64,000 nt of DNA, from assembly GCA_963971285.1 (NCBI GenBank), contig OZ020265.1, positions 570,001 to 634,000 of the forward strand, read 5' to 3'. The position numbers were made by a program, and so were the translations under genes. Origin of the DNA: Astropecten irregularis. Its lineage: Eukaryota; Echinodermata; Asteroidea; Paxillosida; Astropectinidae. The notes beneath the pieces were generated by a model that searched no databases, was not told the DNA's origin, and saw only the letters and a program-made list of their open reading frames with translations. Shown piece after piece: positions 1 through 64,000 of this stretch; within the stretch, counting starts at the first letter, position 1, and every line of letters begins with the position of its first letter.

Positions 1-1042
1 CCTCGAAACCTCCAACACTGGTAATAATCCAATCAATCAGAGCAACATTGTGCTGAATTATACACTTTCATAACGTGACGATACAATGGGAGACTTTTGA
101 GAATCGGTCTTGAGTCAACAGCGCACGCGCAAACCATGCTTTCGCAATTGTGAGCATGTGCGTGTTGATTTGCGCATGCGCTGTTGACTTATAATAATAA
201 TAATAATGATAATAATTTAGGAGGCTAATCATCCTTACTGGCAGCTGGGGTGCTGAATTGCGAAGGATGCGACTTCAACGTAATCGAGTAGCAGGCTTTC
301 ATGGGCGCCTTTGGCTGCCAGCCACATCAACTCATATATGATCACGGAGTACAGCCTGAGATCGAAAGAGTTTGATTTTTGTGGAGGGAGGAAAACCTGA
401 TCACCTGGAGAAAAACCCTCGTAGCATAGGAGAGAACCAACGCACAACTCTACTCACATATGACCCAGGCCGGATTCGAACCCGGGCCACATTGGTGAGA
501 GGCGAGTGCCTAACGCACTTGCCACCTATGCCCCCGGTTCTCCAAAGTCTCCCATTAATTTGTGTTATAAAGGATTTTGCACACTTTTTTTGTAGTGTCA
601 TGGGGTGGGGATACCGTGGCCTATTAGTCTGCAGTGTCATACTCATTATCTTGTGGGCAATCTACAGATTGTGGGTTCGAATCCAGCCATGGGATAGTGG
701 TGCTTGCGTCCTTGGTCAAGACGCTTTGTAACATATTGCTCCTCTTCACCCAGGTGTAAATGGGTACCTGTGAGGGTAGAGATGGCTTTGTGCTTGATTA
801 GCCTCTGATGTGCGCTTACAGCAGCCGGGGCAGTATACCTAGGGAGTTGAGATGGTTTCAGGAGTCTAAATTACCCATTGTGTTGTAGCAGGTTGAATAA
901 TCAATTAATGAAAGTTTCCATATTATCTGGCTACGGCTAATAAATTTACACACAAGTCTAAGTGGCAGCCATAGCCTTAGCCATATGAATGAGACATGGC
1001 TTTCCTTACCTCATTCTGAGTTCCTTTTATCCATTCCTTCAG
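1..1042. repeat. Intronic repeats: MITE split by a tRNA-SINE, then a second SINE-like unit
   Basis: Bases about 85-190 are the left half of a MITE starting AATGGGAGACTTTTGAGAA and containing a GCGCATGCGC-rich stem. Its inverted end (AAAGTCTCCCATT) reappears at about 545-557. Between them lie a short AAT microsatellite and a minus-strand tRNA-like SINE with a B-box match (GGTTCGAATCC in reverse) near 470-485. A further repeat at about 600-850 has its own GGTTCGAATCC and the tail text caccc-aggtgtaaatgggtacc. No exon is visible before 1043. Confidence 0.6.
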
Positions 1043-2910
1043 GGTCGTTCCTCTATCTGAGTACATCTGAGGTTAGTCTCAAGGCTCGGTTGAACAGCAT
1101 GGTGTTCCAGCAGCCTCCCAGGGATGGCTCTTGTAAGGTGAGCTAGGGATTCTTCAGTGTTGCAACCCATTTATACCCATTGGAGAAGCATTATTGATTG
1201 TCATACCAGCACTCTACCATCTGAGCTATCAAGCCCTATGATGAGGCCTCACTATAGTCAACTATCTTTGCTCAGGGTGCCAGTCAGAAGCCATATAACC
1301 CATTAACTGCCATATCAGTGCTCTACCATCTGAGCTATCCAGCCCTATGATGGGGCCTCCCTATAGTCAACTATCTTTGCTGAAGGTGCCAGTCGGAAGC
1401 CATATAACCCATCAACTGCCATACCAGTGCTCTACCATCTGAACTATCCAGCCCTATGATGGGGCCTCCCTATATATCTTTGCTCAAGGTGCCAATCGGA
1501 AGCCATATAACCCATTAAATGCCATACCAGTGCTCTACCATCTGAGCTATCCAGCCCTATGATGGGGCATCCCTATAGTCAACTATCTTTGCTCAGGGTG
1601 CCAGTCAGAAGCCATATAACCCATTAACTGCCATACCAGTGCTCTACTATCTGAGCTATCCAGCCCTATGATGGGGCCTCCCTATAGTCAACCATCTTTG
1701 CTCAGAGTGCCAGTTACTCTATGGACTCGCTGCATAGATGCAACGCGTCCCAGCTACAACCTGTCACAAATCGAGTTGCGATGCGTCGCAGGGCTTAATG
1801 AAATCGGCCCTTAGTTTTGTAAAACCAGTTACAGTATTATCAATCTTGTCATTCCTCGTTGTCTAGATCCGTTTCTGGTATCGCATGTATGGTTCCAGCA
1901 TCAGTAAGCTCACTGTGTACCAACGCTACTCTACCCTGGATTTCCCATCACCCATCCTGATTATATCTGGTAGTCAAGGTGATGCCTGGAAACGCGCTGA
2001 GGAGAGAATTGACGTAGCAGCAAAATTCCAGGTGAGGTGTCATCTTCGTAAATGTCACAGCTTCTTAGGTTCTTTGCTAGTTTTAATCCTTGGTTTCTTG
2101 GTTGCTTTCTTCTTCTTTGTTTCCGTCATACCTTGATTCCTTGGCTCAGGATTGCGAGGTCCTTACCTTCTTTTTTCCTCAGTTTCCTTGTTTTGGGGTT
2201 TCTTGATGTCTTCATTTTCTAGGTTCCTTGGTTCCTTAGTTTCTTAGTTCTTTGGTTCCTCTGTTCTCTGCTTTCATGGTTCCTTGCTTCATTTGTTCCC
2301 TGAATCTTAGGTACCTTGGTTCCTTGGTTCTGTGGTTTCTGGGTTTTGTGGTTTCTTAGTGTTTTGCTTTCTTGGTTCCTTGCTTCATTTGCTCCCTGGA
2401 TCTTAGATTCCTTGGTACCTTTGTTCCATGGTTCCTTAGTTCTTTGGCTCCTCTGTTCTCTGCTTTCTTGGTTCCTTGCTTCTTTGGTTCCCTGGTTTTT
2501 AGGTTCTATGGTACCTTTGTTCCTTAGATCCCTGGTTTCTTGCTTTTTCCTCTTCTTCCTCTTCTTCCTCTTCTTGCTTTCTTGCATCCTTGAGAATCAT
2601 GGCATCATTGTCTCTCTTCTGGGTCATTACTGAGGATCAGTCTTGCCGTCAAGAAGTCACTTCTTGAATGAAGTCTTCTTCACCTTGACTATCTCGTATC
2701 AAACCAAACCCCTTCCGTCCTTTACGTCCAAGCTCCTAGCACCAAAACTGACAAACGGTCCTCACTTTGCTTTCATCTAGGTGATTATCGAGGGTACCTC
2801 TGCATCGGCATCAGCCGGTGGATTTGACATCATGATAGATGACGTCTCATTCACTCCTAGCTGTATCCTGGACCCAACCAACTCACTCCCTGATCATGCC
2901 ACTCCAACAA
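1043..2910 (+). CDS. Partial MAM domain 1 (exons 1043-1137, 1867-2031, 2781-2910)
   Basis: Three exons encode the middle and end of a MAM domain. The first begins in phase 1 after an AG at 1041-1042 and reads [10 protein letters not shown], the usual strand after the first MAM exon. The second carries IRFWYRMYG and the conserved DAWKRAE. The third carries the closing [10 protein letters not shown] and a Pro/Thr-rich linker. Donors are GTGAGC, GTGAGG and GTATGT. The exon with the first two MAM cysteines must lie upstream of the window. Confidence 0.88.
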
Positions 2911-5900
2911 GTATGTACACCCATACCAAAATTTCTATCCTTGTGGACACATGACTTAGTTCTCGTGTACTAATAAATACTCTCTGAAGAGCAGAATTGA
3001 AATCACTCCCATTTGAACCAGAATCACTTTCTTGGGTTGAAATTTCTTGCGATTGTCCCTGATGTATAGATAATTCTCTTTGTGACGAATAAGTACCGTA
3101 TACTGTTGCTTGTACATTCCTCCTTTTTGAGTTAATTCCTAATATCAGTTTGGTGAAAACCTTGTGGAGACCTAAACACCTTTAGAATTTCGCTGTGGAG
3201 ACATATTCAACCTATTGTGCTCGGTCTCCACAAGGCACCAAAAAGGCATTCACCGCGAAAATTCCTCCATTTTTTTTATCCAAATATCAGTTTTCGACGT
3301 TTCGGTTGCTAGGACTACTAACCTTCATCATGCAATGATTTAATCTGTTTTTATCTGTTTAAATCATGAGCAAGCATGATGCATATATTTCTTTTGGGAT
3401 TAGTTTTGGGACAAAATTTGTCTCTTTTTTCTTGCCAGAACACCCAGAGTGTCAGGATGGTGAGTTTCAATGTACCGATGGGATCTGCCTGTCACATGAC
3501 CTTCTCTGTGACTTCAGGTTTGACTGCAGCGATGGATCGGACGAATCTGGCTGCCGTAAGTTTAACAAAACTCTCCACTTTTGTTTTTTGGTTTGGGAAA
3601 AACTTTCAAGAAAGTGCAGTTTGAATGACACCACTATAAGAACGACAAAACGTTGCAGTAATTAACTTAAACATGAAGAATAATACGTACCCGGTATATA
3701 TGAATTCAAATTTTCATGAAACTGAAAAGTGAACAAAGAAAAATTTACTAGAGCAGGATTCGAACCATCAACCTCCGAAATACAGGACCGCTAATCTTAC
3801 CAACTGAGCTAACCAGCCATATTTGGGTGGTATCCCTAATACTCAAATGTCTTTGTCGTATAGCAGTCAGAAGCCATGACCACTTGCATACCGCTTTATT
3901 GCTGGTTTGTTATTCCGGAGGTCCCTGGTTGGAATCCCACTCCTGTAAAAATCAGTGATTTAAATTTTCAATACAAGTAATAAAATGCTGCAAACTGCTC
4001 ATTAGTCAAAAAAGTACCTGAAATTGATAAAATGCTTGGCGTTAGGAGGGCCTGATTTGCTTCGACCCGAGCAGAATTTTTCTCAAATGCTAAAAATGTA
4101 AATTTTCGTCAATTTTAGTTTAACGTTTTTTGTTTTTTTTCCTACAGCGTCTGTGTGTACATTTGAAGACCAATCACTATGTGGTTGGACTCAGGTACAG
4201 AGTGATGACTTTGACTGGAAGCTACGAGATGGGAACGAGGTTGATACATTCGGTGGACCACTGTTTGATCATACAGCAACCAACCCACCAGGTAAGTAGC
4301 CATCTTGGAGGGCCCAATACAAAGTTAATACAAAGACTGGCTTACCATTGTTAAATAAATCCTTTGTGACTACAATAGTTACACCATTGTATCTGGCACA
4401 GTAAGATGGCCGCTGGTGGCCTCAGTGGGTACAAAGGTTTTGCAAGTCCAGGGGCCAATTTCATGGAGCTTCTAAGCACAACAATTTATTTAGCACAAAA
4501 CATGTCTTGCCTAATAAAACAAACCACAGTTAAAAATTCCATTTGATATTCATGGTCAGCGAACAACAGCCAAAGAACAATTACAAGTGATACACAACAC
4601 ATGGACATTTGGTTGTTAATCCTGTTTTTATTGAGACAGAAATTTCATGGTTTAGAAAATGTTTGTGCTTAGCAGCTCCATGAAATTGGCCCCAGATTTT
4701 TGATATGACATCCATGGTTGGATTATGCTTCATGTATTTGAAACTGATTTCCTTCTCTTTAGGTTTCTACATATACGTTGATGGATCAGAAACTTCATAT
4801 AACCAACGCGGCAAGCTTGTATCCCACACCTATCATTTGGCTGGTGTCGGCTGCAAGTTCAACCTGTACTACTACATGTTTGGTCTGTCGTACGGTGACC
4901 TTACAATCTCTGTCAGATACAGCGATAAGGAGAGAGTGTTGGGCAAGGTGTCTGATAATATCGGTTCGTACAACAGGTGGAATATGCAGAGCACTGATAT
5001 ACCAAACTGCTTGACTGACTTCCAGGTAAGTGTTGAAAAAGTGTTAATGAAGTGTTTATTAAGTGTGATAATGCATTGATAAAGTATTGATAAAGTGTTA
5101 ACAAAGTGTCGATAAACTGACCAAAAAGTGTCAATAAAGTGTTAATTAAGTGTGATAAAGCATTACTAGAGTATTGAAGTGTTGACAAAGTGTCCAAAGG
5201 GGGTCAACAACGTGTTGATAAAGTGTTAATGTTAAGTGTTGATGAAGTGTTTGTTAATTGTTGATTAAGTGTTGAAAGAGTGTTGAAAGAGTGGTTATAA
5301 AGTGTAGATAAAGTTTTGACAGAGTTTTGACAAAGTGTTGACAAAGTGTTAATGGAGTGTCTACAAAAAGTTGATAAAGTGTTAATGGAGTGTTAACAAA
5401 GTTTTGCTATTAAAGTGTTGATGAAGTGTCAACAAAGTGTTTAAAGTGTTTATAGTTTGTTAAGAATATTAACGTAAGCTGAGCCAGTGATAGGAGGCTT
5501 AAGATCCAAGAATTTCTGCAGGATTTTTGTTAATGACAATCTTTCTTTTTGAAATCATCATCAAATAACCACAAGGGAAACTGACTAGATTAATTTTAAG
5601 TCAATAAAAGGTGAACAAAGAAAAATTGACTGGAGTGGGACTCGAACCTGCCACTTTGTTCTAGATCGTTGTGGAGGTTCAAGACCTTCAAACAATCGCC
5701 TCTGAGTCTGGCTTTGCTATCGATGATCTCCGCTTTGATAACTGTGCCTATGACCTATTGCCGGTCACCACCTGCCCTGAGGGCCAAGACAAGTGTGCCT
5801 CTGGACATTGCTACCCCTCATCAGGGAAATGTGACTACCAGCTGGATTGCTGTGATGGGTCTGATGAACAGTCGTGTGGTGAGTGTCTCAATAAAATCTA

Positions 5901-8900
5901 AAACATAATTAATAAACTGCTACAAACTGCTCATCAGCCAAAATAGTGACGTGAAAATAACATGCTTGGGGTTAGGAAGGACTTCGCGTCAGGCCCTCCT
6001 AACTCCAAGCAATCTATAAGATCTAAAATCATTGAAATAGACACTCAAGAGACACTGGATTAATTTGAGGTGAAGAAAGGAAATTGACTAGAATGGGATT
6101 CGAATCCTAGACCTCCGGAATACCATACTGGCGCTCTACCAACTGAGCTATCCAGGCCCATGTTTCCAGTGTCCCAAAGTGTCAATTTTATTTGCTAGTC
6201 AGAAGCCATGAAACCACTTGCATATCCCAAGGATCATTAAAGATGCACACAACATTAGCAATGCTCCAAGAGAAACTGTTTATTAGGGATATACCTAAAG
6301 AGGATGCAGCATTGTTGGTCCCATCTACTGAAAAGCCTGGCCAGGCCAGGGCCTTAGCCTGAAATCCTTCTCTTGTCAGCCCTGAACTTCACTACAATAG
6401 AGCTGCTTCAAATCAATCAAGCCTGGATACTGTTCATGATCAATGTCATGATCAATGTGGTTTCAATCTGTCAATCAGATTAGTGCCAACTATGATCCAG
6501 AACACAGCAGGGTCTTGAAGTTGATAGTTCAAGGCTGGGGATTGTAGAAGCCCAAGAGCCTGGGCAAAGCCCAGGCCTGGCCTGACCACCATTGAAGTTT
6601 CTCTCCCTAATTTGGATTCCATTTCATTTGTTGCTCTCTCCAGGCTCTTATGACCGGTGTGATTTTGAGAGCGGTATTTGTAACTGGGAGCAGCTGACCA
6701 CTGATGATGCGGACTGGCAACGAGTTCAGGGATCAGCAGTCGGTCTGGATGATCACACGACAGACTCTCCAAATGGTCAGTATTTCCTGAGAATCTCAGA
6801 GATCTAGGCATTAAAAATTAAGAGTCGTGATTGTTGTGAATTAGAACTCTGAATTCAACGCTATGATGCCTTTCAGTTTTAAATTTGGGCAGGCAAAACA
6901 CAAGTGATCTTTGTTGGTTTCCTTTCGTGCTGTTTCACTTCTGGATCCTAGCAGAACCTTTTTGAGATTTCTCGGAGTTAGAAAGGCCTGACATTTCAAT
7001 CCTAGCAGGATCTTTCTCAACGGCTACTCAAGAGTTATCAGGGCCTTACGTTTCTATCCTAGCAGGATCTTTCTCAAGGAAGATCCTGCAAGGATCCAAA
7101 CATCAGACCCAGCTAATTTTCAGTTTATAGCTTATTTTACATTTAAAACAAATTTTGATGGCAATCTGTAGAAGTGAAGTTCTTTTAATAGGAGAGTCTT
7201 ATTGTTTTTCTTATCCTCAGGTTATTTTGCCTCTATGAGTTTGTCTCAGAGTAAGAACCAGAGAGCTCGTCTTGCAAGTATTGTTCTTGAAAGCTCCTCT
7301 ACATGTACGGTAAGTCCCTCAACATGGCTTCACCCTGGGTCAGAGCTAAAACTTCTCAACTGTTTTTGATGCTCAGAGTTAGGAGGGCCTGATGGATCGA
7401 TCTTACCATGACCTTTGTAACCTTTGAAAAACCAGTTTATCACAAGTCAACCAATCAGATGACAAAGATTTATATGGGCATAATATGAAATAAATAAAGA
7501 ATGTTTTACATTTGTGAAATGGTAAGAATAATTTCATTCTTTGACAGGTGGAATGTTCCATTCCAGTTGGCTTCATCTTGTGGAATGTAACAGTCCATCT
7601 GTCACCGTATGAAATTATTCTTACCATTCAACTCATAAACATTCATAATTTGTAAATCAATTATATTTTATGTACCTCAGCCATGCTTAGCCTCAAATCA
7701 ATCAACCAATCAGTGGAACTATCCGCCACTTTGCTGCATCTACCTTCGAGTGGTACTCCTTTGATCTTCAGGGGCCATTTTCATAGACCTGCTTAGCACA
7801 AAAAATCGCTAAGAATGACATTTCTGCCTTAATAGTAAAAACAGGATTAACAACCAAATTGCCATGTGTTTGTATCACTTGTAATTGTTTTTGGCTGTTG
7901 TTCGCTGACCATGAATATCAAATTGAATTTTCAATGGTGGTTTGTTTTTGTGCTAAGCATCTATTTGAAATTGACCCCTGATGGCCATCCCCAGGCAGTC
8001 ACGGGACCCATCTCCATCCCAGCAAAATAACAAAATAATTCTATCAACCCCATACAAATTCTTAATAACAATCACCATATTTGTTGGTTTCTTCATGCAT
8101 CAAGATGCGATTCTTCTACCACATGTTGGGACAAGACATCGGATCTCTTAGTGTCTACACACGGACTCAAGTCAACGGTCCTCTGTCGCTGCTCTGGAAG
8201 AAAGAAGGGGAGAGCGATGAATGGTGGAGAAGAGCAACAGTGGATGTGAACCTGGACCAACCTTACCAGGTATTAAGTCAGGACCTATTCCATGTTCACT
8301 TTTTGCTGGTTGGGCCCAGACATTGGAAAGCCAGACCAGGCCTGGGCTTTGCCTGGGGTCTTGGGCTTCTATAATCCCCAGCCTTGAACTATCAACTTCA
8401 AGCCCCTGCTGTGTCCTGGATCAACTGGCTGAAAAGCCAGGCCAGGCCTGGGCTTTGCCTGAGGTCTTGGGCTTCTATAATCCCTAGCCTTGAACTATCA
8501 ACTTCAAGCCCCTGCTGTGTCCTGGATCATAGTTGGCACTAAACCTGATTGACAGATTGAGTCCACATTGATCATGGACAGTATCCAGAAGCCAGGCGTT
8601 ATTGATTTTAAGCAGCTCTATTGTAGTGAAGTTCAGGGCTAACAAGAGGAGAATTTCAGGCCTGAAAGCTCGGGACATTGCTAGGCTTTTCACTAGCTAG
8701 TACAGACTATTATTAAAGTTTCTCTTTCTTAAAGTGCTGTTTAGCTCCCAAGCTTTTGAACAAAGAAACAAAGAGTTCAAAAGATCATACCAAACCCTAC
8801 TGAGAGTTCTTCTGACGTCCAAACGAACAAAGATAACCAACTATTAGGGACACCACCAACATACGGCTGGATAGTTCAGTTGGTAGAGTGCTGGTACAGT

Positions 8901-11900
8901 ATTCCAAGGGTCCCAGGTTCGAATCCCGCTCCAGTCAGTGTTTCTTTATTCACCTTTCAATGATTCTTGATTATCTGTTTTTGTCTTAGGTGATCATTGA
9001 GGTTGTAAGAGGAGACGGTTTCCAAGGTGATATATCCTTAGATGACGTCTCATTTACTCCTGAGTGTGCTGCATCCTCTTCCTCACTTCCCATCGTTACC
9101 ACGCCGATTCCTACAATCCGTAAGTAGCAAGGATCGAAACATTCAATGAAGAGCTGTTCATGATAAAACTAATAATAATGCATACTTGTATAGCGCTATC
9201 TTCACAGAAATGTTCAAAGCTTTAAAGGTGCTATCATACTTTCGTAGCATACCGAAACAGATATTTTTACAGATTAACCTATAACTTACAGGGTATAAAG
9301 ATGGTGATGGTAGAAACATATCCATTCAAGTTTTTCTGCCTGAATCGCTGTTTTTATCCAGAAAAGAGTAATACAAATGACCAAGAACAGTTTTGATATT
9401 TAAAAGATAAAAAAATAACGGTAAAAAGATTAAAGAAATTCCATGGGCGTTTTTCACTGTTTTCTCAAAAAGTGATCATCGTATGGGACTAGGAATTTCA
9501 CAGAAGACCTTTACTGTATCTTACTTGAAATTTTTATCCATGAATCTGTATTTCTTTGACAAAAACTAAAGTATAATACTACATGTATCTTCCCAAGTGA
9601 AAAATGAAAAAATAAATCAAATAACATAAGTAGAGAGCAATTGCCTAATAATCATAACTTGTTTGTTTTTGGTTCAGTTACCACGGTAGCCAGGGTCTGT
9701 TCGGACGTTGAGTTCCAGTGTCGTGACTTCACCTGCATACCAGCCAATCAGAAGTGCGACTTCAAGATGCAGTGTCCTGACCAATCAGATGAGGCCGATT
9801 GTCGTAAGTCTCTGATGATTGGTTAATTCAAAATATAAATCCTACTGTTGTCCCCTTGTTTCTCAGCAGCTTTTTGGGAGAAATGGAACCAGAAAATATC
9901 AGGCCCTCCTAAATCTGAGCAGCCTTTGAGAAAGATCCTGCTAGGATCGAAATGCCAGGCCCTCCTAACTCTGACCAGCCTTTGAGAAAGATCCTGCTAG
10001 GATCAAAACATCAGGCCCTCCTAACTCTGAGCAGCCTTTGAGAAAGATCCTGCTAGGATCGAAACGTCAGGCCCTCCTAACTCTGAGCATCCTTTGAGAA
10101 AGATCCTGCTAGGATCAAAACGACAGGCCCTCCTAACTCTGAGCATCCTTTGAGAAAGATCCTGCTAGGATCAAAACGTCAGGCCCTCCTAACTCTGAGC
10201 AGTCTTTGAGAAAGATCCTGCTAGGATCGAAACATCAGGGCCTCCTATTAAGCATTCTATATTCTAGGACTTCATTTTGGTTGATCAGAAGATTCCAGCA
10301 GTTCATTGCTTGCTTAAGGCTAAATCTGTAAGCCTCCTAACTCCTAATTTGTTTACTTGGCCTGTGCCTAATAGCTACTCTGTGTGACTTTGAGACGGAT
10401 TCTTGCGGCTGGATGGAGACTGACCCTGATAACTTTGACTGGCACTGGGCGACGGGCAAGGACACATCCGCTACTCCGAGCGTTGCACCCAGACTGGACC
10501 ACACACTGTCCAAGGACACAGGTCAGTAGTTCTACCTGGACTTCTAAATTATTATCAATTAGGGAGAGAAAAATACTTGTTGAGCCCAGTCACTGAATAG
10601 CCAGGCCAGGTCTGTGGGTTACTGTACCTACTGTAATCCCACCTTGGTTATGGTCAGTACATTGTATCCATTTGAAGCTGAACAATAGCCATATCTTATA
10701 GACTTGATGTGGGCAGGACTTTAGTCTGTTTTCAACAGCTTGGCCAGACTAGTATAAAGTTTCTCTCCCTTAGGTTTTGTTGTGCTACCTGGTGTGATAC
10801 TGAATTCAGATCAACTAGCTGACCCAAGCTACATGTAGCTTGGCAGTCTAGAGGTTGATTTCACAAAACACTAAGACTGATCACGGGTTCGAATCCCACC
10901 TGAGCCTGCATATGACTTTCTCATGGGCTCTCAAAAAGCACTGAGCATGCATTGCTGATACCCATGGGTAACAGACTAGTTATATTAAGTTAATTTAACC
11001 TGTTATTCTTTTGGAGTCGCTTCTTTCAGCACAGCAAAACATCCCAAAGATTGTTCCTTCGCTGTTCTGTGCTGTCTCTGTTTCTTAATGAGTTAGAGTA
11101 TTTCGAGAATCTAAAACAGCATAGACAATTCAATTCAGCATTTACAAATTTTGCCTTTGGTCAATTTCTGTCAAACCCTAGGTCACTACATATACATAGC
11201 TCCCTTCGGCCAGACGTCTATTGACCAGGTAGCCCTGATGGTCAGTCCAACCTACACCGTCTCTTCAGCCTATTGTGTGCTTGACATCTGGTACATCATC
11301 AGCGGTCAGAACGTCGGCGAGCTACTCCTGGTCTTAGTTGACCAGTCGGACCGGTCAGAAACAGTGATTTGGTTCAACAACGCCGATAAGGGCATCTCAT
11401 GGAGATTGCAGACTATTGGTATTGGGCGGAGACAGAACCCTTTTATGGTAATGTATTGTTAGGTCCCGCCTTCTCCTTGGTTAATTTGCATATAATTTGA
11501 ATAAATAATAATTTATTCAAATCAGAGAAAGGCAAATTAAATTGTATTTGGTATAAAGAGTAAAGAGCACCTTACGTTTCGATTCTAGTAGGAACTTTCT
11601 CAGATAAATCCTTTGGAAAGATCTTGCTCAGAGCTAAGAGGGCCTTACGTTTCTTAGCTCTGAGCAGCCTTTGAGAAAGATCCTGCTAGGATCGAAACAT
11701 CAGGCCCTGCTAATTCTGAGCAGTCTTTGAGAAAGATCCTGCTAGGAACCAAACATCGGGCCCTCCTAACTCTGAGCAGCCTTTAAGAAAGATCCTGCTT
11801 GGATCCAAACATCAGGCCCTCCTAACTCTGAGCAGCCTTTGAGAAAGATCCTGCTAGGATCGAAACATCAGGCCCTCCTAACTCTGAGCAGCCTTTGAGA

Positions 11901-14900
11901 AAGATCCTGCTAGGATCGAAACGTCAGGCCCTCCTAACTCTGAGAATTATTTATTTATTAGGTTGTTAATTTGGTTGATGAGCAGTTTGCACCAGTTTAT
12001 AACTTGCAATGTTTTTATTTGATAGTTGAAATTCCGCAAGGAGCGCAACGCCAACTTCCAGGGTATGATAGCAATGGACGACGTACAGTTCACAAACTGC
12101 GCCCTGCCCGACCCCGCCCTGTCATGTGACACCTCCAGCAACTTCTGGTGTGCCAACCGAGCATGTGTTGATAAAAGCCTTGTCTGTGATTGGTCGGATG
12201 ACTGCGGTGACTCGACTGATGAAGATCTACAGTCTTGCAGTGAGTACACTTGACATCCCATAGAAGTTGACAATCGACTTGAGTCAAACATATCAGATAT
12301 TAGTACCATTGGAATGAGCTTGAAAAGAGCTTTCCAACGGTATGCAACACTTGGGGTGCTATCTTCCTCTGTCTGTTGAAACCTGAGACAATTCAGGAGA
12401 TTTTGAATGGGATAAGTCAACAGAATGTTGCCTTTGAATAGCTGGACAGGCTGATGACACTTGGCGACAATCCTACAAACCATAACAACCATTGTAATGA
12501 GCAATGAAAAGAGCTTTCCAATGGTATGTGACACTTTGGGTGCTATCTTCCTCTGTCTGTTGAAACCTGAGACAATTCAGAAGATTTTGATGCGCAAACA
12601 ACTTTAAATACAGCGAAAAACTTGTTGCAAACATTTGAATGTAAATAATGTTGCTTTTTATTCACAAAATCAAAAACAACACAATGCCTAAGAACTGTTG
12701 ACCTTGCTAAAGACATTATTCCACTTTCTTAGTGATACAAAGCCACAAATTATTAAAACAATGCAAGTAAAAATGTTGTCCTCTCTTTTCGATAGTTACC
12801 AGCGGTTATCGGATGTGCAGCTTTGAAAACAACCTCTGTGATTGGACACAGGCCATCGGCACCGATCAATTTGATTGGACTAGATTCAAAGGCACAACGG
12901 CTGCAGTGGACACAGGACCGTCCAGGGACCACACACTTGGAACCAGTGAGGGTGAGTTGGTGACAGAGCAAAAAATGAATATATCCCAGTTCTAGGCCTT
13001 CTCTAGGCCAAGCAGCCTGTAACAGACTCTGGTTGAAGCGACGGTCTCAGTGTTTCTTAATCAGGGAGAGAAACTTAAATACTGGTTGGGCCCAGCAGTT
13101 GAAAAGCCTGGCCAGGCCTGTGGGCCGGGCCTGAAATCCTCCTCTTGTCAGCCCTGAACTTCACTACAATAGAGCTGCTTCAAATCAATCAAGCCTGGCT
13201 TCTGGATACTGTCCATGATCAATGTGGACTCAATCTGTCAATCAGGTTTATACCAACTATGATCCAGGACACAGCAGGGGCTTGAAGTTGATAGTTCAAG
13301 GCTGGGGATTATAGAAGCCAAAGAGCCCAGGCAAAGCCCAGGCCTGGCATACCTTTTCAGTGACTGGGCCCAACCGGCATTCAATTTTCTTTCTCTTAAT
13401 ACCTGTGTATTATGTTGTCATGGATACTGTTGGTAAGCAATTGTTCCTCTCCTTCTTAATACCGGACACAGGTTATTACATGTACATTGATTCATCACCT
13501 GGTAACTTTGGTAATTCAGCACAGCTACTGAGTCCTAGTTACATGGTACCTCCTGGAAATGACTGTAAGGTGAGCTTACTATAACCACCTGTCGTTAAGT
13601 TTTTATTCATACACCTGTTAGTCATTATACCACTCTATGCACCAGTCTCTTGATGCCTGGGTTTGTTTAACTAGGAGCATTATTCAAACACCTGTTCCAA
13701 CTTTGATACCAGCTTGTAGTTCATATTCATACATCAATTTAAAGTTAGTTTCATACTTTGGTTTTTGTCAAAGAAATACAGATTCATGGGCAAAAATATC
13801 AAGGAAGATACAGTAACCATCATCTGTGAAATTTTCAGTCCCATACGGTGCCAACTTTTTGAGAAAACTGTGAAAAACGCCCACTGTAATTTAAAAATCT
13901 TTTCACTGTTTAGTTTGATGGGCAATTTGAAATGGTATAAAACTTGTATTGACTGAATGATTCAAACACAAAACAATTTTAATCATTGTCACTTCCAGCT
14001 CCGGTTCTTCTATCACTTGTTTGGTGAAAACATCCAAGATCTCAAGGTGATGCTCCGTTCCTATGGCAACAGTAACTACGGTGCCCAGACAGTCTGGTCA
14101 GAAAGCGGTAACCAAGGAGATGTGTGGAGGAGAGCAGAGATTGCAATAACGAGTAGTTCACCATTCCAGGTAGGTTATTAAGGAGAACTATTAAGGAGAT
14201 GTTGGTTGTTGAAGATGTAAAATGTTATGAAATAAGGCATTAATATATACCTAGATTCGAAATTGCTTTGAATTACAATTAACTATAGAATTCCATTTCA
14301 GGAATTGAATGAGTTTTTGGGCCTCATCCCAATTTTCAGGCTGTGGCTACCAACAGCCAAGGTTTTGTACATAGCCTTAGCTATATCTTTAGATTTAACA
14401 ATAATGGACCGTTCCGGCCTATCAATCAAACTGTGCGCATTGACCAATTTTGGTGGACACAAAAGCTTAATAATGAAGGTTATAGTTGTTGTCGTCCATT
14501 ACCTCGGTTAAACTCGGTCACATGCTGTATGTAAACAGGGCTCGAATTTCGTGAACAAAAGTTGTGGACAGCAGGTCTAGAAATCCAAGCGTTTTACTAG
14601 ACCTGAACTTTTTTTCACTAGACCTGTGGCATTCATGAACATAGGAAAACTGTAATTGTACGGTGTCAATAATCGTCAATTTAGGCACCATTTAAATCAC
14701 TAGAAAATCACTAGACAGCCAGACTAGTGCAGTACAAACTTTACTAGACCGACACTGAAATCACTAGACTCGGTCCACGGTCTAGTGGATATTTCGAGCC
14801 CTGGTAAAACATGTAGCATTGCTAAGGTGGGCGGGGCTTAAAAGCAAAGCCGGAACAGTCTGTTGACCAAGGATACAGCATAAACATTGGTTGTGGCTGT

Positions 14901-17900
14901 CGGTAAAATACACGTCTTAAATCCTGGTTCATATTCTCTACTTCCCTATAAACACAGATCGCAATTGAAGCTTCTGTCGGTTTTGTTGCTAACGGCGACA
15001 TCGCCGTGGACGACATCAGCCTGACGCCCGGTTGCCAGGCGTACAGTGGGTCACTCCCCTTTGCCCCGGCAACCTCCCCTCCGCCTACCGGTTCAGCCCA
15101 ATGCTCAGACGGTCAGTTTTACTGTGTAGTGGACGAGAGGTGTATTGGCATGATCGACGTTTGCGACTTCAAAATGGATTGTATGGACGGAGAAGATGAA
15201 AAGGATTGTGGTAAGAGTTTCAAACATCGTGTCTGAAAAGTCATTTTCATTTTGCAGATCAAGACTGATGGTCTCTTCACAGTATAAATAGGACTGGAAG
15301 GGGTACCTAGTCCACAGCAAGGCTGCAATGAATGCCTCCACCCCTATGGTGTGGAGAAACCAGTCCCTCACACTGAAACAAGACTGATGGTCTCTTCACA
15401 GTATAAATAGGACTGGAAGGGGTACCTAGTCCACAGCAAGGCAGCAATGAATGCCTCCACCCCTATGGTGTGGAGAAACCAGTCCCTCACACTGAAACAA
15501 GACTGATGGTCTCTTCACAGTGTAAATAGGACTGGAAGGGGTACCTAGTCCACAGCAAGGCAGCAATGAATGCCTCCACCCCTATGGTGTGGAGAAACCA
15601 GTCCCTCACACTGAAACAAGACTGATGGTCTCTTCACAGTGTAAATAGGACTGGAAGGGGTACCTAGTCCACAGCAAGGCAGCAATGAATGCCTCCACCC
15701 CTATGGTGTGGAGAAACCAGTCCCTCACACTAAAACAAGACTGGTGGTCTCTTCACAGTATAATAGGACTGGAAGGGGTACCTAGTCCACAGCAAGGCAG
15801 CAATGAATGCATCCACCCCTATGGTGTGGAGAAACCAGTCCCTCACACTGGAACAAGACTGATGGTCTCTTCACAGTATAATAGGACTGGAAGGGTACCT
15901 AGTCCACAGCAAGGCAGCAATGAATGCCTCCACCCCTATGGTGTGGAGAAACCAGTCCCTCACACTGAAACAAGACTGATGGTCTCTTCACAGTATGAAT
16001 AGGACTGGAAGGGGTACCTAGTCCACAGCAAGGCAGCAATGAATGCCTTCACCCCTATGGTGTGTAGAAACCAGTCCCTCACACTGAAACAATCTCTTCA
16101 GATTGCAAACAGGACAAATAGTTTCACCTTGAACAAGTCTAAATTTGCAAGGATAACTTTCCCCCCAAACCTTTATCGCCTTTAGGAGGTTTTACCAAGG
16201 GCCATTTCTAGGCCCAGACCATGGAAGTAGAGGTAGAGGCCTTTGTCAACCTTCTTTTATTTCTCTACCACAGTTCAGTCAGTGTGTGACTTTGATTCGG
16301 GCTCGTGCCATTGGAGCCTCTCTGATGGTGATTTCTACTGGTCACTGGTGCAAGGCAACGGAGGTGACCAGAACCGTCCTGCCACTGACCACACGTCTCA
16401 GTCCACCCTCGGTACGTAAGGAAAAAATACAGAGCAACATTCTTACATTATAATTTTTTTAGAGTGCTCTTTTGAAATATGAAGTAGTAGGAAGAGAGTC
16501 TTTGAAGCTGGTTGGGCCCAGTCACAGAAAAGCCAGACCAGGCCCTGGGGCCAATTTCATAGAGCTGCTTAAGCACCAAAATTTGCTTAATTGAGCACCA
16601 AAAACCTTGTTTAATAAAATCAGTGTGCCAGCCAAAACTACTTGTCATGCTTGTGAATGTTATGCTCAGCAAACAATGGCTGAATACAAGCGGTAAACAT
16701 CACATGAACATTTGGTTGGTAATCCTGTTTGATCAAGGAAGACTCTTCATGCTTAAGCAATTTTTGTGCTTAAGCAGCTCTATGAAATTGGCCCCTGGGC
16801 TTTGCCTGGGGTCTTGGGCTTCTATAATCCCTAGCCGTAGACTGCTGTGTTCTGGATCATTGACAGATTGAGTCCACATTGATCATGGACAGTATCCAGA
16901 AGCCAGGCTTGATTGATTTGAAGCAGCTCTATTGTAGTGAAGTTCAGGGCTGACAAGAGGAGGATTTCAGGCTTGAAGGCCCAGGCCTGGCCAGGCTTTT
17001 CAGTGGCTTGGCCCCAACCGGTATTAACGTTTCTCTCCCTTGGGTATATTTCAAAAACATCTTGTGTAGGCCTAGTGAGCAAATCTTATTTTCAACAAAA
17101 CTCCAATCCAGGTTTACAATTTCTGGTAAACATTCCAGGTTTTTATGCCAATGCCATGAGCAAAAACAACGTTGCTGGAATCGCAACAATGACATCAGCT
17201 ACACTCTCCGAAACCAACACCAACTGCAAGCTGGACTTCTGGTACTACATGACGGGTACAAACGTAGGATCCCTAGGTGTGATGACTTCTCAAGCTGGTA
17301 TGAATAGCACTGTCTGGTACATCAGTGGATCTCAGGGGTCTGAATGGCAGAAAGCTGAGATGATACTCGGAGCTGGTAGTGACTATTATGTGAGTAACCA
17401 CAAAACAATCCAAACAAACGAATTTCCGCTCCACCGCACACGAAACTGCATGGTGTAAGGTGGGCGAGGACACCGCAGTAATGGCGGATGGTATTTCGTG
17501 CAGTCGGATCGGTGCATACTGAAACAGTTTGCAAGAAATCATTGCTGTTTTTTTTTTCCGTCTTGTCTTCTTTCAGGTGATCATTGAGGCTCGGAGATCA
17601 GCAACATACTCAGGCGGTATTTCCATAGATGACGTCAGTTTCTACAGCTGCTCACCGCCTCTTATCACCGGCGTGCCCTGCAACGACGACCAATTCCGCT
17701 GCAGTAACTCGCTGTGCATCGATCAGCTGTCAGTCTGCGACTTCAAGAACGACTGCATGGACAACAGTGATGAAACCAATTGTGGTATGCTTAGCAGAAA
17801 AACTTGCTAACCATGAAACCAATTGTGGTTTGCTAAGCAGAAAAACTTGCTAACCATGAAACCAATTGTGGTATGCTATTAAAGCAGAAAAACTTGCTAA

Positions 17901-20900
17901 CCATCAAACCAATTGTGGAATGCTTAGCAGAAAATCTTGCTAACCATGAAACCAATTGCGGTACAGTATGCTATCAAAAAAAACTTGCTAACCATGAAAC
18001 CAATTGTGGTATGCTTAGCAGAAAAACTTGCTAACCATGAATCCAATTGTGGTATGCTATCAAAAAAACTTGCTAACCATGAAACCAATTGTGGTATGCT
18101 ATGCAAAAAAACTTGCTAACCATGAAATTACTGTCTTAATAAAAACAGGATTATCAACCAAATTAGATTTGTTGTGTATCACTTGTGATTGTTCTTGGGC
18201 TGTTGTTCACTGACCATGATTATGAAATGGAATTTTTAATGGTGGTTTGTACGTTTTATTTGACAAGACATTTTTGTGCTAAGCAATTTTTTATGCTTCC
18301 CTTCCCTTAACTCATAATTAGTGACAAGGGTGAGTTATGCACCCCCTCGAGGTCCAACTAAACTGGATGTGGTTGAGATAGACCGTTCAGATGTCTTAAG
18401 GCACATTTGTAGACCGATCTACGAAGTCTAGACTGTCCCTCCTCGACGGTCTTAGTTTTCGAAGATAGACCGTTTTACCACCCAAAACGTAGGCCGTTCA
18501 GACACAAGTATAGGAAGACCCTTTTCAGTTAAAACCCAAGATAGACCAGTTTTAGTACTGTGTCTAAACGCCCCCATTGCCCAGCCAGATGACCTCTATT
18601 TGACCAATGGCTGATATAAGGCCGAACAAATCAAAGCAAAATATATCCCTGACAGAAGTTACTGATTTGTTGACTAAGAAAGTTTTAATTTCGTGAGTCT
18701 GTTGTCTTATCCTCAGGGCGGTCGATGAGTTGCAGTTTTGATGAGGACCTGTGCAGATGGCATCAGGAATATGACGATGATTTTGATTGGTCGTTGAGGA
18801 GTGATGGAGCTGGAGGGTTGAGTGTTGGACCAATGAATGACCACACGACAAATTCAAACCAAGGTATTAAAAGAAATTTACGAATAAAAGCAGGCAACTG
18901 AGCTATCCAGCCCTTTGTTGGCGGTGTCTCTCAAATAAACAATAGTCTTTTTCGTTTGGCAGTCATCAGTAGCCATGAAACCACTGAAATACCGCTATCT
19001 CCCAAGGATCAAAGATAATTGACTATTAGGGACACGTGAACTTACCTGGATAGCTCAGTTGGTAAGAGCGCCGGTACGGTATTCCAGAGGTCCCTGGTTC
19101 GAATCCCGCTTCAGTCAATTTTTCTTTGTCTGCTTTTCAATGATTTATTTTTTATTGCATTTTTTTTTTTAGTTTTGAAGGAGTGACTTACAAAGTGAAT
19201 TTGCTCAATTATGTTCATACTTCTCATTTTGACATTTGTCAAATAATTATTTCCTCTTCTAGGGAACTACCTTTATATTGATTCTTCGTGGCCGAGACGA
19301 GCTTCTGACATGGCTAGACTGGGCAGCCCTTCCATCAGTAGAAACAGCAACAACTGCTATGTAAGTTCACAAACAGGAGTTAAGCTTTAGTACAGTGGAA
19401 CGCTATTATAAAGAACACTGCTATACCGAATATTTGGCCGTACCAAACATTATCCTTTATGATGTGATCAATGAAAGGACTTGTCAACTATAACTATCCT
19501 TAGATACGTATACAACGTACATAGGCAATTTCTGTGTACAAAACATATATAAACATTGTTGTTTAAATCACTGAAACGAGCCACTATATTGTAATGGGCA
19601 ATTTCTGCCGTGTTTGTTATAGCGGCGTTCCACTCTAGTAACATTTTATGTTTGAATACGAAAGCTTTTACCTTTTTAATCTTTGTCTCATGGACCCTTC
19701 CGGCCTGTCAATCAAACTGTAAGCTTTGACCAATTGGAGGACGCCTTTCAATCAGGTGACCACGAAAGCCTCGGTCAAACTCGGTCACACGCTGTATGTA
19801 AAACACACATGTGGGAAGGGCTTAAAAGCAGAGCTGGAACGGTCCATTATAGACCTATATGAATCCAAGTCTGACATTTTTATTCGAGTGACTTGCTATT
19901 TGATAATTTTTACCTCAATAAACCAAAAAGAAATAAAATTATACTTTGTCGTAATTTGTATGTTTTTGGAAGTTGGAATATTTTGTGACGTTCGCCTTAT
20001 TTTTTGTCCCAGGTTCGATTCTGGTATTACATGAATGGTGAGGATGCAGGAACCATCGTCGTACGTCAGCGTCCGTCGTATCTTAGCAACACCTTGCCAC
20101 AGATGGAGCGCATCACTGGTTACCAAGGCAACGCCTGGCATCTAAAGTCCATGTCTGTCAACAATCCAGGGGTGGACTTTGAGGCAAGTCTAAGCCATAT
20201 CCATTACCCATGTCTGTTAGCCATAGCTATTGACTGCAGCCGTTCTTATAGACCTGTGTGTTACTAAGCCGCAGCCTGAAACAAACCTATGACAGCCATA
20301 GCTATTGACTCCAGCCCTTTCCATAGACTTGTGTGTAATTAAGCCGCAGCCTGAAACAAACCTATGACAGCCATAGCCATTGACTGCAGCCCTTTCCATA
20401 GACTTGTGTGTAATTAAGCCGCAGCTTGAGATATATCAATGGTAGCCATTGCCAATGACTGCAGCCGTTTCCATAGACTTGTGTGTTATTTGTAGCCACA
20501 GCCAGGGATATGGACACATGTACCAACTTGTCCAATCATATAGAAGCAAATGACAGGAATAATGATTTTCTTAAGGACATCATGTAAGGACAATCAAAAT
20601 GGGAGACTTTTGAGAACCGATCTTCAAGTCAACAGCGCACGTGCACGCACACGCACAACAGCGCATGCGCAAAACAACTTGTGCATGCTTACAATTGCGT
20701 GCGCGTGCGGTGTTGACTTGAAAACGGTTTCTCAAAAGTCTCCCATTGTATTGAAAATTTGGAGGATTTTCAAAGAAAGATGCATGACTGAAGTGGGATT
20801 AGAACCTGCAACCTCCAGAATACTGCTCCGGTACTCCACCAATTGAGCTATCAAGCGTTATTCTCAGCAGCGTCCCAAATGATCAGTTACCTTAGATTGA

Positions 20901-23900
20901 TTTTGATATTGATTGGTATTGATTGGTATTGATTGATATTGATTGGTTTTGATTTATTTTGATTGACAGATCGTGATAGAGGGAATGGCTGGTTCGAGTC
21001 CAAGAGGCAGCGTGGCTATTGATGATGTCTCCTTCTCTTCAGGATGTATCATGGTGAGTGAGGCTGCTCAGAGTTAGGAGGGCCTGACATTTCAATCCTA
21101 ACAGGATCTTTCTCAAAGGCTGCTTAGAGTTAGGAGGGCCTGACATTTCAATCCTAACAGGATCTTTCTCAAAGGCTGCTCAGAGTTAGGAGGGCCTGAC
21201 ATTTCAATCCTAACAGGATCTTTCTCAAAGGCTGTTCAGAGTTAGGAGGGCCTGACATTTCAATCCTAACAGGATCTTTCTCAAAGGCTGCTTAGAGTTA
21301 GGAGGGCCTGACATTTCAATCCTAACAGGATCTTTCTCAAAGGCTGCTCAGAGTTAGGAGGGCCTGACATTTCAATCCTAACAGGATCTTTCTCAAAGGC
21401 TGCTCAGAGTTAGGAGGGCCTGACATTTCAATCCTAACAGGATCTTTCTCAAAGGCTGTTCAGAGTTAGGAGGGCCTGACATTTCAATCCTAACAGGATC
21501 TTTCTCAAAGGCTGCTTAGAGTTAGGAGGGCCTGACATTTCAATCCTAACAGGATCTTTCTCAAAGGCTGCTCAGAGTTAGGAGGGCCTGATGTTTCGAT
21601 CCTAGCAGGATCTTTCTCAAAGGTTGCTCAGAGTTAGGAGGGCCTGACGTTTCGATCCTAGCAGGATCTTTCTCAAAGGCTGCTCAGAGTTAGGAGGGCC
21701 TGATGTTTCGATCCTAGCAGGATCTTTCTCAAAGGTTGCTCAGAGTTAGGAGGGCCTTACGTTTTGATCCTAGCAGGATCTTTGTCAAAGGGTGCTCAGA
21801 GTTAGGATGGCCTGACGTTTTGATCTTAGCAGGATCTTTCTCAAAGGCTGCTCAGAGTTAGGATGGCCTGACGTTTTGATCCTAGCAGGATCTTTCTCAA
21901 TGGCTAAATGACAAAAGAACAAAGCTTGCATTGTTAGGATGGCCTGATCTTAGCAGGTTAGCAGGATCTTTCTCAAAGGCTGCTCAGAGTTAGGATGGCC
22001 TGACGTTTTGATCCTAGCAGGATCTTTCTCAATGGCTAAATGACAAAAGAACAAAGCTTGCATTGTTTTAATCACATTCTTGTGGAAAGGTCATATCGTT
22101 AATAGTTCCGATCATTTTGGATTGTTCCATTTTCAGGGAGGTGACCTACCTGGTGAACCAATGAGGGGTGATATTAGTCTCTACTGTCCTGACGGCCAGT
22201 ACGCCTGCCTGACGTCTTCCGGATGTTACAGCCAATCACATCACTGCGATTTAATCCCACAATGCAGTGACTCGTCTGACGAAAATACTTGTGGTGAGTA
22301 TGAAGCATCTTTAAAAAGATAGATACTCAAATGCAATTCTCTAACCTTAAAACGTTTGATAAGGAGTAATGCTAATGCAATTCTAGATTGTGTTCTGTGA
22401 TTTCAGAAACTTTAACATAGTTGTCAAATGTTTGTGCTAAGTATGAAATTGTCCTATGGTGGCTATGGCTACCTGGCCAATTTTTCAGAATCTTCAGTTC
22501 TTCTCCAAGAACCTTAGTTCTTTGGATTCATTCTAAGGTTCTTGTTTGTATCTAAGGTTCTGAGTGTCACTTTGAGAGTGGGAGTAGTGCATGTGGATGG
22601 TATCATGCTTACTCTGATGTTGGTATGGACTGGCTCTATGGACAACCAACAGGTACAGGGCCAAATACTGATCACACAACGGGAACAGATCAAGGTACGT
22701 ATCAACAATTCTATGGGCGTTTATGAAACGGAGGCTCAGGCTCAGGCTCCAGCTCTGTCATCCATATGCTGAAATTGTAGGTTGTGGTTTTCCATTGAAG
22801 CTGAAGCTCTGTTTTCATTTTTCAAACCAGAGAATCTATTTCTGAACCGCAGCCAAAAGTCTCTATTTTGATGCCCGTTATTTTAGAATGGATTCACGAA
22901 ATGGAGCCGGAGCCTGAGGTGGAGACTGGGCAACCGTTTAGTTAACGCCTTATAAACTCCATTTGCCACGTCTCGGAATGTTAACCATTTAGTATATTCC
23001 CATTTATGGAACTTCAATTCCACATTGGAAGCAAGTCTGATAGTGTAAACCTCAATTGCTTGGCATAAAAAGTTCCTTATTGGAACCTTAACACTTTGGT
23101 ATGTTCCCACCCATGAAACCTCAACTAAAGATAACACAACAATGTAGTGTCAATTTAAATTGCATGGCATAGAAAGTTCCTGATTGGAACCTTAGTTTTT
23201 TGGTATGTTCCCATCCATGGAACCCCAATTCAACAAAGATAGCAAGACAAGGTAGTATAAATCCCAATTGCCTGGCCTAAGATGTTCCTTTAATTAGAAC
23301 CTTAACACTTTGGTATGTTCCCACTTGTGGAACCTCAACTCCACAACCACAAAAAGCCAATGTTACTTCATATTTAAAGGTTCCAACTCCAAACCCTGGA
23401 ACTTAAAAAACTCTGAAATGTTCCAAATCATGGCCTATAGCTTGAATCAGGGTATTAGAGTGAAATAACTCACTACAATTTAAGTTCTTGTTAAAAATCT
23501 GATCACTTCCTCCTTGCTTAGTAATATCAATTTTAACTGCTCCTCCTTTTATCTCTTTGCAGGATTTTTGATGATGGTCATTCCGCCACAAAGTTTCTCG
23601 TTACCCGGCAAAGCAATTCTAAGTTCCCTGGTGTACCAGCGATCCAGTCCGTTGTGCGATTTCAGTTTCTACTTCTACAACGGGAACAATCTGAACTCGA
23701 TAACGGTTAACATAAAGATGGGAGACACTTCGGAACTAAAGGTTCATTTCCAAATTAATGTCATGACTGCTATCATGTATAGGTGTTTCCATTTGATTGC
23801 GACATTTCAACATCCTTGGGTCGATTTCACGAAGCCCTACGTTCGATCGTAACTCGAGTTACGAAGGATAACCCTTCGTAGGGGGCCTATCCCACGTAGG

Positions 23901-26900
23901 GCTTCATTGCATGAAAAGTCCAACAATTAATTAATTTAAATAACTTTAAGTAACTTTACAAAGAGTTTGGTGAAATCGACCCCTGTTTATCGAGGATGAG
24001 GGATCTGATTCACTCTGCTGACCCCAGCTAGCTTGGTGGCCTAGCAGGTATGGCATCTTCTGTAAGAAGGAGGTCATGGGTTCGAATCCCGCCTGAGCTA
24101 GCGTATGATTTGCTCAAAAGCACTTTATAGTGAAGTGCTTACCAGTGTTTGGTACTTAATAAGCAGCTCTATGAAATTAGCCCCTATTTTTAATCATTTT
24201 GTGGTTCCATTTTACATGTTTTGCTTCTGTATTTCATTTCCTCTCCGCAGCAAATTTTTACGAGTTCCAACCAGATGCAAGGATGGCAGTCGACGGGAGA
24301 GATAAACATCGGTGAACAGAGGAACTTTGCCATTCAGATCCAAGCCAACTTTGGTTCCAGCACCAGCGCCATCGCGGTTGACGACATTGAATTTGCAGAA
24401 CAATGTGCAATTGGTAGGATTCCTTGAAAAACAGGAAAAAATTCTTTGAATAAAAGCTCTGGCTCTGTTTTAGAGTGTCTATTTAATTTTGTTCTGTGAA
24501 AAATAGTACTTAAAATAGGATGGAAACGTTAGGCCCTCCTAACGCAGAGCAGCCTTTGAGAAAGATCCTGCTAGGACCGAAACGTCAGACCCCTAACTCT
24601 GAGCAGCCTATGAGAAAGAACCTGCTAGGACCAAAATGTCAGACCCTCCTAACGCTGAGCAGCCTATGAGAAAGATCCTACTAGGACCGAAACGTCAGAT
24701 CCTCCTAACTCTGAGCAGCCTTTGAGAAAGATCCTGCTAGGACCGAAACGTCAGGCCCTCCTAACTCTGAGCAGCCTTTGAGAAAGATCCTGCTAGGATC
24801 GAAACGTCAGACCCATTTCAGCATTTTATATTTCAGTTCATTGTTTTGGTTCATGAGCAGTTTGCAGCGGTTCATTACTTGTGTTAAAGGTACAGTACAG
24901 GATTGGTAACATACCCAAACAGAAATGTTACGTATAACTTTCAGGGAGTGAAGATGGTGATGGTAGAAACATACCGTAAAAATATTTGTTCCATCTTTGA
25001 ACTCCTCAGGTCTTGGGAAACAAGAGTCGTGCAATACAGATGAGTTCAAGTGCAGCAGCAGTGAATGTGTGAATCAGAACGTCATCTGCGATAAGAAACC
25101 AGACTGCTTTGACGGCTCAGATGAAACCTCTTGCGGTAAGTCCAGACCCTTGTCTTAAAAGTTGGGAAGTTTGTGAGGCATATCTCACTGCAGTTGTGAG
25201 TACATGTATGTGGTTCTTAGTAACTTAGTTACCACTTCTATCAAGTCACAACCACATTATACTCTCAAATAGGGCTTGAAGTTCAAGGCTGGGGATTGCT
25301 GAAGCCCAAAAGCCCAGGCAAAGCCCAAGCCTGGCCTGGCTTTTCAGTGGCTAGACCAGTATTAAACTATGATCCAGGACACAGTAGGGGCTTGAAGTTG
25401 GTTGAAGTTGATAGTTCAAGGTTGGGGATTATAGAAGCCCAAGACCCCAGGCAAAGCCGTGGCCTGACATGGCTTTTCAGACTGGCTAGGCCCAACCAGC
25501 ATTAGTTTCTCTTCATAAGTTGACTGATTTCTTGTTTGTTTTCTTTTTTTTTCAGCCTCATACACTGGTTGTGACTTTGATGAGAGCAGCATTTGCAGCT
25601 GGTCACAGCTCAGTGATGATGAGTTTGATTGGCTTCGAGCCAGCAGCACATCAGCAGTCACATCAGATCACGGCAAAGGTAAGAGCGAAGTTTGAAGGTT
25701 TGCATGGTGGGTTCACGATGTTAGATATTTGCGATGATACCGTGTATTAGGCCGTGTACCAAATCTCTGGCTGCGGCTGCAAATTACACACGCACCTATG
25801 GCAGCCACTACCCAGTGACTGCAGCTGTTTCCATAGACTTGTGTGTTATTTGCAGCCGCAGAAACAGAGATTAGGGACACGGCTCTTTTGAGACTGAGTG
25901 TGGCTCTGAGAAGAGCCGTTAACATTTTGATTACGTTACAAATTGATTAATTAATTATGTTCATTGAAAAGTGAACAAAGACAAATTGACTGGAGCGGGA
26001 TTCGAACCGGCAACCTCCTGAATACCGTACAGGCGCTCTACCAACTGAGCCATCCAGCCCTACGTTGGTGGTGACCCCAATAGTAAATTATCTTTGTTCG
26101 TTTGGCAAGTAATTTCAATAAATTATGTTATAACAGGTGGGCAGTTTATGTACGTCAGTGGCTCTGGGCGGCTAGTTGGAGATATAGCTAGAATCATGAC
26201 AGCTACAGAATTCCCGGCAAATAGTAAAGGTTGCAGAGTCCGATTCTGGTACCACATGAATGGCCTTAACGCTGGATCACTAAAGGTATAGAAGCTTTGC
26301 TTATTCATCATATTCTTGTATTTATAGGGAGGAAACTTTAATACTGGCGGGCCAGGCCACTGAAAAGCCTGGCCAGGCCTGGGCCTTCACAGGCCTGATC
26401 TGAAATCCTCCTCTTGTAAGCCCTAAAGTTCACTATAATAGAGCTGCTTCAAATCAATCAAGCCTGGCTTCTAGATACTGTCCATGATCAATGTGGACTC
26501 TGTCAATTCGGACACGCTTTTGCTTAGTTACTTAACAGATGACTTGCACCAGTGCACTGTTCATAATGGATAAAAATGGCACAAAGGAACAAGTCTATTC
26601 CACAGATCTTGGGTATCGCTATGCAAGCTTGCCCCGCATCATGTGATATAACAACAGAGTCTTTAGTCTGGGAAATTCAAACTGGGGTGTTTATGTGCAA
26701 TGAAAGAAGTCTGTGTACCAGACACCATTCAAATTTAGCTCGCAAATGGCTTATTGAGAAACATACAAATGCCAAGCTTTGTCTAAATTATTTGGATATG
26801 GCTTACGATTGTACATGTGTCTATGCAAATAGCCACAGCCACTGAAATGGCTTATCCTGAATTTAAAATCCCTCCTTAAATTTGATCTCTTGCACAAAAT

Positions 26901-29900
26901 ACCAAACAGGTGTATACCAAGTCCACCAGCACGTCAATTATGACAGCTATATGGAGCACACACAGAGACCATGGAATGGACTGGGTGTACGGCAGTGCGG
27001 GCATCGTAAGCGACACTAACTACAGAGTGGTGTTTGAGGGCGCTGTTGGGAGCAGCACTGCGTCAGATATCGCCATTGATGACGTCACGTTCACACCGGG
27101 TTGTGATAATCCCGGTACGTTTAACAAAAATTTAATCACGGCTAAACAGCGGTAACCACTTTGAAAGATTTTGGATGGAAAATGTAGGTTTTCAGCTATT
27201 GCGATTGATTTCACCAAACTCATAGTAACTCATCAATCGTAGGAATTGTGATGCATTGCAGCCCTACTTAGGATACAATGGGTTATTCTTTGTAACTCAA
27301 GTTAGCTTCGTGAAATCAACCCCTGGGTATGTTCTGATCCAACTTCAATGCAATCCATTCATGCATCACTGAGCAATTTATTACTGATTGTCCGGAAGTG
27401 GCATCACTGTTTGTCCGGAAAAATGGCTGGCATCACAATGGGCCGTACGTACAACTGTTTGTACATGTATGCGAGATAGCAGATTATAACTAAGATAACC
27501 ACCATTGTACTCAACTTGTATATGCTTTTGAATGATGACCCATAAGTTAAGGTGACCATATTTTGTTGAGATGATCCGGGGACAGTGATCCGTGTCCTGG
27601 GGGAGGGGTATAATTTTGAAAAAATTTTGAATCCAGATGGTGCCTACATTCAAAATGGTGGCATCTATGGACATCTTGTCCAGTTGACATGAGTGGGTTT
27701 TACATATACTGACATGTCTTAGGCGGTTGTCTTTGCATATTTCTCTGAAGAATGGATCTTCTTCAGCACAGCATTTGTGTTTTTTTTTATATTAAGGACA
27801 ATTTGAATTTTCGGGGGCATTTTGTCGAATCGGGGACATTTTCAGGGAAAATTTTTCATCGGGGACAGCACTCTCAAATCGGGGACTGTCCCCAGAAATC
27901 GGGAACGTCTGGTCACCTTACTATAAGTAGGCCTACTTTGATAATAATATGTCAGTAGGGTGCCATCTTTCTCTGTATGTTATACCCTTAAGCAAGGGTG
28001 CAACTGAGTAATTATATTACTTGAAGGCAGATCATTGACCCATGGATTGCCTCTACTCAACCTCTTCCCCAGATTCCCCCGTACCAACCCCGATCCCAGG
28101 AATGTGCGGCATTGCTGATGGTTCATTTGTCTTCTGTCCTGGTGATCGTGTCTGTATTCCATCGTCGTGGGTCTGCGACGGAGTCGTGGACTGTCCAACA
28201 GACAAGCTAGATGAGTCTTTAATTCTTGGATGCAGTAAGTTTATTCTTCAGTCTTAAAGGTACTATCATACTTTGGTAAGACACCAAAACAGAAATGTTC
28301 ACAGATTTACATATAACTTTCAGGGTATGAAGGTGGTGGTGGTAGAAACATACCATTAAAATCTTTCCACTTGAAATTGTCTATTTATTCATAAAATAGT
28401 GAAACAACGACCGAAAATCTTTTTGATCTTTTAAAAGATCAAAAATCTTTTAAAAGATCTTTTAAAAGATCAAAAATTAAAGAGAAAAGACTTAAGAAAT
28501 ACTGTGGCCGTTTTTCACTGTTTCTCAAAAAGTGGGCACCGTATGGGACTGAAATTTTCACAGATGACTATTACTATATCGTCCTTTATATTTTTGCCCA
28601 TGAATCTGTATTTCTTTGACAAAAACCAAAGTATGATACTACCTTTAAGCAGAGAAACTTTAATACTGTTTGGGCTAAGTCACTGAAAAACCCAGGGCAG
28701 GCCTGGGCTTTGCCTTGGGTCTTTGGCTTCTATAATCCCTAGCCTCGAACTGCGGCCCCTGGGCTTTGCCTGAGGACTTGGGCTTCTATAATCCAAGCAT
28801 TGAGCCATCAAGTTCAAGCCCCTGCTGTGTCCTGCATCAGTTGAAATGCCAGGCCAGGCCTGGGCTTTGCCTGGGCTCTTGGGCTTCTATAATCCCCAGC
28901 CTTGAACTATCAACTTCAAGCCCCTGCTGTGTCCTGGATCAAGTCACTGAAGAGCCTGGCCAGGCATGGGCTTTGCCTGGGGTCTTTGGCTTCTATAATC
29001 CCTAGCCTTGAACTATCAACTTCAAGCCCCTGATGTGTCCTGGATCATAGTTGAAAAGCCTGGCCAGGCCTGGGCTTTGCCTGGGCTCTTGGGCTTCTAT
29101 AATCCCCAGCCTTGAACTATCAACTTCAAGCCCCTGCTGTGTCCTGGATCAAGTCACTGAAGAGCCTGGCCAGGCCTGGGCTTTGCCTGGGGTCTTTGGC
29201 TTCTATAATCCCCAGCCTTGAACTATCAACTTCAAGCCCTTGCTGTGTCCTGAATCAAGTCACTGAAAAGCCAGGCCAGGCCTGGGCTTTGTCTGGGGTC
29301 TTTGGCTTCTATAATCCCTAGCCTTGAACTATCAACTTCAAGCTCCTACTTTGTCCTGGATCAAGTCACTGAAAAGCCATGCCAGGTCTGGGCTTTGCCT
29401 GGGATCTTGGGCTTCTATGATCCCCAGCCTTGAACTATCAACTTCAAGCCCCTGCTGTGTCCTGGATCAAGTCACTGAAAAGCCTGGCCAGGCCTGGGCT
29501 TTGCCTTGGCTCTTGGGCTTCTATAATCCAAGCCTTGACTGACTATATCAAGTTCAAGCCCCTGCTGTGTCCTGGATCATAGTTGGCATAAACCAGTTTA
29601 TGAGAAATATTTAACTATTGTCTCCTCAGGTAACACCACTCAGCCTGACCGACCGACAAGTGCACCACAAACTGGGTCAGAAAGTAAGTAACTAAGTAAC
29701 TAATAGATACTACAGATATAAAAGATCCACAATCCCAGCCCTGGCAAAGATTTTATAATATTCTTATTTCAATAATAGTTTGTTTTTAATGTCTAAATTT
29801 TTGCCTGTCCAGTTTTATGGATATTGATGTTGTTTTGTTTTTCTTCTCATTGTAAGTTTTTTTTCTAATATTTTGATCCTATCACCTGGCTGGTCCAGAT

Positions 29901-32900
29901 TATTTTCCTTTTATTTTATATATTTTTATATATTTTTTAATATTGTAAACATGTCATTTTAGTGTTGCACTGTGTGATGCTACCGACAATGTATTGTCTT
30001 TTAAACCGAAATAAATAAATAAAATAAATAAAAAACTAATTACATGTCTAATTTATTGTTCCAGGTGACCATTTCACGGCCTTGCTCACCATGAAATTTC
30101 TGTTGTAACATAAAAAGCATTAATTAACAACCAAATTACCAAGTGTTGTGTATCAAATAATTATGATTGTTCATTGGATGTTGTTCGCTCACCATGAATA
30201 ACAAATGGAATTGTTAATGGTGGTTTGTTTTATTTTATTGACTAAGGCATTTTGTGCTTAGCATTATTTTGTGCTTAACAGCTCCATGCAGGGGACAATT
30301 TCATATAGAGCTGCTTAAGCACAAAATTTGCTTAAGCATGAAAAGTCTTCCCTTGATCAAACAGGATTACCAACTAAATGTTCATGTGATGTTTACTGCA
30401 TTTGCCTCGTATTCGGCCATTGTTTGCTGAGCATAACATTCATCACAAGGAGTTTTGGCTGGCATACTGATTTTATTTATCAAGGTTTTTAGTACTTAAA
30501 GGTAGTATCATAATTTGGTATTGACACCAAAACAGAAATGTTCACAGATTTACGTATAACTTTCAGGGTATGAAGATGGTGCTGGTAGAAACATACCGTT
30601 ACAATTTTTTCGCCTGAAGTGGTGTATTTTTCCAGAAATTAGTAAAACAACGACCACAAATCTTTTTGATCTTTTAAAGAAAAAATAAAAGAGAAAAGAC
30701 TTAAGAAATACTGTGGCCGTTTTTTTACGATTTTCTCAAAAAGTGGGCACCTTATATGACTGAAATTTTCACAGATGACTGTGACTGTATCTTCCTTGAT
30801 ATTTTTGCCAATGAATTTGTACTTCTTGGACAAAAACAAAAGTATGATACTAGCATGAAAAGTCTTTCTTGATCAAACAGTATTACCTGCAACCAAATGT
30901 TCATGTGATGTTTACTGCTTTTGACTCCTATTCGTCCATTGTTTGCTGAGCATAACATTCACAAGGAGTTTTGGCTGGCATACGGATTTTATTTATCAAG
31001 GTTTTTGGTGCTTAAGCAAGTTTTGGTGCTTAATTAAGCAGCTTTATGAAATTGGGCTCAGATCTTGACTGACACGTCTTTGTCTTTATTGAAACAGGTT
31101 CCCTTGTCATAGGTATTGCAGTGATAGCTGCTGTACTGGTTCTTATTCTGGTCATTCTGGTGGCTTTCCTGTTCTCCAAGAGGAGGCAGCACAGCAAGTA
31201 AGTTGATGCAAACATGGGTTACCAGTTAGATTGGAAGCGTAGGTGTTTCTGTGACTGGTCCCCTTGTGTCACTGGTAATGCAGTATGTGGTCAATGGAAA
31301 GAAGGTTACCAACCAAAATGTAAACCAAAGGTGTTTCTGCGACTGGTCCCCAGTGTGTCACTGGTAATGCAGTATGTGATCTGTTTGAAAGTAAGGTTAC
31401 CAGCCAAAGGTATTGCTGGAACAGTGGTCCCCTTGTGTCACTGGTAATGCAGTATGTGATTCAATAGAAAGCAATTTAGGTTACCAACCAAAATGAAGGC
31501 GAAATAGGTGTTTCTGTGACTGGCCCCCTTGTGCCACTGGTAACAAAGTATCTGATCAAATGGAAAGTAAGGTTACCAGTCAAAATTGTTAGTGCAATAT
31601 AGGTAGTGTGGAACTGGTCCCCTTGTGTCACTGGTAGCAGAATATGAAATCAGATGGAAAGCAAGGCCATCTCAATGTATAGTGTAATAGGTGTTTCTGT
31701 GACTACCAGTTAAAATGTTGGGGATAATAGGTATTGCTGGAACTGGTCCCCTTGTGTCACTGGTAACAGAATATATGTGATCATATGCTCACCCAGATGC
31801 AGTTTACCAGCTAAATCCTAATGTGTATGTAACTGCCATGGATCTACACTGGCTACAAATCTGGCATTGTTAGTTTTAATTGCTACATGCATTGTTTAAT
31901 TACGACTTCTTAAACTGCTTCTTTTTTTCCTCAAAGGCGTTTTGGCGATCTGCCAAGCCAGCACGGTGTGTCTCTAAGCAACCCAGCTTACGTCAGTGAT
32001 CAAATGGGTGAAACTGTTCTCTCAGATGTAAGTTTCACATTTTTGTATTGTAGTTGATATTTTAGTTTATGTGGATTAGTTGATTGTGGACATGGTGGAT
32101 GGGTTAGCGGGTATGGGTTAGTGGATGATAGCTGCCCTTATGTGAGTGAGTGATTTCACTTCTTCTTTTTTTTTGAATTTTATTTTGGGATTTGGTTAAG
32201 GGGGAAGCTGATATCTTTGTTAATGTGGATTAGTTGATAATGGATTGGTTAGTGGATGAGAGTTGCCCTAATTGTGGATTGATTTCATTTGTTGTATTTT
32301 GGGATTTGGTTAAGGGGTGAAACTGATATCTTATTTAATAAGGATAAGTTGATAGTGGATTGGTTAGTGGATGAGAGTTGCCCCAATGTGTTGATTGGTT
32401 TCATTTGTTGTATTTTGGGATTTGGTTAAGGGGTGAAGCTGATATCTTATTTAATAAGGATTAGTTGATAGTGGGTAAGAGTTGCCCTGATGTGTATCTT
32501 TCCATATTTTCAATATTTATTTCCATTTTTCTTTTCACAATTATTTTTGTTCAAAACAAAATAAAAAGTTCATACGAATCAGGGCCTCCGACAATATTTT
32601 CTTACATTGAATATTCAATACTGTTTATTTTGTTTCACATATTGTTGTTTCATATTTCGTTTCCCTGAATAAGTCCTCTTCATCTCAGATGGTTAATTGT
32701 TTATAAAGTATTAATTGATAAATTAATCTCCCAGCTATAATAATGAGTTGCTGAACTTCAGATCATGTGTACACGTTCAGCTCACAAGATAAAATATTGT
32801 TACAAGTGCCATTGTTGCAACGAATCTTGGAATCATCGGATTTGCAAATCCGGTGCGACGAAACTAGGAATCCTAGTTTCGTTGACGGATTTGCAAATCC

Positions 32901-35900
32901 GTTGTTGTGTTCAGAGATTTCCGTGGTCGGGTTAAAAATGCATTATTTCCAGTATATTGGTTTATTTAGTTGTTGTTTATTAGATTTGTGACAAAAAAAC
33001 TACTTGGGTTTAGTCATTTAGGTGGACAGCGAGGCTAAAAGCACGTCGGCCACGGCCCACGTTTACGTCCGTCCACGTTCATTCTGCTGGCGCTAGCACC
33101 ATCTTCAATAGACTGGGTCCCAGTCAAAGTGTGAGGTTTGGGGCACCGGTCATGGAGTTAAAATTTTTTTAATCCATGGGTACCGGTCGCGGTGCACGTT
33201 GCAGCATGCACTGCACGCTGCATTGGTCTAAACTTCTCGCTGCCGCCGATCCGAGGCCGCCAGGATTAGTTTTTGTTTTCTTAACAATAAAGAATGTGGG
33301 GACTGGCAACGAGTCCAGATTTGCAAATTCGTACCGAAATTAGGAATCGGACGATAGAGGGCGTTTATGATCTAGTTTCGTCGGATTCGTAGATTCGTTG
33401 CAACACCATCACATAACTGTACATTGTTGTTACAAGAAGCGTTACATAAAACAGTAGTAACATTTTATATTGCTGTTACAAGTGCCATCACATAAAACAA
33501 AAGTAACTATGTACATTGTTGTTACAAGTAGCGTTACATAAAACAGTAGTAACGTTTTATATTGTTGTTACAAGTGCCATCACATAAAACAAAAGTAACT
33601 CTGTACATTGTTGTTACAAGTAGCGTTACATAAAACAGTAGTAACGTTTTATATTGTTGTTACAAGTGCCATCACATAAAACAAAAGTAACTCTGTACAC
33701 TAGTGTTGTTACAAGTAGCGTTACATAAAACAGTAGTAACGTTTTATATTGTTGTTACAAGTGCCATCACATAAAACAAAAGTAACTCTGTACATTGTTG
33801 TTACAAGTAGCGTTACATAAAACAATAGTAACTTTTTATATTGTTGTTACAAGTACAATTACATAAAACAAAAGCAACTCTGTACATTGTTGTTACAAGT
33901 AGTGTTACATAAAACAGTAGTAACTTTTTATATTGTTGTTACAAGTACAATTACATAAAACAAAAGCAACTCTGTACATTGTTGTTACAAGCAGCGTTAC
34001 ATAAAACAGTAGTAACTTTTTATATTGTTGTTACAAGTACAATTACATAAAACAAAAGCAACTCTGTAAATTGTTGTTACAAGTAGCGTTACATAAAACA
34101 GTAGTGACGTTTTATATTGTTGTTACAAGTACAATTACATAAAACAAAAGCAACTCTGTACATTGTTGTTACAAGTAGCGTTACATAAAACAATAGTAAC
34201 TTTTTATATTGTTGTTACAAGTACAATTACACAAAACAAAAGCAACTCTGTACATTCTTGTTACAAGTGCCATCACATAAAACAAAAGTAACTCTGTACA
34301 TTGTTGTTACAAGTAGCGTTACATAAAACAATAGTAACTTTTTATATTGGTGTTACAAGTACAATTACATAAAACAAAAGCAACTCTGTACATTGTTGTT
34401 ACAAGTAGCGTTACATAAAACAGTAGTAACGTTTTATATTGTTGTTACAAGTGCCATCACATAAAACAAAAGTAACTCTGTACATTGTTGTTACAAGTAG
34501 CGTTACATAAAACAGTAGTAACGTTTTATATTGTTGTTACAAGTGCCATCACATAAAACAAAAGCAACTCTGTATATTGTTGTTACAAGTAGCGTTACAT
34601 AAAACAGTAGTGACGTTTTATATTGTTGTTACAAGTACAATTACATAAAACAAAAGCAACTCTGTATATTGTTGTTACAAGTAGCGTTACATAAAACAGT
34701 AGTAACTTTTTATATTGTTGTTACAAGTACAATTACATAAAACAAAAGCAACTCTGTACATTGTTGTTACAAGCAGCGTTACATAAAACAGTAGTAACTT
34801 TTTATATTGTTGTTACAAGTACAATTACACAAAACAAAAGCAACTCTGTACATTCTTGTTACAAGTGCCATCACATAAAACAAAAGTAACTCTGTACATT
34901 GTTGTTACAAGTAGCGTTACATAAAACAGTAGTAACTTTTTATATTGTTGTTACAAGTACAATTACATAAAACAAAAGCAACTCTGTACATTGTTGTTAC
35001 AAGCAGCGTTACATAAAACAGTAGTAACTTTTTATATTGTTGTTACAAGTACAAATACACAAAACAAAAGCAACTCTGTACATTCTTGTTACAAGTGCCA
35101 TCACATAAAACAAAATTAACTCTGTACATTGTTGTTACAAGTAGCGTTACATAAAACAATAGTAACTTTTTATATTGGTGTTACAAGTACAATTACATAA
35201 AACAAAAGCAACTCTGTACATTGTTGTTACAAGTTGCGTTACATAAAACAGTAGTAACGTTTTATATTGTTGTTACAAATAGCATCACATAAAACAAAAG
35301 TAACTCTGGGCAATCATTCATATGTATGCACAGCCCCTAAATTATGGAATAATTTACCATTTAACATTCAGAAATCACCATCTGTATCTTTATTCAAATC
35401 TAAACTGAAGGCACTGCTCATTTAACATACCAGGAGGTCTTGCAGGATTTTAAAATATATTTGTAAATTTTTTATTTAACATAAATTGAAATTTATTTAT
35501 ATTCTTTTATTTATATTTCAGTTTTCTGCAGCCGGTTATGACCCTGGGTTATTTTCATCAGAACTTAGTGTTCCCTACACAGTGAGTAAATTTCTTACTT
35601 AAAGAACACCGCTGTGTCCCCTCATGCTTTCCCTGTTTCCCTGGTCACTTTATTTGTTCTGATCCTTTCATCTTTTTATGTGTATCTTTACTTGCATGTT
35701 CTCAGTTGTCCTCTTGTCATTTAGCATTTGAGAAAGATCCTGCTGGGATCGAAAACGTAAGGCCCTCCTAACTCTGAGCAGCCTTTGAGAAAGATCCTGC
35801 TAGGATTGAAAACCTAAGGCCCTCCTAACTCTGAGCAGCCTTTGAGAAAGATCCTGTTAGGATCGAAACGTAAGGCCCTCCTAACTCTGAGCAGCCTTTG

Positions 35901-36090
35901 AGAAAGATCCCGCTAGGATCGAAACGTAAGGCCCTCGTAACTCTGAGCATTTTAGTAAATAAACATGTATGTAATAATTTGTGTTTTGTTAAATTTTTCC
36001 TTACAGAAACCCAGAGGTGGCAGCTATGATAATCCTCTCTATGGAACTCAGCCGGTCTCAATGCCACTTGATAATGAGACAGACTCGTGA
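1043..36090 (+). CDS. Multi-MAM/LDLa single-pass membrane receptor-like protein (MALRD1 / apical endosomal glycoprotein class), 5' end outside window
   Basis: Forty exons join in one open frame of about 1,986 residues ending at TGA 36088-36090; the phases of all forty agree. Order: partial MAM, then LDLa and MAM alternating up to nine LDLa domains, a 17-residue polar stalk, one transmembrane helix and a short tail. MAM modules show the CxFE start, a DFDW-like motif, a WYHM-like core strand and a terminal DDVSF plus Cys. LDLa modules show six Cys and the acidic DGSDE calcium signature. Proteins of this type (mammalian MALRD1/Diet1, endotubin) act at apical or endosomal membranes of epithelia; the same role here is inference. 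Most modules follow a 1-1, 1-0, 0-0, 0-1 intron-phase plan, which suits module duplication. The start codon and signal peptide lie upstream. MALRD1 and MAMDC4 orthology cannot be separated here. Confidence 0.9.
1165..1722. repeat. Tandem array (about 109-bp units) built from a tRNA-SINE head
   Basis: At least five near-identical units carry CTCTACCATCTGAGCTATC, which in reverse is a tRNA A-box (GATAGCTCAGATGGTAGAG), and the text gccagtcagaagccat also found beside dispersed SINE copies. A related cluster lies at 41640-42110. Confidence 0.8.
2040..2600. repeat. T-rich low-complexity minisatellite (GGTTCCTTGGTTC-like)
   Basis: Short degenerate units of GGTTCCTTGCTTC type start about ten bases after the donor at 2031/2032 and run for about 550 bases. 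Open frames here are by-products of low complexity. Confidence 0.8.
3439..3555 (+). CDS. LDLa domain 1 exon
   Basis: A single phase 1-1 exon encodes one complete LDL-receptor class A module: six cysteines in CxDGEFxC...C...C...C...C spacing, ending in the calcium-binding [10 protein letters not shown]. The acceptor follows a T-rich tract and the donor is GTAAGT. A symmetric exon of this kind can be shuffled without changing frame, as is usual for LDLa exons. Confidence 0.92.
3724..3900 (-). repeat. tRNA-derived SINE copy
   Basis: In reverse, this contains an A-box-like TTAGCTCAGTTGGTAAGA and a B-box-like GGTTCGAATCC, followed by the flank shared with copies at about 6070-6235, 8795-8960, 19040-19140, 20760-20870, 25955-26110, 38815-38975 and 50430-50600. 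It lacks a plausible full cloverleaf in a conserved setting, so it is a SINE and not a tRNA gene. Confidence 0.75.
4148..5878 (+). CDS. MAM domain 2 plus LDLa 2 (exons 4148-4291, 4763-5025, 5665-5878)
   Basis: Exon 4148-4291 starts the MAM ([18 protein letters not shown]). Exon 4763-5025 holds two usual MAM exons fused without an intron ([10 protein letters not shown] to NLYYYMFG). Exon 5665-5878 joins the MAM end (IDDLRFDNC) to a full LDLa (CPEGQDKC to DGSDEQSC). The WKRAE motif is replaced by a Trp-Asn stretch. Intron losses relative to module 1 are plain. The acceptor at 5664 lies about ten bases after a truncated tRNA-SINE fragment. Confidence 0.9.
4449..4693. mobile_element. MITE family A (ends GGGGCCAATTTCAT), full copy
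   Basis: The element starts GGGGCCAATTTCATGGAGC and ends in the inverted form GCTCCATGAAATTGGCCCC, with an internal segment mentioning ...GTGATACACAACAC.... Related copies or parts occur at about 7769-7981, 16547-16795, 18085-18290, 30065-30290, 30290-31055, 42124-42330 and 54190-54508. Confidence 0.8.
5026..5460. repeat. AAGTGTTGATAA-type 12-bp minisatellite starting at a 5' splice site
   Basis: Roughly 36 degenerate 12-mers of AAGTGTTNATNA begin with the splice donor itself: GTAAGTGTTGAAAAAGTGTT. The repeat occupies over half of the intron 5026-5664. Confidence 0.85.
6245..6625. mobile_element. MITE family C copy
   Basis: Shares with other copies (about 8290-8740, 10559-10775, 13062-13400, 16490-17045, 25270-25515, 26325-26510) the inner text tgtcctggatca / tgatccaggaca and ends GAAGTTTCTCTCCCT, the inverse of AGGGAGAGAAACTT seen at left ends. 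This copy ends about 35 bases before the exon at 6644. Confidence 0.7.
6644..9119 (+). CDS. MAM domain 3 (exons 6644-6775, 7221-7309, 8105-8269, 8990-9119)
   Basis: Four exons with the unfused phase plan 1-1, 1-0, 0-0, 0-1. Landmarks are [48 protein letters not shown], and the closing [10 protein letters not shown] with a Ser/Pro/Thr linker. The donor of the first exon is GTCAGT, near consensus; the others are GTAAGT, GTATTA and GTAAGT. Intron sequence between the exons is largely MITE and SINE. Confidence 0.9.
7769..7981. mobile_element. MITE family A copy
   Basis: Begins CAGGGGCCATTTTCATAGA and ends GAAATTGACCCCTG, with the internal segment of the copy at 4449-4693 in reverse order. Confidence 0.75.
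8795..8965 (+). repeat. tRNA-derived SINE copy
   Basis: Plus-strand copy with GGATAGTTCAGTTGGTAGAG (A box) and GGTTCGAATCCCGC (B box), spaced as in a tRNA. It lies just upstream of the exon at 8990. Confidence 0.75.
9227..9580. mobile_element. MITE family B copy
   Basis: About 350 bp: left end like AAAGGTAGTATCATACTTTGG, inner text ...ACCGAAACAG... and ...GTGGGCGTTTTTCACTG..., right end the inverse ending. Other copies: about 28256-28645, 30499-30853, 43270-43540, 48030-48380, 49675-50032, with fragments at 13745-13925, 44040-44225, 56425-56540 and 60240-60375. Confidence 0.8.
9678..9803 (+). CDS. LDLa domain 3 exon
   Basis: A phase 1-1 exon encodes a complete six-cysteine LDLa module ending [10 protein letters not shown]. 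The acidic cluster is intact apart from the usual DG changed to DQ. A T-rich tract precedes the acceptor and the donor is GTAAGT. Confidence 0.92.
9895..10250. repeat. 56-bp minisatellite family, six units
   Basis: Units of GAGAAAGATCCTGCTAGGATC plus AGGCCCTCCTAACTCTGAGC. The same unit forms arrays at 11560-11945, 21060-22050, 24525-24812, 35725-35950 and 46765-47525. Each unit contains the near-palindrome GATCCTGCTAGGATC. Confidence 0.9.
10375..12239 (+). CDS. MAM domain 4 plus LDLa 4 (exons 10375-10521, 11182-11447, 12026-12239)
   Basis: Exon one gives [12 protein letters not shown] and NFDWHW. Exon two fuses the second and third MAM exons ([24 protein letters not shown]). Exon three joins the MAM end (MDDVQFTNC) to LDLa 4 (CDTSSNFWC to STDEDLQSC, with two extra residues before the last Cys). 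The same two intron losses occur in modules 2 and 6. The acceptor at 12025 is separated by only about 80 bases from the 56-bp minisatellite block. Confidence 0.9.
11560..11945. repeat. 56-bp minisatellite family, six to seven units
   Basis: Same unit as the 9895 array, here ending about 80 bases before the exon at 12026. The text after the array (gagcagtttgcaccagtt) is also found after other arrays, which suggests the array belongs to a larger mobile element. Confidence 0.88.
12796..15210 (+). CDS. MAM domain 5 plus LDLa 5 (exons 12796-12951, 13472-13569, 13999-14169, 14958-15210)
   Basis: Exons give [12 protein letters not shown] with [27 protein letters not shown] with DVWRRAEI; then the closing [10 protein letters not shown], a Pro-rich linker and LDLa 5 (CSDGQFYC to DGEDEKDC) in one exon. 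Only the MAM-end/LDLa intron is missing. The intron 14170-14957 holds two nested mobile elements. Confidence 0.9.
14400..14865. mobile_element. MITE (ends ATGGACCGTTCCGGC) carrying a nested CAGGGCTCGAA element at 14536-14803
   Basis: The outer element matches a copy at about 19687-19855 with ends ATGGACC(C)TTCCGGC and GCTGGAACGGTCCAT. The inner element has ends CAGGGCTCGAA and TTCGAGCCCTG. GTAAA flanks it on both sides, whereas the 19.7-kb copy has a single GTAAA at the same place. Confidence 0.75.
15255..16105. repeat. 119-bp minisatellite, about seven units
   Basis: Nearly identical units of about 119 bp (CAGTATAAATAGGACTGG ... GGTGTGGAGAAACCAGTCC). The same unit forms arrays at 40600-40975 in reverse and at 61805-62160, inside introns of two other genes. 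Confidence 0.9.
16274..17784 (+). CDS. MAM domain 6 plus LDLa 6 (exons 16274-16411, 17139-17389, 17577-17784)
   Basis: Exon one gives [12 protein letters not shown]. Exon two (acceptor AG at 17137-17138) fuses GFYANAMS with [15 protein letters not shown] and SEWQKAEM. Exon three joins IDDVSFYSC to LDLa 6 (CNDDQFRC to DNSDETNC). An alternative acceptor 30 bases upstream, at 17111/17112, keeps the frame but adds ten residues where other modules have none. The donor of the last exon, GTATGC, is copied in tandem through the next intron. Confidence 0.9.
16490..17045. mobile_element. MITE family C copy with a family A MITE inserted at about 16547-16795
   Basis: Family C text is interrupted after ...CCAGGCCCTG by a complete GGGGCCAATTTCAT ... 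ATGAAATTGGCCCC element, after which family C resumes with GGCTTTGCCTGGGG as in uninterrupted copies. Confidence 0.75.
17770..18130 (+). repeat. 43-bp tandem array containing the exon end and 5' splice site
   Basis: Nine units start at 17770, 17813, 17856, 17903, 17946, 17994, 18037, 18079 and 18122. Each opens ATGAAACCAATTGTG, the last 15 coding bases of the exon ending 17784; most continue GGTATGC, the donor. The last unit runs into MITE family A text. If read through, the first unit gives a TAA stop at 17808-17810. Confidence 0.92.
18717..22293 (+). CDS. MAM domain 7 plus LDLa 7 (exons 18717-18863, 19263-19360, 20013-20183, 20970-21053, 22137-22293)
   Basis: Landmarks are [55 protein letters not shown] and LDLa 7 (CPDGQYAC to DSSDENTC). 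Two oddities: the exon ending 20183 has a GC donor (GAG then GCAAGT), and the MAM-to-LDLa intron (21054-22136) is in phase 0, three residues into the linker, not phase 1 as in the other modules. That intron is nearly filled by a 56-bp tandem array. Confidence 0.9.
19040..19140 (+). repeat. tRNA-derived SINE copy, head to head with an inverted partner at 18890-18925
   Basis: GGATAGCTCAGTTGGTAAGAG and GGTTCGAATCCCGC are in tRNA spacing. A reverse A-box fragment (ACTGAGCTATCCAGCCC) sits about 120 bases upstream, giving an inverted pair. Confidence 0.75.
20215..20500. repeat. About 68-bp tandem repeat derived from a GGCTGCGGCT-type MITE
   Basis: Three to four units share TTTCCATAGACTTGTGTG and AAGCCGCAGCCTG. 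Single-copy relatives with inverted ends occur at about 25750-25885 and 55852-55980. Confidence 0.75.
20595..20748. mobile_element. Foldback MITE with GCGCATGCGC stem
   Basis: Starts AATGGGAGACTTTTGAGAAC and ends TTCTCAAAAGTCTCCCATT; the interior is rich in GCGCACGTGC/GCGCATGCGC inverted text. It is the uninterrupted form of the split element at 85-557. Confidence 0.85.
21060..22050. repeat. 56-bp minisatellite family, about 16 units with higher-order pattern
   Basis: Units of exactly 56 bp start at 21063, 21119, 21175 and onward, the first about ten bases after the donor at 21053/21054. The first ten differ by one marker position (CTCA, CTTA or TTCA) in the order A B A C B A A C B A, suggesting amplification of a 224-bp block. 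Confidence 0.9.
22557..25135 (+). CDS. MAM domain 8 plus LDLa 8 (exons 22557-22694, 23563-23741, 24251-24413, 25010-25135)
   Basis: Exons encode [14 protein letters not shown] with [16 protein letters not shown] with [11 protein letters not shown] and a long strand up to [17 protein letters not shown] to [10 protein letters not shown]; and LDLa 8 (CNTDEFKC to DGSDETSC). The donor after 23741 reads GTTCAT, a poor match, but it is the only choice that keeps phase and the full MAM strand. The intron position differs from every other module. Confidence 0.85.
22715..22930. mobile_element. MITE family H bounded by GGCTCC/GGAGCC hexamers
   Basis: Ends with short GAGGCTCAGGCTC and GGAGCCGGAGCCTGAG tracts in inverted orientation around a conserved core (ttgaagctgaagctctgttttc, cctctattttgat). 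Other copies at about 36290-36770, 44420-44615, 54215-54295 and 58205-58460. Confidence 0.75.
23818..23984. mobile_element. MITE with GGTCGATTTCAC ends
   Basis: Starts GGGTCGATTTCACGAAG and ends TGGTGAAATCGACCCC, with CCCTACGT inner text. Relatives at about 27205-27325 and 47607-47732 share TGCAGCCCTAC(G/T)TAGGATAC. Confidence 0.75.
24525..24812. repeat. 56-bp minisatellite family, five units
   Basis: Five units of the GAGAAAGATCCTGCTAGGA family, followed by the shared flank gagcagtttgcagcggttcatt and then a fragment of a GGTACAGTACAGGATTGG element next to the exon at 25010. Confidence 0.85.
25556..28234 (+). CDS. MAM domain 9 plus LDLa 9 (exons 25556-25678, 26137-26285, 26910-27114, 28073-28234)
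   Basis: Landmarks are [13 protein letters not shown] with [17 protein letters not shown] with [21 protein letters not shown] with GMDWVYG and [10 protein letters not shown]; then LDLa 9 ([11 protein letters not shown] to DESLILGC). The last LDLa keeps six cysteines but its acidic loop is stretched and reads KLDESLILG, so calcium binding may be weakened. An intron between SLK and VYT splits the core strand. Confidence 0.88.
25955..26110 (-). repeat. tRNA-derived SINE copy
   Basis: Reverse-strand copy ending about 30 bases before the exon at 26137; contains the reverse of GGTTCGAATCC and of GGCTCAGTTGGTAGAG. Confidence 0.75.
27549..27920. mobile_element. MITE with TAAGGTGACCA ends
   Basis: Starts TTAAGGTGACCATAT and ends TCTGGTCACCTTA, with repeated CGGGGACA text inside. 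It lies in the intron before LDLa 9. Confidence 0.75.
28680..29585. repeat. 106-bp tandem array derived from MITE family C
   Basis: About eight units of 104-106 bp (CTTGAACTATCAACTTCAAG ... GGCTTCTATAATCCCC), starting after a left-end piece GCAGAGAAACTTTAATACTG. One part of the MITE has expanded in tandem. Confidence 0.88.
29630..36090 (+). CDS. Stalk, transmembrane helix and cytoplasmic tail (exons 29630-29683, 31098-31197, 31937-32027, 35522-35581, 36007-36090)
   Basis: Exon 29630-29683 is a polar Thr/Pro/Gln stalk. Exon 31098-31197 carries about 25 hydrophobic residues ([20 protein letters not shown]) followed by the basic stop-transfer KRRQH. The tail exons contain SNPAY and YDNPLY, two NPxY motifs, the second close to the FDNPVY endocytosis signal of the LDL receptor. 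Frame closes at TGA 36088-36090. By family knowledge NPxY motifs recruit PTB-domain adaptors and drive clathrin-coated uptake; that use here is inferred. Confidence 0.88.
30290..31060. mobile_element. MITE family A copy with family B inside, flanked by a roughly 160-bp direct duplication
   Basis: Family A ends lie at about 30290 and 31055. A family B element (about 30499-30853) sits in the middle. The family A text before it (GCATGAAAAGTCTTCCC to AAGGTTTTTAGTACTT, 30335-30497) is repeated after it (30854-31013). Confidence 0.75.
31220..31790. repeat. About 85-bp minisatellite beginning near a 5' splice site
   Basis: Six to seven degenerate units share CTGGTCCCCTTGTGTCACTGG and AAGGTTACCA. 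The array starts about 20 bases after the donor at 31197/31198. Confidence 0.85.
32028..32490. repeat. About 120-bp minisatellite whose first unit starts at the donor
   Basis: Units carry TTTCATTTGTTGTATTTTGG, GGATTAGTTGATAGTGGAT and GAGAGTTGCCC. The first unit begins GTAAGTTTCACATTTTTGTA, so the donor lies where later units read GTGATTTCA or GGTTTCATT. Confidence 0.8.
32814..33404. mobile_element. Foldback element with GTTGCAACGAATC ends, inserted in the first unit of a satellite array
   Basis: Left end GTTGCAACGAATCTTGG ... CGACGAAACTA; right end TAGTTTCGTCGGATTCG ... CGTTGCAAC. Satellite text AAGTGCCAT precedes it and CCATCACATAA follows it, matching an intact unit (GTGCCATCACATAAA) with CCAT doubled. 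The interior is GC-rich, unlike its surroundings. Confidence 0.8.
33405..35310. repeat. 1.9-kb satellite-like array of 92-bp units
   Basis: About 20 units of 92 bp, each with two related halves (GTTGTTACAAGTAGCGTTACATAAAACAG and GTTGTTACAAGTGCCATCACATAAAACAA types). Unit variants occur in blocks, indicating repeated local copying. It fills most of the intron 32028-35521. Confidence 0.93.
35725..35950. repeat. 56-bp minisatellite family, four units
   Basis: Four units of the GAGAAAGATCCTGCTAGGATC family in the last intron of the receptor-like gene. Confidence 0.88.
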
Positions 36091-36289
36091 AACAGCTACC
36101 AATGAAACAGCTCCGCTGGAATCAATCGTATCTTTTTTCTTTCAAATTGCAAGATTTCTTGTGGCCCTCATCAAGCAGGTACATGTACATGTATAACTGA
36201 ATTACCCATTGTTTCTTTGGATTATTTTCATCACCTCTTCGGTGACCGTTGATTATTTTCTGTGTTGTATTCTGTCTATGGCCCTTCTT

Positions 36290-36770
36290 GAAACCATTGC
36301 TTGGGTTAGGGCTTGGGCTTGTGATTGGGCTTGGGCTTGGGCTTGGGTTGAGGCTTGGGCTTGGGCTTGGACTTGGACTTGGGCTTGGGTTGAGCCTTGG
36401 GCGTGGGCTTGGGCTTTGGCTTGGGTCGAGGCTTGGGCTTGGGTCGAGGCTTGGGCTTGGGTTTAGGCTTGGGCTTGGGCTTGGTCTTGGTCTTGGGCTT
36501 GGGTTGAGGCTTGGGCTTGGGCTTTGGCTCAGGCTTGGGCTTGGGCATGGGCTTGGTTTTGGGCTTATAATCCGACATCTAAAAGCCGGAAATACAGGTT
36601 GTGGTACTTCCCTGAGGTTGCAAGCTCCGTTTTCATGTTCGAAACCGAGTATGTACTTCGAAACCGCACCCCTAAACCTCTATTTTGATACCTGTTACTT
36701 AAAAATGGATGTAGGAAATGGAGCCAAGCCGGAGCCAAAGCCCAAGCTAAGGTTTTGTAAAGGCCCTATG
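36290..36770. repeat. MITE family H copy with an expanded GGGCTT hexamer array, just 3' of the receptor-like gene
   Basis: About 275 bases of GGGCTT-type hexamers (36295-36570) followed by the family H core and an inverted GGAGCC end. It lies 200 bases after the stop codon, so it may fall in the 3' UTR. Long open frames here reflect the hexamer. Confidence 0.8.
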
Positions 36771-37009
36771 TTAAACTTAATTGTACTTCAGTTTACTTTT
36801 GCGTCCCTGACCCATATAATTACTGTTTGTCCTTTCATGTATTATTTTATTGTTTGATTTGTATAATTATTTATGTTTTGTTCAATTGTTCAATTATTTT
36901 ATGTTTTGTTCAATTATTTTATGTTTTGTTTAATTGTTTAATTTCGTTTTGTGATAGGCCTTTTCGAAAGAATAATAATAATAATAACCGAGGATGGGTA
37001 CTTAGGTAG

Positions 37010-37220
37010 ACTTTCCCATAGGATCGTGCACGAAAAATAACTTACCCTTTTCTAAAAATTCTCCAAACCAATGAACTTGAAAATGACTGTCGGTATTCTC
37101 TGTCTTCTTTTAAGATATGGGCAGTGAAAATATGTCTTTAAAATGTTGGTTGGTACCTTAGGGAGACATCGAAATGTCTCCCTAATTCCTGATGTCTCCC
37201 AAATGTCTTAAGACGCTAAC
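37010..37220. mobile_element. MITE with CTTAGGGAGACAT ends
   Basis: Starts near ACTTAGGTAGACTTTCC and ends AATGTCTCCCTAA. A sister copy lies at about 59193-59378. The remaining intergenic DNA 37220-37899 is AT-rich with nothing recognisable. Confidence 0.7.
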
Positions 37221-37899
37221 CTGTCTCAATAATACCCTTTAATAGTAAAAAATAGTTAATAATAATGACGTCATGCCTCCTCCTAACATTATAATAATAA
37301 AAATTATAAAATATTGCCTTCGAACGCTAATTAAACTTAAATAACACTTAAAAAGACTTACTTCTAGAATATAATTTCTTCAAATATTTTCTGCCGGTAC
37401 AAATATCTTTCCTACTTAGGTCCTCCCGGCACAAATTCCAGCACGTAATATCTTCGTATTAACGAAATATCTGGATAACAATAGGATATTATTATTTTAA
37501 CTTGTAAACCCTTTGTAAAACTGTGAAGAATATAAAAATACAAACGAAACGTAATTAAATCATCTGAAATTTCCCGTAAATCTTAAATTCTCCAAATTTA
37601 TTGCAATTCATAGTCGAATAATATTTTGGTTGAAACGTCTCGGAATATTATAAACAAAAGGGAGAGAAAACAATATTGTTTAATATGTAAAGCTCTAAAT
37701 ATTCAATTGTTTTATCCCAGCAATGGATATCATCTGATAGGCCTATTGATATTTACCAATGGTATAATTGTCTGGCGTTTACCATTGCTTGCCAAAGAGG
37801 GCGTTGTTCGTACTCCATGGAGTAAATACGTTTTAGTGAGTTTCCTCAATGGACGCACCGTACGCGCGCGCGCGTGTCACGCGTTTAAATACCTTTATT

Positions 37900-38015
37900 T
37901 TAGTTGCGTGATTGTCGCCAAATCATCACCAAGAATGCCACAAAGGCGATGAGATTTACTCCTCCAAGCGATATGAAGACCGCACCGTAACTCCCTGTTT
38001 TATCATACAACAAAC
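37900..38015 (-). CDS. MCT-like last exon with immediate poly(A) signal
   Basis: Encodes GLLYDKTGSYGAVFISLGG, a last helix and a short tail ending RQSRN, stop TAA at 37902-37900. The six bases directly after the stop are AATAAA, so a very short 3' UTR is possible. Confidence 0.82.
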
Positions 38016-41000
38016 CTAAACAGAGAAAATTCAAAATGGAAGAGTATTTAGTCGCCTAATATGGAACCAAATCTTTGACGTTTTGGATAAGCAAAGATAT
38101 TGCTAAGACTAAGCTTGAGGCTAAAGGCTTGCCACTTTTTCGGCTACCGCCATTATTCTGAGGTCCACAAAACGAAATGAAGGGATTGGCCGACATGACG
38201 AAGCCGAAGAACGGCAACATCATCGTCATGTATCTCAATTCTTTTCGTTTTGGACACAAAATGGCGGAAGCAAAATATGCTTCAAGTCTCATTTCGTAAA
38301 GGACCATACACTAAGTGGGCTTGTACGATATTGTAATAGCGCTCCGCACTTACGCTAAAAATAGCACCGGATCTCAGAAAAACATTGCAACCATGCACGT
38401 GCGTCCATGTACACCGACGCGTGTGAGACAATGTTTGTCTGACAGCCGGGGATTTTGTGACGTCATTAGTGCGGAGCGCTATTGTAAAGTATGTAGCAAT
38501 AAGTTGTTGCAGCGGTTTGATATAAAAAGTATTTTAGCAGATTATAGCTAGGCCTACTTCTTTATAACTGGAGTGTATTGTATGTGATGTTAAAGGAGCA
38601 ATCGGGTTTCCCGGCCTAGCTGCAGCGGCTTATTCATTGCTTCCCCGCAGCTGCGCGGTCTCCAGTGCGAATCTCACCTTTTCCTTAAAGACATTACTTC
38701 TGGAAATTGAAGCTAGTAACAACATTCTTTATGCTATCCAGCAGGGGAAACATTAAATGACTGATACATTGTCAAGTTTGAAGCGTTGCTCTTATGTTGC
38801 TGTGTGTGAGTAGTTTCATGGCTTCTGACTGGCAAACGAACAAAGATAATTGACTAGTATAGGGGCACCGCCAACATAGGGCTTGATTGCTCAGTTGGTA
38901 GAGCGCCTGTACGGTATTCAGGAGGTCGCAGGTTCGAATCTCGCTTCAGACAACTTTCCTTTATCCACTTTTCAATGAATACTTAATTGGTAATTGTATA
39001 TTGCGACTATCTTTCGTTTTCTAATAGAAACAATACCATTGATTCCAATTAGTGCGCCACCAAGAGTTTGCATCGCGTTGGCCAATCACAATGCACGGAA
39101 TTTGTCAACCCAACGCGCATCAACCGAATCGGCGCATTGTGATTGGCCAATGCTTTGCAAACTCTTGGTGGCGCACTATTTGAAATCGCGCGTTAAACAC
39201 GCGTTCGTACCTGGTAAGTATAGCAGGCAAAACCGCAGTGAACTTGGAATCATCCCGATCCAGCCAAATGCACTCCCCAGCCGCTCAATATCCACCAAGT
39301 CACAAAGCATGACGTCCACAATGAACCAGATAAGACATATCCCAACGCCATACAGTATGGCTATGGCTACGTTCCCCCAGTACGAAGTCACCCAAGGATC
39401 GATGAAGTAATACGCAGATAAGATCAACAGACCCATCCCTTGAAGAGCATTGATGTTGATCAACTGGCATTTATTGACGGCTGGTATGATGATGACACCA
39501 ACAACTATCCGCGTTGCTCCAACGATGACAGTGAATGTGGCGGCATCCTCCGGAGTAAGTCCCTTGGTCTGTGTATGAGGAATGAAGTACACCAACCACG
39601 CCAAGTTGCAGAACTGAGATAAGATAATCTGTACTGCAACCAGCCAGAACGACACATCTAAGAGAAGATCAGTGTGCAGACTTCGTAATGCAGACCGTAC
39701 AGCTGCCCAGACACGATTTCTTGGCTTACTCTGCTGTGCATGTGATGTTCTTTCTTCTAGGTCGACTGTACCTACGCCACCTGCTATCGGCGCATAGGCT
39801 GTGCTAGTTGGATCCTCGCGTGGAAGTCCTAACAATGCACCGCATGCGATCAAATGAGAACATATCCCACCGATGAGCAGCAAGGTCCCTCTCCACCCGT
39901 AGGTGTTCAGAAACAGCTGAGATAAGGGTGGTATAGCCATATACGCGAATGCAGCACCGGTTCCCGAAATGGAGTAGGCTGTTGTCACTGCCTGTGTGCC
40001 CTGGTAGCAACTTCCGATCAACTCTCGGCACAAAACATTGGACACTCCCAGAGCCGGTCCTAGATTACAAGAAGGTTAACAAAATGTCAAGACGCACAAT
40101 CGTCTTATTGTTACGATTGAAAATGAAATCAGGACCCAGTGTGATCAAATGGTGAAGACTGTTTCTTGCTAAACCCTCGTACATGGATTACATCGTAATT
40201 AGACCATGCAGACCCCGCTGTTCAACCAGGACCCATCAAAGACACACAGCAATGACCATTTTATAGATGTACGTAGGTCTTACTTTTATTTAGAAACAAC
40301 CACTCAAGGTTGCCATGGGCGGCCAATGTTGCAAAACATCTCATATTCTTAGGACAGTGTGACCAAATTCAACCAAATGGCGCTTCATAGAGGGCGCCCA
40401 TTGCCTTTACTTACCTGCTAGCAGAGTCAAGACAATCACCATGACCAACAGATCAGAGATGGACGCCAGGATGAAGGCAGCGGTGACCATCACTCCACCT
40501 ATCATGACGCAAATCCTGATGCCGAAATATCTCCCTAGTGGAGGCGCGAATGGACCTTTAAAAAGTTACAAAGACAATGAGAACTGTTCAGATGGCACCA
40601 TAGGGGGTGGAGGCATTCATTGCTGCCTTGCTGTGGACTAGGTATCCCTTCCAGTCATATTTATACTGTGAAGAGACTATCAGTCCTGTTTCAGTATGAG
40701 GGACTGGTTTCTCCACACCATAGGGGTGGAGGCATTTATTGCTGCCTTGCTGTGGACTAGGTACCTCTTCCAGTCCTATTGGAGAGACCATCAGTCTTGT
40801 TTCAGTGTGAGGGACTGGTTTCTCCACACCATAGGGTTGGGGGCATGCATTGCTGCCTTGCTTTGGACTAAGTACCCATTCCAGGCATATTTATACTATG
40901 AAGAGACTAGGTAACATTTCCAGTCATATTTATACTGTGAAGAGACCATCAGGACTAGTAACCTCTTCCAGACACGAAAGAGACCAAGCGTTTTGAACCA

Positions 41001-41432
41001 GCGTCTGAAAGTTCACCAAAGTGAAGTACTCACCGAGTGGCCTTGCACATGACTTTGCACAATAATTTGATACATAAATAGGCTACACATTTTGTAGTGT
41101 GAATTCCTCAGCTTATGTTCGCCTCACAGAAGCCACTCGAGGTATAGAGGCTACGCATGAATAATACCACGAACTCAGTGAAGCCGAGGGAAGGAATTGA
41201 CATCGCTCTTACCTATCACATCTGCTGCTACTTCCAGTATCACGATCATCCATCCAATCACCCACGTATCTGTGTCCATCTGGTCACGTAGGGTCGGTAG
41301 CAAGACCGCTAGACATTTGACTGCCCCAATCCAAAGGAACCAAGAACACCAAGTGCCGAGGATAGCTGCAAGTCCGATGTAACGACCACTCCCACCAGCT
41401 CCTGGCAAAGCTGCTGTACTTCTCTCGCCCAT
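37900..41432 (-). CDS. Monocarboxylate-transporter-like MFS protein (SLC16 type)
   Basis: Four exons on the minus strand (41432-41213, 40555-40415, 40059-39211, 38015-37900), all joined in phase 1, give about 441 residues with a dozen hydrophobic segments. Family landmarks: a first helix reading GTWCSWFLW, the GPFAPPLGRYFG loop, YQGTQAVTTAYSISGTG where family members usually have YFxKRRxLAxGxAxAG, a long charged central loop, and a closing LLYDKTGSYGAVF. MCTs carry small carboxylates or related solutes across the plasma membrane; the substrate here is unknown. The charged residues of both MCT signatures are missing, so transport may differ. Start ATG 41432 has a good context (AACATGG); an in-frame stop lies upstream with no other Met between. 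Confidence 0.85.
38815..38975 (+). repeat. tRNA-derived SINE copy in an MCT intron
   Basis: Plus-strand copy with GATTGCTCAGTTGGTAGAGC and GGTTCGAATCTCGC, preceded by the shared cttctgactggcaaacgaac text. The rest of the intron 38016-39210 shows nothing coding apart from the MITE at 39050. Confidence 0.75.
39050..39180. mobile_element. Palindromic MITE with AGTGCGCCACCAAGAG ends, 30 bases from an exon
   Basis: Ends AGTGCGCCACCAAGAGTTTGCA and its inverse; the interior has GTTGGCCAATCACAATGC twice in inverted orientation. A diverged copy lies at about 59590-59745 in the RFX gene. Confidence 0.85.
39211..40059 (-). CDS. MCT-like exon 3 (main transmembrane exon)
   Basis: A long 849-base exon from GPALGVSNVLCRELIG through the central hydrophilic loop (EERTSHAQQSKPRNRV) to SAFGWIGMIPSSLRF. 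The donor is GTACGA. The end of this exon lacks the GPPxAG text usual before LLYD, so a weaker upstream donor or a missed small exon is possible. Confidence 0.85.
40415..40555 (-). CDS. MCT-like exon 2
   Basis: A 141-base phase 1-1 exon encoding GPFAPPLGRYFGIRICV and a hydrophobic helix to LTLLAG. The acceptor follows TTTTTAAAG and the donor is GTAAGT. Confidence 0.85.
40600..40975. repeat. 119-bp minisatellite (reverse of the 15255 array), three units
   Basis: Three degenerate units with GAGGGACTGGTTTCTCCACACC in the intron between MCT exons 1 and 2. Confidence 0.85.
41213..41432 (-). CDS. MCT-like exon 1 (start codon, first helices)
   Basis: Begins MGERSTAALPG, then GRYIGLAAILGTWCSWF and a second hydrophobic stretch ending DVI before the donor GTAAGA. 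The donor lies at 41212-41211 on the plus coordinate scale. Confidence 0.82.
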
Positions 41433-41639
41433 GTTGGATGTTTGTAGTCCGATATGAGTAATCACTTGAGACGATGATGATATTAATGGCAGGAGCTGTG
41501 GCACATGTGTTCTGTTATACGTACTGCTTTAGCCACTGACAGAGCCACAGCTAGGTATCTGTACATGACTAAACATATTTAGTAGCGAATTAAAATTAAT
41601 AAGCCGTTTTACCGACACTGCATGCGTACCATCTAACCA

Positions 41640-42330
41640 GCTGTAAATGGGGCCTCCCTTTAGTCAACTATCTTTGCTCAGGGTGCCAGTCAGAAGCCAT
41701 ATAACCCATTAACTGCCATACCAGTGCTCTTTACCATCTGAGCTATCCAGCTGTATGATGGGGCCTCCCTATAGTCAACTATCTTTGCTCAGGATGTCAG
41801 TCAGAAGCCATAATAACCTATGACGCTATGAATATTAAATGATTTTGGTCGGGAAATAGAAAATATGCAAATGAGGCTTGCCCTTCACCGACGTGGATGA
41901 GCACTGTATACTCAGTGCTTGTGAGAGCACGTGAAAAAATCACATGCATCTATCTTTGCTGAGGGCGCCAGTCAGAAGCCATAATAACCTATGAACTGCC
42001 ATACCAGTGCTCTACCATCTGAGCTATCCAGCCATATGATGGGGCCACCCTATAGTCAACAATCTTTGCTCAGGGTGCCAGTCAGAAGCCGAATAACCCA
42101 TTAACTGCCATAGTGCCATACCAGGGGCCAACTTCACGGCCCTGCTGAGCACAACAATTTGCTAATTAAATTTCCGTCTTGAAAACCAAATGTCTACGTG
42201 TTGTGTATCACTTGTTCTTTGGCTGTTCGCTGATCAAATAGAATTTTTGATGGTGGTTTGTTGTATTGAGCAAGGCACTGTATGTGCTTCGCAATTTTTG
42301 GTGCTTTACAGCGCCATGAAATTGCTCCCA
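41640..42330. repeat. SINE-head tandem cluster, a GGCTTGCCCTTCACCGACG fragment and a MITE A copy
   Basis: Units like those at 1165-1722 recur three times between 41640 and 42110, interrupted at about 41825-41955 by half of the element found complete at 57080-57410. A family A MITE follows at 42124-42330. No gene is visible. Confidence 0.75.
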
Positions 42331-44420
42331 TCACTCTACCATCTGTGCTATATGCTGCCCTGTGATTGGACATTTCCAGTAGACTACAATTCGCGCTCAG
42401 GGTGCCAGTCAGAAGCCACATAAAATTTACTACCATACCAGCGTACATGTGGCTATTCAATTTGAGTCCAGGGTACAGCGGTAAGACAACACGCAGCTTC
42501 AAATGGCACAAAAATGCTTTTATTAAAATGCTTTTATTACAAAAATGTTGTTATTTCCATGCATTTTGAAAAGGAAAACAGTTTCATAGTTTCATGTGGA
42601 AAACAAAATAATGAGAATTACATTCAACGGAACTAAATGGAAATGAATTTTGTTGATATTGTGTGAAGTCCATAGTGCATGTTTAAAGGTGTAATACATT
42701 ATTGGTAAAGGTCACAGAACAGCACTCACACTTCGTCTGATCCAGCATGTACATGGAATGATAATCCTGTGGACATTTGAGCTCAATCGGACATCTCAGT
42801 CAAGAGAAAGTAGTGAAAACCCGACTCAATTTTTCTTATCAAACATAAAGAATGGTTTTCATCTTACCCCGAGATAAAAACTGTTTTCGGTCTCAGATTT
42901 ACTAATTTCTGGATAAATACAGCATTTCAGACGGAAGTATTGTTACGCCATGTTTCTAGGCAGCACCATCTTCATACCCTGAAAGTTATACATAAATCTG
43001 TGAATATGTCTGTTTGGGTATTATATGTTACCAATCCTGTACTGTATACCTATTATTATTATTATTATTTTATTCGTCATCATCACAGCAGACAAAAACA
43101 AAAACAAAACAATTATACACATAATGACAAGATGACAGGAGTTGAGAAAGCGAACTAAATCACTAATACCAACAGGCAGTCAACCCCAAACAACAAATAT
43201 ATGAAATTACAAATATAACAGGCAAGAATAAAGGTAAACAAGAATTTAAGAAAAAAGGAACATTACATTAGGAATACATTAGGTACGTACTATCACTCTG
43301 AAATTGCCTGAAATGCTGTATTTATCCAGAAAAGAGTAAAACCAATTGTACGAAAACTAAAATTGATCTTGGGAATTTCAAAAATCCTATGTAAAGATGT
43401 AAAACATCATCGGCGTTTTCATTGTTTTCCCAATTAATTGGGCACCGTATGGGACTGGGAATTTCACAGATGTATGTTATACATCTTTCTTGATATTTGT
43501 GCTCATGAATTTGCATTTCTGTGATAAAAACCAAAGTATGATAAGCTAAAATGCACACTGTTTTGCCTATTGGCATTTTTTCCTATGGGGAATGGTACGG
43601 CCTGGTCCCCTTCCCCAATACAAAATCAATATCTCAAGCAAACAAACAATAAATGTAAACGTAAGCTCCTTGCAGCGTTCATCTTGTTACCCTGATGACA
43701 CTTCGTTGTGTTTACCCAAAACCCTTTCGCTGATACAAAGGCACTTCACGAGATCTGACGGACGGTAGCGAACGCAGGGGCCCTTTCTCGGCCGTGCTGA
43801 AGTGCAAATCCTCCGGTAAACATTGTCGTGATTGCACGGTGCTTTTGGACGATCAATATCCGATATGTTTTTAGCTGCTTTTGATAATTGATCCAGGGTT
43901 TTCTGTTCATACTGAACTTGTTAACGACTTAAAATTTATTTTGTATTTTAAAGGAGTTTGATCGCGGCAAGAACCCTTTCTTTGTCAAGGGCCTTATTGG
44001 TCTAAACAACAACAACAACAACAACAACAGTTTTGATCTCGAGGTGAGACCAAAACTCCTGTGCTTGAAAATACCGCGGGAACGTTTTTCACTGTTTTCT
44101 CCAAAAGTAGGCACCGTAAGGGACTAGAAATTTAAAAGATGACTGTTACTTTATCCTTCCTTGATATTTATGCTCATGATCAGCATTTCGTTGACAAAAA
44201 CCAATTAATTAAAGAACGTTACCTTTAAAAAGAAAAAAAATGAAAAGACTCGTGGAATTTCATTATCAGAGAAAAATAGAACCCAAATCATGAGTAATCT
44301 GAATGGCATTCCTCAAACTCCCCATTTGTACTGTTACATTGAAGTGGAATGCCATATCATTATAATTAAACCTATAAAAGAAAATATTAACCTCAGCGAA
44401 ATAATTTGACGTGATTCATG
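42330..44420. repeat. Intergenic: GGTACAGTACAGG-type MITE and family B copies
   Basis: About 42686-43050 is a reverse copy of a family beginning AAAGGTACAGTACAGGATTGG (others: 45909-46265, 51430-51800, 62378-62738). Family B text follows at about 43270-43540 and 44040-44225. An ATT microsatellite lies at 43050. No coding or RNA gene was found. Confidence 0.65.
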
Positions 44421-46765
44421 GAGCTCAGGCTCCGGCTCCGGCTCCAGCTCCGTCAACCATATAAATCAAATTAAGGTTGTGGTTTTTCATTGAAGCTGAA
44501 GCTCTGTTTTCCTTTTCAAACCAGAGAATCTACTTCCGAGCCGCAGCCAAAAGCCTCTTTTTTGATACCCGTAATTTTAGAATGGATTCACGAAATGGTG
44601 TCTGAGCCTGAGCCTTGTCGCTTACAAGAGCGGCTTCAATTACCAGACAATGTTAATCCGTTGTTATCGGATTACTGCTATTAATACTGCGTGTAATTGC
44701 TATCCAAGGGTGTGTTAATCGGATTGATCGAGATAAAGGGATTATCATTAGTAATTAATTGGTCTAGCAAAATCTTCTACATGTCCGAAACAACATAGTA
44801 TTTAAAGCGATAGACTATGACTTGTGTGCATTCATCGGCTGTACATCGTGAACTTGAAAGGTAGTATAATGATATAATCTTTCTTCGGTTGAGTTGATAG
44901 GAAAGCTGCGGTCTGTTCATAATTTGATTTCTCATCGAATAAAAACAAACCTGTGAAATTTTCAGCTTAATTGATCATGGAAACAGTAGAAAACACTGGC
45001 AAAAAAACGTTGCAATTTTGTCTCGAAATTATATGTAATTGTAATTGTGAGGTTTGGATCTCGAAGATTTTCGGTCTTTCGTTTTATACGTTTCTGCAAA
45101 AACCCGCGTTTCAGGAAGAACAGTTTTAACGGCTTGTTTGTACCAGGTCTATCTTTGTACCCTGTAAGTAAATCGGTGAACATGTCTAATAAACAGGTAT
45201 TTTAATATCTTTGTTGAATAAGAAAAAAGGGGGAAAATCCCGGTGTTTTTCTCTTTTCGCGCGATATGATTAAATGCAAATTGTGAGTTTTCGTACGGTA
45301 CGCCGTGCACTGGCATAACCCCTACGTCCCCCTTCCGTGCATATACGTATTGTATGGACGGCCCATAAACAATTTTTATAACTTTGACATTACATAAATT
45401 TTCCCACCAAATTTTACAATTAACTGTATTGTCAATATCACAGTCTATTGTGTTATGCAACCTGTTGTTTAGAAATATTATGACTAAAGCAGAGTGTACA
45501 CTGTCTACAATATTGTCTACAATTGTAGACAATAATGTCACTGTCACTAATTGTCACTGTAATTGTCACTGTTGCAGAGTTAGGGCAACACACCTGGGCA
45601 ACATGACTTTGGGCCCAGTGTACACTAGCAACATTTTGACCAACATGTTACCGAGATGTTGCTGCGACATGTTACCCAACTCGTTTTGCTGTGTGTACAC
45701 TGACAACATTTTCAGCAACAGTACCTGGGCAACATGTTACCGAGATTGTTACCGAAATTGACAGTGTACACTCTGCTTGATAGGCTTTTAAACAACAATA
45801 GCCTTTTGTGAACTCGTCTTCACTGGGCTTGCGCTGAAATTTAACAGGTTAACCGAAATGGCAAGTTCGAATTATCTTAGAATATAGTACATGATTCAAT
45901 CAATACGATTAAAGGTACAGTACAGGATTTGTAACATACCCAAACAGAAATGTTTTCAGATTTACGTATAACTTTCAGGATATGAAGATGGTGCTGGTAG
46001 AAACATACCGTGAAATAGTGTATTTATCGAGAAATTAGTAAAACAAAGACCGAAAACAGTTTTGATCTCAGGGTAAGAGGCCTAAATTAAATCCTCCTTT
46101 ATTTTCTATAGACAAAATTAGTCGGGTTTTCGCTAGTTTCTTGTGACTCAGATGTCCGATTGAGCTCAAATGTTCACAGGTTTATCATTTCATGTACATG
46201 TTTGATCAGACAAAGAGCGAATCATGTTCTGTGACCTTTACCAATCATGTATTATACCTTTAAAGAATTAGGTGTTGGAGACAATAAGTCTTGATCCGCC
46301 TGGAGGTAAGTTCTTACAGGTGGATCCTTGTATTGTTGTTAAAGTATCCCAGGTACTGGGAAGAACCGTGTGTTTGAACAAAGGCTAAGACTCAGACCTT
46401 TACCTTTAATACCAGTTGTTTGCTCAGAGGGGTTGTTTGCACGTAATGACAATTCATACGTATAAAGACACATGCATGTAATTTGATACCTAGCTCTATG
46501 ATACCACTTATTTTCTCACGTCGGTTCAGGGCTAAGCAGATCTTCCAAAGCGTTGTGATTTAAACTAAAGCTGCATGTATTCAAAAAGATTTAAAATCTT
46601 CACAATTCTAAGCCTGTATCTCCTGGTGGTTTAAGTGATATTTACGGGAGAGTTGCGTCATGAAACGGACTCCAGTTGGGAAAACATCTGTTTATAGAGT
46701 AATAAATGTACATGTACATGTGCAGTATAGTTCATTTGATTATATTGTTGCAGTTTCATCATGCT
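44420..46765. repeat. Intergenic: family H copy, an AAGCAGAGTGTACACTGTC MITE and a GGTACAGTACAGG MITE
   Basis: Family H copy at 44420-44615. A MITE at about 45487-45779 has clean inverted ends AGCAGAGTGTACACTGTC and GACAGTGTACACTCTGCT around repeated CAACATGTTACC text. A third element lies at 45909-46265. Nothing recognisable in 44620-45480 or 46270-46765. Confidence 0.7.
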
Positions 46766-47525
46766 TGGGGTTAGGAGGGCCAGGCTGACGTTTCAATCCT
46801 AGCAGCATCTTTCTCAAAGACTGCTCAGATTTAGGAGGGCCTGATGTTTTGATCCTAGCAGGATCTTTCTCAAAAGCTGCTCAGAGTTAGGAGGGCCTGA
46901 TGTTTTGTTTGATCCTAGCAGGATCTTTCTCAAAGGCTGCTCAGAGTTAGGAGGGCCTGATGTTTTGTTTGATCCTAGCAGGATCTTTCTCAAAGGCTGC
47001 TCAGAGTTAGGAGGGCCTGACGTTTTGATCCTAGAAGGATATCTTTCTCAAAGGCTTCTCAGAGTTAGGAGGGCCTGACGGTTGGATCCTGGCTGGATCT
47101 TTCTCAAAGGCTGCTCAGAGTTAGGAGGGCCTGATGTTTCGATCCTAGCAGGATCTTTCTCAAAGGCTGCTCAGAGTTAGGAGGGCCTGACGTTTTGATC
47201 CTCAGTTTAGAAGGATATCTTTCTAAAAGGCTGCTCAGAGTTTGGAGGGCCTGACGTTTCGATCCTAGCAGGATCTTTCTCAAAGGCTGCTCAGATTTAG
47301 GAGGGCCTGATGTTTTGATCCTAGCAGGATCTTTCTCAAAGGCTGCTCAGAGTTAGGAGGGCCTGATGTTTTGATCCTATCAGGATCTTTCTCAAAGGCT
47401 TCTCAGAGTTAGGAGGGCCTGACGGTTGGATCCTTGCAGGATCTTTCTCAAAGGCTGCTCAGAGTTAGGAGGGCCTGATGTTTCGTCCCTAGCAGGATCT
47501 TTCTCTGCTGCGATCGAAACATCAG
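46765..47525. repeat. 56-bp minisatellite family, about 13 units
   Basis: Intergenic array of TTAGGAGGGCCTGATGTTTTG / GATCCTAGCAGGATC units. Two short in-unit insertions (GTTTG, CAGTTTAG) are shared by only some units, showing separate amplification steps. Confidence 0.88.
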
Positions 47526-49480
47526 GCCCTGACTCCAGCCAATTTTTATAAATTTCAGGCTGTCATTATTACTTGTTTGTTTTTTGACGCAGTTTGTTTT
47601 ACCTGGGATCGATTTCTCCAAACTCATCGTATTTTCTATCAATCATAGGACTTATGCATTGCAGCCCTACGTAGGATACGATGGGTTGCCCTTCGTAATT
47701 CGAGTTGCGATCAATCGTGAAATCGAACCCAGTAATTCCAACCTTTAACGTTATACGCATGAGGTAAATCCAAGGCCAAGGGATACATGATCTGCTGTTG
47801 ATATAGTTTGTCATGATTGTGTTCCGAAACTGGAGAAAACGGAGACCTCTTTCTAAAATTAATATGCACACAACATCTGTGTATGATTAGTATTGTATTT
47901 CCGATACAATTAATTTAGCATATTTTAAACTTGGGAAGTTGGCCTACTGCTAGTTTCGAAACGCCAAACCCTCCCAACACTAAGCAGTATTGTTTTACAT
48001 GTATGATGTTTTTTTTTATACAACTTAAAGGTAGTATCATCTTTTGGTAGCATACCGAAACAGACAGTTTCTTCACAACTTCACAGTTTACGTATAACTT
48101 ACAGGGTATGAAGATGATGGTGGTAGAAACATACCGTAACATCTTTCTGCCTCTAATGCTGTACTTATCAAGAAAAGAGTACAACCAGTGACCAAAATTA
48201 TTTTTGATCTTTTAAAGATCAAAAATAAAAGAGAAAAGATTTAAGGAATCGTAGGATTTTGTCAGTTTTCTCAAAAAGTGTGCAGCGTATGGGACTGAAA
48301 TTTTCACAGATGATTGTGACTGTATCTTTCTTGATATTTTTGCCCATGAATCTGTATTTCTTTGACAAAAACCGAAGAATGGCGATATAATGTTTGGGAA
48401 TGGGAATTCTTCTGCTATGTTTGTACCACGTAGTCCCTGGATTTACCTTTATTTAGTTTAGGAATTACGCTCCCCTCTGGCATGACAACTAGTGAAACAA
48501 AATATCAACTTGTCAGACTCGTCCATTATTCATCCGGGGAGCAACTGTACGCAGTTGTTTTCCAACTGAGTTGCATAACAATTGCGTTCAGGCTGTAAGA
48601 ATCATGAAATTGAGAATGAATTATGTGTCAACGTCATTTATTTCGGGGTGGTTTTGTTTCGAAATCTGAGATCGGGTTTTGTGCACGGAAATCGAAAATA
48701 CATACTCCCTGAAAAGGTCATGATATGCCATATGGAGTTATAACAACCAAGGATGGCTTAGGGGACATTGCCGTAGGGTCGTTTCCTACTTCTTGTCCTT
48801 TTTTGTAGCTCTTTAATCTTAATTATTACAGCTATAGATAAAATTCACTGTAAAGGTGTACTGTAATCAAATTTAGGAAAGTGATGAAAGCGCTTTAAGA
48901 TTATTGCTTGATACATAATTAATGTCTATATAAATTTATATTTATATGTAAATGCTTAATTTTCAAGTATTCTGCATGTGACGTAAGCAAGGTTTTTCGT
49001 CGCGAGAAGTGGGGTGCTAAATTATGGGCCTAAAATACCTCCTTTTTCTATATACAATATATTTTAGCACAAACATTGCATGGTAGACAGGTTGAGTTTT
49101 ATATATTACACATATATTTAACTTCATAAATGTTTTGGTTTCAGTAAACCTTAAAAGTAGGCCTATACGTAACTAGCCACTTCGATACACTGTCTGAAAA
49201 ATCTACTTGAATTTCTATCGTCAAGCTGCTATCAGTCAAATAACCCTAACCCTTTGCTTGTAATGGACGAGTCTATTGACGTCACTCAAACTTCTTGTAC
49301 CGGTCAGTAACATTTTACAAACGCCAGAGAAAAAAGGAATAAGTCTTTGCTTCAATAATGATGTATCCAAGAAACATACATCATCTAACCAAACACTATG
49401 AAGGGTCTGCGGCTAAAATTAGTTAATAAACAAGAAATGTTTGAACTTAGGATTTGGGGATTGTGTGTGGGGTAGATCCA
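47525..49480. other. Intergenic stretch with a GATTTC-type MITE, a family B copy and otherwise unassigned DNA
   Basis: A GATCGATTTCTCC-ended MITE lies at 47607-47732 and a family B copy at about 48030-48380. Between 48380 and 49480 the DNA is AT-rich with no repeat or gene that can be named. Confidence 0.6.
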
Positions 49481-49489
49481 GGAGGGCAA

Positions 49490-49522
49490 TATAAAGGGCG
49501 TTAGAGAGGGTTTGTGCCACTG
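49490..49522 (+). promoter_or_regulatory. TATA box and initiator of the secreted repeat-protein gene
   Basis: TATAAAG at 49490-49496 lies 29 bases before an initiator-like CCACTG with A at 49519. A probable non-coding exon 49519-49585 follows, free of ATG, with a strong donor (AAC then GTAAGT). Spacing matches a focused RNA polymerase II promoter. The start site itself is inferred. Confidence 0.6.
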
Positions 49523-52500
49523 ATTGCTCTGGAGGACAGAAAGGTGTTGCCTGCTCAGTTCTTGGGGAAGAAGATTCTACTTAACGTAAGTTCACTTCCA
49601 TAACACATCTCGATTGAGTGCGTCATGTAGGCCTATATTGATTTCACAGTTTGCAAAGTGTTTCTAATTTTATAAACGTACTATCATACTTTGGTAGCAT
49701 ACCGAAACAGAAATCTTCACAGATTTACTTATAACCTACGGTACAGGGTATAAATACGATGATGGTAAAAACATACCGTTATTTTTTTCTGCCAAAAATG
49801 CTGTATTTATCCAGAAGAGAGTCATACTAATGACCAAAAACAATTTTGATCTTTTAACGAAAAGATTTGAAAACTACTGTGGGCGTTTTTCACCGTTTTC
49901 TCAAAAAGTGGGCATCCTATGGGACTGAAATTTTCACAGATAGGGGCCTAACTGTTACTGTATCTGTCTTGATATTTTTGCCCATGAATCTGCATCTCTT
50001 TGACAAAAACTAAAGTAGGATATTACCTTTAAAGGCATTGCATACGTTTGGTAACGACTCTGAAAATTTATGGCAATAAAAACCTACTTGGTGAGAAGTA
50101 CAGCTGCTTTGGATAGTATAATGCATATTGAGAAATGTTCAATTCGAAGTACCGCGGTTATGGAAAAAATATGTCACTTTTTATCTCCAAACATTATGAA
50201 TCTGAGAAGCGTTATGGCCGTAACGCTTCTCAGCCATTGACTAACTGTTCTCTGGCGTGAAATAACCGCTCTAGTTTGTCGCCAAAATCTCAAAAGCGCT
50301 ACCACCTTTTGAATTGAAACTTTCACAGGTTAGTTTTATGGTATATATATACAATTATATTGGTTTGAAACAAACAGTAGGCTCAAATTACCAAACGTAT
50401 GCAATCACTTCAAGATAATAGCGGTATGTGCGTGGTTTTATGGCTTCTGACTGCCAAACAAATTAAGATAATTGACTAAGTTAGGGACACCATCAACATA
50501 GTGATGGATAGCTCAGTTGGTAGAGCACTGGTACAATGGTTTGAAGATTCGCAGGTTCGAATCCCGCTTCAGTCAATTCTTCATTGTTCACTTTCAATGG
50601 GGTTTTCACGGGTCAAAGGGATGATCAATCATGCATTTTTTAAAAATATGTTATTGAGCTGTTTAAAGACATCGTGGCAGTCTTTTGTGGCAGTCTTTTA
50701 TAACTCAGATGCGTTTGATATTTTCATCTCTGAGTTAGGCCTAGGTCTAATGGTTATAAAATTTCATGTTACAGGGTGACGTCATCATGCTGAAATTGAG
50801 CCTTTTGGTGGGCGTGGCCTGCCTCCTGGTCATGACTCAGGCCAGGCCAGCCAAGGAGGGTGACCTCCGTGACCTGATGAAGGAGATTATTGAAGATGAA
50901 CTGAAGGAAGAATTAGTGGAAGAGCTCATGAAACTGGAGGGCAAGAATGGCGACAAAGGTAGGCGCCATCTTTTTTTAATTAAATCTCAATTATTTCTGC
51001 TTTTTCACATGAACCCCAAAACTCAAAACAAACTTTCATCTACCCCTCTCTTGGTTTCATTTCACATTTCATTGTCATTTCCTTTTATTTGCATGTCTCT
51101 GGCTTTCATGGGATGGGATAGTGAACATCGGGACTCCGACCATAAACTTTGATCTCGATCACTTTTGCAGGATGTAGACTTTGTTCTTTATCCATCCAAA
51201 TAACCACGTGTACCATCCAGACTTGTTCAGATCTGAAATGTTATTAATATGAAGTTAATTTACTTTTAAAACATATACACAGAAAGTCACAGTACTGTAC
51301 GTGTATTTCAGTGGCTAATTTACAACATAATGTAGAAAACCACCTATGACGAATTATTGTACCTTGGAATACTAGAATTTCATTGCATTTGGTCAAAAAA
51401 CATGAAGCAAGGAGTTTTAAACGTGCTATTAAAGGGAGGGTACAGAATTGGTAAGACAAAATACACTTCATAATCACAGATTCACATAAAACTTACACAG
51501 TATAATGGTGATGATAGAAGAAAACATCCCATGAAATGTTTTTGTCTGAAATGCCATATTCGTTGAGAAATAAATGAAACTATTTTCCGATTGGAATAAA
51601 TCGCTTCGAAGCGTTTTATTCATTCTAAATGTGTACAGTTCTCCGTACACGGGTTTTCACTATTTTCTCGTGACCCAGATGGCTGATTGACCTCAAACTT
51701 CTACAGGTTTGTCAGTTAGAGTATATGATGGATTACATTATGTGCTTTCACTGTCAGCAACGGTTTTGTCGCAAACACCAGTTCTGTACCATCCCTTTAA
51801 AGTATTATTTATCATGAGGCCTAGGCCTATCATAAACAAAAATCCATTTACATTGTATACATGTATGCATGCATATGGTACAGTACACACAGGTACAACC
51901 ATACACTACATGACAATACACACAGGCCGGTTATGGGAAAGTATCAGATTAGGCCTAAAAAAAATGGTTGTGTTGCCCTCCGCGACCGACCGTAAAATGC
52001 CAAAACTTTGGGTCGGGATTTTTTTAAATTTTTTTTTTTCTCCGAGTCCTAAAGTATAAAAACTCACAATTTTTGACAGAAAATGTAAGATTTAGCAGTA
52101 AGAAAGCGTGTCTCCTCAAAACGACCCAAGACCGTTGATTTATAAGCCCTGGTGACCATACATCCTGTATTTGTTCTTAAACGTTTGAAAGTCGGCCAAA
52201 AAAACTCACAAAAAAAAACAAAAAAAATCGACCGACCGACCCAAAATTTTAATTTTTCCACGTGAGGGCAACACAACAATTTTTTTTTTAGGCCTTATGC
52301 AGCGATCTCTGTGTGTTGCCCTTTTGAACCGGCCATTGCCATGGTAGCTGACAACAAGCCTCGAAGTTCAGATTATGCATATTCAATCACCATACGTCAT
52401 ACGCGCTGTGCCTTATTACCATAATCTGGCCCCGCCCTCAAAAACAAAATATCCAAGACGTTACTTGCGATCCATATTCCCTGCGGTTAGTCACATCGCG

Positions 52501-55500
52501 CGGCCCTCTATTGATAGTCTTGGTTCAAGACTGTATTGGTGTGGATACTCGAACCGCACTGACCATACGTGTGTACGTACAGGTAATCCGCACACCCGTA
52601 AGCACGGACCTGTCACTAATACAGTGTTATCGAAGGCCTTTACGAATGGGTGTACGTACGTGCGTGTCAGTGCGGATAATCGGTTCGTACGTTCGAGTAC
52701 GGTAATAACATAGTCGTGGACCAAGACTACTCTATTGACCGCACTTGCACAAACACGTACAGTGTACGTACATGTAGGTAGGAATTTACGTCTTGGAACC
52801 AAGACTAGGTATAGTACTGTGTACTGTGTAAAGATGGTGTCTCCCACGGAAATCATTTTCATGCTGGTTCGTTCGAACTTTATGAGAGAGAAATGACACT
52901 CAAAGCCCAAGATATATAAAGCCCTGATCATATCGCTAGAAAAAGCAAAAGAGGAAAGATTTTGAGCCTTTATCTTACATATTCATTTTTATTTCGGTGG
53001 TTGTATGAAGTTTTGAAGACGTTGCAAAGTTGAGTTTCAGAAAAAAATGCGATCGGCCTACAAACAATGACAAATGATGGTCAGAGTGCGGGACATGAAA
53101 GTACGTATCGCGTGCGGCAACTTTTGTTTCAATGGTTTAATAATTTCTTAGTTGTATCGTTCATACCATGTGTCTTATTTCTCCATGTTGGTACAAAACT
53201 GCAGTACACAATCATATACATACACATATACATCCACAGGCATGGGCCCACTGACACAGAGCTTGGTATGTGGAGTTGTGGTTCAACCTTAGGGCAATTA
53301 AACTGTTCCCATCTCAAGAATATATCAAGCTTTCTTTATGGACTAAAGAAACTGATATTATTCCTGTCCAAACTGTAATTCTTGCTTAACACATAACAAT
53401 TAAATAAGTTCTCTAACAACATTTCTAAAGCTTTAACTTTTAGTACTTTCCCTGTTTAAAGTTGAGATTTCCTCCTTTCTCATCAAACCAACTAGACAAA
53501 AGTGAGAACAACACAAGTTTTAAAGATGTTTCACTTTCTACATCAAAGATCAAAATAACTATATCTATGCTAAGTAAAGTTTCACTTTCCATAGTTTAGC
53601 AATGCATGGACACAAACTTATTCCTTCTTCAGTCTTGATGAAACGTTAATCAAATAACAAAGGAATATTCAAAGTCACTTAGCCTAACAATTAAGAAATG
53701 CAAAGCCAATTGGTAAACTTCTACAAATGAATAAAACAATTGGTATTAAAAAAAATTAATACATTATATTGTACATACCTGTTGAATAAGGGTAGAGGGA
53801 ATACACCATTAATATTCTGACGTGTACTGCTCACTTGAATGGTTTTGCCACAAGTGACAAACACATACACTGAAGGTCAATATTCCCCTGTCCACATATA
53901 TACATGTATACAGGCCTATTCCATTTCCTGTAGAGGGGCTTTTAAAAGCTAAACAAGAAATAGGGGTGCCCGAAAATAGACACACAGCCCTCTATATACA
54001 ATTGACCCAGGGCTTGATTTCACCAAACACAGAGATTAATTTTAAGATGAGTTGTCATTGACAACCCCAACCCTAACCCTAACCCTATTTTTTAGATCAC
54101 CGTAGTGATTTGTTGTGCCATAGTGTTGTTGTGTGGCAGCACACTTGAGTGCTTAGCAATTAATTATGATTCACACGTAAGATCAATCTTAGTGCTTTGT
54201 GAAGTCGGCCCCAGGTTTTTCATTGAAGCTGAAGCTCTGTTTTCCTTTCCAAACCAGTGAATCTACTTTCGAATCGCAGCAAAAACAATTTTGATAGCAC
54301 AAAAATAAATTTGCTGAGCAAAATGTTTTGCTCAATAAACACAAACCATCATTCAATTTGATGTTCTTGGTCAGCGAACAACAGCCAAAGAACATGATCA
54401 CAAGTGATACACAACACGTGGAAATTTGGTTGTTAATTCTGTTTGTATTCAAACAGAAATGTCATGCTTAGAAAATGTACTAAGCAGGGCCGTGAAATTG
54501 GCCCCTAGGTTTTACTATTGGCCTACTGTGGATATACAGTACATATAGTTGGAATTGGCGAGCCTTTCCGTGAATCGTCATTATCTTATTCCAATGCAAT
54601 TGAAACCTATTGTTGGCCTATTAGAGTACACATTTTCTCATCGAGAATAGCAGTTACTTTTCTGCTAGAACATGACCTAGGTCCCAAGCCTCTCGCAAAA
54701 TCTCGCGGGATTTGGTTTGATTTTTGCCTAATTAGTAGACTATTGAATTTTTATTCTCTAACAGATGATCTTCGTCTAGAAGGTACCAAACCCCCGCCGC
54801 CAGAGGGCAGCAGACCACCCCCTCCCGAAGAGCGTAAGCTGAAGAAAGATGGCGACGACAAGGATGGGCGTAAACCACCACGCCAAGAAGGCACCAAACC
54901 CTCGCCACTAGAGGGCAGCAAACCACCCCCTCCCGAAGAGCGTAAGCTAAAAGAAAAGAAAGATGACGACAAGGATGGGCGTAAACCACCACGCCCAGAT
55001 GGCACCAAACCCTCGCCACCAGAGGGCAGCAAACCACCCCCTCCCGAAGAGCGTAAGCTAAAAGAAAAGAAAGATGGCAACGACAAGGAAGATAAGGATG
55101 GGCTAAAAGCTAAAAGAAAAGAAAGATGACGACGACAAGGATGGGCGTAAACCACCACGCCCAGAAGGCACCAAACCCTCGCCACCAGAGGGCAGCAAAC
55201 CACCTCCACCCGAAGAGCGTAAGCTAAAAGAAAAGAAAGATGGCGACGACACGGATGGTCGTAAACCACCACGCCCAAAAGGCACCAAACCCTCGCCACC
55301 AGAGGGCAGCAAACCACCTCCACCCGAAGAGCGTAAGCTAAAAGAAAAGAAAGATGGCAACGACAAGGAAGATAAGGATGGGCGTAAACCACCACGCCCA
55401 GAAGGCACCAAACCCCCGCCACCAGAAGGCAGCAAACCACCTCCACCCGAAGAGCGTAAGCTGAAGAAAGAAAAGAAAGAGGGCGAGGAACGCAAACCAA

Positions 55501-55700
55501 AACGCCCAAAGGGCGAAAAACCACAAGGCCCCAAGGCGCCTGAAGGAAGCAAACCACCACCGCCAGAGGGCAGCAGACCGCCACGCCCTGAAGACAACGA
55601 ACCTGAAGGCAGTGGCGAGCCACCACGCCCAGATTTGGCAGATGACCTTCGTGAAGAGCGTATGCTCGTTCGTCTTTACCATTTCCTTGAGAAGCAGTAA
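49519..55700 (+). CDS. Secreted Pro/Lys/Glu/Asp-rich tandem-repeat protein (family not recognised), frame slip in assembly
   Basis: Three exons: 49519-49585 (non-coding), 50775-50958 (ATG at 50787) and 54765-55700. The product opens with a signal peptide (MLKLSLLVGVACLLVMTQA), then an acidic amphipathic helix (DLRDLMKEIIEDELKEELVE), then 36-41-residue repeats of GTKPSPPEGSKPPPPEER plus KLKEKKDGDDKDGRKPPR, a lower-complexity Pro-rich end and a closing helix DDLREERMLVRLYHFLEKQ. No Cys after the signal peptide. Pro/Lys/acidic repeats suggest an extended, charged secreted polymer or matrix or mucus component, or a precursor; this is inference. The frame changes by +1 between 55001 and 55167, so as assembled the first frame stops at TGA 55127-55129. 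Confidence 0.72.
49675..50600. repeat. Intron 1: family B MITE, GCATACGTTTGGTAA MITE and a tRNA-SINE side by side
   Basis: Family B 49675-50032; an element at about 50035-50410 with ends ATTGCATACGTTTGGTAA and TTACCAAACGTATGCAAT; a plus-strand SINE at about 50430-50600 with GGATAGCTCAGTTGGTAGAG and GGTTCGAATCCCGC. They take up most of the intron. Confidence 0.8.
50775..50958 (+). CDS. Signal-peptide exon of the secreted repeat protein
   Basis: Coding from ATG 50787 (context ATCATCATGC; short 5' UTR in the exon) through GKNGDKG-split codon, ending in phase 1 at donor GTAGGC. Residues 1-21 are a typical signal sequence, with likely cleavage after TQA or QARP; the rest is a highly acidic/basic helix. 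Confidence 0.78.
50959..54764. repeat. Intron 2 of the secreted-protein gene: several MITEs, no exon seen
   Basis: GGTACAGTAC-type MITE at about 51430-51800; a foldback element at about 51950-52296 with TTAGGCCTAAAAAA ends and inverted GTGTTGCCCTC / CGACCGACCG text; an inverted-repeat block between GTCTTGGTTCAAGAC (52517) and GTCTTGGAACCAAGAC (52790); a short CCCTAA telomere-like run at 54068-54085; MITE A at 54190-54508. The segment 52850-54000 shows nothing recognisable. Confidence 0.65.
54765..55700 (+). CDS. Repeat exon of the secreted protein, with frame slip
   Basis: Repeat units start at 54782, 54890, 55001, 55167, 55281 and 55404. Spacing is a multiple of three (108, 111, 114, 123) except 166 between the third and fourth, where a unit is shortened (GGGCTAAAAGCTAAAAG). 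Codon frame before and after differ by one base. The downstream frame runs open to TAA 55698-55700 and ends in non-repeat sequence that mirrors the DDLR start of the exon, which suggests it is the real carboxy end. Confidence 0.72.
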
Positions 55701-56645
55701 AGCAACCCCACGACTTGGCAGCCATCTTAGAAAAGTTTGAACGAAGATTTATAACAACTACATGTATTATTGTGTGTGTGGCTAAATCATCTTTTCAGAG
55801 TACCTTATGTAGCCTCTTTTGCTTTTACTCAAAATTGTTATTCTCTATTTTAGGTCGTGTCTTAATTATCTGGCTGCGGCTGCAAATTACACATGACAGT
55901 CACTAGCCAGTGACTATAGCCATTTCCATAGACTTGTGTGTTATTTGCGGTCTCAGCCAGAGAATTGGGACACAGCCTTATATCATTTTTGAAACTGTTG
56001 ACACAAAACTGCAATTTCCCTTTTTGTTTAGAGAATGACTTACCGGACAAAATGAGTGAATAAAATTCTCGTCTCAGTGCAAGATAATGAATCATATTTT
56101 GTGAGTTTATTTTATACTGTGTCACAGCAACACGTTCATTACTAAACACTTTGTTTATTTTACAGTAATGATTATAGTCAATGGGTTGAGGTTGGTGTAG
56201 CGGTTCTTTCCTTGCGTTCACCTCTGTGGCCTGGGTTCGAGTCCACCTATAGGTCCATATTGGATTGGGTTTTTAGTCCCTAACTGATTCTACGGGTTTA
56301 ACTCAGAATATACTCTGGGGTTCCTCCTACGTCTTAAACTGTACCTGTTGTTAGCTGTACCAGTTATTCTTTATAAAAAGTTGTTTTCCCTTTATAGGTA
56401 TCGGACCTGCTTGTACACCGTTACCATAATATCATACTTTGGTTTTTGTCAAAGTATTAAATGCAGATCCATGGGCCAAAATATTAAGGAAAATACAGTA
56501 ACAGTCATCTGTGAAAATGTAGGGTCACCAATTGTAGGAGTATCAGTATAGACTATGTTACTGGAACCTCCATGGCTCGAAACACGTCAGCAGTTTATTA
56601 CTTGTATTGAGGGAGAGCTATGTGTTATAATTATAATGCTAGAGG

Positions 56646-56849
56646 CAGTGGCGTCACCAGACTTTTGAGTCTGGGGGGGGGGGGGGCACAAGGGGGGCAC
56701 TAGCAATTGTTGGGGGGGCAAACGTTTTATATACTATATTTTTTTTTCACAAAACCCAAATTTCAAATGGGGGGGGGCACGAGGGGGGGCACAAGGTTTT
56801 CCAGGGGGGCACGTGCCCCCCCCCTGGCCCCCCCTTGGCGACGCCACTG
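56646..56849. mobile_element. hAT-like MITE with 8-bp target duplication
   Basis: Ends CAGTGGCGTCACCAG and its near inverse ending GGCGACGCCACTG; flanks GCTAGAGG (56638-56645) and GCTAGAGG (56850-56857) are identical 8-bp duplications. The interior is a G-run/C-run foldback. Eight-base duplication and CAG...CTG ends suit the hAT superfamily. Confidence 0.9.
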
Positions 56850-57079
56850 GCTAGAGGACGATGCGCTCTGGGTTTTGTAAAGAGTCTCCATAAATGGGGC
56901 CGAGGTCATTATAGAAACGAAGGATTGAGCTATAGAATACACAGTGCGGGAATTGTGACGAGTTCGAGTGCAGCGCTAGCAATGTTTGCATAATACGTGA
57001 CACGGCCGCAGTGAACTTGAAATAGCTATAAGCAAAGAATACAATAGAATAGAATAGACTTAAGTTTGCCTCGCTTCAA

Positions 57080-57410
57080 CTGTTGTATGCAAATTAGGCT
57101 TGCCCTTCACCGACGCGGATGAGCACTGTATACTCAGTGCTTGTTATGAGCACTGTATACTCAGTGCTTGTGAGAGCACGTGAGAAAAAAAAATCACATG
57201 CTTCTCTGGTGGGATTCGAACCCACGACCTCCCGCCCACCAGTGCAGATGCCTTACCTGCTATAGGCCACCGAGCCAGCCGGGGTCTGCAGGGCGAATCG
57301 AATCCAATATCGCCGCATGAGCAAGCATCTGATTTTTTCTCACGTGCACTCACAAGCACTGCGTAAACAGTGCTCATCCACGTCGGTGAAGGGCAAGCCT
57401 AATTTGGATA
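57080..57410. mobile_element. Inverted-repeat element with an internal tRNA-like segment
   Basis: GGCTTGCCCTTCACCGACG near 57095 is mirrored at about 57380-57400. Between them lies a reverse tRNA-like block (GGGATTCGAACCCACGACC ... CTATAGGCCACCGAGCCAGC). A half copy is at 41825-41955. Confidence 0.75.
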
Positions 57411-57649
57411 TTATCTATTTCCCGACCAAAATCATTTAATATTCATGCTTCAACTGTCGGTTCTGAACCAATGAGCATGAGAAATATCCACTGAAAGTCC
57501 CGTAATAGCTGCTATGAATGGAACAATGGGTCCGGGCGAACTGGATCCACCCCTGTTGTGGTTCAGATAACGTCTCGCTTGAACTATGACATTCAATCTA
57601 TACGGTAGGCCTACCGAACAAATTATAATCCGTGAGAAAAAAGAACAAA

Positions 57650-57849
57650 NNNNNNNNNNNNNNNNNNNNNNNNNNNNNNNNNNNNNNNNNNNNNNNNNNN
57701 NNNNNNNNNNNNNNNNNNNNNNNNNNNNNNNNNNNNNNNNNNNNNNNNNNNNNNNNNNNNNNNNNNNNNNNNNNNNNNNNNNNNNNNNNNNNNNNNNNNN
57801 NNNNNNNNNNNNNNNNNNNNNNNNNNNNNNNNNNNNNNNNNNNNNNNNN
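57650..57849. other. Assembly gap (200 N)
   Basis: A run of exactly 200 N bases, 80 bases upstream of the first RFX exon visible. One or more upstream RFX exons could be hidden here. Confidence 0.99.
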
Positions 57850-57929
57850 TACATTAAAATGCTGACAGTTATAGGTGTGATAGAATAACTAGTTTAGGTT
57901 TGTCATTAATATAAATATTTATTCCCCAG

Positions 57930-58260
57930 ATTATCCGTCAAATGTTTCCTAAGCTGACAACAAGAAGACTCGGCACAAGAGGACAATCCAAGTAAGTAAA
58001 ATAAATCCCAAACCTAGGCCCCATTTCCCCATAAAGGTTGTATAAAATGCGTTATTCTCTCAACAGGGTATGTTAATGATTAATCATTATCATACACAAA
58101 TAATCATCGTATGAAATTTGTTATTGCGATTTACAATAGTGCGCCTCCACGAGATTACTACTCGATGGCCATTCACAATGCACAGAATTTGCGAATCAGG
58201 GGCCTTTAGTCCGGCTCCGGCTCCGGCTCAGGCTCCGGCTCAGGCTCCGGCTCAGGCTCC

Positions 58261-58295
<35 letters not shown>

Positions 58296-58870
58296 CATTT
58301 CGTAAATCCATTCTAAAATAACGGGTGTCAAAATAGAGGCTTTGGCTGCGGTTCGGAAGTAGATTCTCTGGTTTGAAAAGGAAAACAGAGCTTCAGCTTC
58401 AATGATAAACCACAACCTAAAAGAATATGGATTACAGAGACAAAGCCGGAGCCGAGCTTTGAGGGAGGCCAATGGAAAGGGTCTACAGAATGATTATGTG
58501 ACTTCTGATTGAAACTCTTGGTGACGCATTACATGTATATTGTTTATCGGCTGTATTTCCATTTCGTATCGTCAGGATTATTTCTCTATTCTCTTTATTT
58601 TTCTATCAGATATCATTACTATGGCATCGGCATTAAGAAAACCTCCATATACTACCATTCTGTGTACTCAGGAAAAGGTCTCAGCAGGTATGTACCAATA
58701 GAGGGCGCTCTTGTAAATCCCTGGGCTGGATTGCACAAAATAATCACTAGAATGAATACAGAGTAACTATACTATTTTGTTCCAAAGATAATCTCTAATG
58801 TATTATTCATAATATATTGCTTATATTTTTGTTTCTGCGCAGGTTTTCCGAAACAAAAGTGAAGACAGAG
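57930..58870 (+). CDS. RFX: RFX DNA-binding domain, second half (exons 57930-57991, 58610-58687, 58843-58870)
   Basis: Encodes [19 protein letters not shown] then [17 protein letters not shown] and [13 protein letters not shown]. The Arg-Arg-Leu-Gly-Thr-Arg-Gly stretch is the DNA-contact helix and wing of RFX proteins. Phases are 0-2, 2-2, 2-0. The first half of the domain is not visible downstream of the N gap. Confidence 0.93.
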
Positions 58871-61800
58871 GTAAGTGAATGAAATATTGACATTTGTGGC
58901 GTAACTTTAAGTTCTAAATGAAATGACGTTTCCATGGTTTCAATGTATTTATTATTCAAATAATCCTCTTTTTTTTCAGGGATCCGCTAGGAAATTTTCT
59001 CTGAACTCCAAGTCGGGTACCCTGCTTCCCGATTTCCCCACAGCCGGCAACCTGGTCATTCCCAGCCATATTAGTGCAGACAAGGTACCAGTATACCCTT
59101 ATGATATTTCTATCTTGTATTCTTATATGCAGTTGTTTCGTTATGAGTTATACAGTATAGGCCTACATATCCTTGACAATGTAATATTACCTTAGGGAGA
59201 CATTCCCATAGAGTCATGCACAAACTTGACTTACCTATTTCTTAACATCATCCAAACAAATGAACTTGAAATTTACAAAATCGAAAGCATTCTCCGTCTT
59301 CTATTAAAATGGACGGTAAAAATGTGTCGTTAAAAGGTAGCTGATACCTTAAGAGACATTGAAATGTCTCCCTAAGTCCCGATGTGTGTTTCTTACAATT
59401 ATAATGACCTACCTGTAACTCATTATTTTCCTTTTCCTGATATCAACAGGTCGAGACATTCTTATTGATGTATCAGACGCACTGCCAGCGTATACTAGAC
59501 ACCGTGGTTTCGTCAAACTTTGAAGAGGTAAAAATTCCCATTAATTACTTTTGGTTTTTGGTCTTTTGTGCTTGGCTCTTAAAAACGGGCGATTCCAAAT
59601 AGTGCAACACCAAGCGTTTGCACCGCGTTGGCCAATCAGAATTTGCCGAATTTTTAACCCAATGTGCTCTCGAAAGGGTCGGCAGATTCCGCGCATTGTG
59701 TTTGGCCAACACATTCCAAACTCTTGGGGCACACTATTGGACTGAGGTCAAACTAACTTCATAATTGTTGCTAAATGTTTTCTTTTCAATTTGTGTTACC
59801 TTAGCCCAATATTTAAAGTAAGCGAATTGCCTGCTTACTTTGGTACACAAATCTGGTTAGGTGTACAATTAACGCTAAGCAGGGAATGAACCTATTGTTC
59901 ACCACCAAAACTATGAAAAGCTTTAGTAATTTCACTTCAGTCTCTTTTTAGGAATTCATCAATTCTATGATTACTTTGGAATTCTAAAATGATATTTCTG
60001 TCTTTTTCGATCTAGGTGCAGAACTTTTTACTTCATTTCTGGCAGGGAATGCCGAAGCACATGCAGTCACTTCTCACCTCTGACGTCATCATTGACGTCA
60101 TAGCTCTGTGCGACTCGGTGCTGTATAAGGTAAGACACGCGCGACAAAATAATTGCCTGATGCCTGCAGACGACTTTTGGAAATGTTGGTACTGATTGTT
60201 GAATACTGCCCTCTTGTGGTGATTTGAGGACCATGATGAAAATATCTTGATCGTTTTTCACTGTTTTTCTCCTAAACGTATGGGACCGAAATTTTCACAG
60301 ATGACTGTTACTGTATCTTCCTTGATATTTTTTCCCATTAATCTGCATTTTCTTGACAAACACTAAACTATGAAGCTATAATTTGTCTTTAAGGAAATGT
60401 AGCAAACTCCACCCTTGCTGTTTTTAATTTCGGTCCTGGACTGGTGTCATTTTAGGTATTGACGGATGTGTTGATACCATCTTCAATCCAAGATATACCG
60501 GAAGGGCTGAACTTTGACATCCGAACCTTTGCCAAGAAACTTCCGGTGTGGCTGGAGAGTTCACTTGATCAGATGTGCGATAAGCTACGTCTACGGAAGC
60601 TAAAAGGTGACATTAATCAAACAATAACAATAAAATCAATACAAGTAATAAACTGCTACAAACTGCTCATCAGCCAAAATAATGACATATGAAATGTATA
60701 AAAAGTTAGGAGGCCCTGATGTGTTTCTATCCTAGCAGGATCTATCTCAAAGGCTAATGACAAGAGGACAAGAACATGCAAGTAAAGATACACATAAAAT
60801 AACAAAGATACACATAAAAGTAAAAAATCCAAACCATGCGGTTACAATCATGTTAAAAAAAAAAAAAAAAACAGCGACAGACACAAATAATCAGACAAAA
60901 CCCCAAACCAGATGAAGAAACATAAAGAGTTAAATAGACAATCTATCCAGAAAGAAAATTATCAAGAAGGATTTAAGTTTAAAGCTTTCCAATCATTTTT
61001 GTTAAAATATCCATTGTCCGTTTTCTTTCTTCTTCCTCCGTTCCATTGTTGGACATTTTTATGAATACTTCCTGTTGACTTTATTTGCAGTTTTGTCTCC
61101 GTTTGTTAGAGGTTTGCGTCGACAAATTTCATTCGTGCAACTAGCACAGGTAAGCTTTTGTTCCTATGCATATAGACATTTCTTTTGCAAAGGCATAACA
61201 AATAACCACATATTTTACCCAATTTGTACACAACATTTCATAAGCATTTAAATATATTGCTGAATGTAATGGAAACAACACAAGCAATGCTGAGTTAACA
61301 AAATCGTTGAGGTTGGTCACGCCGTCTGTCAAAAAGACGAAATAATGATTTGCAACATTGGCCCATGCCAACCACGGGCCAGTGTTTGTAAATAAAAGAA
61401 AGGTTTATTTCATTGTTCTAAAAACATGTTGCTATGGCGACCATTATTCAAACTTCGCCTATAGGCCCTACAATGTTTTTACTTGTAGTTCTTAAGTTGT
61501 CTCGACGCCTGCTTTTCTTACCACACACAAGTCATTTCTGAATTTCATGTAATATCTGAAACGTTGTTCTATATCTTGATTATTTCCAGACTGCACGCAG
61601 TGTGTTACTCAGTCAAGAGTTGGTCAGCCAAATGTCGCGAGATCTCGCCGAATTCCGTTTCAGCGAGAACGTGATGCAAGCCGATATTAGCCAATCAGCG
61701 ATCGTGACTGCAAGAGCCAGTAAGCCTCTCTAGATTTGGTTTTGTTTTATACAAATTACCAGAACACTCTATAGGTGATGCCTATATATAAAAATATAAA

Positions 61801-63938
61801 TATGGAGCACTTGGAGAAACCAGACCCTCACATTGAAACAAGACTGATGGTCTTTTCACAGTAAAAATAGGACTGGAAGGGGTACCTAGTCCACAGCAAG
61901 GCAGCAATAAATGCCTCCACCCCTATGGTGTGGAGAAACCAGTCCCTCAAACTGAAACAAGACTGATGGTCTCTTCACAGTATAAATAGGACTGGAAGGG
62001 GTACCTAGTCCACATCAAGGCAGCAATGAATGCCTCCACCCCTATGGTGTGGAGAAACCAGTCCCTCAAACTGAAACAAGACTGATGGTCTCTTCACAGT
62101 ATAAATAGGACTGGAAGGGGTACCTAATCCACAACAAGGCAGACTGACGGCCTGTCCACAGCACGAATATGACTAGCATTGTTTCCCTTTGAAACGGACA
62201 GTCTATTTATAAAACAATTTATCAATTTCAGTTTTGCAGGAATTCAAAGGTTTGCTGGGGAAACAGGCGCCTCTGGAAGCCTATATCGAATGGAACGATA
62301 GTCTGGTGGACAGATTCGTTCTCCAGGTAAATAACACTATGCAGTTCCTCTTAGAAAGATCCTTTAAGCCGTGTTGAAGGTACAGTACAGGATTGGTAAC
62401 ATACCCAATCAGAAATTTTCACAGAATACTTTATAACTTTCAGGTATGAAGATAGTGTTGGTAGAAACATACCGTTATAATATTTCCGCCTGAAATGGTG
62501 TATTAATCCAGAAATTAGTTAAACAAAGACCGAAAAGGGGTTTAATGTCGGGGTAAGATCAAAACCATTATTTTTTATGTTTTATGAGAAAAATTTAGTC
62601 TGGTTTTCGCTGTTTTCTCGTGACTCAGATGTTACGAGGTCAAATGTTCACAGGTTTATTATTTCATGCACATATTGGATCAGACAAAGTCTGAGTGCCG
62701 TTCTGTGACCTTCACCAATCATGTATTATACCTTTAAAAACATAAGAAATTAATTATCGTAAGTGCATTCTAACATCAGAATGACAAAGGTCTATATTCC
62801 CACAAGGATCGAAAAGAGCTAGAGGAATAATTTCGTTCCAGCTGGTAAGATCTGTTCTTGTCTTCGGTTCTTTAATTAAGAACCAACAATTTCAAAAGAA
62901 CTTTACTAATGTAAACCGCATTAAATTATTGTGTATGCGCCAAATGATGCAAATTAATGTCATTTCTACCCAAGAATAAGGAACTTTTCCTGATTAAGTG
63001 TTTAGGTGGGGTAGGTTCGAATCCCGCTCCATGCAATTTTTCTTTGACTCTTTGCAATGTTTTTCTGTTTGAACAAACACAGGAAGAGAAGACGGTGGAG
63101 TACGCAGAACGCGCTGCCGACTTCATGCTAAAGTGGTCGTTTTTCACGACTCAGATCACGAGGGAACTTACTCTACAGTGTGCGAGTAGTTTTGGTAAGT
63201 TCCTCTAGATTTCTCATAGAACCTTTCTTAGATTTGTTGTCCAATTTTGGCAAGAACCCTGGTTCTTCTCAAAACCGAAGATACCCAAAGCGTTTTTTTT
63301 TTGGTTCCTGTATATTTTTAATGAAACACTTCTTAGATTTGTCCACATTTAGCAAGAGCATGGGTTCTTTTGAGAACCAAATTAAGAGAAGTTTTGGTAA
63401 GTAAGAGATTTGAAGTAGAGCTTTTCTTAGGTTTGTTGGCCAAATTTGGCACGAACCTCGGTTCTTCTTAGAACCAAAGAGTAGTTTTGGTAAGTTCCGA
63501 GTTTCTAATAGAACATTTCTTTGGTCTATTGTAAAGTCTTCGCAAGAACTTCGGTTCTAAGAGAACCAAAGAGTAGTTTTTGGAAGTTTCTGTACATTTT
63601 TTAATAGAACCTTTCTCGGTTCTTTTGTGAACCAATGTGTAGTTTTAACAAGTTTTTGTAGATTTCTAATGGAACCTCTTCGGGTTTGTTTTCAAAATTT
63701 GGCAAAGAACCGCACATTCTCATACGAAGGTTTACTAATTTACATGGTGCCACCGCTAGCTATTTTTGACTTGATACCTTTCTTATCATGATCTTGTCTT
63801 CCTGCTCATAAACAGGTTCCCTTCATCTGATACACATGATGTTAACTGAGTACACGTTGTTGGTGTTGGAGAGCCAGCAGGATGAACAGCATCACGCAGA
63901 AATGGTTGACCGTGTCCAGCAATGTATGAAACAAACAG
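57930..63938 (+). CDS. RFX: RFX-family winged-helix transcription factor, RFX4/RFX6 type, partial at both ends
   Basis: Thirteen exons in continuous phase: 57930-57991, 58610-58687, 58843-58870, 58980-59084, 59450-59527, 60016-60129, 60456-60606, 61091-61149, 61590-61719, 62232-62326, 63083-63194, 63816-63938 form the visible part (twelve listed blocks; the DNA-binding domain spans the first two). The RFX DNA-binding core reads [18 protein letters not shown]; the central domains include [44 protein letters not shown] and [22 protein letters not shown]-like text ending in the last exon. RFX proteins bind X-box DNA as dimers in the nucleus. The form of the core (GQSKYHYYGI, then [11 protein letters not shown]) favours the RFX4/6 group over RFX1-3 and RFX5/7. 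The amino end and the carboxy end are outside the window or in the gap. Confidence 0.93.
58205..58460. mobile_element. MITE family H copy with GGCTCC/GGCTCA hexamer array
   Basis: About 15 hexamers (58210-58300) precede the family H core. It lies in the intron between the first two visible RFX exons. Confidence 0.78.
58980..61719 (+). CDS. RFX: RFX central conserved region (exons 58980-59084, 59450-59527, 60016-60129, 60456-60606, 61091-61149, 61590-61719)
   Basis: Begins [19 protein letters not shown], then [72 protein letters not shown] and [17 protein letters not shown]. These correspond to the extended conserved blocks shared by RFX1-4, 6 and 8, used in dimer formation. All donors are GT with good consensus except GTACCA and GTAAAA. 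Confidence 0.9.
59193..59378. mobile_element. MITE with CTTAGGGAGACAT ends
   Basis: Starts CTTAGGGAGACATTCCCATAG and ends AATGTCTCCCTAAG; sister of the copy at 37010-37220. Confidence 0.8.
59590..59745. mobile_element. Palindromic GGCCAAT MITE copy
   Basis: Ends ATAGTGCAACACCAAGCG and CTTGGGGCACACTAT around GTTGGCCAATCAG; diverged relative of the copy at 39050-39180. Confidence 0.75.
60630..60800. repeat. Single-unit copy of the minisatellite-bearing element
   Basis: Shared flank AAACTGCTACAAACTGCTCATCA then one 56-bp-type unit and the end text taatgacaagaggacaa. It shows the flanks without an expanded array. Confidence 0.65.
61805..62160. repeat. 119-bp minisatellite, three units
   Basis: Three units of the array seen at 15255-16105, in the intron 61720-62231 of the RFX gene. 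Confidence 0.88.
62232..63938 (+). CDS. RFX: RFX dimerisation region (exons 62232-62326, 63083-63194, 63816-63938)
   Basis: Encodes [36 protein letters not shown] and [19 protein letters not shown], matching the IEWLD, LMWSCFGT and FHLIHLMFDDYVLYLLE segments known in RFX4/6. The last visible exon ends in phase 1 at donor GTAGGC; the gene continues past the window. Confidence 0.92.
62378..62738. mobile_element. MITE, GGTACAGTACAGG family
   Basis: Starts AAGGTACAGTACAGGATTGG and ends CAATCATGTATTATACCTTT, like the copy at 45909-46265. Confidence 0.78.
63182..63720 (+). repeat. Tandem array of about 95-bp units carrying the exon end and GTAAGT donor
   Basis: The text GAGTAGTTTTGGTAAGTTCC at the exon end (63184-63203) recurs at about 63385 (AGAGAAGTTTTGGTAAGT), 63479 (GAGTAGTTTTGGTAAGTTCC), 63571 (GAGTAGTTTTTGGAAGTTTC) and 63637 (degenerate). 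Between them each unit has AGAACCTTTCTTAG and GGTTCTTCTCAGAACC-type text. Confidence 0.88.
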
Positions 63939-64000
63939 GTAGGCCTATGCTTCGTGTAGCGTGTCTGGCGTGATGCGTGATTCGTGATGCGTGATGCGTG

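Follow-up and report, generated by a model that had tools for sequence, protein, structure and literature searches.

How is an exon spliced when its own end, together with its 5′ splice site, is copied again and again into the intron that follows? This question is raised by a tandem array within a 64,000-nucleotide stretch of DNA (the window) from the sea star Astropecten irregularis. The array is located on chromosome 22, in an intron whose two flanking exons span about 587,577-588,863. The mitochondrial contig of the same genome carries cox1, nad4L and cox2 in that order and uses code 9, AAA being read as Asn at conserved sites, which points to an echinoderm; amphioxus was rejected as host. 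A GFP-family search of the genome had no hits, a weak negative given that its control scored in 0 of 14 genomes.

The host exon, 17577-17784, matches LDLa (Pfam PF00057, E 3.3e-10), is entered in phase 0 and is left in phase 1 (TGT G^GT). Joining donor 17785 to acceptor 18717 keeps the frame open into the next MAM domain (CSFDEDLC...), and three other LDLa exons end alike, with a Cys codon, one base and GT. The probable exon end at 17784, already placed there by the sequence-only reading, is supported by the frame, the Pfam match and the homology to other LDLa exons (Table 1).

Table 1. Host exon, splice sites and repeat units, with positions counted along the window.
Feature	Position	Strand	Length (bp)	Remarks
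Exon: MAM domain end and LDLa module (LDLa 6)	17577..17784	+		Assigned from frame, Pfam PF00057 and homology to the gene's MAM/LDLa exons
Putative true donor GTATGC (GTG/GTATGC)	17785..17790	+		Near the bottom in strength among the gene's modelled donors
In-frame TAA	17808..17810	+		Reached by intron retention or from any tested downstream donor
Unit 1	17770..17812	+	43	Last 15 bases of the exon, then 28 of the intron, GTATGC donor included
Unit 2	17813..17855	+	43	Decoy donor 17828, GTTTGC, weak
Unit 3	17856..17902	+	47	Decoy donor 17871; 9-mer as in true donor
Unit 4	17903..17945	+	43	Donor GT lost (GAATGC)
Unit 5	17946..17993	+	48	Five bases longer; two candidate donors, 17961 and 17966
Unit 6	17994..18036	+	43	Decoy donor 18009; 9-mer as in true donor; same as unit 1
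Unit 7	18037..18078	+	42	Decoy donor 18052; 9-mer as in true donor
Unit 8	18079..18121	+	43	Decoy donor 18094; 9-mer as in true donor
Ninth-copy stub ATGAAA	18122..18127	+		From TRF and unit alignment
Next exon, start of following MAM domain	18717..18863	+		Open-frame junction only from 17785 among eight donors tested

TRF analysis identified a tandem array at 17770-18127 (period 43, 8.1 copies, 85% matches, score 509). As unit 1 demonstrates, the repeat unit does open with the last 15 coding bases and the GTATGC donor, as had been proposed; the tandem array is likewise real, but the nine copies first counted are eight full units of 42-48 bp and a 6-base stub, 358 bp in total. The units diverge from one another by small indels and substitutions, and units 1 and 6 are identical over all 43 bases, a pattern that fits minisatellite turnover.

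Of the seven full units downstream, four reproduce the 15 exon bases exactly and three differ from them by one substitution. On the + strand the exonic 15-mer has five exact occurrences (eight with at most one mismatch) and on the minus strand none, against a base-composition expectation of 0.0001 exact matches per strand. Beyond unit 1, six of the seven full units still carry a GT where the donor would lie, and four of them retain the true donor's 9-mer; the proposed string of decoy donors largely stands but is interrupted in unit 4 and weakened at 17828. The five extra bases in unit 5 make 17966 a candidate donor as well as 17961, the only one that had been named there, and the claim that every decoy has the same exonic context applies to these 15 bases, the sequence further upstream being different. 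Substitutions number 3/105 in the exon part of the units versus 16/195 in the intron part, but unit 5 was misplaced by the aligner, which inflates the latter figure, and we therefore draw no claim from this contrast.

The coding consequence is uniform across the array. Each of the seven downstream donors tested (17828, 17871, 17961, 17966, 18009, 18052, 18094) leads translation to the TAA at 17808-17810 after GMLSRKTC, in agreement with the initial observation that only the first donor keeps the frame open. Use of a decoy would give an exon of 251-517 nt, compared with 208 nt from the true donor.

Donor strength does not single out the first site. Among 25 GT donors modelled for this gene it has the weakest predicted U1 pairing (-4.2 kcal/mol) and the third-lowest matrix score, in a ranking that excludes 20183, which is probably a GC donor placed one base out. 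The decoys at 17871, 18009, 18052 and 18094 score the same. Outside the array, three GT sites in the exon and six in the rest of the intron equal or exceed this score, the best non-array intron site being 18330 (AGG/GTGAGT; 8.45 vs 3.73 at the true donor), and window-wide 386 of 3783 GT sites do so. Because so many sites match or beat the true donor, it is not predictable from score alone, and the fact that it is weak and no better than four decoys counts against its predominant use. Of two identical donors in vertebrate extracts, the acceptor-proximal one is reportedly often preferred, which would favour the decoys.

The genome searched comprises 168 contigs totalling 475.73 Mb; the genome note (PMC11480709) gives 186 scaffolds and 475.80 Mb. 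A 26-base unit junction, allowing up to three mismatches, matched seven times in this 475.7-Mb genome, each time inside the array and nowhere else, and a control pattern gave no match. The 371-base array region had a single genomic match in a search that skipped very common words. Of 108 LDLa-like domain ends that have 300 bases or more downstream of them, one is followed by such an array, scored as recopying of the last 12 bases (at most one mismatch) within 500 bases: the one described here. None of the other TRF arrays near LDLa ends begins before the domain end: two short ones start 10 and 20 bases past it and five further ones 48-59 bases past it. Clustering of arrays at the gene's splice sites was not significant (4 of 14 arrays lie no more than 15 bases from one; four tests, P 0.05-0.08), the analysis using 29 exon ends of which several are approximate (the ends 19361 and 20182 are each one base out, and the starts 8105, 13957, 22136, 22565, 26139 and 27027 are approximate).

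We consider it likely that the 43-bp array is a minisatellite formed in place, with splicing mainly at the 5′-most donor and with no selected function in the array. Tandem duplication, through replication slippage or unequal exchange, would first have copied a 43-bp segment lying across the exon-intron boundary, and further duplication and exchange would then have turned the array over. The exon end would be the ancestral part of the unit, because it forms the conserved SDExxC end of the LDLa module. The donor at 17785 most likely handles nearly all splicing; it may predominate via exon definition from acceptor 17577 together with exonic signals lying upstream of the 15 copied bases, signals that the decoys would lack. 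Rare decoy splicing would yield transcripts with premature stops, presumably degraded, and the array itself would be neutral, probably doing little harm to the host gene.

In structure the array belongs with the amphioxus mirages, known from Adh3 and the globin genes BflGb6/BflGb9, to which PGBD5 repeats have been likened; for Adh3, passages of PMC3087553 quote a unit size of 10-72 bp. Both are minisatellite-like tandem copies across an exon-intron boundary: the sea-star unit spans it with 15 exon and 28 intron bases in eight full units, and many but not all units keep splice signals (GT in 6/7). Mirage traits also include copy number that is unstable between haplotypes or cells, and undisturbed splicing; regular splicing is described as unaffected in passages of PMC3087553 and PMC3902484. 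The sea star, by contrast, belongs to another phylum, and its donor-side array of eight units is known from one assembly's sequence. Exon-boundary minisatellites thus apparently extend from amphioxus to echinoderms, a new phylum for them. The locus offers a natural test, a single intron in which the true donor is accompanied by four copies that match it over nine bases; the choice of copy is informative about the parts played by position, exon signals and RNA structure in selecting between equivalent 5′ splice sites. Should splicing prove normal, as is reported for amphioxus, the array would be a curiosity of repeat turnover.

Two further systems are comparable in part. In the human IFI6 (6-16) minisatellite, too, tandem copies where an exon ends offer several donors, and according to passages of PMC4526556 two downstream repeat units act as donors in known isoforms, whereas the sea-star copies give a stop and most sea-star unit lengths are not multiples of three; that stop, reached from every downstream donor tested, speaks against useful IFI6-type isoforms. 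Intron gain by AG/GT tandem duplication, as outlined in part of PMC3087553, shares a duplicated stretch carrying GT, but no good acceptor lies within the sea-star unit and no new intron is seen; judged by score only, no unit combines a functional acceptor and donor. Passages of a huntingtin paper make no mention of boundary arrays.

Each of the two outcomes posed in the sequence-only reading has a published precedent: undisturbed splicing, as reported for amphioxus mirages, corresponds to decoys that are ignored, and IFI6 to copied donors that are used. Several alternatives to the neutral minisatellite merit consideration. That a real share of transcripts uses the downstream copies, acquires the TAA and is degraded, with copy number tuning gene output, seems unlikely to us, even though four decoys share the true donor's 9-mer and score, all seven tested donors lead to the stop, a later junction lies 164-430 nt past it for all downstream donors (the usual geometry for nonsense-mediated decay), and repeat donors are used in IFI6 (the same passages of PMC4526556). 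There is no sign of decoy maintenance, as unit 4 has no GT and the unit 2 donor is weakened, and amphioxus mirages are reported silent in the passages of PMC3087553 and PMC3902484 cited above. We give very little credence to the array as a substrate for gaining exons or introns, its units being spliced in as phase-neutral mini-exons of 30 nt: it contains 15 open acceptor-donor combinations and an intron-gain model appears in part of PMC3087553, but all 11 array AG sites score -6.3 to -0.1, versus 4.6-17.2 for 23 gene acceptors, whose own scores are flattered since they built the matrix. An assembly artefact is just as improbable. Tandem arrays can be mis-sized, but nothing specific was found in favour of this; the units differ from each other, the 358-bp array contains no N, and the genome note (PMC11480709) reports HiFi coverage of ~49-fold and QV 56.8. 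An alternate haplotype (GCA_963971295.1) and a body-wall RNA-seq run (ERR11814108) are named in the same source.

Structure prediction raises a further possibility, which we hold to be rather doubtful: the decoys may mask themselves. The sequence beyond 15 bases upstream differs between the true site and the decoys, and the predicted local RNA hairpin therefore differs too, a contrast overlooked in the sequence-only reading. At decoys only, the joining of units sets AACC before ATGA, so that a donor hairpin of 7-8 bp with a 6-base loop could form at unit-unit junctions and close most copied donors, leaving that of the original exon open to U1. The predicted hairpin reaches -5.4 to -5.5 kcal/mol at 17828, 17871, 18009, 18052 and 18094 and is absent at 17785; the folding comparison excludes the row at 17914, which is not unit 4's donor-equivalent position. 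With 25-base flanks, the predicted cost of opening positions -3 to +6 is 6.9-9.5 kcal/mol at these five decoys versus 3.5 at 17785, and with 40-base flanks 5.8-7.8 versus 4.8. With 60- or 100-base flanks, however, the contrast is gone, 17785 being equally closed (7.6 and 6.3, versus 5.1-8.6 at the five decoys). Moreover, candidate 17966 is open at all flanks tried (0.7-2.0) and 17961 is barely, if at all, more closed than 17785. Such folding is also not rare by chance: among the window's other GT sites, 186 of 3731 (5.0%) equal or exceed this folding over 23 bases, and in a sample of 1500 the opening cost is 6.85 or more at 8.9% of sites with 25-base flanks and 5.75 or more at 23.8% with 40-base flanks. 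If true, self-masking would explain how boundary-spanning minisatellites are tolerated despite a weak true donor with no sequence advantage. It is compatible with the neutral-minisatellite explanation, within which it could act as the mechanism.

Tandem-repeat analysis (TRF) revealed an array of period 43 and 8.1 copies at 17770-18127, confirming, with small corrections, the sequence-only reading that an exon end and its donor are copied in tandem down the intron; the nine copies counted there become eight full units plus a stub of six bases. As described, the array opens with the last 15 coding bases of the exon, followed in unit 1 by the donor GTATGC. The proposed exon end at 17784 is likewise supported: the frame (...SDETNC G^) stays open across the junction with the acceptor at 18717 and runs on into the beginning of the following MAM domain. 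The chain of MAM and LDLa modules forms a gene occupying about 27 kb at the start of the window, and all three other LDLa exons from one search likewise end in a Cys codon plus one base, followed by GT; the exon models were built on homology and splice signals. Because the genome was sequenced with HiFi reads at ~49-fold and reaches QV 56.8 (PMC11480709), the array, 358 bp long, is probably no assembly artefact; a table in that report lists the contig as chromosome 22, 12.08 Mb.

Positions of the exon, variant array units and other repeats and matches in the window
Feature	Position	Details
Exon, MAM domain end and LDLa module	17577-17784	Pfam PF00057, E 3.3e-10
Unit 2 donor	17828	GTTTGC
Unit 4 donor position		GAATGC, GT lost
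Unit 5 candidate donors	17961, 17966	two, owing to five extra bases
11-bp array	5028-5454	unit resembles AAGTGTTGATA; copies poor as donors, judged by eye
56-bp minisatellite unit	9899, 11658, 21061, 24516, 35723, 46785	both orientations, in separate arrays; grouped by eye from TRF consensus units
119-bp repeat family	15260, 61812; related 40672	grouped in the same way
106-bp repeat family	8327, 28758	grouped in the same way
Histone 3′ stem-loop match (n = 1)	25877-25922	minus strand
tRNA-family matches (n = 6)	6085, 8865, 24030, 25987, 38880, 50503	tRNA genes by ARAGORN at two; others may be tRNA-derived repeats
Proline/lysine-rich tandem repeat	54778-55584	units ~111-114 bp with 24-bp units nested inside; lies in long open frames, + strand

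The suggested string of decoy donors was borne out in six of the seven downstream full units, which carry GT at the donor position; unit 4 has lost it. The 9-mer GTG/GTATGC is common to the true donor at 17785 and the decoys at 17871, 18009, 18052 and 18094, so the sequence at the site cannot distinguish the true donor from these four. Matching the consensus at five of nine bases, it is a weak donor: among the 25 GT donors modelled in the gene, 17785 is the weakest by U1 pairing (-4.2 kcal/mol) and third lowest by a leave-one-out matrix. GT sites scoring at least as high number three in the exon, six in the rest of the intron outside the array and 386 among the 3783 in the window; the true donor's competitors therefore include more than the decoys. 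The best intron site outside the array, AGG/GTGAGT at 18330, scores 8.45 versus 3.73 for the true donor. Donor score alone is no predictor of the site used.

Only the first donor keeps the protein open, as had been proposed: a test of eight donors gave an open junction for 17785 and for no other, all seven downstream donors leading, after GMLSRKTC, to the TAA at 17808-17810. Transcripts with a stop well upstream of a later junction are generally subject to decay. Since, for each downstream donor, another junction follows 164-430 nt after this stop, decay of decoy-spliced transcripts would be expected under that rule. Mini-exons spliced from array units could also be envisaged, with 15 acceptor-donor combinations within the array leaving the frame open; they are unlikely, because as acceptors the array's 11 AG sites score between -6.3 and -0.1, whereas the gene's 23 acceptors, from which the matrix itself was built, score 4.6-17.2.

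Most likely, the array reflects repeat turnover that happened to take in a splice site, with nothing selected. The exon would be defined by its own acceptor and by signals upstream of its last 15 bases, and exon definition of this kind would therefore lead to use of the first donor. A much less probable model is that the decoys are masked by their own hairpins while the true donor is left open. Because unit junctions place AACC before ATGA, five decoys fall within a predicted hairpin (-5.4 to -5.5 kcal/mol) whose stem of 7-8 bp closes a six-base loop; the true donor has exonic GTG at the AACC position, and the predicted hairpin fails there. Predicted opening costs agree at short range: flanks of 25 bases give 6.9-9.5 kcal/mol for the five decoys versus 3.5 for the true donor, and flanks of 40 bases give 5.8-7.8 versus 4.8. 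This contrast is lost at 60- or 100-base flanks (true donor 7.6 and 6.3; decoys 5.1-8.6), and the unit 5 candidates are unmasked, 17966 costing 0.7-2.0 at every flank. Moreover, over 23 bases the fold is matched or bettered at 186 of the window's 3731 other GT sites (5.0%). None of 100 shuffles folded as well as the region as a whole (z -2.5), a figure inflated by repeated complementary units.

A 26-mer spanning the unit junction, searched with at most three mismatches, occurs seven times in the 475.7-Mb genome, every time inside the array (a control pattern gave 0 occurrences), and a 371-base region has a single genome match. This confinement to one place identifies the array as a local duplication and no dispersed satellite. 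The exon end is the older part of the unit, being the conserved terminus of an LDLa module; the same gene's LDLa at 25030-25134 terminates GATGAAACCTCTTGCG/GTAAGT. Units 1 and 6 are identical over 43 bases, which suggests that the boundary unit shares in, or supplied, recent turnover.

Tandem repeats across exon-intron boundaries are known as 'mirages' from the amphioxus Adh3 and globin genes, where many but not all units contain AG/GT signals and regular splicing is reported to be undisturbed (PMC3087553). PGBD5 repeats have been compared to mirages, with troponin C named as a further case (PMC3902484), and two downstream units of the human IFI6 repeat serve as donors (PMC4526556). The present array likewise carries the splice signal in many, not all, units, but its host is a sea star, not amphioxus. 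A title and abstract search, weak because subscription journals are mostly uncovered, returned no other report of boundary arrays in echinoderms or elsewhere; the array is apparently new for echinoderms, although of a kind already known from amphioxus. Both alternatives first put forward, that the decoys are ignored by position or that they yield many truncated isoforms feeding decay, have precedent.

An LDLa family search of the genome yielded 150 scored matches from 783 first-look candidates. By pattern, the window and retrieved loci contain 110 LDLa-like domains, of which 108 are followed by 300 bases or more. Of these 108, whose ends are not all exon ends, only the present domain has an array starting before its end (TRF), and it alone has its last 12 bases repeated within 500 bases, allowing one mismatch. 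Across the gene, arrays are not significantly enriched near splice sites (P 0.05-0.08 for 14 arrays).

Other splice sites of the gene also adjoin arrays. The perfect-consensus donor CAG/GTAAGT at 5026 leads straight into the 11-bp array, which begins within it at intron +3, 2 bases past the donor's first base. The small exon 20970-21053 has arrays on either side (20903-22067): a 10-bp array stops 3 bases upstream, and a 56-bp array begins 7 bases past the first base of its donor. A MAM exon shows an apparent GC donor, GAG/GCAAGT, at 20183-20189, a possible GC-AG intron. Four of the six tRNA-family matches fall inside the MAM/LDLa gene span.

Elsewhere in the assembly, contig C19 carries the 56-bp minisatellite unit near 7666500. 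On the same contig, 16729111-16734891 holds 23 of the 150 LDLa matches in a single frame that runs for 1999 aa without a stop, apparently a long single exon built of tandem LDLa modules. COX1 without stops under the standard code lies at C131:32162-33484, possibly from a bacterial cobiont. A COX1 stretch with seven TGA on the chromosome-size contig C25 (9951047-9952018) probably represents mitochondrial DNA copied into the nucleus. Contig C168 holds, in an arrangement and code typical of an echinoderm and with the tRNA order of an asteroid, a tRNA block, cox1, nad4L and cox2 in that order under code 9, nad4L and cox2 being named by eye.
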